From contig NZ_CP007445.1 in assembly GCF_000599985.1 (NCBI RefSeq), positions 3,075,413-3,139,412 on the forward strand: a DNA stretch of 64,000 nt. Reading direction: 5' to 3'. The notes beneath the pieces were generated by a model. The model saw only the letters and a program-made list of their open reading frames with translations. It did no database searches and was not told the origin of the DNA. Shown piece by piece: positions 1 to 64,000 of this stretch; within the stretch, counting starts at the first letter, position 1, and each line of letters begins with the position of its first letter. The position numbers were made by a program, and so were the translations under genes. The stretch is from Gilliamella apicola (GTDB lineage: Bacteria; Pseudomonadota; Gammaproteobacteria; Enterobacterales; Orbaceae).

Positions 1-1
1 G

Positions 2-256
2 AAAGATGCAGTTGGCGATGTATCAGCACTTGCAGAACAATATCTAGTTATTGTTGGTGGTAAAGAAAATTTAACTAATATTGATTCTTGTATTACACGT
101 TTACGTTTAAGTGTGAAAGACACTGATCTAATTGATGAACAATCTGCAAAAGCCCTTGGTGCTATGGCGGTAATTAAATTAGGGAAAACAGGCGTACAAA
201 TTGTTGTTGGTCAGCAAGCGGAAAAAATCGCTGATCATATGAAAAAAATAGTCTAG
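2..256 (+). CDS. PTS glucose/GlcNAc-type permease, C-terminal EIIB domain (partial)
   Basis: This open frame enters from the left edge and stops at TAG 254-256, so only the last 84 codons are visible. It holds a glucose-family EIIB domain: GGKENL, then the phosphocysteine motif SCITRLRL, then LGAMAVIKLGKTGVQIVVG. In this family the cysteine takes phosphate from EIIA and passes it to the sugar in the membrane EIIC domain. The protein ends right after EIIB, so it is an EIICB or EIIB-terminal type without fused EIIA. The substrate (glucose, GlcNAc or a glucoside) cannot be decided from this piece. A terminator follows at 283-337. Confidence 0.85.
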   Translation, partial: KDAVGDVSALAEQYLVIVGGKENLTNIDSCITRLRLSVKDTDLIDEQSAKALGAMAVIKLGKTGVQIVVGQQAEKIADHMKKIV

Positions 257-282
257 TAAAAAATTAATATAATTGATTGATA

Positions 283-337
283 AAATAATCCACGCTATTT
301 ATACAACATAAAAAATAGTGTGGATTATTTATTTTGT
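283..337 (+). terminator. Rho-independent terminator of the PTS gene
   Basis: An inverted repeat with arms AATAATCCACgCTATTT and AAATAGtGTGGATTATT flanks a short loop and is followed by a T-rich tract. It sits 27 bases after the PTS stop codon. The A/T flanks could also let it stop tusC transcription arriving on the minus strand. Confidence 0.7.
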
Positions 338-401
338 TCCATTTAATCTCAAAAAAATATATTAAGCCTATCCATAAAATAACGTTCTTTTATAAATCTT
401 A

Positions 402-447
402 TTTGTAAAAAAATTTCAGGTTATATATACGTTTCAGTATAAAAATT
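402..447 (+). repeat. Single copy of the dispersed TTTGTAAAAA...TTCAG motif
   Basis: The stretch starts TTTGTAAAAAAATTTCAGG, followed by TATATACGTTTCAG and TATAAAAATT. By eye it aligns with the core of the 129-bp units at 24347-24861 and with both copies at 51351 and 51894. It lies between the PTS terminator and the tusC stop codon and just overlaps the tusC end. Its function is unknown. Similarity between A/T-rich stretches can be accidental, but the order of the blocks is the same. Confidence 0.5.
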
Positions 448-799
448 AGAATGTTAAGATTACTTCTTGAATATTTAATAATTGGTTTAATGTTTGTTTA
501 TTAATAACTTTACAAGCAATATTATGCTCTACCTTAACAAGGTTTTTTGTGTTAAGTGAAGACTCGCATACATAAACATCTTCAATATCATAAAGTTCAA
601 GCATATTAAAAGTCGCAATATAATCACGCATTAAAATATGTTCTGGAGATTGGTTAGATAACAGATGAAATACGCCATCATCAACAAAAAAGACAGAAAT
701 ATGATTAATTGCGGATGTAGCTAAGGCTATATCCAATGCTTCTCGGCCTTTAGCATTGCCATGAGGTGGAGAACTAATAATAATCGCAACTTTTTTCAT
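446..799 (-). CDS. tusC: Sulfurtransferase complex subunit TusC
   Basis: This 117-residue DsrF-like protein matches TusC (119 aa in E. coli), with the family opening KKVAIIISSPPHGNAKGREALDIAL-type pattern and the central FFVDDGVFHLL block. TusC is a structural subunit of the cytoplasmic TusBCD relay, which moves persulfide sulfur from TusA to TusE for 2-thiolation of tRNA wobble uridine by MnmA. It lies 29 bases after tusD in a fkpA-tusD-tusC run. The usual next gene, tusB, is absent: only a repeat motif and a terminator lie between the tusC stop and the PTS gene. Confidence 0.88.
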   Translation of the reverse strand: MKKVAIIISSPPHGNAKGREALDIALATSAINHISVFFVDDGVFHLLSNQSPEHILMRDYIATFNMLELYDIEDVYVCESSLNTKNLVKVEHNIACKVINKQTLNQLLNIQEVILTF

Positions 800-828
800 T
801 TAACAGCCTTAACACTAAAATTTTAATA

Positions 829-1203
829 CTAAAATTGGATAGTGCGATCTGTTTCTGTAATAGATGCACTTAATTCACCAAGTCCAGTTAACTGAAAACA
901 ATCAGCAAGATTTGTTTCAATAACACCTCGTCTTTGAGCTGCAGCAACACAAATAGTTAACGTTAAGCAATATTCTTTTGCTAACGCCTGCCATGCAGAT
1001 ACTAAATCAAATTCATCACTAGCGGGATCGGTAAACTTATTACCATTATAGACACCATCTGCATAAAAAAAGATATTTTTAATTGTATGAGAAGTTTTGG
1101 ATAGCAAAGTTTGCGCAAATTGATAGGCAAAATAAGCAGATTGGGTCCCATATGCAGGACCCATAATAACAAGTGTATAACTTAATGAATCATTCAAAAT
1201 CAA
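829..1203 (-). CDS. tusD: Sulfurtransferase complex subunit TusD
   Basis: The protein shows the TusD signature MGPAYGTQSAYFAYQFAQ near the start and the sulfur-accepting cysteine in the LTICVAAAQRRGV block. TusD carries the persulfide in the TusBCD complex for 2-thiouridine formation in tRNA. It is a little shorter (124 aa) than the E. coli protein through a gap between the RRGV block and the FQLTGLGEL tail. There is no ATG at the expected N terminus: the frame begins at TTG 1203 or TTG 1197. It starts 11 bases after the fkpA stop, so it is probably co-transcribed and perhaps translationally coupled. Confidence 0.88.
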   Translation of the reverse strand: MILNDSLSYTLVIMGPAYGTQSAYFAYQFAQTLLSKTSHTIKNIFFYADGVYNGNKFTDPASDEFDLVSAWQALAKEYCLTLTICVAAAQRRGVIETNLADCFQLTGLGELSASITETDRTIQF

Positions 1204-1214
1204 TCAGCTAAGTC

Positions 1215-2060
1215 TTATTTAGCGTTATCGTTGTTTTTATTTTTGTCTTTGTTTTGATCTGGTGTTGATTGTTCGGTCTTATCATTGTTATTGTTATCGC
1301 CATCAATACCAAGTAATTCAACTTCAAACACTAATGTTGATGCTGGCTGAATACCTGCTTTATCATCTTGACCAGGAAAACTTTGATCACCATATGCTAA
1401 ATCTGGTGGTACAACAAGTTTGATTTTACCGCCAACACCAATTAATTGAATTCCTTCAGTCCAACCCTTAATTACCGCATTAAGAGGGAAAGTTGCAGTT
1501 TCACCTCGGTCATAAGAACTATCGAATTTACGACCATCTGTTAAAGTACCTGTATAATGAACAATAACAGTGTCATCAGCTTTTGGATGGCGATCTGAAC
1601 CTTCTTTTATGATTTGATAAAGTAATCCTGATTTTGTTTGTTTAACATCTTTTTCTTTAGCAAATTCTTCACGGAATTTATCACCAGCAGCAGTATTTTC
1701 GCCTTTTTCTTTGTCAAAACGAGCTTTGGCTTCTTCTTGGATACGTTTACCAAATGCTTCTAAAACGTCTTTAACTTCATCTTTTGAGAGTTGAGAATTA
1801 CCACGGAATGTTTCGTTAAAACCACTAATTAGATATTCTTTGTCTGGGCTAATTTCATTTTGCTCTAAATTTGTTGTCATGTATGAAGCAAACGAGGAAC
1901 CTAATGCATAAGCTTCTTTTTGTGCATCAGTTGAAATGGTCACTTTACTGTTGACGGCGTTATTATCAGTATTATCTGTTGTATTTTTCTTATCATCACA
2001 CCCAACCAATGCTAATACGATTGCACTACTTACTAATGTCATTTTAATCAATGATTTCAT
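1215..2060 (-). CDS. fkpA: FKBP-type peptidyl-prolyl cis-trans isomerase FkpA, predicted lipoprotein
   Basis: The 281-residue protein has an N-terminal helical dimerisation region (about 45-150) and a C-terminal FKBP domain (about 150-255), seen as VIVHYTGTLTDGRKFDSS, PLNAVIKGWTEG and IPPDLAYG-like blocks. It is a cell-envelope folding helper and prolyl isomerase. The signal sequence ends in LALVGC followed by DDKK, a lipobox, so the protein is predicted to be lipidated, unlike the soluble periplasmic E. coli FkpA. The last ~30 residues are a low-complexity tail rich in N, D and K. The fkpA-tusD-tusC order matches the E. coli neighbourhood except that yheO and tusB are missing. Confidence 0.88.
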   Translation of the reverse strand: MKSLIKMTLVSSAIVLALVGCDDKKNTTDNTDNNAVNSKVTISTDAQKEAYALGSSFASYMTTNLEQNEISPDKEYLISGFNETFRGNSQLSKDEVKDVLEAFGKRIQEEAKARFDKEKGENTAAGDKFREEFAKEKDVKQTKSGLLYQIIKEGSDRHPKADDTVIVHYTGTLTDGRKFDSSYDRGETATFPLNAVIKGWTEGIQLIGVGGKIKLVVPPDLAYGDQSFPGQDDKAGIQPASTLVFEVELLGIDGDNNNNDKTEQSTPDQNKDKNKNNDNAK

Positions 2061-2227
2061 ACTACCTCTCCGAGTTAGAAACTTTTATAGCTCAATTTTA
2101 CTATCCGAACTATTATAAATGATTTAATGTAAGATAATATAGTATTTACAAATCATTTATGTAAATAAATTATAATAACATAGCCTAAACAGATTCGCAT
2201 AAAAGAAAAGCATCATTCAAATCATTC

Positions 2228-2257
2228 TTGAGTGAAAGCCGCATCCTCAGTTATAAT
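2228..2257 (+). promoter_or_regulatory. Probable sigma-70 promoter for fabZ-lpxAB-rnhB
   Basis: TTGAGT at 2228-2233 and a consensus TATAAT at 2252-2257 are 18 bases apart, about 40 bases upstream of the fabZ start. The upstream genes usually found here (lpxD, skp, bamA) are not present, so the operon needs its own promoter. Confidence 0.55.
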
Positions 2258-2297
2258 GAGTACAATTTATAGCAAATAATGTAAAAGGATAGCTATT

Positions 2298-2744
2298 TTG
2301 ACTACCGAACTTAATACCCTTGATATTGAAGAAATTATCAGTTTATTACCTCATCGTTATCCATTTTTAATGGTTGACCGTGTAATCAATTATGAAAAAG
2401 GTAAAACATTAAAAGCGATAAAAAATGTTACTGTGAATGAACCATTTTTTCAGGGTCACTTTCCAAGTAAACCTATTTTACCAGGCGTATTAATTTTAGA
2501 AGCTATGGCTCAAGCAACTGGAATTTTGGCATTTAAAAGTATTGAAGAGTTATCGCCTGGACAGCTTTATTACTTTGCTTCCATTGATAAAGCGCGCTTT
2601 AAACGCCCAGTTGTGCCAGGCGATCAACTCGTATTAGACGTTGAATATATTAAAGAACGTCGCGGCATTGCATTATTCCATGGTGTTGCCACTGTTGATG
2701 GTAATTTAGTTTGCGAAGCCGAAATGATGTGTGCTCGTAAATAA
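2298..2744 (+). CDS. fabZ: 3-hydroxyacyl-ACP dehydratase FabZ
   Basis: FabZ removes water from (3R)-hydroxyacyl-ACP in type II fatty acid synthesis in the cytoplasm. The 148 residues fit the family, with [14 protein letters not shown] holding the catalytic histidine, then [26 protein letters not shown] with the catalytic glutamate, and [11 protein letters not shown]. The start is TTG at 2298, six bases after AAAGGAT; alignment with E. coli FabZ supports it. It leads the fabZ-lpxA-lpxB-rnhB run, which pairs fatty acid and lipid A synthesis, both of which draw on 3-hydroxymyristoyl-ACP. Confidence 0.95.
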
Positions 2745-2786
2745 TATTGATTTTAAATATCCCAGAAACAGTATTAAGGAAATGCT

Positions 2787-3566
2787 ATGGCAACGGAAAT
2801 ACATCCAAGTTCAGTAATAGAAAAAGGGGCTATGATTGGCGATAATGTCAAAATTGGACCTTTTTGCTTTATTGGTGAAAATGTTGAAATTGGTGATGGG
2901 ACTTTTTTAAAATCACATGTAGTCATCAATGGTCACACCAAAATTGGTAAAGATAATCAAATTTATCAATTTACTTCAATTGGTGAAGTTAACCAAGATT
3001 TAAAATATCGTGGTGAACCAACGCGCACTGAAATCGGTGATCGTAACATGATTCGCGAAAGTGTAACCATTCACCGTGGCACCGTGCAGGGTGGTGAATT
3101 AACGCGTATTGGCAGTGATAATTTATTCATGATTAATGCGCATGTTGCTCATGATTGTGTCATTGGTGATCACTGCATTTTAGCTAATAATGCAACTTTA
3201 GGCGGGCATGTCCAATTAGACGATTATGTAATTATCGGTGGCATGACAGCAGTACATCAATTTTGTGTTATTGGTTCACATGTTATGGTGGGTGGGTGCT
3301 CTGGAGTTGCCCAAGATGTACCACCTTATGTTATTGCCCAAGGTAATCATGCAACGCCTCACGGTGTAAATTATGAAGGTTTAAAACGCCGTGGATTTAG
3401 CAAAGAGGCTTTGCAAGCGATTCGCAATAGTTATAAAGTCCTTTATCGAAACGGCTTAACATTAGACGATGCCAAAGTAGAGATTGAAACCATAGCTAAA
3501 CAGTATCCTGAAGTCCAATTATTTATTGATTTCTTTTCACGTTCAACGCGTGGCATCATCCGTTAA
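2787..3566 (+). CDS. lpxA: UDP-N-acetylglucosamine O-acyltransferase LpxA
   Basis: LpxA performs the first step of lipid A synthesis, moving 3-hydroxyacyl from ACP to the 3-OH of UDP-GlcNAc. The 259 residues show the left-handed beta-helix of hexapeptide repeats over about 1-190 and the conserved NAHVAHDC block with the catalytic histidine near residue 122, then the [11 protein letters not shown] and GLKRRGF segments and a helical C-terminal part. It starts at ATG 2787 after AAGGAAATGCT. Its TAA stop overlaps the lpxB ATG by one base (TAATG), typical of translational coupling. Confidence 0.96.
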
Positions 3567-4708
3567 TGATAAATAAACCATTAATCATTGCGTTAGTCGC
3601 AGGGGAAACCTCGGGCGACATTCTTGGTGCAGGTTTAATTCGCGCACTCAAAAATCATCATCCCAATATTGAGTTTATTGGAATTGCTGGACCACAAATG
3701 CAGGCTGAAGGCTGTACAGCTTGGTACGAAATGGATGAGCTATCGGTCATGGGTATTGTTGAAGTGTTAGGTCGATTACGTCGTATTTTAGCTATTCGTC
3801 GTGATATAACTAAACGCCTTATTGAGTTAAAACCTGATATTTTTATTGGTATTGACGCCCCTGATTTTAATCTTTCGTTAGAAGGTAAACTTAAACAAGC
3901 AGGCATTAAAACCATTCACTATGTGAGTCCTTCGGTTTGGGCGTGGAAGCAAAAACGAGTATTTAAAATTAAACGCAATACCAATCTTATCTTGGCCTTT
4001 CTACCTTTTGAAAAAGCGTTTTATGATAAGTTTGATGTTCCATGCCGTTTTATTGGTCATAAAATGGCAGATGATATCCCACTAAATCCAGATCAAAAAG
4101 CAATGCGTCAGCAATTAGGTATCCCTCTTGATTGTCTTTGTTTGGCTTTATTGCCAGGTAGCCGTCACGCAGAAGTCTCTTTTCTGTCAGAACCATTTCT
4201 AAAAGCAGCACAATTATTACGCAACCGTTATCCTGATTTGCATATTGTGGTACCGTTAGTTAATGCCAAAAGACGTAAAGAATTTGAACAGATCAAAGCC
4301 CAAATCGCCCCTAATCTTGAAGTACAGCTATTAGATGGTCAAGCGCGCGAAGCAATGATTTCAAGTAATGCCGCTATTTTGGCATCTGGCACAGCAGCAT
4401 TGGAATGTATGTTAGCCAAATGCCCAATGGTGGTGGGATATAAAATGAAAGCATTCACTTTTTGGTTAGCTAAAAAAATAATCAAAACGCCTTATGTTTC
4501 TTTACCCAATATTTTAGCGGGAAAAGAACTTGTACCCGAACTATTACAACAAGATTGCACACCAGAAAATATCGCCAATCATATTATCCCTTTTTTAGAA
4601 GGAGATAATACCGAAGTTAAAAATACTTTTCTCACATTACATCAACAAATTCGTTGTAATGCTGATGAACAAGCTGCACAAGCAGTATTAGATGTTTTAA
4701 AGGATTAG
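3566..4708 (+). CDS. lpxB: Lipid-A-disaccharide synthase LpxB
   Basis: LpxB is the GT19 glycosyltransferase that joins UDP-2,3-diacylglucosamine and lipid X into the lipid A disaccharide at the inner membrane. At 380 residues it has the usual length, with [11 protein letters not shown] at the N terminus, [13 protein letters not shown] in the middle, [12 protein letters not shown], and [19 protein letters not shown] in the donor-binding C-terminal half. It overlaps lpxA by one base and is followed 35 bases later by rnhB. Confidence 0.96.
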
Positions 4709-4743
4709 TGTTTTAAAAATACGCTGTTAGAGGATTTATATAG

Positions 4744-5334
4744 TTGTTAGAATTTACTTACCCTGATGCCACATTAATAGCTGGTGTTGATGAAGTTGGA
4801 AGAGGACCGCTATGTGGTGATGTCGTTACTGCAGCAGTTATTTTAGATCCAACTAAACCTATCGTTGGTTTAACCGACTCAAAAAAACTTACTGAAAAAA
4901 AACGTGAACAGTTATTTGAAGTGATTAAAGATAATGCATTAGCTTGGTGTGTTGCCAGAGCATCGGTGGATGAAATCGATGAGTTGAATATTTTACATGC
5001 CACTATGCTGGCTATGCAACGAGCGGTATCTGGTTTAAAAATCAAACCGAATTATGTCTTAGTCGATGGCAACCGTTGCCCCAATTTTGGCATTCAAACC
5101 CAATCAATTGTTAAAGGTGATCTATTAGTGGCAGAAATCAGTGCCGCATCGATTTTAGCTAAAGTCACACGCGATCGTGAAATGGTTGAATTAGATAAAC
5201 TATATCCCCAATATGGTCTTGCTAAACATAAAGGTTATCCAACCAAAGATCATTTAATGGCAATTGAAAAACATGGCATTAACCATTTATACCGTAAAAG
5301 CTTTGCACCAATAAAAAAATTACTGCTATGCTAA
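4744..5334 (+). CDS. rnhB: Ribonuclease HII
   Basis: RNase HII cuts RNA in RNA-DNA hybrids, including single ribonucleotides in duplex DNA. The 196-residue protein shows [11 protein letters not shown] with the acidic active-site residues, [13 protein letters not shown], and the LVDGN and [15 protein letters not shown] blocks. The start is TTG at 4744 with AGAGGA nine bases upstream; the [17 protein letters not shown] opening lines up with E. coli RnhB. In E. coli dnaE follows; here the gene is convergent with yiiX six bases away, so the conserved cluster ends here. Confidence 0.95.
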
Positions 5335-5340
5335 AGTAAA

Positions 5341-5940
5341 TTACCAGCGCTTATCAACAGTGATTAATAGTGGTGAATTAAACATCGCAACAGGTGAAAT
5401 TACCGTTTCTTGATAAGGTATCTTATTACCATAGCGCTCTTTTAATTTTTGTTTAACCGCTGGTGATGACAGATTAAAATCTTTAATCGTTTGTAGTTGA
5501 CCAATTTTTAAGTTAAGCGCTTTGTTATAAATTTTCCAAACTAATTCTGAACAATAAATATAGTTATCATCCCACCCAAACCAAATATCGTAAGGTTTGT
5601 TTTCAAATATTTTAGCGACCTGTTTTAAATTGGTAATTTCTTTTTGTGATAAGGTATGATCTTTTAAACGCTTTATCACATATTTTTTATTTTTTCCGCG
5701 ATTTATCCACTTATCTAACGGCGTATAAACCACCTTACTTATGGCTTCAAAAACATAAGGTTTGCCATCTTTAGTAAAAATGATACCCATATGACTATAA
5801 GGGGACTTAGTTGCCTGCTCAACGGCTTTACTTTGGTTGGATTGAGAAGATTGGAAAATAATATCGCCATCTAGTGGTTGATAATTTGCTAAAGCAGTGC
5901 AGCTAGCAAAAAGTAAACCAAAAATGAAAATAAAACGCAT
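5341..5940 (-). CDS. yiiX: YiiX-family permuted papain-like (NlpC/P60 superfamily) hydrolase
   Basis: The 199 residues align along their whole length with E. coli YiiX. Visible features are a signal peptide (about 1-18, ending ALA), the PLDGDIIFQSS and SPYSHMGIIF blocks with a conserved histidine, YVFEA, and YCSELVWKIY with the conserved cysteine, then the VISPVAMF tail. YiiX and its relatives form a circularly permuted cysteine-hydrolase family thought to act on amide or lipid-type bonds in the envelope; the true substrate is not known to me. The gene stands alone. Confidence 0.85.
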   Translation of the reverse strand: MRFIFIFGLLFASCTALANYQPLDGDIIFQSSQSNQSKAVEQATKSPYSHMGIIFTKDGKPYVFEAISKVVYTPLDKWINRGKNKKYVIKRLKDHTLSQKEITNLKQVAKIFENKPYDIWFGWDDNYIYCSELVWKIYNKALNLKIGQLQTIKDFNLSSPAVKQKLKERYGNKIPYQETVISPVAMFNSPLLITVDKRW

Positions 5941-5990
5941 TAACTATTACCTATAAAATTTATATCAATTTAGATAATAGTATAATCTAA

Positions 5991-6024
5991 AACAGCCACT
6001 TAAAAAATTTTTTAAGTAGCTGTT
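5991..6024 (-). terminator. Terminator of ndh
   Basis: Arms AACAGCcACTTAAAAAA and TTTTTTAAGTaGCTGTT form a long perfect-core hairpin just after the ndh stop in the minus direction. A TTTTAG tract follows on that strand. Confidence 0.6.
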
Positions 6025-6040
6025 AGTCTTTTTTTAATAA

Positions 6041-7330
6041 TTAATCACGATTACTAAAAATAGAAGTTGATTTGGTTTTATACATAAATTTACTGGCGCG
6101 AGCAAAACGAATCGTTTTAAAAATACCAAGTAAATTTGCTTGATGCATACGATAAAGTAATTTATGAATCATTAAAGCAAGACATCCTTTAACACCCATT
6201 TCACTATTACCAATTAATTTAACTACACCTTCAGCCGTATTATGTAGTGAAATTACTGTACCTTTATCATTATATTTAAATGTATTTAAAGGTTCATTAT
6301 TTAATAATTTAATAATATTTTCGTAACAAATTTTTGCCATTTGATGAGCAGCTTGACCAGTAGGTGGTGAAGCATGACCATTATCTTGCATTGCATAAGC
6401 ACAATCGCCAATAACAAAAATACTATCATCACGAGAAGTTTGCAATGTTGGTTTGACAACTAATTGATTAGAACGACTAGACTCTAAACCAGCAATTTCT
6501 TTTAAATAATCAGGCGCTTTAACACCCGCAGTCCAAATCATAATATCTGCTTTGATGGTATCACCTTCTTTTGGATAAAACCCATCACTTTCAGCTTTCG
6601 TAATCATGGTTTTTGTTAATACATGAATACCTTGTTTTTCGAGGGTTTTAGTAATACTTATCGCCGTTTTTTCTGGCAAAGCAGGTAAAATACGATCGGT
6701 TGCTTCAATAACAGACACATCTAGAAGATCCGAACACATTTTATTACGACCACAGGCACCAAATTTTTCTATCATGTTTGGTAATTCAGAAGCTAATTCA
6801 ACACCGGTTGCTCCACCACCAACGATTGCAATTCGGATTTTATCTTCATCAGTGCTTTGATGATCATCAATGATTGAACAAAAACTGGTGAACTTATTGA
6901 TTAATGTTTCCCGTAAGCGAATAGCTGCATTTTGATCATCCAAGAAAATACAATGTTCTTTGACACCAGGTGTACCAAAATCGTTAGAAGTACTACCAAT
7001 AGCGATAACTAGAATATCGTAATCAATATAAATAGTTTCATCATTATGGTTGATAACCGTAATTGTCTTGCAATCTCGATCAAGATCGGTAAATGTACCT
7101 TGGGTAAATTCAAAATTATGCTGTTGTCCTTGAGATGCATAATAAATATTATCAACTTGCTCATCAAGTACACCCGTTGCTACTTCATGTAATAATGGTT
7201 TCCATAGATGATAACTATTTTTATCAACTAAGGTAATTTGAGCTTTGTCTGTTTTGCCTAATTTATCACCTAGATCAGTAGCGAGTTCTAAGCCGCCAGC
7301 ACCACCACCTATAATTATTATTTTTTGCAT
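6041..7330 (-). CDS. ndh: Type II NADH dehydrogenase (NDH-2)
   Basis: NDH-2 is a single-subunit, membrane-attached flavoprotein that passes electrons from NADH to quinone without pumping protons. The 429 residues contain the FAD-binding Rossmann start IIIIGGGAGGLELA, the second nucleotide-binding fold IAIVGGGATGVELASEL near 170, the FVIGDCA FAD motif near 310, and the PPTGQAAHQMA quinone-side segment. It starts at ATG 7330 and ends before a hairpin at 5991-6024. menA at 11034 supplies the menaquinone branch of the same chain. Confidence 0.93.
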   Translation of the reverse strand: MQKIIIIGGGAGGLELATDLGDKLGKTDKAQITLVDKNSYHLWKPLLHEVATGVLDEQVDNIYYASQGQQHNFEFTQGTFTDLDRDCKTITVINHNDETIYIDYDILVIAIGSTSNDFGTPGVKEHCIFLDDQNAAIRLRETLINKFTSFCSIIDDHQSTDEDKIRIAIVGGGATGVELASELPNMIEKFGACGRNKMCSDLLDVSVIEATDRILPALPEKTAISITKTLEKQGIHVLTKTMITKAESDGFYPKEGDTIKADIMIWTAGVKAPDYLKEIAGLESSRSNQLVVKPTLQTSRDDSIFVIGDCAYAMQDNGHASPPTGQAAHQMAKICYENIIKLLNNEPLNTFKYNDKGTVISLHNTAEGVVKLIGNSEMGVKGCLALMIHKLLYRMHQANLLGIFKTIRFARASKFMYKTKSTSIFSNRD

Positions 7331-7666
7331 AATTAGAACCTTATTAATTTAATTAAAAATATCTTACTAAATAAGTAGGTTTTTATCTATTTCTTTTAAC
7401 TGATAACATTCATAAATGAAATCTATTAAAATGGCGGTTTAGAATTATTGAAATTTATCTAAGGGTGAAATAGAATGTGAACAATCAAGTTATAAATTAT
7501 TCCAATTAATCTTTATTTTGGTTTAAAAATATAGCTTTGATTGTTTAAACAAAACTCTATATCGTATGATATAGTATATCATTAATGACGTATGTTAATT
7601 CTTGATTACATACAATTATCCTAGTTCTTTAGGCCTTATCTTACAATTGTCACTCAAAACAAATTT
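7331..7666. other. 336-bp divergent intergenic region with a small palindrome
   Basis: This region separates ndh (minus) from the adaptor/permease operon (plus) and must carry both promoters. The only clear structure is a palindrome at 7557-7574, CTATATC-GTAT-GATATAG, overlapping a TATAGT -10-like hexamer. It could be an operator for the export operon; no regulator gene is adjacent. No tRNA, conserved RNA or plausible small gene was seen. Confidence 0.4.
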
Positions 7667-8638
7667 ATGAATAAAAAAATTTTTATTGTTATAGCATTGA
7701 TTGTTATATTAATTTCGATGACGATCTTAATTCGTGCTCATAATAGCGAACTTATTTTGCAAGGCGAAGTTGATGCACCTAATGTTAGCATTTCCTCTAA
7801 AGCAAAGGGGCGAGTGCAAGTTATTCATGTCAATCGCGGAGACGATGTCAAACAAAACGATGTCTTAATTACGCTTGATAGTCCTGAGCTTTTAGCACAA
7901 GTTAGGGCAGCTGAAGCAGCTCGTGATCAAGCACAAGCCCAAGTATCACTTTCTGAACATGGTACACGTGAAGAAAGTATTCGCTATTATGAAGCATTAC
8001 TTGAACAAGCTAAAGTAGCTTATAACAATGCCTCAAAAGAGTATAATCGTAATAAAGCAATTTCAGCTAAAGGCTTTGTATCACAATCAATATTAGATAA
8101 TGCACTGAAAACTCGTGATGCTGCTTATCAACAAGTTTTATCAGCACAGGCTAATTTAGATCAAGCTCGAAATGGTGATCGTGTTGAACAACGACAAATT
8201 TATGATGCCAAATTAAAAGAAGCTGAAGAACAACTTAAGCAATTACAGATTCAATTTGATGACTTGCAAGTTAAAGCTCCAATAGATGGAGAAATAGGAT
8301 CGATTCCTGCTGAAGTGGGCGAATTATTCAATGCCAATAGTCCACTATTAACCGTTATTCGATTACCACAAGCTTATTTTGTGTTTAATATTCGTGAAAA
8401 TATTATGCCTCATATACATAAAGGTGATCATATTAAGCTAGAAGTTCCCGCACTTGGTAACAAAGAAGTTGAAGCCGAAGTTCGTTTTATTTCACCAATG
8501 GGTGATTATGCAACCAAACGAGCCACTCGTGCGACCGGTGATTTTGATTTAAAAACGTTTGAAATTAGACTTTATCCAACTAAACCTGTAGAAGGCTTAC
8601 GCGCAGGTATGAGTGCATTATGGAAAATAGACAACTAG
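7667..8638 (+). CDS. HlyD-family periplasmic adaptor (membrane fusion) protein
   Basis: The 323 residues show one N-terminal membrane anchor (about 4-22), a biotinyl-lipoyl half-motif (about 35-75), a long coiled-coil hairpin rich in A, Q and E (about 78-195), the second lipoyl half with VKAPIDGEIGSIPAEVGE (about 200-220), and a beta-barrel C-terminal part ending with EGLRAGMSALWKI. Such adaptors link an inner-membrane transporter to a TolC-type outer-membrane channel. The E. coli relatives in mind are YhiI and YbhG. Its last 19 bases overlap the next gene, so it forms an operon with two ABC-2 permeases. Confidence 0.85.
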   Translation: MNKKIFIVIALIVILISMTILIRAHNSELILQGEVDAPNVSISSKAKGRVQVIHVNRGDDVKQNDVLITLDSPELLAQVRAAEAARDQAQAQVSLSEHGTREESIRYYEALLEQAKVAYNNASKEYNRNKAISAKGFVSQSILDNALKTRDAAYQQVLSAQANLDQARNGDRVEQRQIYDAKLKEAEEQLKQLQIQFDDLQVKAPIDGEIGSIPAEVGELFNANSPLLTVIRLPQAYFVFNIRENIMPHIHKGDHIKLEVPALGNKEVEAEVRFISPMGDYATKRATRATGDFDLKTFEIRLYPTKPVEGLRAGMSALWKIDN

Positions 8639-9759
8639 TTTTAGACTTCTGGCATCGCTTTAAAGACGCTTTTAACGATGAAATACCAGTTATATTTAAG
8701 CGATTTACTTTCCATTGGTTAATGTGGATTTTACCACTAATCATCTTTGTTTTAATTAGTAGTATTTTTCACAAAGGTGTACTGTTTGATCTACCTGTAG
8801 GCTATGTTGATCAAGATAAAAGTACTTTATCTCGTGAAATAGTACGGGATCTTAACGCTGGCGCCCATGCAAATTTGATCAATTATGATAACCAGCTAAA
8901 AATGGCTGAGCATGATTTAGAAAAAGCCAAAATTTATGCCATTCTTTATATACCACCTAATTTTGAAGCAGATGTGTTAGCTGGTCGTCAACCAACACCA
9001 ATGCTTTATTATAATGCTCTATATTATAGTGCGGGTTTATATTCAATAATGGATTATTCAGGGTTAATTGCATCATTAAACACCCAATATCGTACTACCA
9101 TGGCAACAAGTATTGGTTTGCCTGTTCCCAAACTGGCTCAAGTTAATTTCAATTATGATGGGCTATTTAATGCGAGTGGTAACTCCATGTACTTCCAGCA
9201 ATTCTCTGCAGTAGTACATTTATTGCAATTATTTGTGGTTACGACAACTATTTATATTCTGTCGCAATTACCCAAACGGACTCGACCTAATTATCCGTTT
9301 GTATTAGGTAAATTAGCCCCTTATACCATTTGGTATACCATGTTATTAATGTTTGAAATAGCAATGCTGGTTTTATTTTCTGATGCTCGAGTTTCTGGTT
9401 CGCCATTTGCTATGATGATAGTGGTCTTCTTTTATGTAATTGCGGCACAAAGTATTGGTATTTTGCTTTATACATTTACTAAAACAACATTAGATGCATA
9501 TACCTATATTGGGGTTTTAGTTGGTCTTGCATTAACCTATTCAGGCGTAGTTGTGCCAGAGTTATCTATGCCGTGGATAGCTAGATTTATCTCATCACTT
9601 GAACCTTTAACTTATGCACTCAATAAATTGTTCGATCTATTTTTACGGCATTCTAGTTATCTATCCGTATTAAAAACCTGTAGTATTTTAATGATCTATC
9701 CAATAATTATTACAGTATTAGTTAGAAAACGTTTAGTCAAACGTTTACATTCACAGTAA
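8620..9759 (+). CDS. ABC-2 type transport permease (YhhJ-like), first of two
   Basis: The protein has one N-terminal membrane segment (about 33-50), a large periplasmic region that begins LPVGYVDQDKSTLSR, and five to six membrane segments over about 195-370, the layout of ABC-2 export permeases of the YhhJ/YbhR group. It overlaps the adaptor gene by 19 bases and is followed by a second permease after 14 bases. No ATP-binding protein is encoded anywhere in this run, which is unusual because these permeases are normally driven by an ABC ATPase. The substrate is unknown. Confidence 0.82.
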   Translation: MENRQLVLDFWHRFKDAFNDEIPVIFKRFTFHWLMWILPLIIFVLISSIFHKGVLFDLPVGYVDQDKSTLSREIVRDLNAGAHANLINYDNQLKMAEHDLEKAKIYAILYIPPNFEADVLAGRQPTPMLYYNALYYSAGLYSIMDYSGLIASLNTQYRTTMATSIGLPVPKLAQVNFNYDGLFNASGNSMYFQQFSAVVHLLQLFVVTTTIYILSQLPKRTRPNYPFVLGKLAPYTIWYTMLLMFEIAMLVLFSDARVSGSPFAMMIVVFFYVIAAQSIGILLYTFTKTTLDAYTYIGVLVGLALTYSGVVVPELSMPWIARFISSLEPLTYALNKLFDLFLRHSSYLSVLKTCSILMIYPIIITVLVRKRLVKRLHSQ

Positions 9760-9773
9760 GAGGCAATATTTGG

Positions 9774-10961
9774 ATGCTTAAGCTATTTTTTTCTTCAGCT
9801 GTAAAGATGTTTTTCTATATGCTAATGCGACCAATGTGGTTATTGCTGTTATTGTCTGTCTCGTTAATGAGTCTTGTTTATCTTAATGGTACTATCACTA
9901 ATTTACCCGTTGCTATTGTCGATCAAGATCATACCGCGACAAGCCGCAGTTTGATTCGTTCTTTAAATACCAGTTCTAAAATCAATGTGCTTACTTATGA
10001 AAATTCATTACAAGCTTATGATGATATAAACAATCGCAAACTGTTTGCTGTGTTTACCATTCCAAGGGATTTTGAAAAACGCTTATTAAATGGTGAAGAG
10101 GTAACCATTCCTGCTTATGGTGATGCTTCTAGCCGTTTAGCTAATGGTTTGATACAAGTCGATATTAAGGGAATATATCAACAAATATTGACCGAATATA
10201 ATACGCGGGTAATGCGTAATGGTGGTTTTTCTGATCAACAAATTAATATCATTTTATCGCCAATAAAAGCTCAAACAATGCCGCTTTATAATGCTGGTAT
10301 CAGTTTTGCGGCGATAACCTTTCCTGGACTACTAGTCATGTTGTTGCAACACTCCTTTTTAATTGCCTCAACGCGAATTAATATTACCTTACATTCCTTG
10401 CCACAAGGTAAGCCACCAAGGATTGTTATATTTGGAAGTTTATTCGGCATTATTCCAATATGGTTATTTTTATCTATAGTTCTGTTTGGATTATTGCCAT
10501 GGCTACTCGGCTATCGGCAATTATCTAGCATACCTGAAATTATTATCATGACATTTCCTCTATTATTGGGAATTTTGGGCTTAAGCAAATTGCTTACAGA
10601 ATGTTTACGCCGAACAGAGATGATCTATTTAACTTTAGCCTTTTTAACAACGCCTGTATTTTACCTATCAGGTACTATATGGCCACTTGATGCTATGCCT
10701 TTATGGGTACAAACGGTATCAAGAATGCTACCATCAACATGGGCAACGAATATGATTGCTGGCGTAAATCAGATGGGATTAGGTTTAACAGATAATTTAT
10801 TTAATATATTTATGATTCTTTTCCTTGGTGTAATATATGGTTCATTAGGCTTTTTCATTGCTGCACTACGAGAAGGAAAAGTCAGAGGATATTTCAAAAA
10901 ATTAAAGAAATTTTTACGTCTTAAAAATTCAAAAATTAATAATAAACCGTCAATTAGTTAG
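9774..10961 (+). CDS. ABC-2 type transport permease, second of two
   Basis: This 395-residue protein has the same architecture as its neighbour: membrane segment at about 18-36, then LPVAIVDQDHTATSRSLIRSL in the periplasmic loop, then several membrane helices from about 180 to 370, and a basic C-terminal tail. The two permeases are paralogues and probably pair as a heterodimer. GTG/ATG context is ordinary, with AAGAGGC upstream. The operon ends here; a 72-base gap precedes menA. Confidence 0.82.
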   Translation: MLKLFFSSAVKMFFYMLMRPMWLLLLLSVSLMSLVYLNGTITNLPVAIVDQDHTATSRSLIRSLNTSSKINVLTYENSLQAYDDINNRKLFAVFTIPRDFEKRLLNGEEVTIPAYGDASSRLANGLIQVDIKGIYQQILTEYNTRVMRNGGFSDQQINIILSPIKAQTMPLYNAGISFAAITFPGLLVMLLQHSFLIASTRINITLHSLPQGKPPRIVIFGSLFGIIPIWLFLSIVLFGLLPWLLGYRQLSSIPEIIIMTFPLLLGILGLSKLLTECLRRTEMIYLTLAFLTTPVFYLSGTIWPLDAMPLWVQTVSRMLPSTWATNMIAGVNQMGLGLTDNLFNIFMILFLGVIYGSLGFFIAALREGKVRGYFKKLKKFLRLKNSKINNKPSIS

Positions 10962-11033
10962 TACTAAAACGTGAATATATTATTGATTACTGATATGATG
11001 AATGCTTGATTTTTAAAATAAATAATATGTTGT

Positions 11034-11936
11034 ATGCCCAATAAATATTATCCATGGATTATTAGTTTACGCCCTAAAACATTAGTATTATCACTTTGTG
11101 CTATTTTGATGGGTAATGCACTTGCGTATTGGAATTGGTCTTTTGATCCACTGATTATGCTCTTATCAATCATTACCGCATCATTACTACAAATTTTATC
11201 AAATTTAGCCAATGATTATGGCGATGCAATTAAAGGCAGTGATAGACAAAACTTAAATGGGCATAAACGTGGTTTGCAGTTAGGTTTAATTACGCTTAAT
11301 CAATTAAAAAAAGCATTATGGATTAATACTTTTTTATGTATTTTATTTGGACTGACTTTAATTTATTTAGCTTGTAATAATATTTATGAAATTTTAAATT
11401 TTATACTATTAGGAATATTATCTATTATTGCAGCAATAACTTACACGGTAGGTAAAAAACCTTATGGTTATATAGGTCTTGGAGACCTATCTGTGCTTAT
11501 CTTTTTTGGGCTAATTAGTGTAGCAGGAAGCTATTACTTACAAACAAAAACATTACCAATGCCAATTATTTTGCCAGCTTTAGGCTGTGGATTATTGTCC
11601 GTTGCAGTGCTTAATATTAATAATCTTCGTGATATAGACAGTGATAAAATGAATCACAAACGAACACTGGTAGTTTTAATGGGCAAAGATCGTGGGCGAG
11701 TTTATCACCTTCTATTATTGGTGAGCTCATTATGCTCATTTAGCATATTCTCCTATAGTTATCTAAATCCTCGTTGGGGTTGGCTATTTATGCTCAGTCT
11801 ACCTTTGTTAATTGAACATATTTATGCCGTTTTTCATTTTAAAACAGCAAAAGATGCGTTCCCTTTACTATTACAAATGGTCAAACTTGCTTTATTGATT
11901 AATTTACTTTATTGTTTGGGGATAATTTTGAGCTAG
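11034..11936 (+). CDS. menA: 1,4-dihydroxy-2-naphthoate octaprenyltransferase MenA
   Basis: MenA attaches the polyprenyl tail to 1,4-dihydroxy-2-naphthoate, giving demethylmenaquinone in the inner membrane. The 300 residues match E. coli MenA throughout: SLRPKTLVLS, the first aspartate-rich motif NLANDYGDAIKGSD, ITYTVGKKPYGYIGLGDLSV, and LNINNLRDIDSDK as the second. About eight membrane helices are apparent. The ribosome site before ATG 11034 is poor. As in E. coli, rraA follows. Confidence 0.94.
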   Translation: MPNKYYPWIISLRPKTLVLSLCAILMGNALAYWNWSFDPLIMLLSIITASLLQILSNLANDYGDAIKGSDRQNLNGHKRGLQLGLITLNQLKKALWINTFLCILFGLTLIYLACNNIYEILNFILLGILSIIAAITYTVGKKPYGYIGLGDLSVLIFFGLISVAGSYYLQTKTLPMPIILPALGCGLLSVAVLNINNLRDIDSDKMNHKRTLVVLMGKDRGRVYHLLLLVSSLCSFSIFSYSYLNPRWGWLFMLSLPLLIEHIYAVFHFKTAKDAFPLLLQMVKLALLINLLYCLGIILS

Positions 11937-12023
11937 CTCACGATTATTTAAATTTAATATCGTGTTACTTGATGTTAGCGTGATACTATATAGTATTAAA
12001 ATACGACAGCAAAAGGAGACCTG

Positions 12024-12515
12024 ATGATGGAGTTTGATACTTCAATTCTTTGCGATTACTACCCAGAAGATGTTAACGTAGTGGAACCTATATTTAGTAA
12101 TTTTGGTGGCGTGACATCATTTTCTGGACAAATTGTGACAGTTAAATGTTTCGAAGACAATGGGTTACTTTTTGAAACTCTGCAAACGGATGGCACAGGT
12201 AAAATTTTGGTAATTGATGGCGGTGGTTCAGTGCGTCGTGCGTTGATTGATGCAGAACTAATTGATATTGCAATACAAAATCAATGGGAAGGAATTATTG
12301 TTTATGGTGCTGTTCGCCAAGTTGACTACTTAGCTGAAGCTGAAATTGGGATTCAAGCACTTACCGCAATTCCTGTAGGAGCTGAAAATCAAGGCGTTGG
12401 TGAAGTTGATATTCGCGTTAACTTTGGTGGCGTAACTTTCTTCTCGGGTGATTTTGTCTATGCCGATAATACAGGTATTATTCTGTCCGAAATAGCATTA
12501 GAAATAGAAGATTAA
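12024..12515 (+). CDS. rraA: Ribonuclease E activity regulator RraA
   Basis: RraA binds RNase E in the degradosome and damps its activity. The 163 residues align almost end to end with E. coli Rra[19 protein letters not shown], the [15 protein letters not shown] core, GAVRQVDYL and [16 protein letters not shown]. Two ATGs stand in tandem at 12024 and 12027 after AAAGGAGACCTG; either could start translation. menA-rraA adjacency is conserved in enterobacteria. A perfect-palindrome terminator follows. Confidence 0.95.
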
Positions 12516-12528
12516 CATATCATTCTTG

Positions 12529-12554
12529 CCGCCGATATATATCGGCGGTTTTTT
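12529..12554 (+). terminator. Rho-independent terminator of rraA
   Basis: A perfect 20-base palindrome beginning CCGCCGATAT is followed directly by six T. It lies 13 bases after the rraA stop and separates it from convergent dprA. Confidence 0.9.
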
Positions 12555-12601
12555 ACTGAAACATAGCCATTACCTCAAACTTTTTGACAACAAATTACCT
12601 A

Positions 12602-13708
12602 TTATTTGATTGTTCGCTTGCGAATATATCCCCCTGTTACGGTCATAATTAATCCAGCTATTTCCATATCTAATAATTTGCTGGTAAGTTCAGGAATCGA
12701 TAAATTAACCAAGGCTGCAATTGTATCAACTGCAATGGGTTGATGATGAATGACAGCAAAAATTTCAGGATACAAAATACAATTATTGATATCTTCATCG
12801 TCTTTTGTTTGTCGATTTATTGTTGATAAATAACGGCTATAATGCTCCAAAATATCAATTGGTTCAGTAACTAAATAGGCACCTTGCTTAATTAAATAAT
12901 GTGTTCCACCACAGTTTTGGTTATCAATATCACCTGGTAGTGCAAACACATCACGATTTTGCTCAAGCGCATAACGGGCGGTTATTAGCGAACCACTTTT
13001 TTCTGATGCTTCAACAACAAAAGTACCTAAACTTAGCCCACTTATAATTCGATTACGCCGAGGAAAATATTCTGTTCTAGCTTTTTCAAAGGGTAAAAAT
13101 TCTGATACTATCGCACCATTTTGCTCTAAAATATCATTAGCTAAAATTAAGTTTGACCTTGGTGCAATATTAGCTAATCCACTACCGAGTACAGCAATAG
13201 TATTACCCGCAACCTCAAGTGCACCACGATGGCAAATCGCATCTAAACCCAGAGCCAAACCACTGGTAATAGTTAACCCATTAATGGCTAATTCACCAGC
13301 AAAATATCGTCCCCATTGAGCGCCATATTCACTGAACTCACGGCTACCAACCATAGCAATTTGTGGAGAATGTAATAGCTGACAATTTCCCATAACAAAT
13401 AGGAATATTGGTGGTGAACTGATTTGCTTAAGCAAAATCGGATAATCTGAATCACAATAGGCAATCAAATGCTTTTGAGGATAAGGAGTATCAAGCCATT
13501 CAAGTATTGGTTCAAAATGAAAATAAGAGGTAGCTAAAAAATTTTTTTGTTGCTCTTGAGTCAATGCTAATTTTTCAAGTAAAAATGATACATTATTAAT
13601 TATATTAGGTAGATCTGAGCCAAAAAGTTGGCTAATTTTTTTAAAAATAGCAAGCTTTCCTTGTCCAAGCATTGAAATTCGTAATAAGAATTCATATTTA
13701 CTCATCAT
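12602..13708 (-). CDS. dprA: DNA-processing protein DprA (Smf)
   Basis: DprA loads RecA on incoming single-stranded DNA during transformation; in non-competent enterobacteria its role is unclear. The protein has an N-terminal SAM/HhH-like part, the Rossmann-like DprA domain over about 95-300 (MVGSREFSEYG, TSGLALGLDAICHRGAL, AVLGSGL, EFLPFEKARTEYFPRRNRIISGLS, GSLITARYALEQ), and a C-terminal winged-helix domain (about 315-368). The frame opens at GTG 13720, but the ATG pair at 13708/13705 is a more likely start. It is divergent from def, as smf is in E. coli. Confidence 0.93.
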   Translation of the reverse strand: MMSKYEFLLRISMLGQGKLAIFKKISQLFGSDLPNIINNVSFLLEKLALTQEQQKNFLATSYFHFEPILEWLDTPYPQKHLIAYCDSDYPILLKQISSPPIFLFVMGNCQLLHSPQIAMVGSREFSEYGAQWGRYFAGELAINGLTITSGLALGLDAICHRGALEVAGNTIAVLGSGLANIAPRSNLILANDILEQNGAIVSEFLPFEKARTEYFPRRNRIISGLSLGTFVVEASEKSGSLITARYALEQNRDVFALPGDIDNQNCGGTHYLIKQGAYLVTEPIDILEHYSRYLSTINRQTKDDEDINNCILYPEIFAVIHHQPIAVDTIAALVNLSIPELTSKLLDMEIAGLIMTVTGGYIRKRTIK

Positions 13709-13863
13709 AACTTTTTGCACTCATGTTAAATAAATTTAATTTTCTGAATAGATAAGATAAATACTACCAATAGCCAATAAGGGCTATTCAATGACATGAT
13801 AAATGTTTACAATGAATAAAAAACTGAACTAATCTGAATTTTGAGGAGTAGATCGAATAATCT

Positions 13864-14376
13864 ATGGCTATTTTACCGGTATTACGTTTCCCTGATGAGC
13901 GACTCCGCAAAGTTGCTAAACCCGTCACCCAATTTACGCCTGAGTTACAAACTATTATTGATAACATGATTGAAACCATGTATGAAGAAAAAGGCATTGG
14001 TCTTGCGTCAACACAAGTGGACATACATGAGCAGATCATTGTAATTGATGTAACTGAAGACAAAAGCCAACCTTATGTGATTATTAATCCTGAAGTAATC
14101 AGTCAAGAAGGCGAAACAGGAATTGAAGAAGGTTGCTTATCAATACCTGATTGTCGAGGATTTGTACCAAGAGCGGAAAAAATTAAAATCAAAGCACTAG
14201 ATCGTGATGGAAATCCTTATGAAATTGATGCCGACGACCTACTTGCTATTTGTATACAACACGAAATGGATCACTTAAAAGGTAAATTATTTGTCGATTA
14301 CCTTTCACCATTAAAACGTCAGCGAATTGAACAAAAGATGAAAAAACTGACACGTGAAGAGCAACGTAATAAATAA
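13864..14376 (+). CDS. def: Peptide deformylase
   Basis: Deformylase removes the formyl group from nascent N-terminal fMet using Fe2+. The 170 residues carry motif 1 as GIGLASTQ (44-51; most relatives read GLAATQ), motif 2 EGCLS (89-93) with the metal cysteine, and motif 3 QHEMDH (132-137) with both metal histidines and the catalytic glutamate. ATG 13864 follows TTGAGGAGTAGATCG. fmt and rsmB, which follow def in E. coli, are absent here. Confidence 0.96.
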
Positions 14377-14377
14377 A

Positions 14378-14407
14378 TTTAACCGCCATTTATAGATGGC
14401 GGTTAAA
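14378..14407 (-). terminator. Shared terminator between convergent def and grpE
   Basis: Arms TTTAACCGCCAT and ATGGCGGTTAAA surround a six-base loop. On the minus strand a T-rich tract (TTTATTTATT) follows, so grpE is the better-served gene, but def could use it too. Confidence 0.7.
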
Positions 14408-14432
14408 CCATCTACTATCTACAGCGACACTA

Positions 14433-15017
14433 TTATTTAGCAACAATAACCATCGCAGGACGAATTAATCGACCATTTAAAGTATAACCTTTTTGGATTG
14501 TATTAACGATTTGTCCTGATTGATGTTCTGGTGATTCAACCATGCTAATTGCTTGGTGCACATCAGGATTTAGTTGAGAATCTTCCGTGCTAACGACTTC
14601 AATACCAAACTTTTTAACTGTGTCTAAGAACGATTTTAATGTCAGTTCTAAACCTTCAACGGTTGCTTGATGTTCTGGATTATTTTTGTCAGTAGATAAT
14701 AAAGCACGTTCTAAGTTATCAATAACTGGTAATAATTCATTTGAAAATTTTTCTAATGCAAATTTACGTGCTTTATCGACATCTTGCTCAACGCGTTTAC
14801 GAACATTATCAATTTCAGCGCGTGCACGAATCATCGCTTCGCTTTCATTCTTTTTAGCTAATTGTAAAGCTTGTTCAAGCTCGGCAATACGAGTATCTTT
14901 TGCTTTCAATTGCTCTTCTAAATTTGGCTGCGCTGCTGCTTGTTGTTCTGTTGTTTCTTCTGCTGGGGTGTCAATGTTAGCTTCATTTTCTGACATATTT
15001 TTATCTTGTTCTGTCAT
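14433..15017 (-). CDS. grpE: Nucleotide exchange factor GrpE
   Basis: GrpE drives ADP release from DnaK in the Hsp70 cycle. The N-terminal ~40 residues are acidic and disordered, followed by a long coiled coil (about 38-110) and a beta-domain ending NGRLIRPAMVIVAK, the typical GrpE finish. The frame can be extended to TTG 15029, but that TTG lies inside the GGAG ribosome site, so I take ATG 15017. A sigma-32-type promoter lies upstream at 15060-15089. nadK is divergent, as in E. coli. Confidence 0.95.
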   Translation of the reverse strand: MTEQDKNMSENEANIDTPAEETTEQQAAAQPNLEEQLKAKDTRIAELEQALQLAKKNESEAMIRARAEIDNVRKRVEQDVDKARKFALEKFSNELLPVIDNLERALLSTDKNNPEHQATVEGLELTLKSFLDTVKKFGIEVVSTEDSQLNPDVHQAISMVESPEHQSGQIVNTIQKGYTLNGRLIRPAMVIVAK

Positions 15018-15059
15018 AAGGTACTCCAAATGTAGTCGAAAACTTAATGAATAACGGTT

Positions 15060-15089
15060 ATTATGGGGACAATTTTTATTATTACAAGC
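15060..15089 (-). promoter_or_regulatory. Sigma-32 heat-shock promoter of grpE
   Basis: Read on the minus strand, GCTTGTAA (the -35 element, consensus CTTGAA) is separated by 13-14 bases from CCCCATAAT (consensus CCCCATnT). The -10 end lies about 43 bases before the grpE ATG. Both the sequence and the spacing are typical of the heat-shock sigma factor. Confidence 0.85.
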
Positions 15090-15175
15090 TTATCGATACA
15101 TTGATCTGTAATTTTTTTAATTTATACCGAAAAAATACAGATGTTTATGAAAAAATAAGGTAAGGATATTTTATA

Positions 15176-16051
15176 ATGATTCCATTTAAATGCATTGGTC
15201 TAATTGGACTGCCACGTAAATTAGAAGCAATTGAAACTCATCAAGTGCTTTATGATTGGCTTATTAAACTTGGTATTCGCGTATTAGTAGAAGATAGATT
15301 AGCCGAATATATTCAATTCCCAGTTAGTCATTATGCCTCGTTGGAAACAATTGGTGAGCAAGCTGATTTGGCTATTGTAGTTGGTGGAGATGGCAACATG
15401 TTACGCTCAGCACGGTACTTATCTCACTATAAAATCAAAGTAATTGGGGTTAATCGAGGTAATCTAGGTTTTTTGACTGATATTTCGCATGAACAGGTGA
15501 TTGAACAATTAAGTCCAGTTATTGCGGGTGAATATGTCGATGATCCACGTTTTTTATTAGAAGTATCCATATTTGATAATGGCAAAATGATTAACTCAGG
15601 CTTCGCTGTGAATGAAATTGTAATAACCCCAAATACGGTTGCACATATGATTGATTATGATGTCTATATTAATGAACTCAATGCTTTTTCGCAGCGTGCT
15701 GATGGGTTAATTATTGCCACACCGACTGGCTCAACAGCTTATTCACTATCGGCTGGTGGACCTATTTTAGCACCTCATTTAGATGCCTTGATTATTACAC
15801 CAATGTTTCCGCATTCTTTAGCCGTTAGACCATTAGTGATTAAAGGAGACAGTCCTATTCATCTTAAATTCCCAACGACAGCCTTGGATTTGAATATTGC
15901 TTGTGACAGCCAAATAATTTTACCAGTAAAACCATCACACGATGTCATTATCCGCCGTTCTTCATATGAATTTAATTTAATTCACTCTGTGGATTATGAT
16001 TACTTTAATAATCTTTCAAGTAAATTAGGCTGGTCACAAAAAATGTTTTAA
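15176..16051 (+). CDS. nadK: NAD kinase
   Basis: NadK phosphorylates NAD to NADP using ATP. The 291-residue protein has the GGDGN motif at 70-74 with the catalytic aspartate, GVNRGNLGFLTD, and the ADGLIIATPTGSTAYSLSAGGPI block over about 175-200. It starts at ATG 15176 after AAGGTAAGGA. In E. coli recN follows; here recN lies about 15 kb away at 31536, so the neighbourhood has been broken. Confidence 0.95.
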   Translation: MIPFKCIGLIGLPRKLEAIETHQVLYDWLIKLGIRVLVEDRLAEYIQFPVSHYASLETIGEQADLAIVVGGDGNMLRSARYLSHYKIKVIGVNRGNLGFLTDISHEQVIEQLSPVIAGEYVDDPRFLLEVSIFDNGKMINSGFAVNEIVITPNTVAHMIDYDVYINELNAFSQRADGLIIATPTGSTAYSLSAGGPILAPHLDALIITPMFPHSLAVRPLVIKGDSPIHLKFPTTALDLNIACDSQIILPVKPSHDVIIRRSSYEFNLIHSVDYDYFNNLSSKLGWSQKMF

Positions 16052-16150
16052 TTAATGTTTAGTTTCTGTCTTAATTCGAATCAATTGTACTCTTCTATTT
16101 TGATGCGGTTTATTACAATCAATTTCTATTTATGTTAGCAATAAAAGCTG

Positions 16151-16651
16151 TTACTTAATTAGCAAAGTTATCACATAAACAGTCACTGAAGAAAAGATAG
16201 CCGCAATTACATCATCAACCATAATACCAAAACCTCCTGGCACTCGTTTATCAAACCAGCGAATCGGCCAAGGTTTTGCCATATCAAAGACTCTAAAAGC
16301 GACAAAAGCAATAGCAACCCATAAAACAGAGATTTGTGGAATAAAAAATAGGGTAATCCACATCCCAACAAATTCATCCCATACTATATGTCCTGAATCA
16401 TGAGTATGAGTATCATCCGACGTTTTTTGACATAAAAAACAACCAAAAATAAAGGCGACAACAATTAAAACCCAATATAAATACGGTTGCAAACCATTAA
16501 ATAGCAGCCAAAGTGGAATTGCCATAGCCGATCCCATTGTGCCTGGCATAATAGGAGACATACCCGCCCCTAAACCCACCGCAAGTAAATGAATAGGGTT
16601 TGTTAATTGCACATATTTTTTAAAGTCTTTATTTCGCTCTTGTTTTGTCAT
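16151..16651 (-). CDS. pgpA: Phosphatidylglycerophosphatase A
   Basis: PgpA removes phosphate from phosphatidylglycerophosphate to give phosphatidylglycerol in the inner membrane. The 166 residues show GLGAGMSPIMPGTMGS at the N terminus, the IVWDEFVGMW block with conserved acidic residues, and PWPIRWFDKRVPGGFGIMVDDVIA near the C-terminal half, with about four membrane segments. It stands apart from its usual partners thiL and nusB. Confidence 0.93.
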   Translation of the reverse strand: MTKQERNKDFKKYVQLTNPIHLLAVGLGAGMSPIMPGTMGSAMAIPLWLLFNGLQPYLYWVLIVVAFIFGCFLCQKTSDDTHTHDSGHIVWDEFVGMWITLFFIPQISVLWVAIAFVAFRVFDMAKPWPIRWFDKRVPGGFGIMVDDVIAAIFSSVTVYVITLLIK

Positions 16652-16680
16652 TATGTTAAAGGTCTTTTAGATAAAATAAT

Positions 16681-16697
16681 GCCGACTTAAAGTCGGC
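16681..16697 (-). terminator. Terminator of argF
   Basis: GCCGACTT-A-AAGTCGGC forms a tight hairpin between argF and pgpA. On the minus strand it is followed by ATTATTTTAT. It lies about 47 bases past the argF stop codon. Confidence 0.65.
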
Positions 16698-16743
16698 AAA
16701 AAAGTTGCTTAGTAAAACTAGGTATTTATAATGATCAACTATA

Positions 16744-17754
16744 TTATTCGTCTTTCGCTAACGTTGCAACCATTACCGCTTTAATCGTATGGAGGCGGTT
16801 TTCAGCTTCATCAAATACGATGCTGTGTTTCGACTCAAACACATCATCCGTCACTTCTAAGCCATTTTTTAAACCATATTGTGCTGCCATTTGTTTACCA
16901 ACAGTGGTATTCATATCATGGAAAGCCGGCAAACAGTGCATAAATTTGACATTTGGATTATGAGTCAAATTAATTACATTTTGATTGACTTGATATGGCG
17001 TTAATAATTTTACACGCTCGTCCCACACTTCTTTAGGCTCACCCATTGATACCCATACATCGGTATAAAGAAAATCAACATCCTTAACACCTAAAGCAAC
17101 ATCTTCAGTTAAAATAATTTTAGCACCTGTCGTTTTGGCTATCTCTTGACACTTATGCACTAATTGAGCTTCGGGTTGACAGGCTTTTGGTGCAACTAAA
17201 CGAATTTCCATACCCATTAATGCTGCACCTTCCATTAACGAATTTCCCATATTATTTCGTGCATCACCTAAATAGGCAAATTTAACACTGCTCAATGCTC
17301 TATCGCCAATATGTTCTTTCATGGTCATAAAATCAGCTAAAATTTGGGTTGGATGAGCTTCGGTAGTTAAACCATTCCATACAGGCACACCCGCGTATTT
17401 TGCTAAAGTTTCAACGATTTCTTGTCCATAACCACGATATTCAATACCATCATACATACGACCAAGCACACGTGCAGTATCAGCAATTGACTCTTTATGA
17501 CCAATTTGGCTACCACTCGGCCCTAAATAAGTAACATTTGCACCTTGATCAAATGCACCCACTTCAAATGCACAGCGAGTACGTGTTGAATCTTTTTCAA
17601 AAATAAGGGCAATATTTTTACCGAGTAAATACTTTTGTTCCAGCCCTTGCTGTTTAGCTTGTTTTAATTCAATAGCCAGATTGATTAATTGATTGATTTC
17701 GGCAGGGGTAAAATCGAGTAAGCGTAAAAAGTGACGTTGATAAAAACCGTGCAT
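16744..17754 (-). CDS. argF: Ornithine carbamoyltransferase
   Basis: This enzyme makes citrulline from ornithine and carbamoyl phosphate. The 336 residues carry the carbamoyl-phosphate motif STRTR (56-60), EYRGYGQ, HPTQ in the middle and the ornithine-binding HCLPAFHD block near 270. It is divergent from carAB, whose product is one of its substrates, and an ARG box lies in front of each. The name argF or argI is a matter of convention, as enterobacteria often have two. It is most likely repressed by ArgR with arginine. Confidence 0.94.
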
Positions 17755-17796
17755 AATGTGGCTCCTAATAACCGTAAATATTCACACGATTCTATG

Positions 17797-17810
17797 TGAA
17801 TAATTATGCA
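17797..17810 (-). promoter_or_regulatory. ARG box (ArgR operator) upstream of argF
   Basis: TGAATAATTATGCA matches the ArgR consensus TGAATwwwwATTCA at all but one position. It is 43 bases upstream of the argF ATG. A partial second half-site, TATTCA, lies at 17779-17784, between the box and the gene. Confidence 0.7.
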
Positions 17811-17971
17811 AATTCAAGTTAAACATCAAAATAACTTTTATATTTTATCATCTTGTTAAAAAGTCTAAAAAATTAGATTTAATTATTAAAATAATTTTTA
17901 CAATATTGCTTTTTTTGTATAAAAAAGTGTAATAAAATGCCAATCAATGTAACTTAACATATAAGTGAATT

Positions 17972-18006
17972 TGAATTTTTATTCAAAAATAATGACAACT
18001 TATTCA
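17972..18006 (+). promoter_or_regulatory. Tandem ARG boxes of the carAB promoter
   Basis: Two ArgR sites precede carA: TGAATTTTTATTCA at 17972-17985 is a perfect match to TGAATwwwwATTCA, and TGACAACTTATTCA at 17993-18006 is a good one. Their centres are exactly 21 bases apart, the helically phased spacing known for ArgR hexamer operators. They end 16 bases before the carA ATG. Confidence 0.85.
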
Positions 18007-18022
18007 AAAGGCCTTTTTAATC

Positions 18023-19183
18023 ATGCAAACTTATGCCCTCCTTATGTTACAAGATGGTTCGCAATTTATTGGCAAATCAATTGGTGCTAATGGACAAACT
18101 GTTGGGGAAGTAGTATTTAATACTTCAATGACAGGTTATCAAGAAATCTTAACGGATCCTTCTTACTCGGAACAATTAGTTACTCTCACTTATCCACACA
18201 TTGGTAATGTAGGAACGAATAGTGCAGATGCTGAATCTAACCAAATTTATGCTAAAGGACTAATTATTCGTGATTTACCTTTAATTGCGAGCAACTACCG
18301 AAGTGAAATGGATCTTTCCAGTTATTTAAAAAAACACAATGTGATTGCAATTGCGGATATTGATACGCGTCGTTTAACTCGTATTTTACGTGAAAAAGGG
18401 GCACAACATGGAGTGATTATTACCGCTAATGATAAACAGACCTTATTAGATAAAGCTGAAAATGCCAAACAGGAAGCACTAAATTATAAAGGGTTAAGTG
18501 GATTAGATTTGGCTAAAGAAGTGACTTGTAAGGAAAGTTACACATGGACTTATGGTATTTGGACAAGGCAACAAGAGCATCCTACACCAAAAGCGGAAAG
18601 TGAATTACCTTATCATGTGGTTGCTTATGATTTTGGCGTTAAACAAAATATATTACGGATGTTAGTTGAACGAGGATGTAAATTAACAGTTGTACCCGCT
18701 AAAACACCTGCAAATGAAGTATTGTCATTAAACCCAGATGGAATATTTTTATCAAATGGTCCTGGAGATCCCGCCCCTTGCACTTATGCCATTGAGGCAA
18801 TTAAGCAGTTTTTAACCACCAATATTCCAGTTTTTGGTATCTGTTTAGGGCATCAGCTTTTAGCGCTCGCTTGCGGTGCAAAAACCATTAAAATGAAATT
18901 TGGTCATCATGGAGGGAATCATCCGGTTAAAGATCTGGAAAATAATCGTGTCATGATTACCGCGCAAAATCACGGATTTGCTGTCGATGAGAGCACCTTG
19001 CCAGCACATTTACGCGCTACACATAAATCCTTATTTGATGGTTCATTACAAGGGATTCATCATAATCAAAAACCTGCATTTAGTTTTCAAGGACACCCTG
19101 AAGCCAGTCCTGGTCCACACGATGCTGCGCCACTTTTTGATCACTTTATCGAATTAATTAAAATTTATAAGCAGGAGCAATAA
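18023..19183 (+). CDS. carA: Carbamoyl-phosphate synthase small subunit
   Basis: CarA is the glutaminase subunit, releasing ammonia that is channelled to CarB. The 386 residues have the N-terminal CPSase_sm domain (about 1-140, with [19 protein letters not shown]) and a class I glutamine amidotransferase domain whose nucleophile lies in [13 protein letters not shown] and whose His-Glu pair is in [13 protein letters not shown]. The stop codon is one base before the carB start. Arginine control is indicated by the paired ARG boxes directly upstream. Confidence 0.96.
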
Positions 19184-19184
19184 T

Positions 19185-22100
19185 ATGGCTAAGCGAACAG
19201 ATATTAAAAGTATTCTAATTATTGGCGCAGGCCCAATTGTTATTGGTCAAGCTTGTGAATTTGATTATTCAGGCGCTCAGGCATGTAAAGCATTACGTGA
19301 AGAAGGATACCGAGTAATTTTAGTTAACTCCAATCCGGCAACCATTATGACCGATCCTGAAATGGCGGATGCCACCTATATTGAGCCAATTCATTGGACA
19401 TGTGTGCGCAAAATTATTGAAAAAGAGCGACCCGATGCCATTTTACCAACAATGGGCGGACAAACGGCATTAAATTGCGCATTAGAACTTGAAAAACAGG
19501 GTGTATTAAAAGAGTTTAATGTTGAAATGATCGGCGCAACCGCAGATGCGATTGATAAAGCTGAAGATCGCAAACGTTTTGATCAGGCAATGAAAAAAAT
19601 TGGGCTGGATACCGCACGTTCAGGTATTGCTCACTCATTACAAGAGGCTTATGCGGTACTGGAACAAGTGGGCTTTCCTTGTATTATTCGTCCATCATTC
19701 ACTATGGGCGGAACAGGCGGTGGCATCGCTTATAATCAAGAAGAGTTTGAAGAAATCTGTACTCGTGGACTTGATTTATCCCCAACCAATGAACTACTGA
19801 TCGACGAATCACTAATTGGCTGGAAAGAGTATGAAATGGAAGTTGTGCGCGATAAAAACGATAATTGTATTATTGTTTGTTCGATTGAAAACTTTGACGC
19901 AATGGGCATTCATACTGGTGATTCAATAACGGTTGCGCCAGCACAAACTTTAACAGATAAAGAGTATCAAATCATGCGTAATGCCTCTATTGCGGTATTG
20001 CGCGAAATTGGTGTTGAAACTGGCGGTTCAAACGTGCAATTTTCGGTTGATCCACAAACGGGACGATTAATTGTCATTGAGATGAATCCTCGGGTATCAC
20101 GCTCTTCGGCGTTAGCCTCTAAAGCTACAGGCTTTCCTATTGCCAAGATTGCAGCTAAATTAGCCGTCGGTTATACACTTGACGAGCTTTCCAATGATAT
20201 TACTGGCGGTAAAACTCCTGCTTCTTTCGAACCGTCTATTGATTATGTCGTTACTAAAATCCCACGTTTTAATTTTGAAAAATTTGCTGGTTGCAATGAT
20301 CGCTTAACCACGCAAATGAAATCAGTAGGCGAAGTGATGGCAATTGGCCGAACGTTCCAAGAATCAATGCAAAAAGCACTTCGCGGTTTAGAAGTCGGTG
20401 CGTGCGGATTAGATGAAAAAATCGATGATGTTAGCGATGAAAAGAACCTTGCTAAAATTCGTTACGAACTACATGAAGCAGGTAGCGATCGCATTTGGTA
20501 TATAGCCGATGCTTTTCGAGCGGGTTTCACACTTGATGAAGTGTTTTTATTAACTCATATTGATCGCTGGTTCTTAGTGCAAATAGAAGAACTAGTGCAA
20601 ATAGAAAACCGCTTAAAGCAACAAACCATTAATGATCTTGATCAAGAGACATTATGGCAACTTAAACGTAAAGGCTTTTCGGATCTTCGTATTGCTAAAC
20701 TGCTTAATACTCAAGAACAAGCCGTGCGAGATCTGCGCGTACAATATGATATTCACCCAGTTTATAAACGTGTGGATACCTGTGCAGCCGAGTTTTCAAC
20801 CGATACTGCTTATCTTTACTCAACCTATGAACAAGAGTGTGAGGCCAATCCACAATTTAATCGTAAAAAGATTATGATTTTAGGAGGAGGACCTAATCGT
20901 ATTGGACAAGGGATTGAATTTGATTACTGCTGTGTACATGCTGCTTTAGCTTTACGCGAAGACGGCTTTGAAACCATTATGGTAAATTGCAATCCCGAAA
21001 CGGTTTCAACCGATTATGATACTTCCGATAGACTCTATTTTGAGCCGGTTACCCTTGAAGATGTGCTTGAAATTGCCCACGTTGAAAAACCTAATGGCGT
21101 GATAGTACAGTATGGTGGACAAACTCCGCTGAAATTGGCGCGAGCCCTTGAAGCTGCCGGAATTCCAATTATTGGTACTTCACCTGATGCCATAGACAGA
21201 GCCGAAGATCGCAAACGCTTTCAAGAAGTAGTCGATAAATTAAAATTAAAACAGCCTGTTAATGCCACCGTAACCGATATTGATGAAGCGGTAATCAAGG
21301 CAGAGCAAATCGGTTATCCACTTGTGGTGCGTCCATCTTATGTATTAGGCGGACGAGCAATGGAAATTGTATACAATGAACAAGATTTACGACGCTACTT
21401 TAAAACCGCAGTAAGTGAATCCAATAATGCGCCGGTACTACTTGACCACTTTTTAGATGATGCCATTGAGGTGGATATTGATGTGATTGCAGATGGCGAA
21501 CAAATCGTTATTGGTGGCATTATGGAACATATTGAACAAGCCGGTATTCACTCGGGTGATTCAGCTTGTTCACTGCCAACTCATACCTTAAGCCCTGAAA
21601 TTTTAGCTGAACTGCGAAAACAAGCGAAACAATTGGCGTTTGAACTTAATGTAAAAGGTTTAATGAATGGGCAATTTGCTGTCAAAGATAATCAAGTTTA
21701 TCTAATTGAAATTAATCCGCGTGCAGCCCGTACGGTGCCATTTGTCTCGAAAGCGACAGGTTTACCACTGGCTAAAATTGCTGCCCGCGTTATGACAGGC
21801 CAATCGCTGACCAAGCAAAATGTCACTCAAGAAGTGATTCCGCCTTATTATTCCGTTAAAGAGGTAGTATTACCATTTAATAAATTTAGCGGTGTTGACC
21901 CAATTTTAGGACCAGAAATGCGCTCAACTGGTGAAGTCATGGGAATTGGTAAAACATTTGCCGAAGCCTTTGCCAAAGCACAGCTTGGCAGCTTGTCGAA
22001 TATGAAAAAATCCGGCAAAGCATTACTTTCTATTCGTGAACAAGATAAACCACGTCTATTAGAAGTTGCTAAACGATTAATCGCTCATGGATTTAGTATT

Positions 22101-22400
22101 GATGCCACACTTGGCACAGCAAAAGCATTGCAACAAGCAGGAATTGCCTGCCAAATTGTCAAGAAAGAAAATGAAGGTCGACCAAATATTCATGATCATA
22201 TCAAAAATGGTGAATACAGTTATATTCTTAACACAACGTCAGGGCGAGCTGCTATTGAAGCCTCTAAAATCCTGCGCCGTAGTGCTATCCAATATAAAGT
22301 CCATTACGATACCACTATGAATGCTGCTTATGCCACAACGTCGGCACTAGATTACGATCCTGCTCACAGTGTGATACCATTACAGGCACTTTATCAATAA
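19185..22400 (+). CDS. carB: Carbamoyl-phosphate synthase large subunit
   Basis: CarB makes carbamoyl phosphate from bicarbonate, ammonia and two ATP, feeding both arginine and pyrimidine synthesis. The 1071 residues show two homologous ATP-grasp halves ([17 protein letters not shown] near residue 14 and [16 protein letters not shown] near 566), the oligomerisation region between them, and a C-terminal MGS-like allosteric domain (about 935-1071). Length matches E. coli (1073). It begins two bases after carA and ends before a strong terminator. Confidence 0.97.
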
Positions 22401-22403
22401 ACC

Positions 22404-22431
22404 AAAAAGACGAGCAATGCTCGTCTTTTTT
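22404..22431 (+). terminator. Rho-independent terminator of carAB
   Basis: AAAAAGACGAGC-AAT-GCTCGTCTTTTT with trailing T residues begins four bases after the carB stop. The symmetrical A/T flanks make it usable from either side. Confidence 0.9.
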
Positions 22432-22459
22432 ATAAATACATTAAGTTATAATTTATTTT

Positions 22460-22879
22460 TTAAGCCTTTCCTTCAGCCATTGCTAAAATATCTGCTTCGG
22501 TTAATTTGTGAGTCTGATTAGCAAACGCATAGCAAGTTGGTTTTTTATCAATAAAGACTTCAGCCGTGAATTTTAAATCCTTAATATCGTCAAAGATCCA
22601 AGCAGCAATATAATAATTTTGCGTACCTTTTAAATGATAATAAAGATGAGAGCCACACTCTTTACAAAATGCTCTTTCCGCCCATTGTGATGAGTTAAAA
22701 TGGGTAACGTTCTCTTGTCCTTCTATCGTTAAATCACCACTGTGCGCTAAGGTCATTAAAGGCCCAGCACTCCATTTACGACAAGTTTGGCAATGGCATG
22801 CACTAAAATCCGTATTGGCAAATGGAACAGACAATTTAACTTTTCCACACAAACAAGATCCATGATATTGAGTTGACAT
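22460..22879 (-). CDS. GFA-family (glutathione-dependent formaldehyde-activating/CENP-V) zinc protein
   Basis: The 139 residues show the family's cysteine pattern: GSCLCGKV (first zinc pair), ACHCQTCRKWS (second cluster) and AFCKECGSHLYY (third). Proteins of this fold bind zinc; the founding member was proposed to speed up addition of formaldehyde to glutathione, but most bacterial members have no proven role. It is a single gene between carAB and the WaaA-like gene; no formaldehyde dehydrogenase is nearby, so I do not assign a function. Confidence 0.82.
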   Translation of the reverse strand: MSTQYHGSCLCGKVKLSVPFANTDFSACHCQTCRKWSAGPLMTLAHSGDLTIEGQENVTHFNSSQWAERAFCKECGSHLYYHLKGTQNYYIAAWIFDDIKDLKFTAEVFIDKKPTCYAFANQTHKLTEADILAMAEGKA

Positions 22880-23068
22880 ATTTTTTCCCTTTTCCAGTTA
22901 AATAAACATTATGTAATTTTAATGATGTTAGCATAATGGTAATTAAACCATAAAATAAAATTTTGTTAAAATATTCAGTCTAATAAATCGGTAAAATAAA
23001 GAATAAGTGTAATCTAATAAGTTTAATAAAATGTTATCATTGGTTATTTTTTATAACTAACTCCAAAA

Positions 23069-24340
23069 ATGAAAAAAATATTTAAGGTTTGTTTATTCGC
23101 TATCGTGCAACTTATTTTGTTCTCGTTACCACTCATTGCTATTTACTCTTTTTTCAAAGGATGTAGGCAAAAAGTGAGTTTAAAAGATAACTTGAGGCAT
23201 ATCGGTCAGCACTATTTTCTAGGATTTCTATTTTCTAAACCTAACGTAAATAGTTGCATTATGATTCATGCTATTTCATTAGGTGAAGCAGACGCTGCAA
23301 TTAACTTAATTAGCTTTTTTCAACCACAAATTAGACAAAAAATTATTCTTACCGTCATAACAATTCAGGCTTATAAAAAATTAACTAACCAACCAAATGA
23401 TATAACAATAGTATATTTTCCTTTCGATTCTTTAGTTCATCAAAGTTTATTTATCCACCATTTCAATATTAGAAAAGCAATAATTATTGAGCATGATTTT
23501 TGGCCTAATTTTCTTGCTACAATGGATCTACTTAACCGGGAAATCATTTTACTCAACGGGCATTTTTCAGATAAAACCATTAATCGTTTAAACAATCGCT
23601 ATTATCAAGCGTTACTGTTTTCTCCGATAAAAAAAGTGTTTGTACAAACCGCCGAACTAAAAACAAAAATGCTACCTGTAATGCCTAATGTTTCTATTTC
23701 GGTAACACCAAGTTATAAACTCCCTTTAAATACCACAGTCTTAGATATTAAAAATATAAACAGTGAAAGAAAAATAATTACTCTTTCAAATTTCCATCCT
23801 GAAGAACTTAATACAGTATCTGAGCTGTTAGCTAAATTGGTTAAATTGGATTATAAAATTATACTTGTTCCTAGACATATACATCTATTTGATAATTTAA
23901 TAAAAAAATGGGAAGAAGTGTATCAAAATCGCTTTGCTGTTATAACGCAATGGAACAATGCTGACAATATCACTGCGGAGATTACTTTTGTAAAAAGTTA
24001 TGGTGTGCTCAGTAAAATTTATTCATTATCTCATGCAACCATCGTTTTTGGCTCTTTTGATCCGAGTTTGAAAGGACACAGTTTATTTGAACCCATTTTA
24101 TATGGTTCTATGGTTTATTACGGTTCTTATTTTTCTTCTCAACAATATATGGATGAATTTTTACGTCGTATCATTACCAATATAAAACATGATACAGACT
24201 CGATAGAACAACAGATAAAACATCTATCAACACATGACAGAATTGATATCTACAACAAATTTATGGTGAATATCGAAAATGAGAAACACATTTTAATTAA
24301 TCATTTTAAAGAAATAGAGCAATGGATTAAAAATAATTAA
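23069..24340 (+). CDS. Divergent WaaA/KdtA-like (GT30) Kdo transferase homologue
   Basis: The 423 residues begin with a membrane anchor (about 5-27), then follow the order of WaaA blocks in weakened form: AISLGEADA (usually SVGE with the catalytic Glu), YFPFDS, IEHDFWPNFLA (usually ETELWPN), LLNGHFSDK, VFVQTAELK, SNFHPEEL (usually THPGE), LVPRHIHL, and GSFDPSLKGHSLFEPI (usually GGSLvphGGHNplEP). WaaA adds Kdo to lipid IVA at the inner membrane. The altered donor-site motif means this could be a diverged true WaaA or a paralogue with a different acceptor. A/T content is high, like the flanking repeats. Confidence 0.65.
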   Translation: MKKIFKVCLFAIVQLILFSLPLIAIYSFFKGCRQKVSLKDNLRHIGQHYFLGFLFSKPNVNSCIMIHAISLGEADAAINLISFFQPQIRQKIILTVITIQAYKKLTNQPNDITIVYFPFDSLVHQSLFIHHFNIRKAIIIEHDFWPNFLATMDLLNREIILLNGHFSDKTINRLNNRYYQALLFSPIKKVFVQTAELKTKMLPVMPNVSISVTPSYKLPLNTTVLDIKNINSERKIITLSNFHPEELNTVSELLAKLVKLDYKIILVPRHIHLFDNLIKKWEEVYQNRFAVITQWNNADNITAEITFVKSYGVLSKIYSLSHATIVFGSFDPSLKGHSLFEPILYGSMVYYGSYFSSQQYMDEFLRRIITNIKHDTDSIEQQIKHLSTHDRIDIYNKFMVNIENEKHILINHFKEIEQWIKNN

Positions 24341-24346
24341 AGTGAT

Positions 24347-24930
24347 TTTGTAAAAATTATTCAGGAGTGTATATCATTTCAGCATTTAAATTGCTTTTAT
24401 TCGTAAATAATGCCTTGTTAATCGTTTTAATTACACCAAACCTAAATTAATCAGTAAACTTATTTAAGCAGAATATTTGTAAAAATTATTCAGATATGTA
24501 TATCATTTCAGCATATAAATTGCTTTTATTCATAAATAATGCCTTGTTAATCGTTTTAATCACATCAAACCTAAACTAATCAGTGAACTTATTTAAGCAG
24601 AATTTTTGTAAAAATTATTCATGAGTGTATATCATTTCAGCATATAAATTGCTTTTATTCGTAAATAAAGCCTAATTAATCATTCTAATTACACCAAACC
24701 TAAATTAATCAGTAAACTTATTTAAGCAGAATATTTGTAAAAATTATTCAGATATGTATATCATTTCAGCATATAAATTGCTTTTATTCGTAAATAAAGC
24801 CTAATTAATCATTCTAATTACACCAAACCTAAATTAATCGGTAAACTTATTTAAGTAGCATTTTGTAAAAAATATCCACAAGCAGATTGCATTTAGTATA
24901 TAAATCACGCTTATTTGTTAAGAAATGTGT
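24347..24930 (+). repeat. Four tandem 129-bp repeats plus a degenerate fifth
   Basis: Units begin with TTTGTAAAAATTATTCA at 24347, 24476, 24605 and 24734, exactly 129 bases apart; a fifth, degraded unit starts at 24862 and fades by about 24930. Units differ by scattered substitutions only, with no variable spacers. 129 is 43 codons, and units 1 and 2 share one open frame ended by a single TAA per unit. The array fills the gap between the WaaA-like gene and initiator tRNA-Met. The same core motif appears at 402-447 and in the 51-52 kb duplication. Confidence 0.93.
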
Positions 24931-25002
24931 AAAAATGATACGTTCAGTAAAGAATACTATTGCTTTATTATTTTATTACTATAATATAGCTCACCTCTTT
25001 GA

Positions 25003-25079
<77 letters not shown>

Positions 25080-25119
25080 ATTCCTCCAAACCCTATTCTA
25101 AATTTTCTTAATGATAAAG

Positions 25120-25995
25120 CTATTTTGATTTTGGAACAGCAAGTAATGTTGATACTGCTTCACTAATTCTTCGAGCGATATAGCTATTATTCATGGTATA
25201 TAAATGGATACCGTCAACATTTTGCGAAACTAGGTCAACAATCTGATCGATAGCATAAGCAATACCTGCATCACGGAATGCATCTGGATGATGTTCATAT
25301 TTTTCCATCATTTGCTTAAATTTCTTAGGTAGATTAACACCACACATTGAAACCATACGTTCAATTTGGTTTTTATTCGTTACTGGCATAATTCCCGCTT
25401 CAATGGGTACATTAATGCCCATATCACGCGCTTTATCTAAAAAGGCATAAAAATAGTCATTATCAAAAAACAATTGGGAAATCAGCTGATCGGTACCTGC
25501 GTTCACTTTTTCTTTCAAATGAATTAAATCTTGTTTAATGGTTGTCGCTTCAAGGTGTCCTTCAGGATAACATGCACCGATTACGTTGAAATCGCCATTT
25601 TCTTTAATAAAAGAGACAAGTTCACTTGCAAAACGAAAATCGTCTTTAGGTTTTACGTTTGGATTGATATCACCTCGTAACGCAAGCACATTATCAATAC
25701 CTGCACATTTAAGATCGTGAAGGATTTTTTTCATCTCGGTTTTATCAAAATTGATACCCGGTAAATGAGCGACACTTTCGATACCATAAGTATGCTTAAC
25801 TGAGTGAGCAATATCGATAGTAGTTTGGCCATTCAAGCTACCACCTGCACCATAGGTAACACTAATAAAATCAGGTTTAAAATAACCGAGTTCGCGCAAA
25901 GTACTGTAAATTGTTTCTAAAGGTGATGTTTTTTTAGGAGGAAAAACCTCAAAGGAGAACACCGTTTTTTGATTAAAAAGTAGATTTGTTTTCAT
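25120..25995 (-). CDS. metF: Methylenetetrahydrofolate reductase MetF (Firmicutes-like sequence)
   Basis: MetF reduces 5,10-methylene-THF to 5-methyl-THF using FAD and NADH, supplying the methyl group used by MetE. The roughly 291 residues show FSFEVFPPKKTSP, ISVTYGAGG, VLALRGD, ACYPEGH, ISQLFFDNDYFY and IEAGIMPVTN. These wordings, including the ASQLFFDN-type and GINVPIEAGIMPVTNKNQIERM blocks, are those I recall from Clostridia and streptococci rather than from enterobacterial MetF. I prefer ATG 25995 because GGA lies eight bases before it; ATG 26001 is possible. metE is upstream on the same strand. Confidence 0.93.
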   Translation of the reverse strand: MKTNLLFNQKTVFSFEVFPPKKTSPLETIYSTLRELGYFKPDFISVTYGAGGSLNGQTTIDIAHSVKHTYGIESVAHLPGINFDKTEMKKILHDLKCAGIDNVLALRGDINPNVKPKDDFRFASELVSFIKENGDFNVIGACYPEGHLEATTIKQDLIHLKEKVNAGTDQLISQLFFDNDYFYAFLDKARDMGINVPIEAGIMPVTNKNQIERMVSMCGVNLPKKFKQMMEKYEHHPDAFRDAGIAYAIDQIVDLVSQNVDGIHLYTMNNSYIARRISEAVSTLLAVPKSK

Positions 25996-26042
25996 CTGCA
26001 TTATCCATTGGTTATCATTACTATTTTTCCTTATTGACGTTT

Positions 26043-26064
26043 CCGCCGCCTAATGAGGCGGCGG
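26043..26064 (-). terminator. G/C-rich hairpin between metE and metF
   Basis: CCGCCGCC-TAATGA-GGCGGCGG is a very stable hairpin in the 106-base gap between metE and metF. No T-run follows on either strand, so it may be an RNA-stability or attenuation element rather than a full terminator. Confidence 0.5.
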
Positions 26065-26107
26065 CAATATCAGATTTAACAAAGTTAAATTATTTTGAAA
26101 AACAGTA

Positions 26108-28381
26108 TTATTTGAGTGTTTTTCTTACTTCTAATGTGGCTTGAACTAAGTGTTGTAAGCTTTCAACCACCTCTTTTTCACCACGCGTTTTTAAACCACA
26201 ATCTGGATTAATCCATAATTTTTGTTCATCGATCTTCGCAAGCAATTTCTCGATAGTACCTTTAATTTCAGCTACAGGCGGTACACGCGGTGAATGGATA
26301 TCATAAACACCCGGTCCCACTTCTGTTTTAAAATTATTGGCTTTAAGCACATCAATCAACTGTAAATTAGAACGTGATGCTTCAAACGAGATAACATCCG
26401 CATCCATTGCATCAATGTCTTTGATGATGTCAGCAAATTCGCTATAACACATATGAGTATGAATTTGCGTATCTGCTTGAACTTTACTATGTACTAATCT
26501 GAACGCTGGAATAGCCCAATCTAGATATTCGCTGTTCCAATCTGCCTTACGCAATGGTAATTTTTCTTTAAGTGCTGCTTCATCAATCTGAATGACTTTA
26601 ATACCAGCCGCTTCAAGATCGAGCACCTCATCACCAATAGCTAAACCAATTTGGAATACAGATTCTTTTTGTGAAATGTCTTCACGTGGGAATGACCAGT
26701 TAAGAATCGTTACTGGGCCTGTCAACATGCCTTTAACAGGTTTATCTGTTAAACTTTGTGCATATTTTGAATATTCAACCGTAATTGGTTTAGAACGTGA
26801 AATATCACCCCATACAATTGGTGGCTTAACGCAACGAGTACCATAAGATTGCACCCATGCTTTTTCAGTAAAGACAAAACCATTTAAGCTTTCACCAAAA
26901 TATTCAACCATATCATTTCGTTCAAATTCACCATGCACCAACACATCAATACCGATCTCTTCTTGTAATTTGATACATTCGGCAATTTTTTTCTTATTGA
27001 ATTCTGTGTATTCATTCAAACAAATTTCACCTTTTTTGAATTTAGCACGATTTAAGCGCACATCAGGTGTTTGTGGGAATGAACCAATCGTTGTAGTTGG
27101 TAACAATGGTAAATTAAATGCTTTTTTCTGCTCTGCTTCACGTACTGAAAATTCAGGTAAACGAGTAAAGTCAGATGCACTTAATGCCGCAACTTTTTGA
27201 CGAACATCTTGATTTGCCCCTTCACGTTCACGAGTAAACAGGGTTTGGTTAGCTTTATAAGTCTCACTATTTTCTGGGTTAGCTTCATTAAATAACTGAC
27301 CAAGCTCTGCTAATTCTTGCAGTTTTTCTTGTGCAAACGCAAAGTAAGCACGTTGTTGAATAGTTAATTTAGTCTCATTTTGTAATGTATAAGGTACATG
27401 CAACAATGAACACGAAGTATTAATTACAACTTTAGCTGCTTTTTGCTTAATTTTCCCAAGTAATGCTAAAGTTTTTTGGTAGTTATTTTTCCAAATATTT
27501 TTACCATTCACTACGCCAGCAAATAATACTTTATCCGAAGGGAAACCATTATTTTCAAGCAATGCTAATGACTGTTTACCTTCAACAAAATCAAGACCAA
27601 TACCATCGAACGGCAGAGCCACTAACTCTTTGTAACAGTCACGTACATCACCAAAATAGGTTTGTAGAACCACTTTAGTGGTACCTTTAACGGATAAGAT
27701 TGCTTGATAGAGCTCTGTAAATAAAGCGATATCTTCTTTATTAAGATCAGTGACTAAAATTGGCTCATCAATTTGAATCCAATCAGCGCCAAGTGTTGTG
27801 AATTTTTGAATAATTTCTTGGTAAGCTTTAATAATATCAGCTTTAAAGTCAACAAACTGTTTATTACCTAAATATTGTGCTAATTTGAAAAACGTTAATG
27901 GACCAACAACAACAGGTTTAGTTTGTATACCTAACGCTTTGGCCTCTTGATATTCGTCAAACGGTTTGCTACCAGCTACTTTGATCTGCACTGAATCTTC
28001 TATTTCAGGTACTAAATAATGATAATTGGTGTTAAACCATTTTTTCATTGCTAGCGCACGCACATCACCTTTTTCACCTTGATAGCCACGAGCCATAGCA
28101 AAATAACGATCAAGTTCTGGTAATCCCAAATCTTGGTAACGTTTAGGAATAACATTAAGTAAGCAAGCGGTATCTAATACTGCATCATAAAATGAAAAGT
28201 CATTAGACGAAATAAATGCAATTTTTTGCGAAGCTTGTTGTTGTAAATGCTCGGCACGTAATGCTTTAGCTTCACTTAATAATTCGGTTTGGGTTTTATT
28301 ACCTTTAAAATAGGCTTCGGTTGCAAATTTCAATTCACGAAGTTTACCAACACGAGGATATCCAATAACTGCTGTATTCAT
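26108..28381 (-). CDS. metE: Cobalamin-independent methionine synthase
   Basis: MetE transfers the methyl group of 5-methyl-THF-polyglutamate to homocysteine with zinc. The 757 residues form two barrels: the N-terminal half ([14 protein letters not shown] at the start) and the catalytic C-terminal half with TTIGSFPQT near residue 430, [15 protein letters not shown], and the zinc ligands in [10 protein letters not shown] and the NPDCGLKTR block near 726. Full length. It lies directly upstream of metF on the same strand, a folate-methyl pathway pair, next to the initiator tRNA. Confidence 0.97.
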
Positions 28382-28465
28382 TTTATTTTCCTTTAATCAC
28401 TATTCTTGCGTGATTAAAAAGATAGCAAAAAAAAATGTTATTGAATAATTCTAGTTTTTTATTAA

Positions 28466-28490
28466 TTGATATAGTTTTTAACTATATCAA
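28466..28490. promoter_or_regulatory. 11-bp perfect inverted repeat upstream of metE
   Basis: TTGATATAGTT-TTT-AACTATATCAA lies 85 bases before the metE ATG in the gap shared with the small gene at 28582. It could be an operator or a short RNA hairpin. It does not fit the MetJ box AGACGTCT or the MetR pattern TGAAnnnnnTTCA. Confidence 0.4.
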
Positions 28491-28581
28491 ATTGCTTTTT
28501 TATCGTTATAACGAATAATCATTAGAAGATTTTAAGGATAACAGTATAATGTAAAACTAGTTTTTTAAAGGAATGACAAAA

Positions 28582-28842
28582 ATGAAATTTTTATATTACC
28601 TTTATATTTTAGAAGTCATTTTAATTTTGCCTATGTTGGGTGATAACAATAATGTCGTTTTATCTTCAAAAATAATTCACAACATTATTATTACCATTAT
28701 TTTTGGTTTTAACTGTGTTGTGAATTTTTATTACTGTATATTAAAATCCAACAAGCAACGCATTGATTATATTGGTATTGCATTATTATTTTCAGTTATT
28801 CTTTTTGTACCCATTAACAATATTATTATTGCAATTAAATAA
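28582..28842 (+). CDS. Small membrane protein of unknown function
   Basis: I do not recognise this 86-residue protein. It holds three hydrophobic segments (about 5-18, 30-50 and 60-84) with short basic and polar links, including KSNKQR. The ATG at 28582 lies nine bases after AAAGGA; the earlier ATG at 28573 abuts that ribosome site and is less likely. It is divergent from metE and convergent with yagU. The good ribosome site and hydrophobic pattern argue that it is real, but A/T-rich DNA easily yields such frames. Confidence 0.5.
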   Translation: MKFLYYLYILEVILILPMLGDNNNVVLSSKIIHNIIITIIFGFNCVVNFYYCILKSNKQRIDYIGIALLFSVILFVPINNIIIAIK

Positions 28843-28968
28843 AAAGAACGTTGATAAGCAAGGGTTAAACAAAAAATTAATATTATAAATGCTGATAGAA
28901 TAGTTAAAGTTAATCCAACCGTTTTATACAAATAAATTTAAAAAAATAATCAATATAATTAAGATTAA

Positions 28969-29000
28969 CAATCCTTCTATTTTTTAGAATGGAAGGATTG
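28969..29000 (-). terminator. Terminator of yagU
   Basis: CAATCCTTC...GAAGGATTG arms enclose an A/T-rich centre that can extend the stem. It begins 13 bases after the yagU stop in the minus direction and a T-rich stretch follows. Confidence 0.6.
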
Positions 29001-29013
29001 CAAAATAAGTCAA

Positions 29014-29565
29014 TTATTTATGCCACTCTCCATAAATTGGTCTTGAAAAATGGGCAAGTACAGCAATCATACAGATTTCAATGGAGACGCCCCAATAAAT
29101 ATGACCTAAAATTTCACTCCATAATTCATAGCCATTTAAATTCCATAACCAGCCAACGGTACCTTCTGGATCATAAGCTGGATGACGGAAGCCTAACAAT
29201 GGAATAAAAAAGCCATGCATAACAACCGTAATAATCAACCCATAAAAGGCACCATACCAAAGTCGAATTTTATTCCAAAAAAAGGCAATAAATACATAAA
29301 CAAATGCAAATGCAAAACTAAATAGCCAGTGATAAAGTGTCACAGCACCTAAAACATTTGCTCCTTGATAAATATAATCAAGGGAATGGGAATTAATACC
29401 TAACCAACCAAGCCAAGCATCAATATGTGCTGCTGGCGGCGAAATTTCACCGGGAACACGAGGTGGCATATTCACTTCCGATCCCCACTTGACTAATGAA
29501 CTAATAAAACCACCAATGAGTGTAGTCCAAATGATAATTTTACGATTTATTTTATTTCCAAACAT
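29014..29565 (-). CDS. yagU: YagU-family inner membrane protein (DUF1440)
   Basis: The 183 residues resemble E. coli YagU: an N-terminal segment with GGFISSLVKWGSEVNMPPR, three further hydrophobic helices, the LWYGAFYGLI block, and the SEILGHIYWGVSIEI C-terminal helix. YagU is an inner-membrane protein linked to acid resistance in E. coli; its biochemical role is not known. It is a single gene with its own terminator. Confidence 0.75.
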   Translation of the reverse strand: MFGNKINRKIIIWTTLIGGFISSLVKWGSEVNMPPRVPGEISPPAAHIDAWLGWLGINSHSLDYIYQGANVLGAVTLYHWLFSFAFAFVYVFIAFFWNKIRLWYGAFYGLIITVVMHGFFIPLLGFRHPAYDPEGTVGWLWNLNGYELWSEILGHIYWGVSIEICMIAVLAHFSRPIYGEWHK

Positions 29566-29857
29566 TTGAGTGATTCCTTACTATATTTAATAGATTTTTA
29601 AATGAGAATACACAATAAATTAGTTAAAATAAGTTTTACTTAAGACTTGCAGGATACGTTTTAGAAATTTTTATTTAAAACAGATAATTGCGTTTTGTTA
29701 TAATTATTGAGAAATGAAACCATATTTATTCAATCATAACAGGTATAGCTATACCAATATATAAACTGAATTAGGATAAATAATATACACTTTTAAATCT
29801 AAATAATACACATCACCTCAATTATAATTTTTAAAAGAATAAAATAATTATTTTTAA
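29566..29857. other. Intergenic region between yagU and mntH
   Basis: A/T-rich DNA carrying the yagU promoter (not resolved) and, at 29742-29755, a perfect 14-base palindrome GGTATAG-CTATACC of the kind bound by small dimeric regulators. The mntH control region begins at 29858. No gene or known RNA was recognised. Confidence 0.4.
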
Positions 29858-29887
29858 TTGATAATGATTCTCATTATCAACTATAAT
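29858..29887 (+). promoter_or_regulatory. mntH promoter overlapped by a Fur box
   Basis: TTGATA (29858-29863) and TATAAT (29882-29887) are 18 bases apart. Between them, GATAATGATTCTCATTATC (29860-29878) matches the 19-base Fur consensus at 17 positions. Fe-Fur binding would block the promoter, so mntH should be induced under iron limitation. Confidence 0.88.
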
Positions 29888-29915
29888 ACCACTATATTAA
29901 TTTAGAGGTTTAATT

Positions 29916-31268
29916 ATGTTAAAAATATCCACAGTAAGTTTAGAAGAGATCAATAATACGGTTTATATTCCCGATCCTAATGCAAGTTTTCTTCGAAAAC
30001 TGTGGGCTTTTTCTGGTCCGGGTGCTTTAGTTGCTGTTGGTTATATGGATCCAGGCAACTGGATCACGTCCATTCAAGGTGGTGCACTTTATAGCTATTT
30101 ATTACTATCCGTAATACTCATTTCTAGCCTAATTGCAATGCTCCTTCAAGCAATGTGTGTGAAAATAGGTGTAGTAACGGGTATGGATCTTGCCCAAGCC
30201 ACAAAATCAATGGTCGGTAAAAAAATATCTTTTTGTTTGTGGATATCGACTGAATTAGCAATTATTGCCACAGAAATTGCCGAAGTCATTGGTAGTGCAG
30301 TAGCCTTAAATCTATTATTTGATATTCCATTATTAATTGGTGTGCTATTAACCGTTTTTGACGTGGTTATCCTTTTAATTTTAATGAAGTTTGGTTTTAG
30401 AAAAATAGAAGCTATCGTCTTTTGTTTAATTGCGACAATATTTATTATCTTCGCTTATGAAGTTTTAAGAGCCTCTCCTGAACTTAGTGATATCATAAAT
30501 GGTTTTATTCCTAGAACTGATATTTTTACTGCCTCAATCAAAGGACATGATTCCGCATTAGTGATTGCACTTGGTATTGTGGGTGCAACCGTTATGCCAC
30601 ATAACTTGTATCTGCATTCGTCTATTGTTCAAACTAGAAAATATGATAGGCAAAACAGAACAAGCCTAAAAGATGCAATTAAATATGCAACGATCGATTC
30701 CAATATACAATTGTCATTTTCATTTATCATAAATTGTTTATTATTAATTCTTGGGGCCGCACTTTTTTATGGCAATGATCCCGACAATCTTGGTCGATTT
30801 ACCCAACTTTATGATGCATTGAAAGATCCACATATGGTTGGTCCTGTGGCAAGTTCAATTATGGCAACTTTATTTGCTGTTGCTTTACTCGCATCGGGTC
30901 AAAACGCAACAATCACAGGTACCCTGACAGGGCAAATAGTCATGGAAGGATTTATTCATTTATCTATTCCGCTCTGGGCTAGACGAATAATCAGTCGAGG
31001 ATTGGCAGTTACTCCTGTGATTTTATGTATTTATATCTGGGGAGATAAAGAAAATATTGTTGAGAATTTATTAATCTATACTCAAGTCTTTTTAAGCATT
31101 GCCTTACCAATTTCAATGATTCCTTTAATTTTAGTCACCTCAAATAAAAAAATCATGAAAGAGTTTGTGAATTGTAAGTTAACCATTATTTTAGGTTGGA
31201 TAGCGACGATTTCGCTTATTATTTTAAATCTACAATTAATTTATGAAGTGATTAGTTCATTGTATTAG
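29916..31268 (+). CDS. mntH: Nramp-family divalent metal (Mn2+/Fe2+) transporter
   Basis: MntH imports Mn2+ and Fe2+ with protons. The 450 residues show about eleven membrane helices, with the metal-binding DPGN in helix 1 (45-48) and the helix 6 motif [14 protein letters not shown] polar N-terminal stretch of about 30 residues precedes the first helix. Control by Fur is suggested by the box overlapping its promoter. It is monocistronic, with a hairpin at 31283-31320. Confidence 0.94.
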
Positions 31269-31282
31269 TTAACTATCTTCCG

Positions 31283-31320
31283 AGCCATTGAGATTTTTCT
31301 GATCAATGGCTTGTTTAATT
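31283..31320 (+). terminator. Terminator of mntH
   Basis: AGCCATTGA and TCAATGGCT pair across a T-rich loop 15 bases after the mntH stop, followed by TGTTTAATTTCTTT. Confidence 0.65.
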
Positions 31321-31464
31321 TCTTTCTCCTTAATTATCATCCATTGTTATCTACTTGCTTATTTATTAAATGAGATAAATAAACATTGAAAACAAGATAA
31401 AATCTAGGTAACACAACAATTCCATCTGGTAGAACAAAACAAAATCATTATTTTATTTAAAAAA

Positions 31465-31480
31465 CTGTATTTATTTACAG
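31465..31480 (+). promoter_or_regulatory. LexA (SOS) box of recN
   Basis: CTGTATTTATTTACAG matches the SOS consensus CTGT-N8-ACAG exactly in both halves. It is 56 bases before the recN ATG. A TATACT hexamer at 31493-31498 is a plausible -10. Confidence 0.88.
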
Positions 31481-31535
31481 TGTTTTTGTTGATATACTCG
31501 TTTCAATTTTAATCAGCTGCATGTATTTAATTATT

Positions 31536-33197
31536 ATGATAACTCAACTTACTATTAATAATTTTGCTATTGTCGATCAGTTGTTAGTTGATTTTACAAC
31601 AGGGATGACCGCAATTACCGGAGAAACAGGAGCAGGGAAATCCATTGCAATTGATGCTCTAGGACTATGTTTAGGAAATCGTTCTGATGCCTCAGCCATC
31701 CGCAATGGGGCAAATCGGGTAGATATATCAGCAAGTTTTATACTTGATGACACACCCGCTGCATATGAGTGGTTAATAGAAAATCAACTTGATGAGGGTA
31801 ATGAATGCATCTTACGCCGCGTGATTAATCAAGATGGTCGTTCTAAAGCGTTCATCAATGGTCGAGCCGTGCCCATATCCCAACTTAAAGATATAGGGCA
31901 AATGCTTATTCAAATTCATGGACAACATGAACCTCAACGGCTTTTACGCAGTGACTATCAGCAACTACTGTTGAATCATTATATGAATGAACCAACACTA
32001 CTTGCACAAATGCACCAAGCTCATAAAAATTGGAAAACTGCTTGCCAAGCTTATCAGCAATATGAAACCACACGACAAGACCGTGAAGCACATCTGCAAC
32101 TTTTACAATATCAATTAAAAGAATTAAACGAATTTTCGCCGATTGAAGGTGAGTACCAACAAATTGATGAAGAATATAAACGACTATCAAACAGTGAACA
32201 GTTGATTAACCTCAGCCAACAGTCAATCATGATATTAGATGAGGCTGATGAATATAATGTTAGCAATTTACTTAGCAGTGTTAAAAACAGTGTGCAAGAA
32301 TTATCCGAGCTCGATCCAACGTTAAATAATATTCTTAACATGCTGGAAGAAGCAGCCATTCAAATAAAAGAAGCCAGTTATGAACTTCGTCACTACAGTG
32401 AGAGTTTAGAGATTGATCCAGCGCGGGTCATGCAACTTGAGCAACGATTATCTAAGCAAATTGCATTAGCACGCAAACATCATATTGCACCAGAAGCATT
32501 GCCTGAATTACATCATAATTTACTTAATGAATTTAAACAGATTAATCAACAAGATGAACAAGGCGAACAGTTAAAAGCAGACATTAGCAAATATCATCAA
32601 ATTGCCCTAGAACTTGCCACTAAATTACACCAAAAACGAGTAACGGTAAGTAAAACATTAGCTAAGAAAGTAACAACAATTATGCATGAACTTTCTATGC
32701 CAAATGGGCAATTGAGTATCGATATCACTTTTGACGAAAATCGATTAAATGAAAGTGGAGCAGATCAAGTTACCTTTTTAGTTAGCACCAATGCAGGGCA
32801 AATTTTACAACCGCTGGCTAAAGTTGCATCCGGTGGTGAATTGTCACGTATTGCCTTAGCAATTCAGGTACTAACAGCGCAAAAAATGGATACTCCAGCG
32901 TTAATTTTTGATGAAATTGATGTGGGTATCAGTGGACCAACTGCCGCTAAAGTCGGACAGCTATTAAGGCAACTTGGAGAATCAACACAAGTTATTACCG
33001 TAACACATTTACCGCAAGTTGCTGGACAAGCTAATCAACATTACTTTGTGAGTAAACAGACGAGTGGCAAACAAACCACAACAGATATGCAAAGATTAGA
33101 TAAAAATGGACGTTTAAATGAGCTTGCTCGGTTATTAGGTGGGGATAAAATTACCGATGCAACACTTGCCAATGCGAAAGAGTTACTTATTATCTAA
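31536..33197 (+). CDS. recN: DNA repair protein RecN
   Basis: RecN is an SMC-like ATPase that acts in double-strand break repair. The 553 residues have an N-terminal Walker A (GETGAGKSIAIDALG near 35), a long coiled coil (about 150-370), and the C-terminal signature KVASGGELSRIALAIQ and Walker B ALIFDEIDVGISG. The frame runs to ATG 31521, but ATG 31536 aligns with the E. coli start (M-x-Q-L-T-I-x-N-F-A-I-V). An SOS box lies upstream. In E. coli recN follows nadK; here it precedes coaBC-dut-slmA. Confidence 0.96.
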   Translation: MITQLTINNFAIVDQLLVDFTTGMTAITGETGAGKSIAIDALGLCLGNRSDASAIRNGANRVDISASFILDDTPAAYEWLIENQLDEGNECILRRVINQDGRSKAFINGRAVPISQLKDIGQMLIQIHGQHEPQRLLRSDYQQLLLNHYMNEPTLLAQMHQAHKNWKTACQAYQQYETTRQDREAHLQLLQYQLKELNEFSPIEGEYQQIDEEYKRLSNSEQLINLSQQSIMILDEADEYNVSNLLSSVKNSVQELSELDPTLNNILNMLEEAAIQIKEASYELRHYSESLEIDPARVMQLEQRLSKQIALARKHHIAPEALPELHHNLLNEFKQINQQDEQGEQLKADISKYHQIALELATKLHQKRVTVSKTLAKKVTTIMHELSMPNGQLSIDITFDENRLNESGADQVTFLVSTNAGQILQPLAKVASGGELSRIALAIQVLTAQKMDTPALIFDEIDVGISGPTAAKVGQLLRQLGESTQVITVTHLPQVAGQANQHYFVSKQTSGKQTTTDMQRLDKNGRLNELARLLGGDKITDATLANAKELLII

Positions 33198-33250
33198 TTT
33201 AATTATGGTAATATAACGCCTTTAATTTTGGATGGGAGAATAGCGAGATC

Positions 33251-34477
33251 ATGAGTCTATCTGGTAAACATATTTTATTAGGGATAACTGGTGGCATTGC
33301 TGCTTATAAATGTCCTGATCTTGTCCGTCATTTAAAAAAAGCTGGGGCACAAGTACATGTCGTACTGACTGATTCGGCAAGTCACTTTGTCACACCAATG
33401 ACACTGCAAGCGGTTTCTGGAAATCGGGTATCCAATGATCTATTTGATCCATCAGCAGAACTGTCTATGAGCCATATTGAATTGGCAAAATGGGCTGATT
33501 TAGTATTAATTGCTCCCGCGACAGCAAATATTATCGCTAAAATGGCTAACGGCATTGCAGATGATTTATTATCAACGCTCTGTTTAGCAACACCTGCCCC
33601 AATAGTCATCGCTCCAGCCATGAATCAGCAAATGTATAAAGCTGCTGCGACACAGCATAACTTATCAATACTAAAATCTAGAAATACCTTAATTTTAGGG
33701 CCTGATAGTGGCTTTCAAGCTTGTGGTGATGTTGGCCCCGGCCGTATGCTTGAACCACAAACGATTGTGGAAAAAATTGAGAATTATTTTTCCACAACAT
33801 CAACACTTACTGGGATCTCAATAACGGTTACTGCGGGTCCAACCATTGAAGAAATCGATCCTGTACGTTATATTAGCAACTACAGCTCAGGTAAAATGGG
33901 CTTTGCTATTGCCAAAGCTGCAGCTCAAATGGGTGCAAAAGTGACCTTAATTAGTGGTCCTGTTCATCTAGATACACCAAATAATGTCAATCGTATTGAT
34001 GTAAAAAGTGCTAAACAGATGTATGAAGCAGCATTAAGTCATGCCCAAGAATCAACAATTTTTATCGCTTGTGCCGCGGTTGCAGACTATCATGCTAAAA
34101 CAATTGCTCCCCAAAAAATCAAAAAAACTGATGATAATGATGAATTAGTCATAAAGTTAGTTAAAAATCCTGATATTGTTGCAAGCGTAGCGGCATTAAA
34201 GAGCCATCGCCCTTTTGTTGTCGGATTTGCCGCTGAAACGAATAATATGAAAGATTATGCACTGAAAAAATTAACGACAAAAAACTTAGATTTAATCTGT
34301 GCTAATGATGTTTCAGACCAAACAATCGGGTTTAATTCTGAACAAAATGCATTAACTCTTTATTGGCAAAATGGTGAGCAAACGTTACCATTAAGCAGTA
34401 AACAACAATTAGCGTCACAGTTACTTGAAGCAGTTATAACACGATATAAAGCGAGTCATGATGAAAAGAAAAATTGA
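33251..34477 (+). CDS. coaBC: Bifunctional phosphopantothenoylcysteine decarboxylase/phosphopantothenate-cysteine ligase
   Basis: CoaBC performs two consecutive steps of coenzyme A synthesis. The N-terminal FMN decarboxylase domain (about 1-180) shows [15 protein letters not shown], the PAMN block and the [13 protein letters not shown] flap; the C-terminal ligase domain (about 185-400) shows [24 protein letters not shown] and the KIKK block. The 408 residues are full length. It overlaps dut by 20 bases in the coaBC-dut-slmA order found in E. coli. Confidence 0.96.
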
Positions 34478-34919
34478 TATTAAAGTATTAGACAAACGTT
34501 TAGGTAATGAATTTCCACTGCCAACGTATGCAACTGAAGGATCCGCTGGTATTGATTTACGTGCTATGTTTGATAAAACTACCGAAATTAAACCAGGTGA
34601 AACCATTTTAACCCCAACAGGTTTATCAATGCATATTGCCGATCCTAACTTAGCTGCATTGGTACTGCCTCGTTCTGGCTTGGGCTCAAAAAATGGTATT
34701 GTGCTTGGTAATTTAGTTGGTCTAATTGATTCAGATTATCAAGGCCAATTGTTCGTTCCTGTTTGGAACCGCAGCCAGACACCTTTTGTTATTGAAGCAG
34801 GCGATCGTATTGCCCAATTAATTATCGTACCTGTTGTGCAAGCAGAATTTAATATTGTTGATGAATTTACTGAGTCAGCTCGTGGTGAAGGTGGATTTGG
34901 GCATTCGGGTAAAAAATGA
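34458..34919 (+). CDS. dut: Deoxyuridine 5'-triphosphate nucleotidohydrolase (dUTPase)
   Basis: dUTPase cuts dUTP to dUMP, keeping uracil out of DNA and feeding dTMP synthesis. The 153 residues carry the five trimeric dUTPase motifs: [35 protein letters not shown], and the glycine-rich [10 protein letters not shown] tail. Tandem ATGs at 34458 and 34461 both suit. It overlaps coaBC upstream, and its TGA overlaps the slmA ATG (ATGA). Confidence 0.96.
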
Positions 34920-35509
34920 TTGTGAACAATAAAAATAAAAATCGCAAAGAAGATATCTTACAAGCATTAGCAACAATGCTTGAATCCAATGAAGGTACTC
35001 AGCGAATAACTACCGCCAAATTAGCAGCTACGGTAGGTGTTTCTGAAGCGGCTCTTTATAGACATTTCCCAAGTAAAACAAAAATGTTTGAAAGTTTAAT
35101 TGTTTATATTGAAGATATCTTATTATCTCGCATTAATATAATTATGAAAGATGAGCAAAACACCTTAGCTCGTCTAAAACTTATTCTGGCATTAATTTTA
35201 GGTTTTTCTGAAAAAAACCCGGGATTAACCAGAATTATGACAGGTCATGCATTGATGTTTGAGCAAGAACAGTTGCAAGAACGCATAAGTCAACTCTTTG
35301 AGCGAATCGAAACGCAGATAAAACAAGTTATACGAGAAAGAAAGCTTCGTGAAGGTGTTGCTTTTATCACTGATGAACGGATTTTAGCTAGCCAATTACT
35401 TGCTTTTTGTGAAGGTATGATGGTGCGTTATTCTCGTTCAGGTTTTAAATATCTACCTACAACTAATTTTGATACTCGCTGGACATTATTAGCTAAACAG
35501 CTCGTTTGA
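34916..35509 (+). CDS. slmA: Nucleoid occlusion factor SlmA
   Basis: SlmA is a TetR-fold DNA-binding protein that, bound to its chromosomal sites, blocks FtsZ ring assembly over the nucleoid. The N-terminal helix-turn-helix (about 31-55, [21 protein letters not shown]) and the C-terminal dimerisation region with [13 protein letters not shown] match E. coli SlmA (198 aa). It overlaps dut by four bases. pyrE, next in E. coli, is replaced here by mscS. Confidence 0.94.
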
Positions 35510-35569
35510 TCTATTTTATTGCAAGATATTTTCACCTAATGCCTATTACCAATTGATAAGGATAATTAA

Positions 35570-36406
35570 ATGAATTTTGAAGATCTAATCAATAATGCCA
35601 TTTCTATTATTGAAAAATATGATGGTGTAGTACTTAGTTATATTGCTCATTTTTGCTTTGCCATTCTTATTTTTATCCTTGGACGAGCTATTGCTAGATT
35701 TGTCGCACGTCAACTTAGAAAAATATTAACAAATCGTAATGTTGATCCAACAGTAGTTAAATTTGTAAGTTCTTTATCCTATTATGCCATTATTGTAATG
35801 ACACTTGTGGCTGTGTTAGGGCAACTTGGCGTACAAACTGCATCAATTGTTGCCATTATTGGTGCTGCAGGTTTAGCTGTCGGTTTGGCATTACAAGGTT
35901 CACTGTCTAACTTTGCTGCTGGGGTTATTCTAATTATTTTCCGTCCGTTCAAAGTGGGTGAAACCGTGATTATTAATAACCAAAAAGGGGTTATTGATTC
36001 GATTCAAATTTTTTCAACATCTATCGTTACGCCAACCAACGAATTAGTAGTAATACCCAATAGTCAGGTAGTCGGCGCCAATATTATTAACTATACCAGA
36101 TTACCAGAAAGACGATTAGATCTAGTTGTTAATGTTGGGTATGATTCTGACATTCGAAAAGTTTATGAAGTTTTAAAACAAGCCGTTGACAAAACTAGCA
36201 ATATTTTAACAAATAAAGAGCCGACTATTCGCTTAGATCAGTTAGATGCTTCATCAATGAATTTCAATGTTTTAGTTTGGACAACAAATGCCAATTACGG
36301 ACCGGTTAAAGCTGAATTACTGGAAAATATTAAAAATGGATTAACCGAGAATGGTATTAATATTCCATACCCAACTATGGATGTAAATCTAAACACCCAG
36401 TCATAA
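35570..36406 (+). CDS. mscS: Small-conductance mechanosensitive channel MscS
   Basis: MscS opens under membrane tension to release solutes on osmotic downshock. The 278 residues have three membrane helices, the third being the pore helix with the G/A-rich IGAAGLAVGLALQGSLSNFAAG pattern, followed by the beta domain (FRPFKVGETVIINNQKGVID) and the alpha/beta vestibule. Length and order match E. coli MscS (286 aa). A strong hairpin follows. Confidence 0.94.
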   Translation: MNFEDLINNAISIIEKYDGVVLSYIAHFCFAILIFILGRAIARFVARQLRKILTNRNVDPTVVKFVSSLSYYAIIVMTLVAVLGQLGVQTASIVAIIGAAGLAVGLALQGSLSNFAAGVILIIFRPFKVGETVIINNQKGVIDSIQIFSTSIVTPTNELVVIPNSQVVGANIINYTRLPERRLDLVVNVGYDSDIRKVYEVLKQAVDKTSNILTNKEPTIRLDQLDASSMNFNVLVWTTNANYGPVKAELLENIKNGLTENGINIPYPTMDVNLNTQS

Positions 36407-36418
36407 TCTTCAATTGAT

Positions 36419-36448
36419 GTATTCCGTTGTTAATCAGCAACGGAATAC
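36419..36448. terminator. Bidirectional terminator between mscS and cysE
   Basis: GTATTCCGTTG and CAACGGAATAC are perfectly paired 11-base arms around an eight-base loop, in the gap between the two convergent genes. Confidence 0.75.
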
Positions 36449-36464
36449 AAATTTCCTTATAAAA

Positions 36465-37259
36465 CTAAATATCTTGATCCATATTTAATGCAGGTTTATC
36501 ACAGTCAGGGCAACCAACAATTTTGGCAGGAACGCCTGCAACCGTTGTATGTTTCGGTACAGGTTCCAAAACGACTGAGCCGGCACCAATTTTAGCCCCT
36601 TTTCCAATTTCAATATTACCTAAAATAGTCGAATGGGCGCCAATCATCACCCCTTCACGAATTTTAGGATGACGATCACCGTTTTCTTTGCCCGTACCGC
36701 CTAACGTCACTGATTGTAAAATAGAAACATCATTTTCAATAACAACAGTTTCACCAATGACAATACCCGTTGCATGATCAAACATTACCCCACAGCCAAT
36801 CTTAGCTGCAGGGTGAATATCAACGCCAAACACTATTGCAATCTGACTTTGCAAAAAAATCGCCAAAGACTTGCGATTTTGCCGCCAAAGCCAATGTGCG
36901 ATTCGATAAGCTTGTAATGATAAAAAGCCTTTATAATAAAGAAGTGGAGTTGAGTAATGATTGGTCGCGGGATCACGAATATAAACAGCAATAATATCAC
37001 TTATTGCTGACTTAATAATATTTTCATCCGCTTGATAGGCTTGCCGAGCAATTTCACGAATTTCAATAGCAGGCATAACCTGTGTCGCAAGCTTATTGGC
37101 TAAAATATAGCTTAAAGCACTGCCTAGGTTTTCATGATTGAGTAAAGTAGCATGGAAATAACTAGCAAGCATCGGTTCACTTTCGACCAATTTAGATGCT
37201 TCTTGCCGGATGGTTTGCCATAACAAATCAGGCTTAACAACTATTTTTGCATCGTTCAC
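36465..37259 (-). CDS. cysE: Serine O-acetyltransferase
   Basis: CysE makes O-acetylserine, the acceptor for sulfide in cysteine synthesis. The 264 residues have the N-terminal helical SATase domain (about 10-130) and the left-handed beta-helix with catalytic histidines in FDHATGIVIGET and GGTGKENGDRHPKI. The C-terminal tail ends in DQDI; the isoleucine end is the feature by which CysE docks into CysK. It is monocistronic. Confidence 0.95.
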   Translation of the reverse strand: MNDAKIVVKPDLLWQTIRQEASKLVESEPMLASYFHATLLNHENLGSALSYILANKLATQVMPAIEIREIARQAYQADENIIKSAISDIIAVYIRDPATNHYSTPLLYYKGFLSLQAYRIAHWLWRQNRKSLAIFLQSQIAIVFGVDIHPAAKIGCGVMFDHATGIVIGETVVIENDVSILQSVTLGGTGKENGDRHPKIREGVMIGAHSTILGNIEIGKGAKIGAGSVVLEPVPKHTTVAGVPAKIVGCPDCDKPALNMDQDI

Positions 37260-37345
37260 AACAAGTCCTTATATATTAAATAGCATTGCTAACATTGTTT
37301 CGCAAACTTATGCAGGAAGCAAGTTTTGTATTCATTTATCCTAAT

Positions 37346-37383
37346 TAAAAATCAAAATGGAAAGCAAATGTTCCCATTTTGAT
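37346..37383 (-). terminator. Terminator of cscB
   Basis: ATCAAAATGG and CCATTTTGAT form a 10-base stem, and on the minus strand a TTTTTAATT tract follows. It begins 34 bases after the cscB stop. Confidence 0.75.
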
Positions 37384-37416
37384 ACTAAATAATACGGCAT
37401 ACCAGACGTTTTGATA

Positions 37417-38652
37417 TTATGGTTGTTTGGTTTTTTTATCATCACTTAAAGTAAATATTGAGATTATCAAAATAAATAACACAATACTTGCCAATACATA
37501 AAATGTTGTTGAATAACCTGTGTTATCAAATAATTTACCCACTAACCATGATAAAACAATAACACCAACATTTGATGAAATATTAAAGCCGACTAAATAC
37601 AAAGTAGATGATAATCTTTCATCAAAATTACCTACCACGTATTTAAATACAGCTAAGATAAATAATGGTGTTTCAATTGCATGAAAGAGCTTAACTAACG
37701 AAATCAGATAAACATTGTCTAAGGTTGCTGATAATGAAATTCGGCAAATCATCACCATTGCAGCTACTAATAGTGATTTTTTTGCCCCTACTTTATTAAT
37801 AAAGAAAGGTGCCAAAATCATACAAGTTGCTTCTAAAAATACCTGGAACGAATTTAAATAACCATAGACTTGATAGCCATCCTCTGGTTTATCAAAAAAG
37901 CTGGTATAAAAATTTGGAAAAAGCTGCTGATCATAAATAGTATAAAAGCTGTTAGTACCGATGATAAAAAAGACAAATAACCAAAACTTTTTCATACCAA
38001 ATAGAGAAAGAATTTCACTCATCGTTGGGATGGTTGGTTTTTGTATTACTGCTTGTGCTTCGTTGTTTGTAGAAAGTACTTGTTTCGGTTTAAAAATTAA
38101 ATTGATAGTGAAATAGATAACCGCAACGCCAGATGCCATCCAAAAATTAATATGCGGGTCGATACCAAATAAAATACCCGCAACAAAAGTTGCAGCAGCA
38201 TAACCAAACGATCCCCAAAATCTTGCAGGACCAAATTCAAAACCAAACAATCGACTAATTCGCTCAATAAAAGAGTCAATCAAAGCACATCCAGAAATAA
38301 AGCCAGCACTTAATACTGGCGCACCAATACAGACACCTAACAAAAAATCATTTCGTAATAAAGGTTCATATACATAAATTAAAAACGGCCCAATCAGTAT
38401 CATAACAATGCTTTGAAAAGTAATTACTGCTTTGCCTATCTGTAATTTATCTTGAATAATGCCATAAAAAATCATAAAAAACATAGCAGCAGCAGAGTTA
38501 GCGGCATAAACAATACCAAGCTGCTCACCAGATAAGCCAATTTTACTTTTTAACCAAATAGCATAAAAAGACCACCAGAGTGACCAAGCGGCATAGAAGG
38601 TAATAAGATAACCTGACGAGAACCAATAATTTCTATTTTGCATCATATTCAT
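37417..38652 (-). CDS. cscB: Sucrose permease CscB (LacY-type MFS proton symporter)
   Basis: The protein has twelve membrane helices and aligns along its length with E. coli CscB: AAWSLWWSFYAIWLKSKIGLSG, MIFYGIIQDKL, FLIYVYEPLL, the GFEFGPARFWGSFGYA block, YDQQLFPNFY and YLNSFQVFLEA. It should import sucrose with protons. The open frame runs to 38691, but that part crosses two operator palindromes; ATG 38652, eight bases after AAGAG, is the likely start. The cscB-cscR-cscA-cscK genes form a sucrose locus with shared operators. Confidence 0.92.
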   Translation of the reverse strand: MNMMQNRNYWFSSGYLITFYAAWSLWWSFYAIWLKSKIGLSGEQLGIVYAANSAAAMFFMIFYGIIQDKLQIGKAVITFQSIVMILIGPFLIYVYEPLLRNDFLLGVCIGAPVLSAGFISGCALIDSFIERISRLFGFEFGPARFWGSFGYAAATFVAGILFGIDPHINFWMASGVAVIYFTINLIFKPKQVLSTNNEAQAVIQKPTIPTMSEILSLFGMKKFWLFVFFIIGTNSFYTIYDQQLFPNFYTSFFDKPEDGYQVYGYLNSFQVFLEATCMILAPFFINKVGAKKSLLVAAMVMICRISLSATLDNVYLISLVKLFHAIETPLFILAVFKYVVGNFDERLSSTLYLVGFNISSNVGVIVLSWLVGKLFDNTGYSTTFYVLASIVLFILIISIFTLSDDKKTKQP

Positions 38653-38678
38653 GTTTATTACTCTTATATTGTTGAAGT

Positions 38679-38703
38679 TTAACGTTAACATGTTAATGTT
38701 AAC
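38679..38703 (-). promoter_or_regulatory. Two CscR-type operators upstream of cscB
   Basis: TTAACGTTAA (38679-38688) and GTTAATGTTAAC (38692-38703) are palindromes centred 14 bases apart, just before cscB. The same GTTAACGTTAAC palindrome occurs twice in front of cscA and nowhere near other genes here, so the LacI-family regulator CscR is the natural ligand. Confidence 0.75.
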
Positions 38704-38750
38704 ATTATTGTCATATTTAACACGAAATAGATACTATCGATTATCATAAT

Positions 38751-38766
38751 TGTTACTTAGCTCACA
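38751..38766 (-). promoter_or_regulatory. CRP-type site in the cscB-cscR gap
   Basis: TGTTA-CTTAGC-TCACA matches the CRP consensus TGTGA-N6-TCACA at nine of ten positions. It is 55 bases upstream of the centre of the second cscB operator, a usual activator position. Confidence 0.55.
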
Positions 38767-38852
38767 CTTTTTATCATTAATTTTTGTGGTATCATCACAT
38801 ATAAGCAATGATTGATAACAATTATTATTAAATTGAGCAAAAGGATCTAACT

Positions 38853-39857
38853 ATGGCTTCACTTAAGGATGTTGCAAAATTGGCATCAGTGTCATTGATG
38901 ACAGTTTCTCGTGCAATTAATAATCCTGAAAAATTAAATAAACAGACATATCAACGCGTAAAACAAGCCATTGAGCAACTTAATTATGTCCCTGATCTCT
39001 CAGCCAGAAAAATTCGTGGTGATAACTCAGGCCCTTGTGCTATTGGCGTTTTAGCTTTAGAAACAGCAATGACACCATTTTCCGTAGAATTATTACAAGC
39101 TATAGAAAAAACTGCTCAAAATCATGGTTGGAATACCTTTATTGTTAATTTATTTGATGATAAAGAGCCTGATCATGCAATTAATACTCTTTTATCCTAT
39201 CGTCCTAACGGCATTATTTACACCACGATGGGACTTAGAAAAGTTGATCTTCCCGAAAAGTTACTTGGCAAAAATATTGTTTTGGCAAATTGTGTTACTG
39301 ATAGTGAAAAGCTGGCTTGCTATATTCCCGATGACTACACAGGTCAATATCAAGCTATGCAACAGGTGATACAAAAAGGTTATAAAAAACCGTTATGTAT
39401 CTATTTATCAGAAAAAACATTAGCAGGTAAAACCCGTCGTAAGGGTGCAGAACAAGCTTGGCTTGATGCTGGTAAAAATTTGAAAAAAATGGCCAGTTAT
39501 CATATGCCGATATTGGAAAATAATATCGCCCAAGAATATATGACGACAATTGATATATTGAAACAACATTGTAATAACACACCGGATTTTGATGTATTAA
39601 TTTGTGGTAATGATCGCATTGCTTTTGTTGCTTACCAATACTTACTTGGTCAAGGATTTCATATACCCAAAGATGTGGCTATATTAGGTTATGACAACAT
39701 GGTCGGTACTGGTGAACTATTTTTTCCACCGCTTACGACAGTTCAATTACCGCATTATGAAATAGGCGAGCAAGCAGCGTTACATATCATCAATGGTCAA
39801 ACAGAAACAGAAATCAGCTATGTGGCTTCGCCTTACTTAGAAAGGAACTCTTTGTAA
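38853..39857 (+). CDS. cscR: LacI-family sucrose operon repressor CscR
   Basis: The N-terminal helix-turn-helix ASLKDVAKLASVSLMTVSRAI and hinge YVPDLSARKIR are followed by a periplasmic-binding-protein-like sensor domain, with GIIYTTMGLR, ENIVLANCV-like and CGNDRIAFVAYQ blocks. The 334 residues match E. coli CscR closely throughout. It should bind the TTAACGTTAA palindromes before cscB and cscA and release them when an inducer from sucrose (such as fructose) is present. It is divergent from cscB and convergent with cscA. Confidence 0.92.
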   Translation: MASLKDVAKLASVSLMTVSRAINNPEKLNKQTYQRVKQAIEQLNYVPDLSARKIRGDNSGPCAIGVLALETAMTPFSVELLQAIEKTAQNHGWNTFIVNLFDDKEPDHAINTLLSYRPNGIIYTTMGLRKVDLPEKLLGKNIVLANCVTDSEKLACYIPDDYTGQYQAMQQVIQKGYKKPLCIYLSEKTLAGKTRRKGAEQAWLDAGKNLKKMASYHMPILENNIAQEYMTTIDILKQHCNNTPDFDVLICGNDRIAFVAYQYLLGQGFHIPKDVAILGYDNMVGTGELFFPPLTTVQLPHYEIGEQAALHIINGQTETEISYVASPYLERNSL

Positions 39858-39864
39858 TAAACAT

Positions 39865-40426
39865 AAATGAATTGACCGCTATCAAGCGGTCAATTTAAAT
39901 ATAAATTAAGCGTAAATAGATTTTAGTTGCCAACTGTCAAGTCGAGTAATTTTGGCACTACCATTTTCCGCAAATAAATTTATTTGTCGTTCTGCTGGTA
40001 ATTTAGGATAAATACCACTAGAAAGACTATACAAATCATCATTAACAAATATAAATGAATTGACCGCTATCAAGCGGTCAATTTAAATATAAATTAAGCA
40101 TAAATAGATTTTAGTTGCCAACTGTCAAGTCGAGTAATTTTGGCACTACCATTTTCCGCAAATAAATTTATTTGTCGTTCTGCTGGTAACTTAGGATAGA
40201 TACCATTAGAAAGACTATACAAATCATCATTAACAAATATAAATGAATTGACCGCTATCAAGCGGTCAATTTAAATATAAATTAAGCATAAATGGATTTT
40301 AGTTGCCAACTGTCAAGTCGAGTAATTTTGGCACTACCATTTTCCGCAAATAAATTTATTTGTCGTTCTGCTGGTAATTTAGGATAGATACGACTAGAAA
40401 GACTATACAAATCATCATTAACAAAT
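39865..40426. repeat. Three tandem 188-bp copies of the cscA 3' end and its terminator
   Basis: Units start at 39865, 40053 and 40241, exactly 188 bases apart. Each holds a TTGACCGCT-atca-AGCGGTCAA hairpin (39872, 40060, 40248) and the last 48 codons of cscA including the stop. The third copy is the genuine end of the gene; the other two are extra. They are almost identical. The hairpins can end both cscR and cscA transcription, so the duplication has tripled the terminator. Confidence 0.95.
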
Positions 40427-41751
40427 ACTTCAACCGATGATGCGTCAATATAAACATGTAAGGATAGTTTTTTCGTTTTTGGTAGTGGTACACTACGGTA
40501 GCCTTTTAACTCAAGTCCAGAAAGGCTACGATCAAGAATAATACGTTTTGATTGCAAATCCACATATAACAATGTTGCTTGTTCACCATTTTTGGTTGCC
40601 GATAGCTGCAAACCAAATCGTTCTGCGGTACTTTGTGATAAATCAAACTCAACATTGAGTTCACAACTAATTGATTTAATATTGGTATTTTTCAGTTCAT
40701 TATTAAGGATTATTTCACTTAATGATTGTCGTTGTTCACGCAATGCTGTGAGCTCTTTAATTGGGCGATTACGAACATTATTGTTGTTATCCAATATTAA
40801 TTCACGAGGAAGTGTAAATGAACCCATCCATTTATCTTGTTTACTTGGCATACTCGATTCCCACATATCCATCCAAGCAAACACAATGCGTCGTCCATCA
40901 GCAGCTTGAAACGATTGCGGTGCATAAAAGTCATGACCAAAATCCATTTCTTGAAATGGTTTGATTATTGAAAACTTTTTACCCGGTTGCCAATCACCAA
41001 CAATATAACCAGATTGAAAACGATTTCGATTCTGATAGCCTTTAGCTTTCATACCTTGTGGTGAAAACATTAAAATCCATTTATCACCAAGCTTGAAAAA
41101 GTCAGGGCATTCAAGCATATAAACATTAGGATCGATATCACTTACAACAACATGGTCGAATGTCCAACTTTTAAAATCTTTTGAATGATAAAGTAAAATT
41201 TGTCCAACATCATTTGTATCACGTTGTCCAACAACCATCCACCATGTATCATCCTGTAGCCAAACCTTAGGATCTCGAAAATGCATAATACCGCTTTCTG
41301 GCACAAGTATGGTTCCATGTTTTTTAAAATGAATACCATCTTTACTGGTTGCTAAGCATTGAGATTGAGAAATTTTTTCATCATTACCCTGCCCTGCTAA
41401 CCAAATATGACCAGTATAGATCAAGTATAATTCACCATTATTATCGACAGCCGAACCAGAAAAACAGCCATTTTTATCCCAATCATCACCTGGTGCGATA
41501 GCAATAGGTAGCCTTCGCCATGTCACAAGATCATCGCTAACAGCATGACCCCAATGCATGGGTCCCCAATTTTCATCATAAGGATGATGTTGGTAAAAAG
41601 CGTGATATTGACCTTTAAAATAGATCAAACCATTGGGATCATTCATCCAGCCAGATTGTGGGGCTAAATGAAAATGTGGATAATATTGTTTGTTCATCAC
41701 TTTCTCTAGTTTTTTCACAGCTAAATTAGCTTTATCAACGGCTGTAGACAT
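40282..41751 (-). CDS. cscA: Sucrose hydrolase (invertase) CscA, GH32
   Basis: CscA splits sucrose to glucose and fructose in the cytoplasm. The 489 residues hold the GH32 five-bladed propeller with the nucleophile motif WMNDPNG (35-41), FSGSA, the RDP motif (159-161) and the acid/base ECPD (214-217), then a C-terminal beta-sandwich with SSVEVFVNDD. It aligns along its length with E. coli CscA, including the leader before the catalytic domain. Four CscR-type palindromes and a CRP site control the locus; its 3' end is repeated downstream. Confidence 0.94.
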   Translation of the reverse strand: MSTAVDKANLAVKKLEKVMNKQYYPHFHLAPQSGWMNDPNGLIYFKGQYHAFYQHHPYDENWGPMHWGHAVSDDLVTWRRLPIAIAPGDDWDKNGCFSGSAVDNNGELYLIYTGHIWLAGQGNDEKISQSQCLATSKDGIHFKKHGTILVPESGIMHFRDPKVWLQDDTWWMVVGQRDTNDVGQILLYHSKDFKSWTFDHVVVSDIDPNVYMLECPDFFKLGDKWILMFSPQGMKAKGYQNRNRFQSGYIVGDWQPGKKFSIIKPFQEMDFGHDFYAPQSFQAADGRRIVFAWMDMWESSMPSKQDKWMGSFTLPRELILDNNNNVRNRPIKELTALREQRQSLSEIILNNELKNTNIKSISCELNVEFDLSQSTAERFGLQLSATKNGEQATLLYVDLQSKRIILDRSLSGLELKGYRSVPLPKTKKLSLHVYIDASSVEVFVNDDLYSLSSRIYPKLPAERQINLFAENGSAKITRLDSWQLKSIYA

Positions 41752-41811
41752 AAAACCCCTCTCTTATCCAGTATTACATATCATGATTAATAATAATACT
41801 CCAAATAAATT

Positions 41812-41880
41812 GTTAACGTTAACTATTAATGAAAAAATAGATAAAATTTGTGATGAAAGTCACACATTTTTAACGTTAAC
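41812..41880 (-). promoter_or_regulatory. CscR operators and a perfect CRP site between cscA and cscK
   Basis: GTTAACGTTAAC (41812-41823) and TTTAACGTTAAC (41869-41880) flank TGTGA-TGAAAG-TCACA (41849-41864), a perfect CRP consensus. The operators are 57 bases apart, long enough for a repression loop. The same gap serves cscK on the plus strand, so one module could set both genes. Confidence 0.85.
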
Positions 41881-42070
41881 AATGAATTTTTCGACAAATG
41901 ATTTAGTCTATGACTAGTTTTAAAAAAGACTTTTATTAATTATCATAATAAACTGTTTTTCAACTATTTTGTAAACAAGATAAAAGATGGCTAATTTCAC
42001 GAAATTTGGCAATAACTAATATCTATACTAAGCTAAATTACTGTTGTAACTAACTATAATCGAGTAAAAA

Positions 42071-43030
42071 ATGAATAATACTAAAGTTTGGTCTCTTGGG
42101 GATGCTGTTATCGATTTGTTGCCATTTGGTGATATGAATTATCAAGCTTGCGCTGGCGGTGCTCCAGCTAACGTTGCCATTGGTGTGTCAAAATTGGGGC
42201 TACCTTCCGCTTTTATTGGTCGTGTTGGTAACGATCCATTTGGTCATTTTATGGAAAAGACTTTCCGTGAATATAATGTTGATTGTCAGAGTCTTGAAAA
42301 AGATGATCATCATAGAACCAGTACTGTAGTTGTAGATTTAGGGCATAATGGTGAGCGTAGTTTTACCTTTTTAGTTTCACCGTCTGCTGACCAATTTTTA
42401 TCAGAACAGGCGATTCCTAGCTTCAATCAAGACATATTACATTTTTGCTCTTTAGCATTAGTAGGTCATACTTGTCGAAAAACATTAAAAACGGCTATCG
42501 AAAATCTTACGGCTAAAAATGGTTTAATCAGTTTTGATGTTAACCTTCGTGAACAAATGTGGGAAAATAAAGATGAAATGCGCACAACTATTACTCAATT
42601 TTGCCATGATGCCGATATACTCAAATTATCAGATGAAGAACTGTTTTGGCTAACCGAAAGCAATGACTGGCATATTGCCTTAAATAAATTACAACAACAC
42701 TATAATGCACCACTAAAACTGGTCACTAAAGGCAAGGATGGAAGCATTGTGTTATGGCAAGGCAAAATATTCTCTTTTGACTCATATCATGTTAATAGCG
42801 TTGATACAACTGGAGCGGGTGATGCTTTTGTTTCGGGTTTACTTAGTAGTATTGCTTCATCAGGAATGCCAGAAGATAAATTAATGTTAGAAAGTATGAT
42901 GACCATTGCCAGTGCCTGTGGTGCCTTAGCCACCACCAAAAAAGGGGCATTAACAGCACTACCTGATAGCGCATTTTTGCAATCATTTATAAGCGACAAT
43001 CCTGCTTTATGTGCTAAACAAATGGCGTAA
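42071..43030 (+). CDS. cscK: Fructokinase (PfkB family) of the sucrose locus
   Basis: The 319 residues are a PfkB-type sugar kinase: N-terminal GGAPANVAIGVSKLG, IGRVGNDPFG, and the C-terminal catalytic DTTGAGDAFVSGLL with the base aspartate. In the csc pathway it phosphorylates the fructose released from sucrose to fructose 6-phosphate. It is divergent from cscA and followed at once by maa, five bases after its stop by the start I favour. The end of this gene and the start of maa were once duplicated downstream (43609-43782). Confidence 0.92.
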   Translation: MNNTKVWSLGDAVIDLLPFGDMNYQACAGGAPANVAIGVSKLGLPSAFIGRVGNDPFGHFMEKTFREYNVDCQSLEKDDHHRTSTVVVDLGHNGERSFTFLVSPSADQFLSEQAIPSFNQDILHFCSLALVGHTCRKTLKTAIENLTAKNGLISFDVNLREQMWENKDEMRTTITQFCHDADILKLSDEELFWLTESNDWHIALNKLQQHYNAPLKLVTKGKDGSIVLWQGKIFSFDSYHVNSVDTTGAGDAFVSGLLSSIASSGMPEDKLMLESMMTIASACGALATTKKGALTALPDSAFLQSFISDNPALCAKQMA

Positions 43031-43034
43031 CAAA

Positions 43035-43595
43035 ATGACAGAAAAAGAAAAAATGTTAGCAGGTTTGTTGTACGATCCTTGTATCAACTTACTTGCTAAT
43101 GAACGGCTTTATGCGCAAGATATCTGTTTTCAATTAAATCAATTATCACCATTAGCCGAAAACCAACGGCAACATCTGTTTAAAAAACTATTAGGAAAAA
43201 CAGGGCAACAATTTACCATCATGCCAGGATTTCAATGTGATTATGGCTATAATATCGAAATTGGCGAAAATTTTTTCGCTAACTTTAACTGTATCATGTT
43301 AGATGCAGCCAAAATTTCATTTGGTGATAATGTGCTGGTGGCGCCCAATTGTGGTTTTTATACCTCAGGACATCCAATTGATAGCCAAACTCGAAATAGT
43401 GGCTTAGAATTTGCCAAGCCAATTACGGTTGGCAATAATGTTTGGATTGGAGGTAATGTAATTGTATTACCTAATGTAACAATCGGTGATAATAGTGTTA
43501 TTGCAGCAGGGAGCATTGTTGATCGCGATATACCCAGTAATGTGGTCGCAATGGGCTCCCCTTGTCGTGTACATAAAACATTAAAAGAGTATTAA
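43035..43595 (+). CDS. maa: Sugar O-acetyltransferase (Maa/LacA family)
   Basis: The 186 residues are a left-handed beta-helix acetyltransferase using acetyl-CoA: N-terminal EKEKMLAGLLYDP, then CDYGYNIEIGENFFANFNC, the catalytic histidine in GHPIDSQTRN, and VWIGGNVIVLPNVTIGDNSVIAAGS. It most resembles E. coli Maa, which acetylates maltose and glucose as a detoxification step. The frame extends to 43011, but ATG 43035 matches the family start; its ribosome site is weak, suggesting coupling to cscK. Confidence 0.88.
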   Translation: MTEKEKMLAGLLYDPCINLLANERLYAQDICFQLNQLSPLAENQRQHLFKKLLGKTGQQFTIMPGFQCDYGYNIEIGENFFANFNCIMLDAAKISFGDNVLVAPNCGFYTSGHPIDSQTRNSGLEFAKPITVGNNVWIGGNVIVLPNVTIGDNSVIAAGSIVDRDIPSNVVAMGSPCRVHKTLKEY

Positions 43596-43608
43596 CTACA
43601 CTACTAGC

Positions 43609-43782
43609 ACATTTTTGCAATCATTTATAAGCAATAATCCAGCTTTATACACTAAACAAATGGCATAACAAAATAATAGAAAATGAGAAAATGATAGCTC
43701 GTTTGTTATATGATCCTTGTATCAATTTACTCGCTAATGAACGGTTTTATGCGCAGGATATCTGTTTTCAGTTAAATCAACT
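43609..43782 (+). pseudogene. Decayed duplicate of the cscK 3' end and maa 5' end
   Basis: This stretch copies 42973-43148: the last ~20 codons of cscK, the intergenic bases and the first ~37 codons of maa. It has scattered substitutions, and the copied maa start ATG reads ATA, so it is not translated as such. It breaks off at AACTTTTGTATAACAAAAG. The distance to the original is about 638 bases, meaning a unit containing all of maa was duplicated and then mostly lost. Confidence 0.88.
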
Positions 43783-43817
43783 TTTGTATAACAAAAGTAC
43801 ATTAATTACCTCTTTTT

Positions 43818-43871
43818 ATGTCAACTAATTTAAATTAAAATAGTTGACAATATAAGGTTATGTATTATGAT
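43818..43871 (+). promoter_or_regulatory. bioB promoter with BirA-type operator
   Basis: ATGTCAACT (43818-43826) and AGTTGACAA (43842-43850) form an inverted repeat with a 15-base spacer, resembling the BirA operator TTGTAAACC-N-GGTTTACAA. The right arm contains a consensus -35 TTGACA (43844-43849), 16 bases before TATGAT (43866-43871). Biotin-bound BirA would therefore cover the promoter. Confidence 0.72.
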
Positions 43872-43908
43872 GCATACAGATTTATGTTGATTCTTAAAAG
43901 GATTTTCT

Positions 43909-44952
43909 ATGTCATTAAATGCCATTCGTCATGACTGGGTATTGTCTGAAGTGATGGATATTTTTCAATTACCTTTCAATGATCTTATTTTCAAAGCACA
44001 AACCATACATCGACAATATTTTGATGCAAATAAAGTACAAGTTTCTACCCTGTTATCAATAAAGACAGGGGCTTGTCCTGAAGATTGTAAATATTGCCCT
44101 CAGTCTATCCATCATGATACTGGCTTAGAAAAAGAAAAATTACTTGAAGTACAAAGAGTAATTGAAGAAGCAAAAGCCGCCAAAGCTGTAGGCGCTACAC
44201 GCTTTTGTATGGGTGCTGCTTGGAAGCATCCGACAAACCGAGATATGCCTTATCTCTTGGAGATGGTAAAAGGTGTTAAAGCTCTAGGTATGGAAACATG
44301 CATGACTCTGGGACTATTATCCCAGCTACAAGCTTACGCATTAGCCGATGCAGGCTTAGATTTTTACAATCATAATTTAGATACTTCACCTGAGTTTTAC
44401 CAACAAATAATTACCACACGTACATACGGTGAGCGTTTACAAACATTGGCTTATGTAAGGCAGGCCGGTATTAAAATTTGCTCGGGTGGTATTTTGGGTA
44501 TGGGTGAGACATTAAAAGATCGAGCCAATTTATTGATTCAACTAGCTAATTTAGACCAACACCCCGAAAGTGTTCCTATTAATAATTTAGTTAAAGTTAA
44601 AGGTACACCGTTAGCAAATGAAAAAGATATTGAACCATTTGATTTTATTAGAATGCTTGCGGTCGCTCGTATTATGATGCCTAAATCTTATATACGTTTG
44701 TCAGCAGGAAGAGAACAAATGAATGAGCAAATGCAAGCATTGGCTTTTTTAGCCGGTGCTAATTCAATATTCTATGGTGATAAGTTATTAACTACATCCA
44801 ATCCTCAAGTCGATAAAGATAATGCTTTATTTTTAAAATTAGGTATTAGTCCAGAAAAGAACCAAGATTATAGTGATGAGGTACATAAAGCTGCTATTGT
44901 GCAAGCACTTACTGAGCAAGCACAAAATAATCTATCAAGCGATAATTTCTAA
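43909..44952 (+). CDS. bioB: Biotin synthase
   Basis: BioB is the radical-SAM enzyme that inserts sulfur into dethiobiotin. The 347 residues show the radical cluster motif CPEDCKYC (C56, C60, C63), and the auxiliary [2Fe-2S] ligands further on with the YNHNLDTS and RLSAGRE blocks. Full length. It stands alone: bioA, F, C and D are not nearby. A BirA-type operator overlaps its promoter. Confidence 0.95.
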
Positions 44953-44996
44953 GATTGAAATATAAGAGCCTTAATATTAACTTTTGGGTCGTATTA

Positions 44997-46175
44997 TTAT
45001 AATTTTAAGCAGGTTTCTCTTGCCCATAGATCAATAGCAAATACGTCTTCAATCGTTGTTGGCTCTGGAAAAGTAAGCTTTTCTAAAACCTTTGATACCT
45101 GTTTAGCAATGTCCATAAAACCGATTTTATTTTCTAAAAATGCAGCTACGGCAATTTCATTAGCGGCATTCAATGCTGTTGTTGCTGCTTGACCTTGATT
45201 AGAAGCATCAATGGCTAATTTTAAGCATGGATAGCGATCAAAATCAGGCTGATTAAAAGTAAGTGATGCTATTTTAGTAAAATCTAGCGCTGGAACAGTC
45301 GAATTAATACGTTTAGGATAAGACATTGAATAAGCAATCGGCGTACACATATCAGGTACACCTAATTCAGCAATCACACTACCATCTTGATAACGAACCA
45401 TTGAATGAATAATCGATTGAGGATGAACAATAATCTCCATTTCCTCTGGACTTGCATTAAATAACCAGCGTGCTTCAATGTATTCAAGTCCTTTATTCAT
45501 CATGGTTGCAGAATCAACCGAAATCTTTTTACCCATTGACCAGTTTGGATGTGCAACCGCTTGTTCTGGAGTGACAGATGCCAACTTATCAATAGGAAAA
45601 TCTCGAAATGGACCACCCGAACCCGTTAATACAATTTTAGTAATACCATGATCGGTTAAATTGGCAAAACCTAGATCTTGTTGAACTGATGCAGGTAAAC
45701 TCTGAAAAATGGCATTATGCTCACTATCAACAGGTAATAACTGGGCACCATAACGTTTAACTGCCTGCATAAATAAATGACCGCAAGTGACTAATGATTC
45801 TTTATTGGCTAACAAAATACATTTACCTTTTTTTATAGCAGCAAGCGTTGGTTTTAACCCCGCAGCACCAACAATTGCAGCCATAACCTGATCAACTTCA
45901 GGTAATTGAGCTAAGTCACAAATCGCTTCATCGCCAGCAAAAACATCAATATCTAAATTTAAGTTAATTAAGTTGGCTTTAAGTTCACTTGCGGCATGTT
46001 GATCAGCCATAGCCACATATTTTGGCTTAAATTCTTGGCATTGCTGTGTCATTTTGACAACATTTTTACCGCCGACTAACGCATAAGCTTTATATAAAGT
46101 CGGATTTTGTCGAATAACCGCTAAGGTACTGCAACCAATTGATCCCGTTGAACCTAAAATTGTGATATTTTTCAT
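44997..46175 (-). CDS. dxr: 1-deoxy-D-xylulose 5-phosphate reductoisomerase
   Basis: Dxr (IspC) makes methylerythritol phosphate, the committed step of the MEP isoprenoid pathway, using NADPH and a divalent metal. The 392 residues have the nucleotide-binding start [18 protein letters not shown], the metal and substrate block [13 protein letters not shown], and TGSGGPFRD. It begins two bases after the deoR stop, so it shares the deoC-deoR transcript. In E. coli dxr follows frr directly; here deoC and deoR intervene, and ispU/cdsA are missing. Confidence 0.95.
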
Positions 46176-46177
46176 AA

Positions 46178-46939
46178 TTAATACATTAACCCAATGTCAT
46201 TTTCTTTAAAATAAGAGATATATTGCGACTTCGGCGCTTTATCAGTGATAACTAAATTAAATAAACTAAGATCACCAATTAAAGCAGGCTTAACTTGATT
46301 AAATTTAGTATGATCGGCGATCAAAATATTAGTAGAAGATTTTTGTATTGCTTTATGCTTCATGCTAAGTTCATCAAAATTATAACAAGTAACACCTTGT
46401 GTAAAATCAATACCAGCAGCTGAAATAAAGGCTTTATTAGGGCAGATAGAATCTAATTGGTTATGCTGATTGATACTGGTAAATATGGCATTATCAATAT
46501 GATAATTACCACCACATAAAATGATTTTGCAATTAGGTTTATGTTGTAATGCTAAAAAAGCATTAAAAGAATAACAAATGGCGGTAAAAGATATTTGATC
46601 ATCAATTGCATCAATGATAAAAGGCATAGTTGTGCCACAATCGAAAAAAATAGTATCATTCTCGCTTACTAATTGACTCACCAGTTTTGCAATATGAAGC
46701 TTTTCTTTGACCTGTTTATCTTGCTGATCGGATACAAAATATGTGGCAATAGAATGACGGGCTTGATTAACAATATAACCACCAAGAACCGTCAATGAGG
46801 TTGGTAAATGATTAAGATCACGACGAATTGTCATTTCAGATACAGCAAGTAATTGTGCGGCATCTTTTAAGTGAATTTTATCCATCGTTTTTAAGAGTTC
46901 AATAAGTGCATTTACTCTTTTTTGTGGTTGTGATTGCAT
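46178..46939 (-). CDS. deoR: Deoxyribose operon repressor DeoR
   Basis: The 253 residues align well with E. coli DeoR: N-terminal helix-turn-helix with [21 protein letters not shown], then LGGYIV, and the DeoR-family sensor domain with [28 protein letters not shown] and the [14 protein letters not shown] block. It should sense deoxyribose 5-phosphate and repress deoC. It lies 53 bases after deoC and two bases before dxr. Confidence 0.9.
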
Positions 46940-46992
46940 TGCTATTCCATAAACAGCAATAAGCTACCTGATAAAGGTAGCTTAAAGGTAAA

Positions 46993-47658
46993 TTAATAAT
47001 TACCTGATGATGTTTCGTTACCTGATACAATAGCGATACCTGCGCTTGCACCTAATCGTGTTGCGCCAGCTTCAACCATTTTTTCAGCTGTTGCACGATC
47101 GCGAATACCACCAGAAGCTTTAACGCCCATTTTATCACCGACGGTTTCACGCATCAATTTAACATCTTCAACCGTTGCACCCGACACACTAAAACCAGTT
47201 GAAGTTTTAACGAAAGCGACACCTATCTCTTTACAGATATTACAAACTTTTACAATTTCGTCTTTACTTAATAAGCAGGTTTCTAAAATCACTTTCAATG
47301 GTACATCGCCACATGCGTTAAACACAGCTTCAATATCATTTTTAACGGCTTGCCAATCGTTGCTTTTTAACCATCCAACATTGATAACCATATCAATTTC
47401 TTTTGCGCCCGCTTTAACTGCCATTTCAGTTTCAAACGCTTTAGCTGAAGTTAACATTGCACCAAGTGGAAAACCAACTACAGAACAAACTTTTACATCA
47501 CAGCCTTTTAATAAGCTTGCAGCTAAAGGTACATAGCCTGAATTAACGCAAACAGAATAAAAATGATATTCTTTCGCTTCATCACAGAGTTTACGAATTT
47601 GATCTTCTGTCGCATTCATTGCCAGTAAAGTATGATCAATATACTTTGCATAACTCAT
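46993..47658 (-). CDS. deoC: Deoxyribose-phosphate aldolase
   Basis: DeoC splits deoxyribose 5-phosphate into acetaldehyde and glyceraldehyde 3-phosphate in nucleoside breakdown. The 221 residues are the short DeoC type (E. coli DeoC is about 259 aa), with [23 protein letters not shown]-like, the Schiff-base lysine in FVKTSTGFS, and VKASGGIRD. The possible operator at 47731-47749 and the preceding strong terminator suggest an independent deoC-deoR-dxr unit. Confidence 0.93.
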
Positions 47659-47730
47659 AATGGGATCCTTAAATTATGTTAATAATGATGTCTAATATAT
47701 ATTATTGCATATAAATAACAATGTTATAAA

Positions 47731-47749
47731 AATAACAAATTTTGTTATT
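47731..47749 (-). promoter_or_regulatory. Candidate DeoR operator upstream of deoC
   Basis: AATAACAAA-T-TTTGTTATT is a 9-base perfect inverted repeat 73 bases before the deoC start. It resembles the palindromic DeoR site TGTTAGAA-TTCTAACA only loosely, so the assignment rests on position as well. Confidence 0.45.
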
Positions 47750-47828
47750 ATAGCAACATTATATACTTAAATTATGATAATTTAAAATCAAGATAATGGT
47801 TACAGATGATCAATTTAGTTGAAAATAC

Positions 47829-47860
47829 CAAAAAAAACGCCCAGTTAAAAACCGAGCGTC
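47829..47860 (-). terminator. Rho-independent terminator after frr
   Basis: On the minus strand GACGCTCGGTT pairs with AACTGGGCGTT (with G-T wobbles) and eight T follow. It lies 26 bases past the frr stop and separates the ribosomal cluster from deoC. Confidence 0.85.
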
Positions 47861-47885
47861 TTAGCAATAACATTATAATTTGAAA

Positions 47886-48443
47886 TTAAAATTCCATTAG
47901 TTCTTTTTCTTTATCAGCAAGTACTGCATCTAATTTCTTAATTGCAGCATCAGTTGCTTTTTGAATTAAATCTTGTGATTTGCGTTCATCATCTTCAGAA
48001 ATTTCTTTATCTTTTAACAATGCTTTAATTTGATCATTTGCATCACGACGGATATTACGAATTGATACGCGACCTTGTTCAGCTTCATTACGTACGATTT
48101 TAGTTAAATCACGACGGCGCTCTTCGGTCAATGGTGGTAATGGTACACGAATTACTGTACCTGCAGATGCTGGATTAAGTCCTAAGTCTGAAGTTAAAAT
48201 TGCTTTTTCAATTAGAGGCGTTAATGATTTATCAAATACAGTAATTGCTAACGTTCTGGCATCTTCCGCAACCACATTAGCTAATTGACGAAGTGGTGTT
48301 GGGCTACCATAATATTCAACCATAATCCCATCTAATAAGCTTGGTGATGCACGGCCTGTTCTAACTTTAGAAATATGAGTTTGAAACGCATCAATACTTT
48401 TTTCCATGCGCGCTTGCGCTTCTTTTAAAATCTCATTTAACAT
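47886..48443 (-). CDS. frr: Ribosome recycling factor
   Basis: RRF splits post-termination ribosomes with EF-G. The 185 residues match the family length, with the three-helix bundle and small domain, and the [28 protein letters not shown] and [20 protein letters not shown] blocks. It follows pyrH, as in E. coli, and is the last gene before a terminator. Confidence 0.96.
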
Positions 48444-48473
48444 AATAAAAACCTTATATTGAAATAAAAAAGA

Positions 48474-49208
48474 CTAACAGCTAACTGTTGCCTGATTATT
48501 AATTAATGTTCCTTCTTGTTCACCTAAAATGACCCGACGTAATGCACCTGGTTTGTTCATATTAAATACACAAATAGGTAAATTGTGATCGCGTGCTAAA
48601 GTAAAGGCAGCTAAGTCCATTACTTTTAATTCGTCATCTAATACTTTTTCATAATTTAACGTTTTATACAATGTTGCTGTTGGATCTTTAACAGGATCAG
48701 CTGAGTAAACACCGTCAACTTTAGTCGCTTTTAAAACAACATCAGCTTCAATCTCAATGCCACGTAAACATGCAGCAGAATCAGTTGTAAAAAATGGATT
48801 ACCAGTACCAGCAGAAAGAATAACGACTTTGCCATGACGAAGCAAGCTAATTGCTTCAGTCCAACGATAATCATCACACACACCATTTAAAGGAATGGCT
48901 GACATTAAACGCGCATTAACTTCAATTCGGTGCAACGCATCACGCATAGCAAGACCATTCATTACCGTTGCCAGCATTCCCATGTGATCGCCTACAACGC
49001 GGTTCATTCCCGCTTTAGCAAGGCCAGCACCTCGGAATAGATTTCCCCCTCCGATAACGACAGCAACTTGAACATTCATTTCAATGAGTTCTTTAATTTC
49101 TTGTGCCATACGATCAAGAACGGTTGGATCGATACCAAAACCTTCGTCGCCTTGTAGTGCTTCACCACTGAGTTTAAGTAATATTCGTTTGTAGAAAGGG
49201 GTTGCCAT
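48474..49208 (-). CDS. pyrH: UMP kinase
   Basis: PyrH makes UDP from UMP in pyrimidine synthesis and is allosterically regulated. The 244 residues show [14 protein letters not shown], the [30 protein letters not shown] block and [17 protein letters not shown] region, with [11 protein letters not shown] near the end. An open frame extends four codons to 49220, but ATG 49208 matches the E. coli MAT start. It lies after a terminator-type hairpin downstream of tsf. Confidence 0.95.
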
Positions 49209-49296
49209 ATGAAGTCTCACTATTCGTTATTTGGTTACTTATTTACCTGACAAGCTATACTTGTTAACAGTAATTTTAAAATATTTTGTAGATAAA

Positions 49297-49321
49297 CAAA
49301 ACCGCCTTAACGGCGGTTTTT
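49297..49321 (-). terminator. Terminator between tsf and pyrH
   Basis: AAAACCGCC and GGCGGTTTT surround a five-base loop, with further T on the minus strand. It is ten bases past the tsf stop, so pyrH-frr may need a second promoter or read-through. Confidence 0.8.
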
Positions 49322-49330
49322 ATGAAACAA

Positions 49331-50191
49331 TTAAGATTGTTTCGACATCGCAGCAACTTCGGCTGCAAAATCAACTTCGACTTTTTCGATGCCTTCACCC
49401 ACTTCAAAGCGGATAAATTTAGCAACTGTCGCTTTTTTCTCTGCTAGTAAATCACCAACTGTTTTGCTTGGATCCATAACAAATGGTTGACCAGTAAGAG
49501 ATACCTCACCAGTGAATTTACGCATACGGCCTTCAACCATTTTTTCAGCGATTTCACGTGGTTTACCAGATTGCATAGCGATATCAATTTGGATGTTACG
49601 TTCATGTTCAACCACATCAGCTGGAACATCGCTTGGGCTAACATATTCTGGTTTGCTTGCCGCAATGTGCATAGCAATATGTTTAACTAATTCTTCGTCA
49701 CAGCCGCTGTTTGCAGCAACTAAAACACCAATACGTGCGCCATGTTGATAACTACCAACAACTTCACCAGCAATTTTTTGAACACGACGAATACCGATGT
49801 TTTCACCGATTTTAGCAACTAAAGCTGTACGTTCTTCTTCAAATTTTGCTTGTAAAGCAGTGAGATCAGTTAAGCCATCATTTAATGCTGCTGTAGCAAC
49901 TTTATCACTAAATTCTAAGAAACCAGCATCTTTAGCAACAAAGTCAGTTTCACAGTTGATTTCTAAGATTACACCTGATTTTTTATCAGCAGCAATTTTA
50001 GAAATAATTACACCTTCAGCCGCAACACGACCTGCTTTTTTAGCCGCTTTTGCTTGACCAGATTTACGCATGTTGTCGATAGCAAGATCGATATCGCCAT
50101 TCGCTTCAACTAATGCTTTTTTACATTCCATCATACCTGCGCCAGTTCTTTCACGCAGTTCTTTTACCATAGAAGCGGTAATTTCAGCCAT
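49331..50191 (-). CDS. tsf: Translation elongation factor Ts
   Basis: EF-Ts reloads EF-Tu with GTP. The 286 residues begin with the UBA-like domain [27 protein letters not shown], then [22 protein letters not shown], and the core with [10 protein letters not shown]. Full length. It follows rpsB after 85 bases containing an attenuator-like hairpin. Confidence 0.96.
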
Positions 50192-50235
50192 TTTTAAATC
50201 CTCTAGTTAACCATTATGATGATTGTCATTAGAAT

Positions 50236-50258
50236 GGGTCGATGTTTATTATCGACCC
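50236..50258 (-). terminator. Hairpin between rpsB and tsf (possible attenuator)
   Basis: GGGTCGA and TCGACCC form a seven-base stem in the rpsB-tsf gap. No clear T-run follows, so partial attenuation or RNA processing is more likely than full termination. Confidence 0.45.
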
Positions 50259-50276
50259 TGAAAATATTTGAGTTTA

Positions 50277-51014
50277 TTACTCAGCTGCTGGAGCTTCTTC
50301 AACGAAGCTTTCTTCAGATACTGGAGATTGATTTTGCTCACGACCAGAACGTACTGCTTCAGCTACTGCATTTGCATATAATTGAATAGCACGAATTGCA
50401 TCATCATTACCAGGAACAATGTAATCAACACCATCAGGATCTGAATTAGTATCAACAACAGCAATGACTGGAATACCTAAATTGTTAGCTTCTTTGATAG
50501 CGATATGTTCGTGGTCTGCACCAATAACAAAAATCACATCGGGTAAACCACCCATATTTTTAATTCCACCCAAGCTATTTTCTAATTTAGCCATTTCACG
50601 AGCACGCATTAATGCTTCTTTTTTGGTTAATTTGTCAAATGTACCATCATTAGCTTGTGTTTCTAAATCTTTTAGACGTTTGATAGATTGACGTACTGTT
50701 TTCCAGTTAGTCAACATACCACCTAACCAACGGTGATTTACATAGTATTGTCCACAGCTTTCAGCGGCTTGTTTAATCGCTTCGCTAGCTGCACGCTTTG
50801 TACCAACAAATAAAATTTTACCTTTACGAGCGGCAATCTTGTTTAATTCTGCTAACGCTTCATTGAATAAAGGAACTGTTTTTTCAAGATTGATGATGTG
50901 AACTTTGTTACGAGCACCAAAAATAAATGGTTTCATTTTTGGGTTCCAATAACGAGTTTGGTGTCCAAAGTGTACACCCGCTTGTAACATATCGCGCATT
51001 GATACTGTAGTCAT
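50277..51014 (-). CDS. rpsB: 30S ribosomal protein S2
   Basis: S2 is a small-subunit protein needed for mRNA binding and late assembly. The 245 residues open with [25 protein letters not shown], then [33 protein letters not shown] and the C-terminal [22 protein letters not shown] blocks. It heads the rpsB-tsf-pyrH-frr cluster. A folded leader upstream should let S2 repress its own mRNA. Confidence 0.97.
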
Positions 51015-51110
51015 GATTTCCTCATTTTGACGTTGGGGTTATGCCTCCACATATCCGCTTTATCCGACCTGTTTGTACTTAGCAAAAGGCACCCCGGAAA
51101 AGAGTAATGA
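51015..51110 (-). promoter_or_regulatory. rpsB autoregulatory mRNA leader
   Basis: On the minus strand, GGGGTGCC (51088-51095) can pair with GGCATAACCCC (51034-51044, in GGAGGCATAACCCC) close to the rpsB start. This arrangement, with the GGAGGCATAACCCC element, agrees with the conserved 5'-UTR of gammaproteobacterial rpsB that S2 uses for feedback control. Confidence 0.7.
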
Positions 51111-51203
51111 TATGTGTGTGTTATAACGTTAATTAATAATTAAATTTAATGCTATTTATTCGCATTAACTTTTCAAAAAATAATGCAAAAAACTAGCGCG
51201 CGT

Positions 51204-51212
51204 TTTATACCA
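51204..51212 (-). promoter_or_regulatory. rpsB promoter (-10 with G/C discriminator)
   Basis: On the minus strand TGG-TATAAA (extended -10) is followed by an ACGCGCGC discriminator, the pattern of ppGpp-sensitive ribosomal promoters. It puts the start about 180 bases before the rpsB ATG, matching the long leader. Confidence 0.55.
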
Positions 51213-51291
51213 TATTTAGGTAAATATTACTAGATTTATTTAAAGTTAATATTGATTAACTTAAATTCTTGATATCAGTTTTCTATTTTTT

Positions 51292-51834
51292 CCATTAATT
51301 AACCTTTTGTAAGGTTCAAAATTTAATTATACAAAAAAGAAATTGGAAAATTTTGTAAAAAATATTCAGATGTCTATATCATTTCAATTTTTATTTATGT
51401 TTTAATTCAATATTAAAAAGGATAAATTATTTATCTGTTATAAATTAAGATTAAAATAAAAGTATAAAATATCAATGGTATTAACTTTAAAAAGATTCCT
51501 TATTGCTAACCTAAATCATAATTTTTAATAAAGTAATCTTTCAAATATTAACAAGATATTTATTATCCTTTCATTATAAGTTGAATGATAACTCAGTATT
51601 CTCTGTTATTTCGATTTTCTTGCAAAGATAATTTATTTGCTATCATCAAATGACACAATGGTAGCAGGTAATTTGCATAACGGAAATCTAGTTGAATTTA
51701 TCTAGATAGGTTGAATTTAAGTAAGTGAGAAAAAGTAAGTATATATGAAAATAAGGATTAAAAATTTATAGAAATACAAATTAGCATCATAAAAAAGGAC
51801 TTATTAAAGCCCTTTTTTAAATAATAATCCTTGT
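51292..51834. repeat. 543-bp tandem duplication, copy A
   Basis: The first of two nearly identical 543-bp units in the rpsB-dacA gap. It carries the TTTTGTAAAAAATATTCAG core at 51351 that is shared with the 24.3 kb array, many short A/T-rich blocks, and ends in a hairpin (51791-51818) with T residues on the plus strand. No protein-coding frame of useful length is seen on either strand. Confidence 0.93.
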
Positions 51835-52345
51835 CATTAATTAAACTTTTATAAGGTTCAAAATTTAATTGTATAAAAAAAGAAATTGGAAAATTTTGTA
51901 AAAAATATTCAGATATCTATATCATTTAAATTTTTATTTATGTTTTAATTCAATATTAAAAAGGATAAATTATTTATCTGTTATAAATTAAGATTAAAAT
52001 AAAAGTATAAAATATCAATGGTATTAACTTTAAAAAGATTCCTTATTGCTAACCTAAATCATAATTTTTAATAAAGTAATCTTTCAAATATTAACAAGAT
52101 ATTTATTATCCTTTCATTATAAGTTGAACGATAACTCAGTATTTTCTGTTATTACGATTTTCTTGCAAAGATAATTTATTTGCTATCATCAAGTGACACA
52201 ATGGTAGCAGGTAATTTGCATAACGGAAATCTAGCTGAATTTATCTAGATAGGTTGAATTTAAGTAAGTGAGAAAAAGTAAGTATACATGGAATTATGTG
52301 ATTAAAAATTCATTAAAAGGGCTTTAATAAACCCTTTTAACAGCT
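51835..52345. repeat. 543-bp tandem duplication, copy B
   Basis: Second unit, offset 542-543 bases from copy A with scattered substitutions and one extra A. It shows the same motif at 51894, and ends in the dacA-side hairpin 52313-52340 (TTAAAAGGG and CCCTTTTAA). Both copies hold ATAACGGAAATCTAG and TTGAATTTAAGTAAGTGAG segments in the same order. It ends 20 bases before the dacA stop. Confidence 0.92.
52313..52340 (-). terminator. Terminator of dacA
   Basis: TTAAAAGGG and CCCTTTTAA enclose a ten-base loop 25 bases after the dacA stop in the minus direction, followed by T-rich sequence. It also closes copy B of the tandem duplication. Confidence 0.65.
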
Positions 52346-52364
52346 TGTTAATTAACAATCAGAA

Positions 52365-53546
52365 TTAACCAAATAGTTTATTGAACTGAAGAACAATCCA
52401 ATCACAAATTGTGCCAAAAAATCCGCTTTCTTGAACATCTTGTAAAGTGACTAATGATTGTTCATTAATTACTTTGCCATCTAATAAAAATTGTATTTTA
52501 CCTACGCTGGTACCTTTAGCGATTGGTGCATAAATATAATTATCAATAGTATATTGTACTTGTACATCAGCAGCGCGTCCTTTTGGTACAGAAACATAAG
52601 CGCCCTCAAGTGATCCTAATGGAACTTTATTTTGATCACCATACCAAATTGTTTGATTGACTAATGCACTATCTGCTTTAACAGGATTAGCCGTTTCAAA
52701 AAAGCGAAATCCCCATACTAATAATTTTTTACTCTCTTCTTCACGACCTTTAAAAGTTCGGCCGCCTAATACCGCTGAGATCAAACGGGTATTTCCATCT
52801 ACAGCAGAGGCAACTAAATTATAACCTGCCGCATTAGTATGTCCTGTTTTAATCCCATCGACATTTAATGTCGTATCCCAAAGTAAACCATTACGATTTA
52901 ATTGAGGTTTAGAAAGATTATAAGTAAATTCTTTTTCTTTATAGATAGCATATTCATTTGGAAGATCACGAATTAGTGCTCGGCCTAAAAATGCCATATC
53001 TTTAGCGGTTGTATATTGTCCTGGCGCATCAAGCCCATGTACTGTTTCAAAATGCGTATGTTCTAAACCAATCTTTTTAGCATATTCATTCATTAAATTA
53101 ACAAATGCACCTTGACTACCTGCAACATGTTCAGCCATAGCAATACAGGCATCATTACCTGATTGGATGATAATGCCTTTATTTAAATTAGCAACTGAAA
53201 CGGTTTTACCCACTTCTAAAAACATGAGTGATGACCCTTTAAGTACAGGATTACCCGTTGCCCAAGCATCTTTGCTTACAACAACCATATCATCATTTTT
53301 TATACGACCTGATTGCAATGCTTGACCGATAACGTAACTGGTCATCATTTTAGTTAAACTGGCAGGATCACGTTGTTGTTCCGCATTATATTGCGCTAAA
53401 ATTTCACCTGATTTGGCATCAATTAAAATATATGACTCTGCATCTAATTGTGGAATAGCAGGAATAGGAAAAGCCATTTCAGCTGACGCAGTTGAACAAA
53501 TCGCGAATGCTAAAAAAGCGAAAGATAGTTTAAATTTCTTTTTCAT
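52365..53546 (-). CDS. dacA: D-alanyl-D-alanine carboxypeptidase (PBP5)
   Basis: PBP5 trims the terminal D-Ala from pentapeptides in peptidoglycan. The 393 residues have a signal peptide (1-22, cut after SASA-type sequence), the penicillin-binding motifs SLTK (63-66), SGN (129-131) and KTG (233-235), a C-terminal beta domain and an amphipathic membrane-anchor helix at the end ([12 protein letters not shown]). rlpA, which lies between rodA and dacA in E. coli, is missing. Confidence 0.96.
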
Positions 53547-53560
53547 TTATTTTAATTCCG

Positions 53561-54667
53561 TTAAATGTTTTTAGATAACATGTATCGATGTGTATGAATA
53601 GACATCATAATGCCAAAACTTGCCATTAAAACGACTAAAGAAGAGCCACCATAACTTATTAGCGGTAATGGTACACCAACTACTGGTAAGATTCCACTGA
53701 CCATACCAATATTAATAAACACATACACAAAAAAGACTAAAATTAGCCCGCCAGATAAGGTTCTACCAAAGGTTGTTTGAGCTTGTGAAGCAATAATTAA
53801 TCCACGTATAATTAAACATAAAAATAGAATAAGTAGAACAATTGTGCCAACAAAACCAAATTCTTCAGCAATAACCGAAAAAATAAAATCGGTATGTCTT
53901 TCAGGTAAAAATTCTAATTGTGATTGAGTGCCACTAAGCCAACCTTTACCCCAGATCCCTCCCGAACCAATCGCTATTTTCGACTGGATGATATGATAAC
54001 CAGCGCCACTAGGATCGAGTTCAGGATTAAATAACATTAAAACCCGAAGTCGCTGATAGTCATGCATTAAGAAAAACCACATAATTGGTAAAAAAGCAGC
54101 AATTAAAACAACAGCAACCAGAATAAATCGCCAATCGATTCCAGCTAAAAAAATAATAAAAATACCAGACATGACAATTAAAATAGCCGTACCTAAGTCA
54201 GGTTGCATCGCTACAAGTAAGGTAGGTACACCAATAATAGCCAATGTCTGTAAAGTTGTTTTTAGTGGTGGCGGACAACCATCACGATGGATGAATTTTG
54301 CCACCATTAATGGCACAGCTATTTTGGCAATTTCAGAAGGTTGAAAGCGTAAAATACCCAAATCTAACCAACGCTGTGCCCCTTTACTGGTATACCCAAA
54401 AATATCCACTAATAGTAATATAACAATACAGATTACATACAGTGTTGGCGCCCATGCTTCATATGTTCTAGGTGAAAACTGTGCAAATACAATCATCACA
54501 ATAAAACCTAATACGATTTGAATGACGCGTTTTTCAATCATATCGATATCTTGACCTGTTGCACTCCAAAGAATATAGAGGCTGTAGCCAAGTAATAAAG
54601 TAATAAATAGAAAAAATAGTGGATCAATATGTATCTTTTGCCAAAAAGATTTTTTGATATTACTCAT
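53561..54667 (-). CDS. rodA: Rod-shape-determining peptidoglycan polymerase RodA
   Basis: RodA is the SEDS-family glycosyltransferase that works with PBP2 in side-wall synthesis. The 368 residues show ten membrane helices, with [17 protein letters not shown] near the middle, the PEQHTDFIF-type motif [18 protein letters not shown] and [13 protein letters not shown] towards the end. It lies three bases after mrdA and 15 before dacA, one operon. Confidence 0.95.
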
Positions 54668-54669
54668 AA

Positions 54670-56613
54670 TTAATCTTCAGTCCCTGTATTTGGTGATGAT
54701 TCATCTAACTGCGTTGAATTATTACCAAGAAGGTAAAAATCTAATATTTTTCGCGCCACAGCACCACCGTTTGAGCTTCCACCACCACCATTTTCTAACA
54801 CAATAGCCAAAGCAATTTTGGGTTTATCATAAGGTGCATAAGCAACAAACAAGGCGTGATCACGTAAATGCTCAGGGATCTTATGGGCATTGTAGACTTC
54901 ATCTACTTTTAACCCATAAACTTGTGCCGTTCCTGATTTACCTGCTGCTTGATATTTAGCATCAGCATAAATTTTACGTGCTGTTCCCCGCGAACCAAAC
55001 ATAACACGATACATGCCTTCTTTAGCGAGAGCCCAATAATTTGGATTAACATCAGATAAACTATTATTTTCTAAATACTTTTCTGGATTAATTATTGGCT
55101 GTTGCTCATTAGAGTTTAATATATCGCTCTTTTTGTATAATAAAAAGTGTGGGGTATAGGTTTTACCATTGTTGATTAATATCGTTAATGCTTTTGCCAT
55201 TTGTATTGGGGTTGCCGTCCAATAACCTTGACCAATACCTACAGGAATTGTATCTCCTTGTAGCCAAGATTTTTTATGTCGTTGTATTTTCCATTCACGG
55301 CTTGGCATGACAGCACGACTCTCTTCATTGGTTGAAATATCTATTCCCGTTCTTTCACCAAAACCAAATTTAGTCATCCATGCTTTTAAGCGATCAATAC
55401 CCATATCATAAGCAACTTGATAAAAATAGGTATCAACTGATTCTTCAATTGCTTTTAATACATCGACTTTTCCATGTCCCCATTTTAACCAATCTCGATA
55501 ACGTCGCTCGGTTCCTGGTAATTGCCACCATCCAGGATCGTTAACTACACTTTTTGGTGTAACAACACCTTCGCTTAAAGCGGCAATAGCAATATAAGGT
55601 TTTACTGTTGAAGCAGGTGGATATGAACCAAGTAACGCTCGGTTATAAAGCGGTTTATTAGGATCGTTAAGTAAGGCTTTATATTTATCACTCGATATCC
55701 CTCCTACAAATGGATTAGAATCATAAGTAGGACTTGAAACCAAGGCTAAAATTTCACCGTTATTAGGATCAATAGCGACTACCGCAGCTTTACGTCCTGC
55801 TAACAATTGTTCTATATAAAGTTGTAACTTAAGATTGATGGATAAATAGATATCCTCACCAGCTTGTGGTGGGTGTTGATTAATTTGATTTACGATTCGT
55901 CCTCGACTATTAACTTCTACTTTTTCATAACCTGGAATGCCATGTAATACATCTTCATAATATTTTTCAATTCCCATTTTACCGATATTAAATGTAGCAA
56001 CATAATTACTACTTTTGTTTTCCTCTTCTAAACGTTGTTTATCTTGGCTGTTAATTTTCGAAATATAGCCAATAATGTGAGTCAATGATGCTTCATATGG
56101 ATAATAACGATGCTGTATCCCAACAATGGAAACATAAGGAAAGCGGTGTTGATCAACAACAAAATGTGCTATCTGTTGTTGAGTTAAATTATCTTTTAAT
56201 GGGACTGGACGATGAGCCTTATAATTTCGGCGCTCCTTTTGAAAATTTTCGATATCTTCATCTGTTAAATCAACAATAGCTTTTAACTGCTCGAATTGTT
56301 CATTAAGGTTTTTGACTTTATCGGGAATAATATTAAGTTGATAAGTAATATTGTTAATGGCCAGTGGTGTACCATTACGATCATAAATCATACCACGGCT
56401 AGGTGGAATAGGAATAATTTCAATACGATTATTATTAGATTTAGTACTGTAATAACTAAAATTAGCAATCTGAAGATCAGCTAAGTTAACAAGTAAAATT
56501 AATAATAATAAGATAATTACAATAAAAGCAAACAGTGCTCGTCGCAAAAATAAATTAGTTTCTGCCGAGTGATCACGAATATTGCTTTTCTTGTTGTTAC
56601 TTGAGATAGGGAT
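54670..56613 (-). CDS. mrdA: Penicillin-binding protein 2 (MrdA), non-canonical start
   Basis: PBP2 is the transpeptidase partner of RodA. It has an N-terminal membrane segment, a dimerisation domain and the transpeptidase domain with catalytic serine in [13 protein letters not shown] near 370 and KSGTA near 560. The first ATG/GTG/TTG of the frame is TTG at 56547 (625 codons), but 22 upstream codons encode [10 protein letters not shown], which aligns with E. coli RDYTAESALF. The ribosome site AGAGGAG ends seven bases before ATC 56611-56613, so that codon is the likely start. Confidence 0.82.
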
Positions 56614-56625
56614 AGTAATACTCCT

Positions 56626-57642
56626 CTAAATACTTTTAACAGCATTCTGCTGCTGTTCTTCCCATTTTTGATAAGCATTAACGATTCTGGCAACCACTGG
56701 ATGGCGAACCACATCATCACTATTAAAAAAGTTAAAACTAATTTCGTCAACTTTACTTAATACTTCTATAGCATGACGCAAGCCAGATTTTTGATTGCGA
56801 GGGAGATCTATTTGGGTAATATCACCCGTTATTACTGCTTTGGAATTAAAACCGATACGGGTTAAAAACATCTTCATTTGCTCAATAGTCGTATTTTGAC
56901 TTTCATCAAGGATGATAAAAGCATCATTAAGTGTACGTCCACGCATATAAGCAAGAGGTGCAATTTCAATTACACTTTTATCTATGAGCTTTTCAACTTT
57001 TTCAAAACCAAGCATTTCAAACAAAGCATCATAAAGAGGTCGTAAGTAAGGATCTACTTTTTGACTTAGATCGCCAGGTAAAAAACCAAGTTTTTCGCCA
57101 GCTTCAACGGCGGGACGAGTTAATACAATTCGACGAACTTGTTGTTTTTCTAACGCATCAACAGCCGCAGCTACAGCTAAATAAGTTTTACCCGTTCCAG
57201 CTGGGCCAATACCAAAAGTGATATCATAATCCAAGATATGGGCAATATATTGTGCTTGATTAGGGGTTCGTGGTTTTATAACACCACGCTTGGTTTTAAT
57301 CATAACCAACTTACCTTCTTGGTTATGAATATATGTTAATGGGTGTTCACTTATTATCTCGAGTGCACCTGACTCTTTTATGGCTAAATGGATCTGCTCA
57401 GCTTCAATATCTACAATTTTATTTCTACTTTTGGTATGTTTATAAAGTGACTGTAAAATACGCTTTGCAGCTTTAACACAGATAGCATTACCAGTTATAA
57501 CAAATAGATTCCCCCGATGATTAATTTCAATACCTAATCGACTTTCAAGTTGTTTAATATTGTCATCATAAGGACCACAAAGACTATTAAGCCTCTTATT
57601 ATCTTCTGGTTCAAGCATTATTTCATGTGTAATAATATCCAA
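56626..57642 (-). CDS. ybeZ: PhoH-like ATPase (PhoL/YbeZ)
   Basis: A cytoplasmic P-loop ATPase of the PhoH family, linked to ribosome maturation and RNA handling. The 338 residues have Walker A GIGPAGTGKTYLA near 150, LTRPAVEAGEKLGFLPGDL and the Walker B AFIILDESQNTT, closely matching E. coli YbeZ. The start is TTG 57642 eight bases after GAGGG. In E. coli ybeY follows; here it is replaced by mrdA, 12 bases away. Confidence 0.94.
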   Translation of the reverse strand: MDIITHEIMLEPEDNKRLNSLCGPYDDNIKQLESRLGIEINHRGNLFVITGNAICVKAAKRILQSLYKHTKSRNKIVDIEAEQIHLAIKESGALEIISEHPLTYIHNQEGKLVMIKTKRGVIKPRTPNQAQYIAHILDYDITFGIGPAGTGKTYLAVAAAVDALEKQQVRRIVLTRPAVEAGEKLGFLPGDLSQKVDPYLRPLYDALFEMLGFEKVEKLIDKSVIEIAPLAYMRGRTLNDAFIILDESQNTTIEQMKMFLTRIGFNSKAVITGDITQIDLPRNQKSGLRHAIEVLSKVDEISFNFFNSDDVVRHPVVARIVNAYQKWEEQQQNAVKSI

Positions 57643-58182
57643 AGTTAAGTCCCTCTTAATAATAATTTAATCACTAAGACGCTGTTCACATAAAAAGCAC
57701 TTTTCCACCCCTTTCAAAATCCTTTTTACAACGGTTACAGCTAATAATATTTCCTAATACAATATTATTAACGGCTTTTTTAGTTTGCTGTTTATAAAAC
57801 TCTTGCGCTTTTATTTTATTTACTAACATTGTCGTTGGAATTTCACTTTTTATTCTTTTCCAACATAACATACTGTTTGTTGTTTAAATGTTAGTGGTAT
57901 TTATTCTAGTAATTTATAAATATAATCATAATTACAGTGATTATATTTTATATTTTTTAACATTTCATAACCAAAAATAGGGATTAAAAAGTAAAATATT
58001 TAGCTACTTTTATTTGAGTGTATTGTTTTTTATTGCACAACAATCTGGATAATGACATCACCCTTTGTACTCGTTGACTTCTCGTCCAAAAGTCACCAAT
58101 ATAACAAACATATTATTTTTCTTTCATTCCATTATATATAATAATTTTTTATATTATAAGTTAGCTAAATATCTACTTTTTA
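57643..58182. other. 540-bp gap between phoL and miaB
   Basis: A/T-rich DNA carrying the phoL promoter (not resolved). An 8-base inverted repeat TATAATCA/TGATTATA lies at 57921-57945, followed on the plus strand by a T-rich tract. A 61-codon frame at 57686-57871 has one CxxC pair but no ribosome site; I do not accept it as a gene. Confidence 0.4.
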
Positions 58183-59613
58183 TTATGGATGGTAAATTCC
58201 TACCCCTAAATCATTTTCTTTACGAGTTCGAGATATCACAGACATTGGCGATTGACTTACTCGTAAATCCATTTCATCTTCAGTTCGAACCACTTTACCA
58301 CGTAATGAATTTGGATAAACATCGGTAATTTCAACATCAACAAATTTTCCAATCATATTAGGATAACCTGCAAAATTAACAATACGATTGTTTTCTGTTC
58401 TGCCTGTTAATTCCATCAAATCTTTTTTAGACGGACCTTCAACTAAAATACGTTGCACTGTATTTAACATACGACGACTAAATTGCATTGCTTGTTGATT
58501 AATGCGTTCTTGAAGAATATATAGACGTTGTTTTTTCTCTTCTTCTGATACGTTATCTTCCATTTCAGCAGCAGGTGTGCCTGGGCGAGCAGAATAAACA
58601 AAACTATAACTTAAATCAAAATTCACATCAGCAATGAGTTTCATTGTTTGCTCAAAGTCTTCTTGCGTTTCGCCAGGAAAACCAACAATAAAATCTGAAC
58701 TTATTTGAATATCTGGGCGTACTTTACGTAATTTGCGAATAATGGATTTATATTCTATTGCGGTATGGGTTCTCTTCATTAAATTTAATACTCGATCAGA
58801 ACCACTTTGTACCGGTAAATGTAAAAAATTAACCAATTCTGGCGTATCACGGTATACATCAATAATGTCATCAGTAAATTCAATTGGATGACTAGTGGTA
58901 AAACGAATACGATCAATACCATCAATGGCAGCCACTAAACGCAATAACTCAGCGAATGAACAAATATCACCATCAAAAGTTGGTCCGCGATAAGCATTAA
59001 CATTTTGACCCAGTAAATTCACTTCACGTACACCTTGTTCAGCAAGTTGTGCTATTTCATAAATAACATCATCACAAGGTCGACTTACTTCTTCACCACG
59101 AGTATAAGGTACCACGCAATAAGTACAATATTTGTTACATCCTTCCATAATAGAGACAAATGCTGTTGGGCCTTCACTGCGAGGTTCAGGCAAACGGTCA
59201 AATTTTTCAATTTCAGGAAAACTAACATCAACAACATGTTGACCTTTACCACTACGGATTTGTTCTATCATCTCGGGTAAACGGTGAAAGGTTTGTGGTC
59301 CAAAAATAATATCGACAAAAGGGGCTCGCTTACGAATATGAGCGCCTTCTTGAGAAGCCACACAACCACCTACACCAATAATAATATTAGGATTATGCTG
59401 TTTAAGATTTTTCCAGCGTCCTAATTGGTGAAATACTTTTTCTTGGGCTTTTTCTCGAATAGAGCAAGTATTAAGTAGTAGAATATCTGCTTCTTCTGCA
59501 TTTTCAGTTAATGTTAAACCATGGGTCGATTCAAGGAGATCAGCCATTTTGGTTGAGTCATACTCATTCATTTGGCATCCCCATGTTTTTATATGTAGTT
59601 TTTTGCTCATCAA
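58183..59613 (-). CDS. miaB: tRNA-2-methylthio-N6-isopentenyladenosine synthase MiaB
   Basis: MiaB is a radical-SAM methylthiotransferase acting on A37 of tRNAs read from UNN codons. The 476 residues have the N-terminal UPF0004 domain ([32 protein letters not shown]), the radical-SAM core with [29 protein letters not shown] and the TRAM domain at the C terminus. In E. coli miaB, ybeZ and ybeY are neighbours; here miaB is followed on the same strand by phoL. Confidence 0.96.
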
Positions 59614-60208
59614 TAACTCAGCTATAATTAATTGTTAAAATGAAAACGGGTTTAAATCCGCGATTTTAGCATCTCATATTGTAATCCTTTGTGATTGTAG
59701 GGTCTATAATAAAATAAAAAACAGTAATACAACGTAATACTTTATATTTTTTAATAAAATATACGGATATATTGTAGATTATCAATTAACTACAGTTAAC
59801 ATATTTATAATTTCAAAATAAATTCTAATATTTGATTAAAGTTATATTTTATCTTTAAAAATAAAATATAAAATAACTCTTTTTTAATTAATGCGATATA
59901 TTAAAAAGTAGTAACTAAATTTAAATCACTAAGAGTAAAATACATAAAAATTAACTTATTATTGAATTTAATCAATTTTTTTGCACATTGATATTTATAA
60001 AATAGTTCTATTAACAAAAATGTAATAATAAATTAATAAGATAAACAAATATCTTTTATTTATAAAAAAATGATTCATCTAAAATAAAAAAATATGCATA
60101 AATCACCTATCAAAAAAGTAGGCGAAGATGATAATCATTCTTTTTAAAAAATAAATATTTTATGTTATTATTCGCGGTCAATTGTCTCAGTAAATAAATA
60201 GTTTAGAT
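59614..60208. other. 595-bp A/T-rich gap before amiC with a Fur-like site
   Basis: No gene or known RNA is seen. Features are an imperfect palindrome CGGGTTTAAATCCG at 59647-59660 near the miaB promoter and GAAGATGATAATCATTCTT at 60124-60142, which matches the Fur consensus at 15 of 19 positions. The rest is long runs of A and T. Confidence 0.45.
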
Positions 60209-61486
60209 ATGCCCAAAACACACAGTCCAACTAAACGCCTATTAATTAAAGGTATCATTGCGACATGTTTATTATCTGTCACTCGTGTTGGCTTTGCTGC
60301 TGCATTAGCTAAAGTAGTTGCTGTACGTGTTTGGCCTTCATCTACCTATACAAGAATCACAATAGAGACAAATACACATCTAAAATATAAATGTTCTTTA
60401 CTAAACAATCCAAAACGACTTGCTATTGATATCAATGATATTAATTTAGATGCGACCTTAAAAAAAATATCATCAAAAGTATTAAGCCGCGATCCTTATA
60501 TTAAATCGATAAATGTTGTTCAGCTAAATAGCAAAACAGTAAGAGTAATGGTTGATTTAAAACAGGATATTAAACCAAATACTTTTACACTTCCACCGAT
60601 TGAAAAATATAAGAATCGTTTAGTTATTGATCTTTATCCATCTATAGTAGCTTCAACTGAAGATGATGATCCTTTACTTACTCTATTAGAAGAGTATAAA
60701 AATGGCGAGATTATTAACAAACAACCTGAAATAAAAGTAGATAAAGATAAAAATAAAGGTAAAGATACCCCCGGGCAGAAGAAAAACACACCAAATAAAA
60801 ATTCACCTATAGTAGTTGTGCTTGATCCAGGTCATGGAGGTGAAGATCCTGGAGCTATTGGTTTAAAAAATACACGTGAAAAAGATATCGTATTGCAAAT
60901 AGCTCGACGTACTTATGATCTACTTAAGAAAGAACCCAATATAAAAGTTTATATGACTCGTAATGAAGATGTCTTTATACCTTTAAATGTACGAGTGCAG
61001 AAAGCTCGTACTTTACAAGCGGATCTTTTTATTTCCATTCATGCTGACGCCTTTATTGATCGAACTGTAAAAGGATCAACTGTTTTTGCCCTATCAACTA
61101 AAGGCGCAAGTAGTTCAGCTGCTAGTTATCTGGCACAAACGCAGAATGAAGCCGATCAAATAGGTGGAGTAAGTCGCAGTGGCGATAAATATTTAGATAA
61201 CACTATTTTAGATTTAGTACAAAAAACTACGCTTACCAATGGGGTAATTTTGGGGAGTTCTATTTTGAATCGCATGAAAGGTGTCAATAAATTGCATAAA
61301 CCATCAATTGAAAAAGCCGGTTTTGCGGTATTAAAAGCGCCTGATATTCCATCTGTTTTAGTTGAAACAGGCTTTATTAGCAATGCCGATGAAGAAAAAA
61401 AATTAAATACAGCGGCATTCCAGATCCAAATATCTACTGCTATTGTTAATGGTATTAAAGATTACCTGAAAAAACGTAAAAAATAA
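60209..61486 (+). CDS. amiC: N-acetylmuramoyl-L-alanine amidase AmiC
   Basis: AmiC cleaves the peptide from the sugar chain of peptidoglycan during daughter-cell separation and is directed to the septum by its AMIN domain. The 425 residues have a signal region with TKRLLIKG, an AMIN domain (about 35-150), a linker rich in K, and the zinc amidase domain with DPGHGGEDPGAIG, the metal histidines and VETGFISN with the catalytic Glu. The Tat-type twin arginine of E. coli AmiC is Lys-Arg here. Confidence 0.93.
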   Translation: MPKTHSPTKRLLIKGIIATCLLSVTRVGFAAALAKVVAVRVWPSSTYTRITIETNTHLKYKCSLLNNPKRLAIDINDINLDATLKKISSKVLSRDPYIKSINVVQLNSKTVRVMVDLKQDIKPNTFTLPPIEKYKNRLVIDLYPSIVASTEDDDPLLTLLEEYKNGEIINKQPEIKVDKDKNKGKDTPGQKKNTPNKNSPIVVVLDPGHGGEDPGAIGLKNTREKDIVLQIARRTYDLLKKEPNIKVYMTRNEDVFIPLNVRVQKARTLQADLFISIHADAFIDRTVKGSTVFALSTKGASSSAASYLAQTQNEADQIGGVSRSGDKYLDNTILDLVQKTTLTNGVILGSSILNRMKGVNKLHKPSIEKAGFAVLKAPDIPSVLVETGFISNADEEKKLNTAAFQIQISTAIVNGIKDYLKKRKK

Positions 61487-61530
61487 GTTTGTTAAGAAGT
61501 TTCAGGTAAACTATATGTTTGAATATAAAA

Positions 61531-62130
61531 CTATTGAATAATAACTAAACTTCTCTCGGCATCTAATTGTGGAACGATGAGTTTAATATATTGTTTAAGT
61601 GTAAAACCGACAGGAATAGCATCAATATCACTGCCTTTTAGGGCATAAAAAGCGCCTTGTTGATTAGGCAAATGCTTACACCAATTAAGCATATCTTGCA
61701 AAGAAGCAAAAGCACGACTAATAACACCATCAAATTTTTTATCGGTATACTCTTCAATCCTGCTTTGTACTGGATTGATATTGGTAAGTTTTAATTCAAA
61801 TTGTACCTGTTTTAAAAAACGAATACGTTTGCCTAAACTATCAACCAGATCAAATTGCTTATCAGGATTAATAATAGCTAATGGAACGCCTGGTAGACCA
61901 GGACCTGTACCCACATCGATAAAAGATTGACCCATTAAATAAGGCGACACAACTAAGCTATCCATAATATGTTTAATGAGCATTTCATTTGGATCGCGCA
62001 CCGCAGTTAAGTTATAAGCCTTATTCCATTTATTAAGCATTTCAACATAGTTAACCAGCTGATCAATTTGTAGATCAGAGATCGAAAGATCCGTTTGATC
62101 AATAAGATTAATGAGTTTCTTTTTTAACAT
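61531..62130 (-). CDS. rsmG: 16S rRNA m7G527 methyltransferase RsmG
   Basis: RsmG methylates G527 of 16S rRNA using S-adenosylmethionine. The 199 residues show the [23 protein letters not shown] opening block, the SAM motif [17 protein letters not shown] and the [12 protein letters not shown] core. It overlaps mnmG by 23 bases, the conserved gidAB pair. Confidence 0.95.
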
Positions 62131-64000
62131 AATTCTTCTTTTTTAAATAAACTAATAGCATTGAGATCGCTGCCGGCGTAATACCAGATATACGTGAAGC
62201 TTGTCCAATTGATACAGGTTTATGTTGCTTTAATTTGGCAACAACTTCGTTTGATAAACCTGAAATTTCTGCATAATCTATATGATCAGGAATAAGTGTT
62301 TCTTCATTACGTTTTTGACGTTCAATCTCTTCTATCTGTAATTTGATGTAGCCATCATATTTGACCTGAATTTCAACTTGTTCAGCTGCTTGCTCATCAG
62401 ACAGTCCAGGCGCAAAAAGTGATAGTGATTTTAAGGTTTGATAGCTCATTTCAGGACGTTTAAGCAGCTCTTCACCATTGGCTTCTTTGGTTAGATTAGC
62501 ACTTAATACCGCATTTACTTCATCGATAGTTTCAATATGCGGGTGTACCCATATATCACGTAAACGCGCTCTTTCTTGCTCAATAGCTTCAAATTTTTCG
62601 TTAAAACGTTGCCAACGATAATCATCAACCATACCTAATTTACGGCCAATTTCTGTTAAGCGAATATCTGCATTATCTTCACGAAGCATTAAACGATATT
62701 CCGCGCGTGAAGTAAACATACGATAAGGTTCATTGGTACCAAGTGTACAAAGATCGTCAACTAATACTCCTAAATAAGCTTGATCACGAGTTGGATACCA
62801 TTGATCTTGATCATAAACAAAGCGCGCAGCATTTAATCCTGCCAACATGCCTTGAGCTGCAGCTTCTTCATAACCTGTAGTACCATTGATTTGTCCTGCT
62901 AAAAATAATCCTTTGATCACTTTACTTTCAAGCGTTGGTTTGAGATCTCGAGGATCAAAATAATCATATTCGATCGCATAACCCGGTCTGACAATATTCG
63001 CATTTTCTAATCCTTTCATACTTCGTACAAAAGCAAGTTGAGTATCAAAAGGTAAACTTGTTGAGATCCCATTTGGATAGATCTCATTACTGTCTAATCC
63101 TTCTGGTTCTAAATAGATCTGGTGCGAATTACGATCCGCAAAACGCATAATTTTATCTTCTATTGATGGGCAATACCTTGGTCCAACACCCTCAATAACG
63201 CCTGTATACATAGGACTGCGATCCAAACTATTACGAATGATCTCGTGTGTCGTTTCATTGGTGCTGGTGATATAGCACGGGATCTGTTTAGGATGTTCAC
63301 TTGCTTTACCTAAGAATGAAAATACCGGCACAGGATCATCACCGTATTGTGTACCTAACTGTGAAAAATCAATTGTTCTAGCATCAATTCTTGGTGGAGT
63401 ACCGGTTTTTAAACGTCCCATTCTAAATGGGTATTGATGCAATGCTTTAGATAGACCGATAGCAGCAGGATCACCTGTTCGTCCACCACTATAATTATCA
63501 AGTCCTATATGGATCTTACCATCTAAAAAGGTACCTGTGGTTAATACTACTGCTTTTGCTTTAAAAGAAACACCCATTTGAGTGACAACACCTGTGATCT
63601 GATCGTTTTCAATGATCACATCTTCAACTGATTGTTGAAATAACATCAAATTTTCTTGGTTTTCAAGTGTCGTTCTAATTACCTTTCGATATAAAGATCG
63701 ATCTGCTTGCGCGCGTGTTGCTCTTACGGCAGGTCCTTTACTGCTGTTTAATATTCGAAATTGGATCCCTGCTAGATCAATAGCATGTGCCATTAATCCT
63801 CCCATAGCATCAATTTCTTTTACCAAATGACCTTTGCCTATACCACCGATGGCTGGATTACAAGACATTTGTCCTAACGTATTGATATTATGGGTTAAAA
63901 GTAGTGTTTTCCTTCCCATTCTTGCTGATGCCATAGCAGCTTCGGTTCCAGCATGTCCACCACCTACGATAATGACATCAAAAAGATCTGGATAAAACAT
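62108..64000 (-). CDS. mnmG: tRNA uridine 5-carboxymethylaminomethyl modification enzyme MnmG
   Basis: MnmG, with MnmE, makes cmnm5U at tRNA wobble U34, using FAD and methylene-THF. The 630 residues open [16 protein letters not shown] with the FAD dinucleotide fold, then [23 protein letters not shown], the [16 protein letters not shown] block [15 protein letters not shown], and the helical C-terminal half ending [15 protein letters not shown]. The ATG lies on the last bases of the window, so its control region is outside. It overlaps rsmG. Confidence 0.96.

Follow-up and report, generated by a model that had tools for sequence, protein, structure and literature searches.

Dispersed repeats in bacterial genomes are usually explained by REP-RAYT systems or by remnants of insertion sequences. 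Another point of reference is CENP-B, in which the DNA-binding part of a domesticated transposase recognises a short box that is arrayed in tandem; CENP-B is eukaryotic and belongs to a different protein family, and serves here as an analogy only. As described in part in two reports (PMC3686654, PMC8266576), REP sequences are imperfect palindromes that form a hairpin and are tied to RAYT, a transposase-derived protein. The repeats analysed in the present work were found in the final 64 kb of a single-contig 3.14 Mb Gilliamella genome (the whole 64 kb stretch is termed the window, and its source, G000, the home genome). They resemble REP/TnpA-REP (RAYT) in being dispersed, intergenic, present in many copies, clustered in places and tied to a domesticated transposase-derived protein whose gene is flanked by repeats. 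In contrast to REPs, the Gilliamella sites lack a hairpin and carry directly repeated half-sites, and while RAYT is a Y1 (HUH) nuclease, the protein associated with the Gilliamella sites is of the zinc ribbon/helix-turn-helix (HTH) type; REP membership fails on the hairpin. A likeness to IS1595 elements is provided by Zn_ribbon_IS1595, for which one 256-aa protein (that of G002) scores above the Pfam cut-off, whereas the Gilliamella proteins scanned gave no match to DDE_Tnp_IS1595, and IS1595 membership fails on this catalytic domain; as to the ends of such an element, a 248-aa gene is bracketed by direct repeats and no empty site was resolved. Like MITEs, the repeats are short, non-coding and multi-copy, and in one genome (G016) some units have about 20 bp in common with the beginning of the unit that carries the gene; unlike MITEs, most copies stand alone or as direct repeats, with few inverted pairs and no target duplication found, and MITE membership fails on the inverted ends. 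No description of this repeat or of its protein was recognised among the papers listed by searches of a mostly open-access literature collection, and the statement in the initial annotation that no named element matches still holds as far as a name is concerned.

The evidence points to selected putative binding sites of a domesticated-transposase protein rather than to inert repeats. The reading that we favour, with a probability of roughly 0.6, is that two families of dispersed intergenic sites would be read by IS1595-type zinc ribbon and HTH proteins devoid of a catalytic domain, with selection acting on binding.

The 129 bp repeat units with a shared core, from which the initial annotation started, were recovered. 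The tandem array at 24347–24875 (+) comprises 4.1 units of 129 bp, each consisting of a core and a 94 bp spacer, with type I cores at 24347–24381, 24476–24510, 24605–24639 and 24734–24768 (all +). The first core lies 6 bp past the stop of a 423-aa ORF, and the array ends in a weak remnant of a fifth (24860–24875, +; onset at about 24862 or 24860), of which the left half only is left (9 bits, E 0.13). The orthologous array in the close relative G002 has three cores. Two further type I cores, at 51352–51386 and 51895–51929 (both +), are the first and second members of a 543 bp direct duplication, represented by a single copy in G002, and both fall within one 1.35 kb gap; they had been placed at 51351 and 51894, so that their presence stands and their starts are corrected. 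The copy reported at 402 is also a real repeat, but a member of another family, type II, which is the larger of the two: it spans 401–444 (+) and ends 1 bp short of the 3′ end of the ORF at 446–799 (−). Two more type II sites had been overlooked, one at 12549–12590 (−), between convergent ORFs, and one at 61487–61530 (+), which fills the gap between the convergent ORFs 60209–61486 (+) and 61531–62130 (−). The copy at 402 scores 43.5 bits and these two sites score 40.4 and 39.4 bits, respectively, compared with 18.8–27.3 bits on the same scale for the type I cores in the window. What had been taken for one family is therefore a genuine dispersed repeat whose copies split into two. A doubtful relative at 22961 is unsupported, as it scores 6.6 bits (E 0.7). 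The second motif proposed for the unit, TATATCATTTCAGCATATAAATT, is conserved across type I loci up to TTTCA, the rest being locus-specific spacer.

The abundance of the repeat exceeds chance both in the window and genome-wide. An 18-mer, allowed up to three mismatches, has nine matches in the window, where shuffled sequence gives 0.66 on average and none of 100 shuffles reaches nine. In the home genome the 35 bp type I core gives 39 matches (up to three mismatches) and type II gives 80, with zero for the reversed pattern in both cases, and a joint profile yields 141 matches. Two other features of the window were recorded: three 188 bp tandem units with 97% match at 39855–40427, which extend into the 3′ end of the ORF at 40282–41751, and a metE-like gene (named by eye) at 26108–28381, the best matches listed for which, at about 66%, come from Firmicutes such as Clostridia and Paenibacillus. 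This gene may have been acquired by horizontal transfer, a suggestion qualified by the possible absence of near relatives among the matches listed.

Logos built from fetched home-genome loci define type I as TTTGTAAAAAWWATTCAGGAGTCTATAYCRTTTCA, of about 35 bp (38 copies), and type II as TTTGTMAAAAAGTTTSAGRTTAACTATACGTTTCAGTATAAAA, of about 43 bp (56 copies). They stand out as two sharp blocks, with little signal in the flanks; in type II the half-sites are GTTTCAG (or GTTTGAG) at columns 11–17 and GTTTCAG at columns 29–35, forming a direct repeat 18 bp apart. The sites are probably protein-binding sites. Promoter hexamers within the core were considered as well, and were dropped because the flank is not conserved. 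Copies occur either solo or in direct tandem arrays in which each unit is a core plus a spacer; at five home-genome loci the unit length is 129, about 211, 226, about 362 and 543 bp, respectively. A longer direct duplication, of 2.4 kb, was observed in G002 (L134, G002:C1:624101-626513), where it takes in an ORF (526 or 510 aa) and has one core of type I per copy. An Rfam scan of 23900–25200 (E up to 1) matched the tRNA at 25003 alone. Three cores, covering both types, fold no better than their shuffles (z 0.55, 0.71 and 0.58), and one array unit (z 1.67) is, like the cores, less stable than the shuffle mean. These values bear on the idea of REP-like hairpin repeats moved by a RAYT nuclease: the intergenic and dispersed distribution, the arrays and the gene flanked by repeats would all suit it, but with neither type folding better than shuffles and with a zinc ribbon/HTH protein as the associated partner, this origin is highly improbable.

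The repeat is real and is confined to one genus. The joint profile finds at least one match in 34 of 35 Gilliamella genomes and at least 46 sites in 20 of them (in these per-genome counts a value of 143 means at least 143), and between zero and two matches in each of nine genomes from four other genera of the family. The description of the repeat as a lineage-specific dispersed element is thus upheld, its copies being abundant in one genus only and far above the reversed-pattern controls.

The candidate reader of the type II sites is a 256-aa protein detected at E below 1e-90 in 24 of the 35 Gilliamella genomes, the gene of which adjoins a hemB-like gene (named by eye) in nine of 12 loci seen. 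Its alignment reveals two zinc-ribbon/HTH modules in tandem. In the G002 protein two stretches match Zn_ribbon_IS1595 (PF12760, 27.3 bits versus a cut-off of 25.4), while in two other 256-aa proteins PF12760 stays below the cut-off, at 25.0 and 15.9 bits. DDE_Tnp_IS1595 matched none of the 256-aa and 248-aa proteins scanned, and the DDE domain of IS1595 is found in one of the 35 Gilliamella genomes, with stops inside. The predicted structure of the 256-aa protein is of high confidence (pLDDT 92.3), and fold and sequence searches of the PDB returned no match at E ≤ 0.001. Homologues of the gene bear public names such as 'IS1 family transposase', 'transposase-like' and 'IS1595 family transposase', and labels of this kind may mislead on its function. 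Twenty upstream regions were fetched, one of them without a located start, and in 16 of the remaining 19 a type II-like site was seen by eye about 50–90 bp upstream of the start of the gene, next to a promoter-like TGATAATATTT. The protein would read type II sites through its two tandem modules and, by way of the site near the promoter, may control its own gene. Distant homologues in G011 and G004 (L162 and L167) are preceded, ahead of the start, by a similar motif that is C-rich (about CCCCTACCCATTTCAATCAAAA), perhaps a third type of site.

The type II-like site near the promoter of the 256-aa gene in 16 of 19 loci could also be taken to mean that the sites are ordinary operators, that is, promoter elements of a single regulon under the 256-aa protein. 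Some support comes from nine type II sites located 85–125 bp before same-strand starts, compared with 3.3 expected (P 0.0015), in an interval chosen after viewing the data. Type I sites, on the other hand, do not cluster in this interval (one versus 0.8 expected), and the overall placement shows no preference for a class of gap: the 99 sites counted in fetched loci (up to four mismatches) comprise 55 in tandem gaps, 21 in convergent gaps, 19 in divergent gaps and four inside called ORFs, which roughly follows the share of each class among the gap bases of these loci (56% tandem, 17% convergent and 27% divergent), so that convergent gaps hold a fifth of the sites and divergent gaps are not preferred. 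A regulon of this kind is improbable as an account of the sites. The four sites inside ORFs, together with the position of the cores at 51352 and 51895 in a 1.35 kb gap, also contradict the earlier generalization that all copies lie just beyond gene ends, although some type II sites do adjoin stop codons, as at 61487–61530. A strand bias towards a replication origin, the position of which is uncertain, was not significant (P 0.08 and 0.47).

Genomes in which the 256-aa gene is missing or broken mostly have few sites. The median number of sites is 99.5 in 24 genomes with an intact 256-aa gene and three in nine genomes in which it is absent (p 2.7e-4, kinship ignored), a comparison that excludes G004, with a 41% homologue and no sites, and G046. 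Restricting it to near-complete genomes gives medians of 103.5 (22 with the gene) and three (six without; p 5.7e-4, kinship ignored), where the gene-less genomes are not independent cases, since five of the six near-complete ones form one clade. G008, with 22 sites, and G046 are cases separate from this clade; in G046 the gene is broken and 28 sites are found, versus 119–139 in G047, G009 and G019. G013 has kept the gene and has 19 sites, and G049 (67% complete) has the gene and seven sites. The gene is intact in G012 and G048, yet these genomes have four and two sites, respectively, and their diverged operator motif is present in one copy each; the prediction that it would be dispersed failed, which counts against the expectation that dispersed sites follow the operator. 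The converse case is G014, with 88 sites and no 256-aa gene, in an assembly that is 74% complete with 5% contamination; in a single-gene tree it is placed next to G006, which points to an assembly of mixed origin. More generally, the gene content and site numbers of the G014 and G049 drafts are at odds with their place in that tree, and both may be mixed.

The type I sites are associated with a paralogue of 248 aa. In G009 its ORF sits between two directly repeated type I cores, and a search of 24 Gilliamella genomes found relatives at E below 1e-70 in 13, where the gene contexts vary and type I sites usually bracket the gene. The protein has a zinc ribbon and a homeodomain-like HTH, with Pfam scores below the cut-offs (PF12760, 13.7 bits), and would read the type I sites that bracket its own gene. 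Directly before its start, a type I-like site with at most two mismatches over 32 bp is present in eight of 12 species, and this site is degenerate in the home genome, G002, G006 and G023 (7–10 mismatches in 32, with 10 in the home genome). Eleven residues of the protein are changed in the home genome only and are invariant in 12 other copies; among them, positions 62, 63, 65, 72 and 73 lie within or beside the first HTH and position 196 is in the recognition helix of the second. Given the changes in the home-genome sites described below, the protein and type I site may have changed together in this lineage, a pattern that is no more than suggestive because it concerns one lineage; in G002 the protein has six private residues, about three of them in HTH parts, and the sites are unchanged. 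Among the matches listed, type I sites occur in genomes in which no intact 248-aa gene was found (11 in G005, two in G021, one in G022 and one in G018, G005 and G018 being incomplete), and G006 and G023 have the gene and no type I match.

Most of the sites examined occupy the same loci in two species, the home species and that of G002. A long match to a fetched home-genome site locus was obtained for 18 of 22 fetched G002 type I loci, which indicates little recent movement between the two genomes. Fifteen loci gave aligned core pairs, these being retained only if both copies had at most five mismatches and scored over the cut, and three of the 18 locus pairs gave none; across the retained pairs the flanks are 15.3% diverged and all 35 core columns differ at 59 of 664 positions. 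For type II, nine of 11 G002 loci (L308–L318) aligned to a fetched home-genome locus, L316 and L317 being the exceptions; L216/L016 yielded no paired type II copies and L318/L236 may be paralogous. Type II sites diverge less than the sequence around them: among 11 paired copies from 10 loci, 16 of 473 site positions differ, versus 286 of 3173 in the flanks, in loci that were fetched because they bear sites, so that the comparison favours conservation. In the less variable columns, picked from the home genome's own logo, the difference drops to four of 374 (Fisher p 4e-10 against the flanks).

The changes at the type I sites are directional. Of the 19 paired copies, 15 (at 12 of the 15 loci) have T in place of C at position 27 in the home species, with none reversed, and position 29 from G to A in eight of the 11 pairs with G, again with none reversed; these directional changes are independent of how pairs and columns were selected. 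Among the genomes seen, T27 is the rule in the home genome only (35 of 38 type I copies): it is found in one of 27 type I sites among the matches listed for G002, and all 134 matches from G005, G007, G014 and G016, which were searched after T27 had been noticed, have C27. Other species have their own versions of the site; many copies in G016, for instance, have T20 and G34, and 11 of 20 copies in G007 have T15. One-way changes are also seen in type II, in which column 15 changes from C to G, and column 18 from G to A, in four of 11 pairs each.

Inert remnants would not be expected to change in parallel at fixed positions, and this bears on an alternative in which the repeats are selfish mobile DNA. 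The type I units would then be non-autonomous derivatives of an element composed of a core, the 248-aa gene and a second core, with directly repeated ends; some recombination or transposition activity would drive both dispersal and array growth, and solo cores would be its remains. This alternative is strong for the manner in which units spread. Indeed, besides the 248-aa gene lying between directly repeated cores in several gene contexts across species, spacers link loci: by single linkage, one spacer family joins 12 of 14 fetched loci in G016 (best pairs at about 69–79% identity) and another joins all 10 fetched loci in G015, while the cores remain nearly identical. In G016, moreover, the stretch of about 20 bp that precedes some cores matches the one ahead of the core of the gene itself (E 1.5e-5 at best and 0.002–0.009 in most cases). 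The vgrG-like regions of the home genome can be read in the same way: two type I cores (G000:C1:1466461 and 1476582; L275) lie as direct repeats on either side of some 10.1 kb in which a vgrG-like locus is found, and in four of six comparisons with L017 the homology of duplicated vgrG-like regions ends no more than about 6 bp from the core end. Seven vgrG-like loci (L272–L278) have about 3.3 kb in common, with homology often stopping near the outer end of a type I core, and six of these loci also have a weak type II site, in inverted orientation, about 167–173 bp inward of it. Type I cores as the ends of a vgrG transposon were considered and rejected; from its translation, judged by eye, the repeated upstream gene looks like a T6SS vgrG paralogue, and the shared 3.3 kb therefore mostly reflects paralogues. 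As a full account, selfish mobility is rather unlikely, in view of the little recent movement seen in the G002 type I loci, the absence of a catalytic domain from the proteins scanned and the failure to resolve a clean empty site or a target duplication. In the gap behind the gene at 52365, alignment fails beyond the closest species and no clean empty site was resolved; another set of loci points to decayed rather than missing sites, with no target duplication resolved.

Selection on binding and a selfish origin of the units can both hold together. According to the favoured reading, sites read by the zinc-ribbon/HTH proteins would persist because they are bound, and would on rare occasions spread, a core with its spacer being the unit that is multiplied in tandem and that arrives at new loci. 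Their role may lie in marking the chromosome or nucleoid, in setting transcription boundaries or in mere self-maintenance as in REP-RAYT, and our guess favours chromosome marking with autoregulation. More tentatively, the genus may have put the DNA-binding half of an IS1595-type transposase to use in genome-wide marking, in which many non-palindromic, head-to-tail sites per genome would be read by a nuclease-free double zinc-ribbon/HTH protein, with species-specific dialects of the site that change with the protein and satellite-like core-plus-spacer arrays.

If this is true, Gilliamella would possess a REP-RAYT-like or CENP-B-like pairing that arose from a different protein and operates without cutting activity. 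It would be unusual for a genome to be labelled in this way, through scattered marks read by a tamed transposase that has lost its cutting part. With many sites changed alike in one lineage, the system would offer a natural case of co-evolution between a protein and its scattered sites, and also of the spread of short repeats without a transposase of their own.
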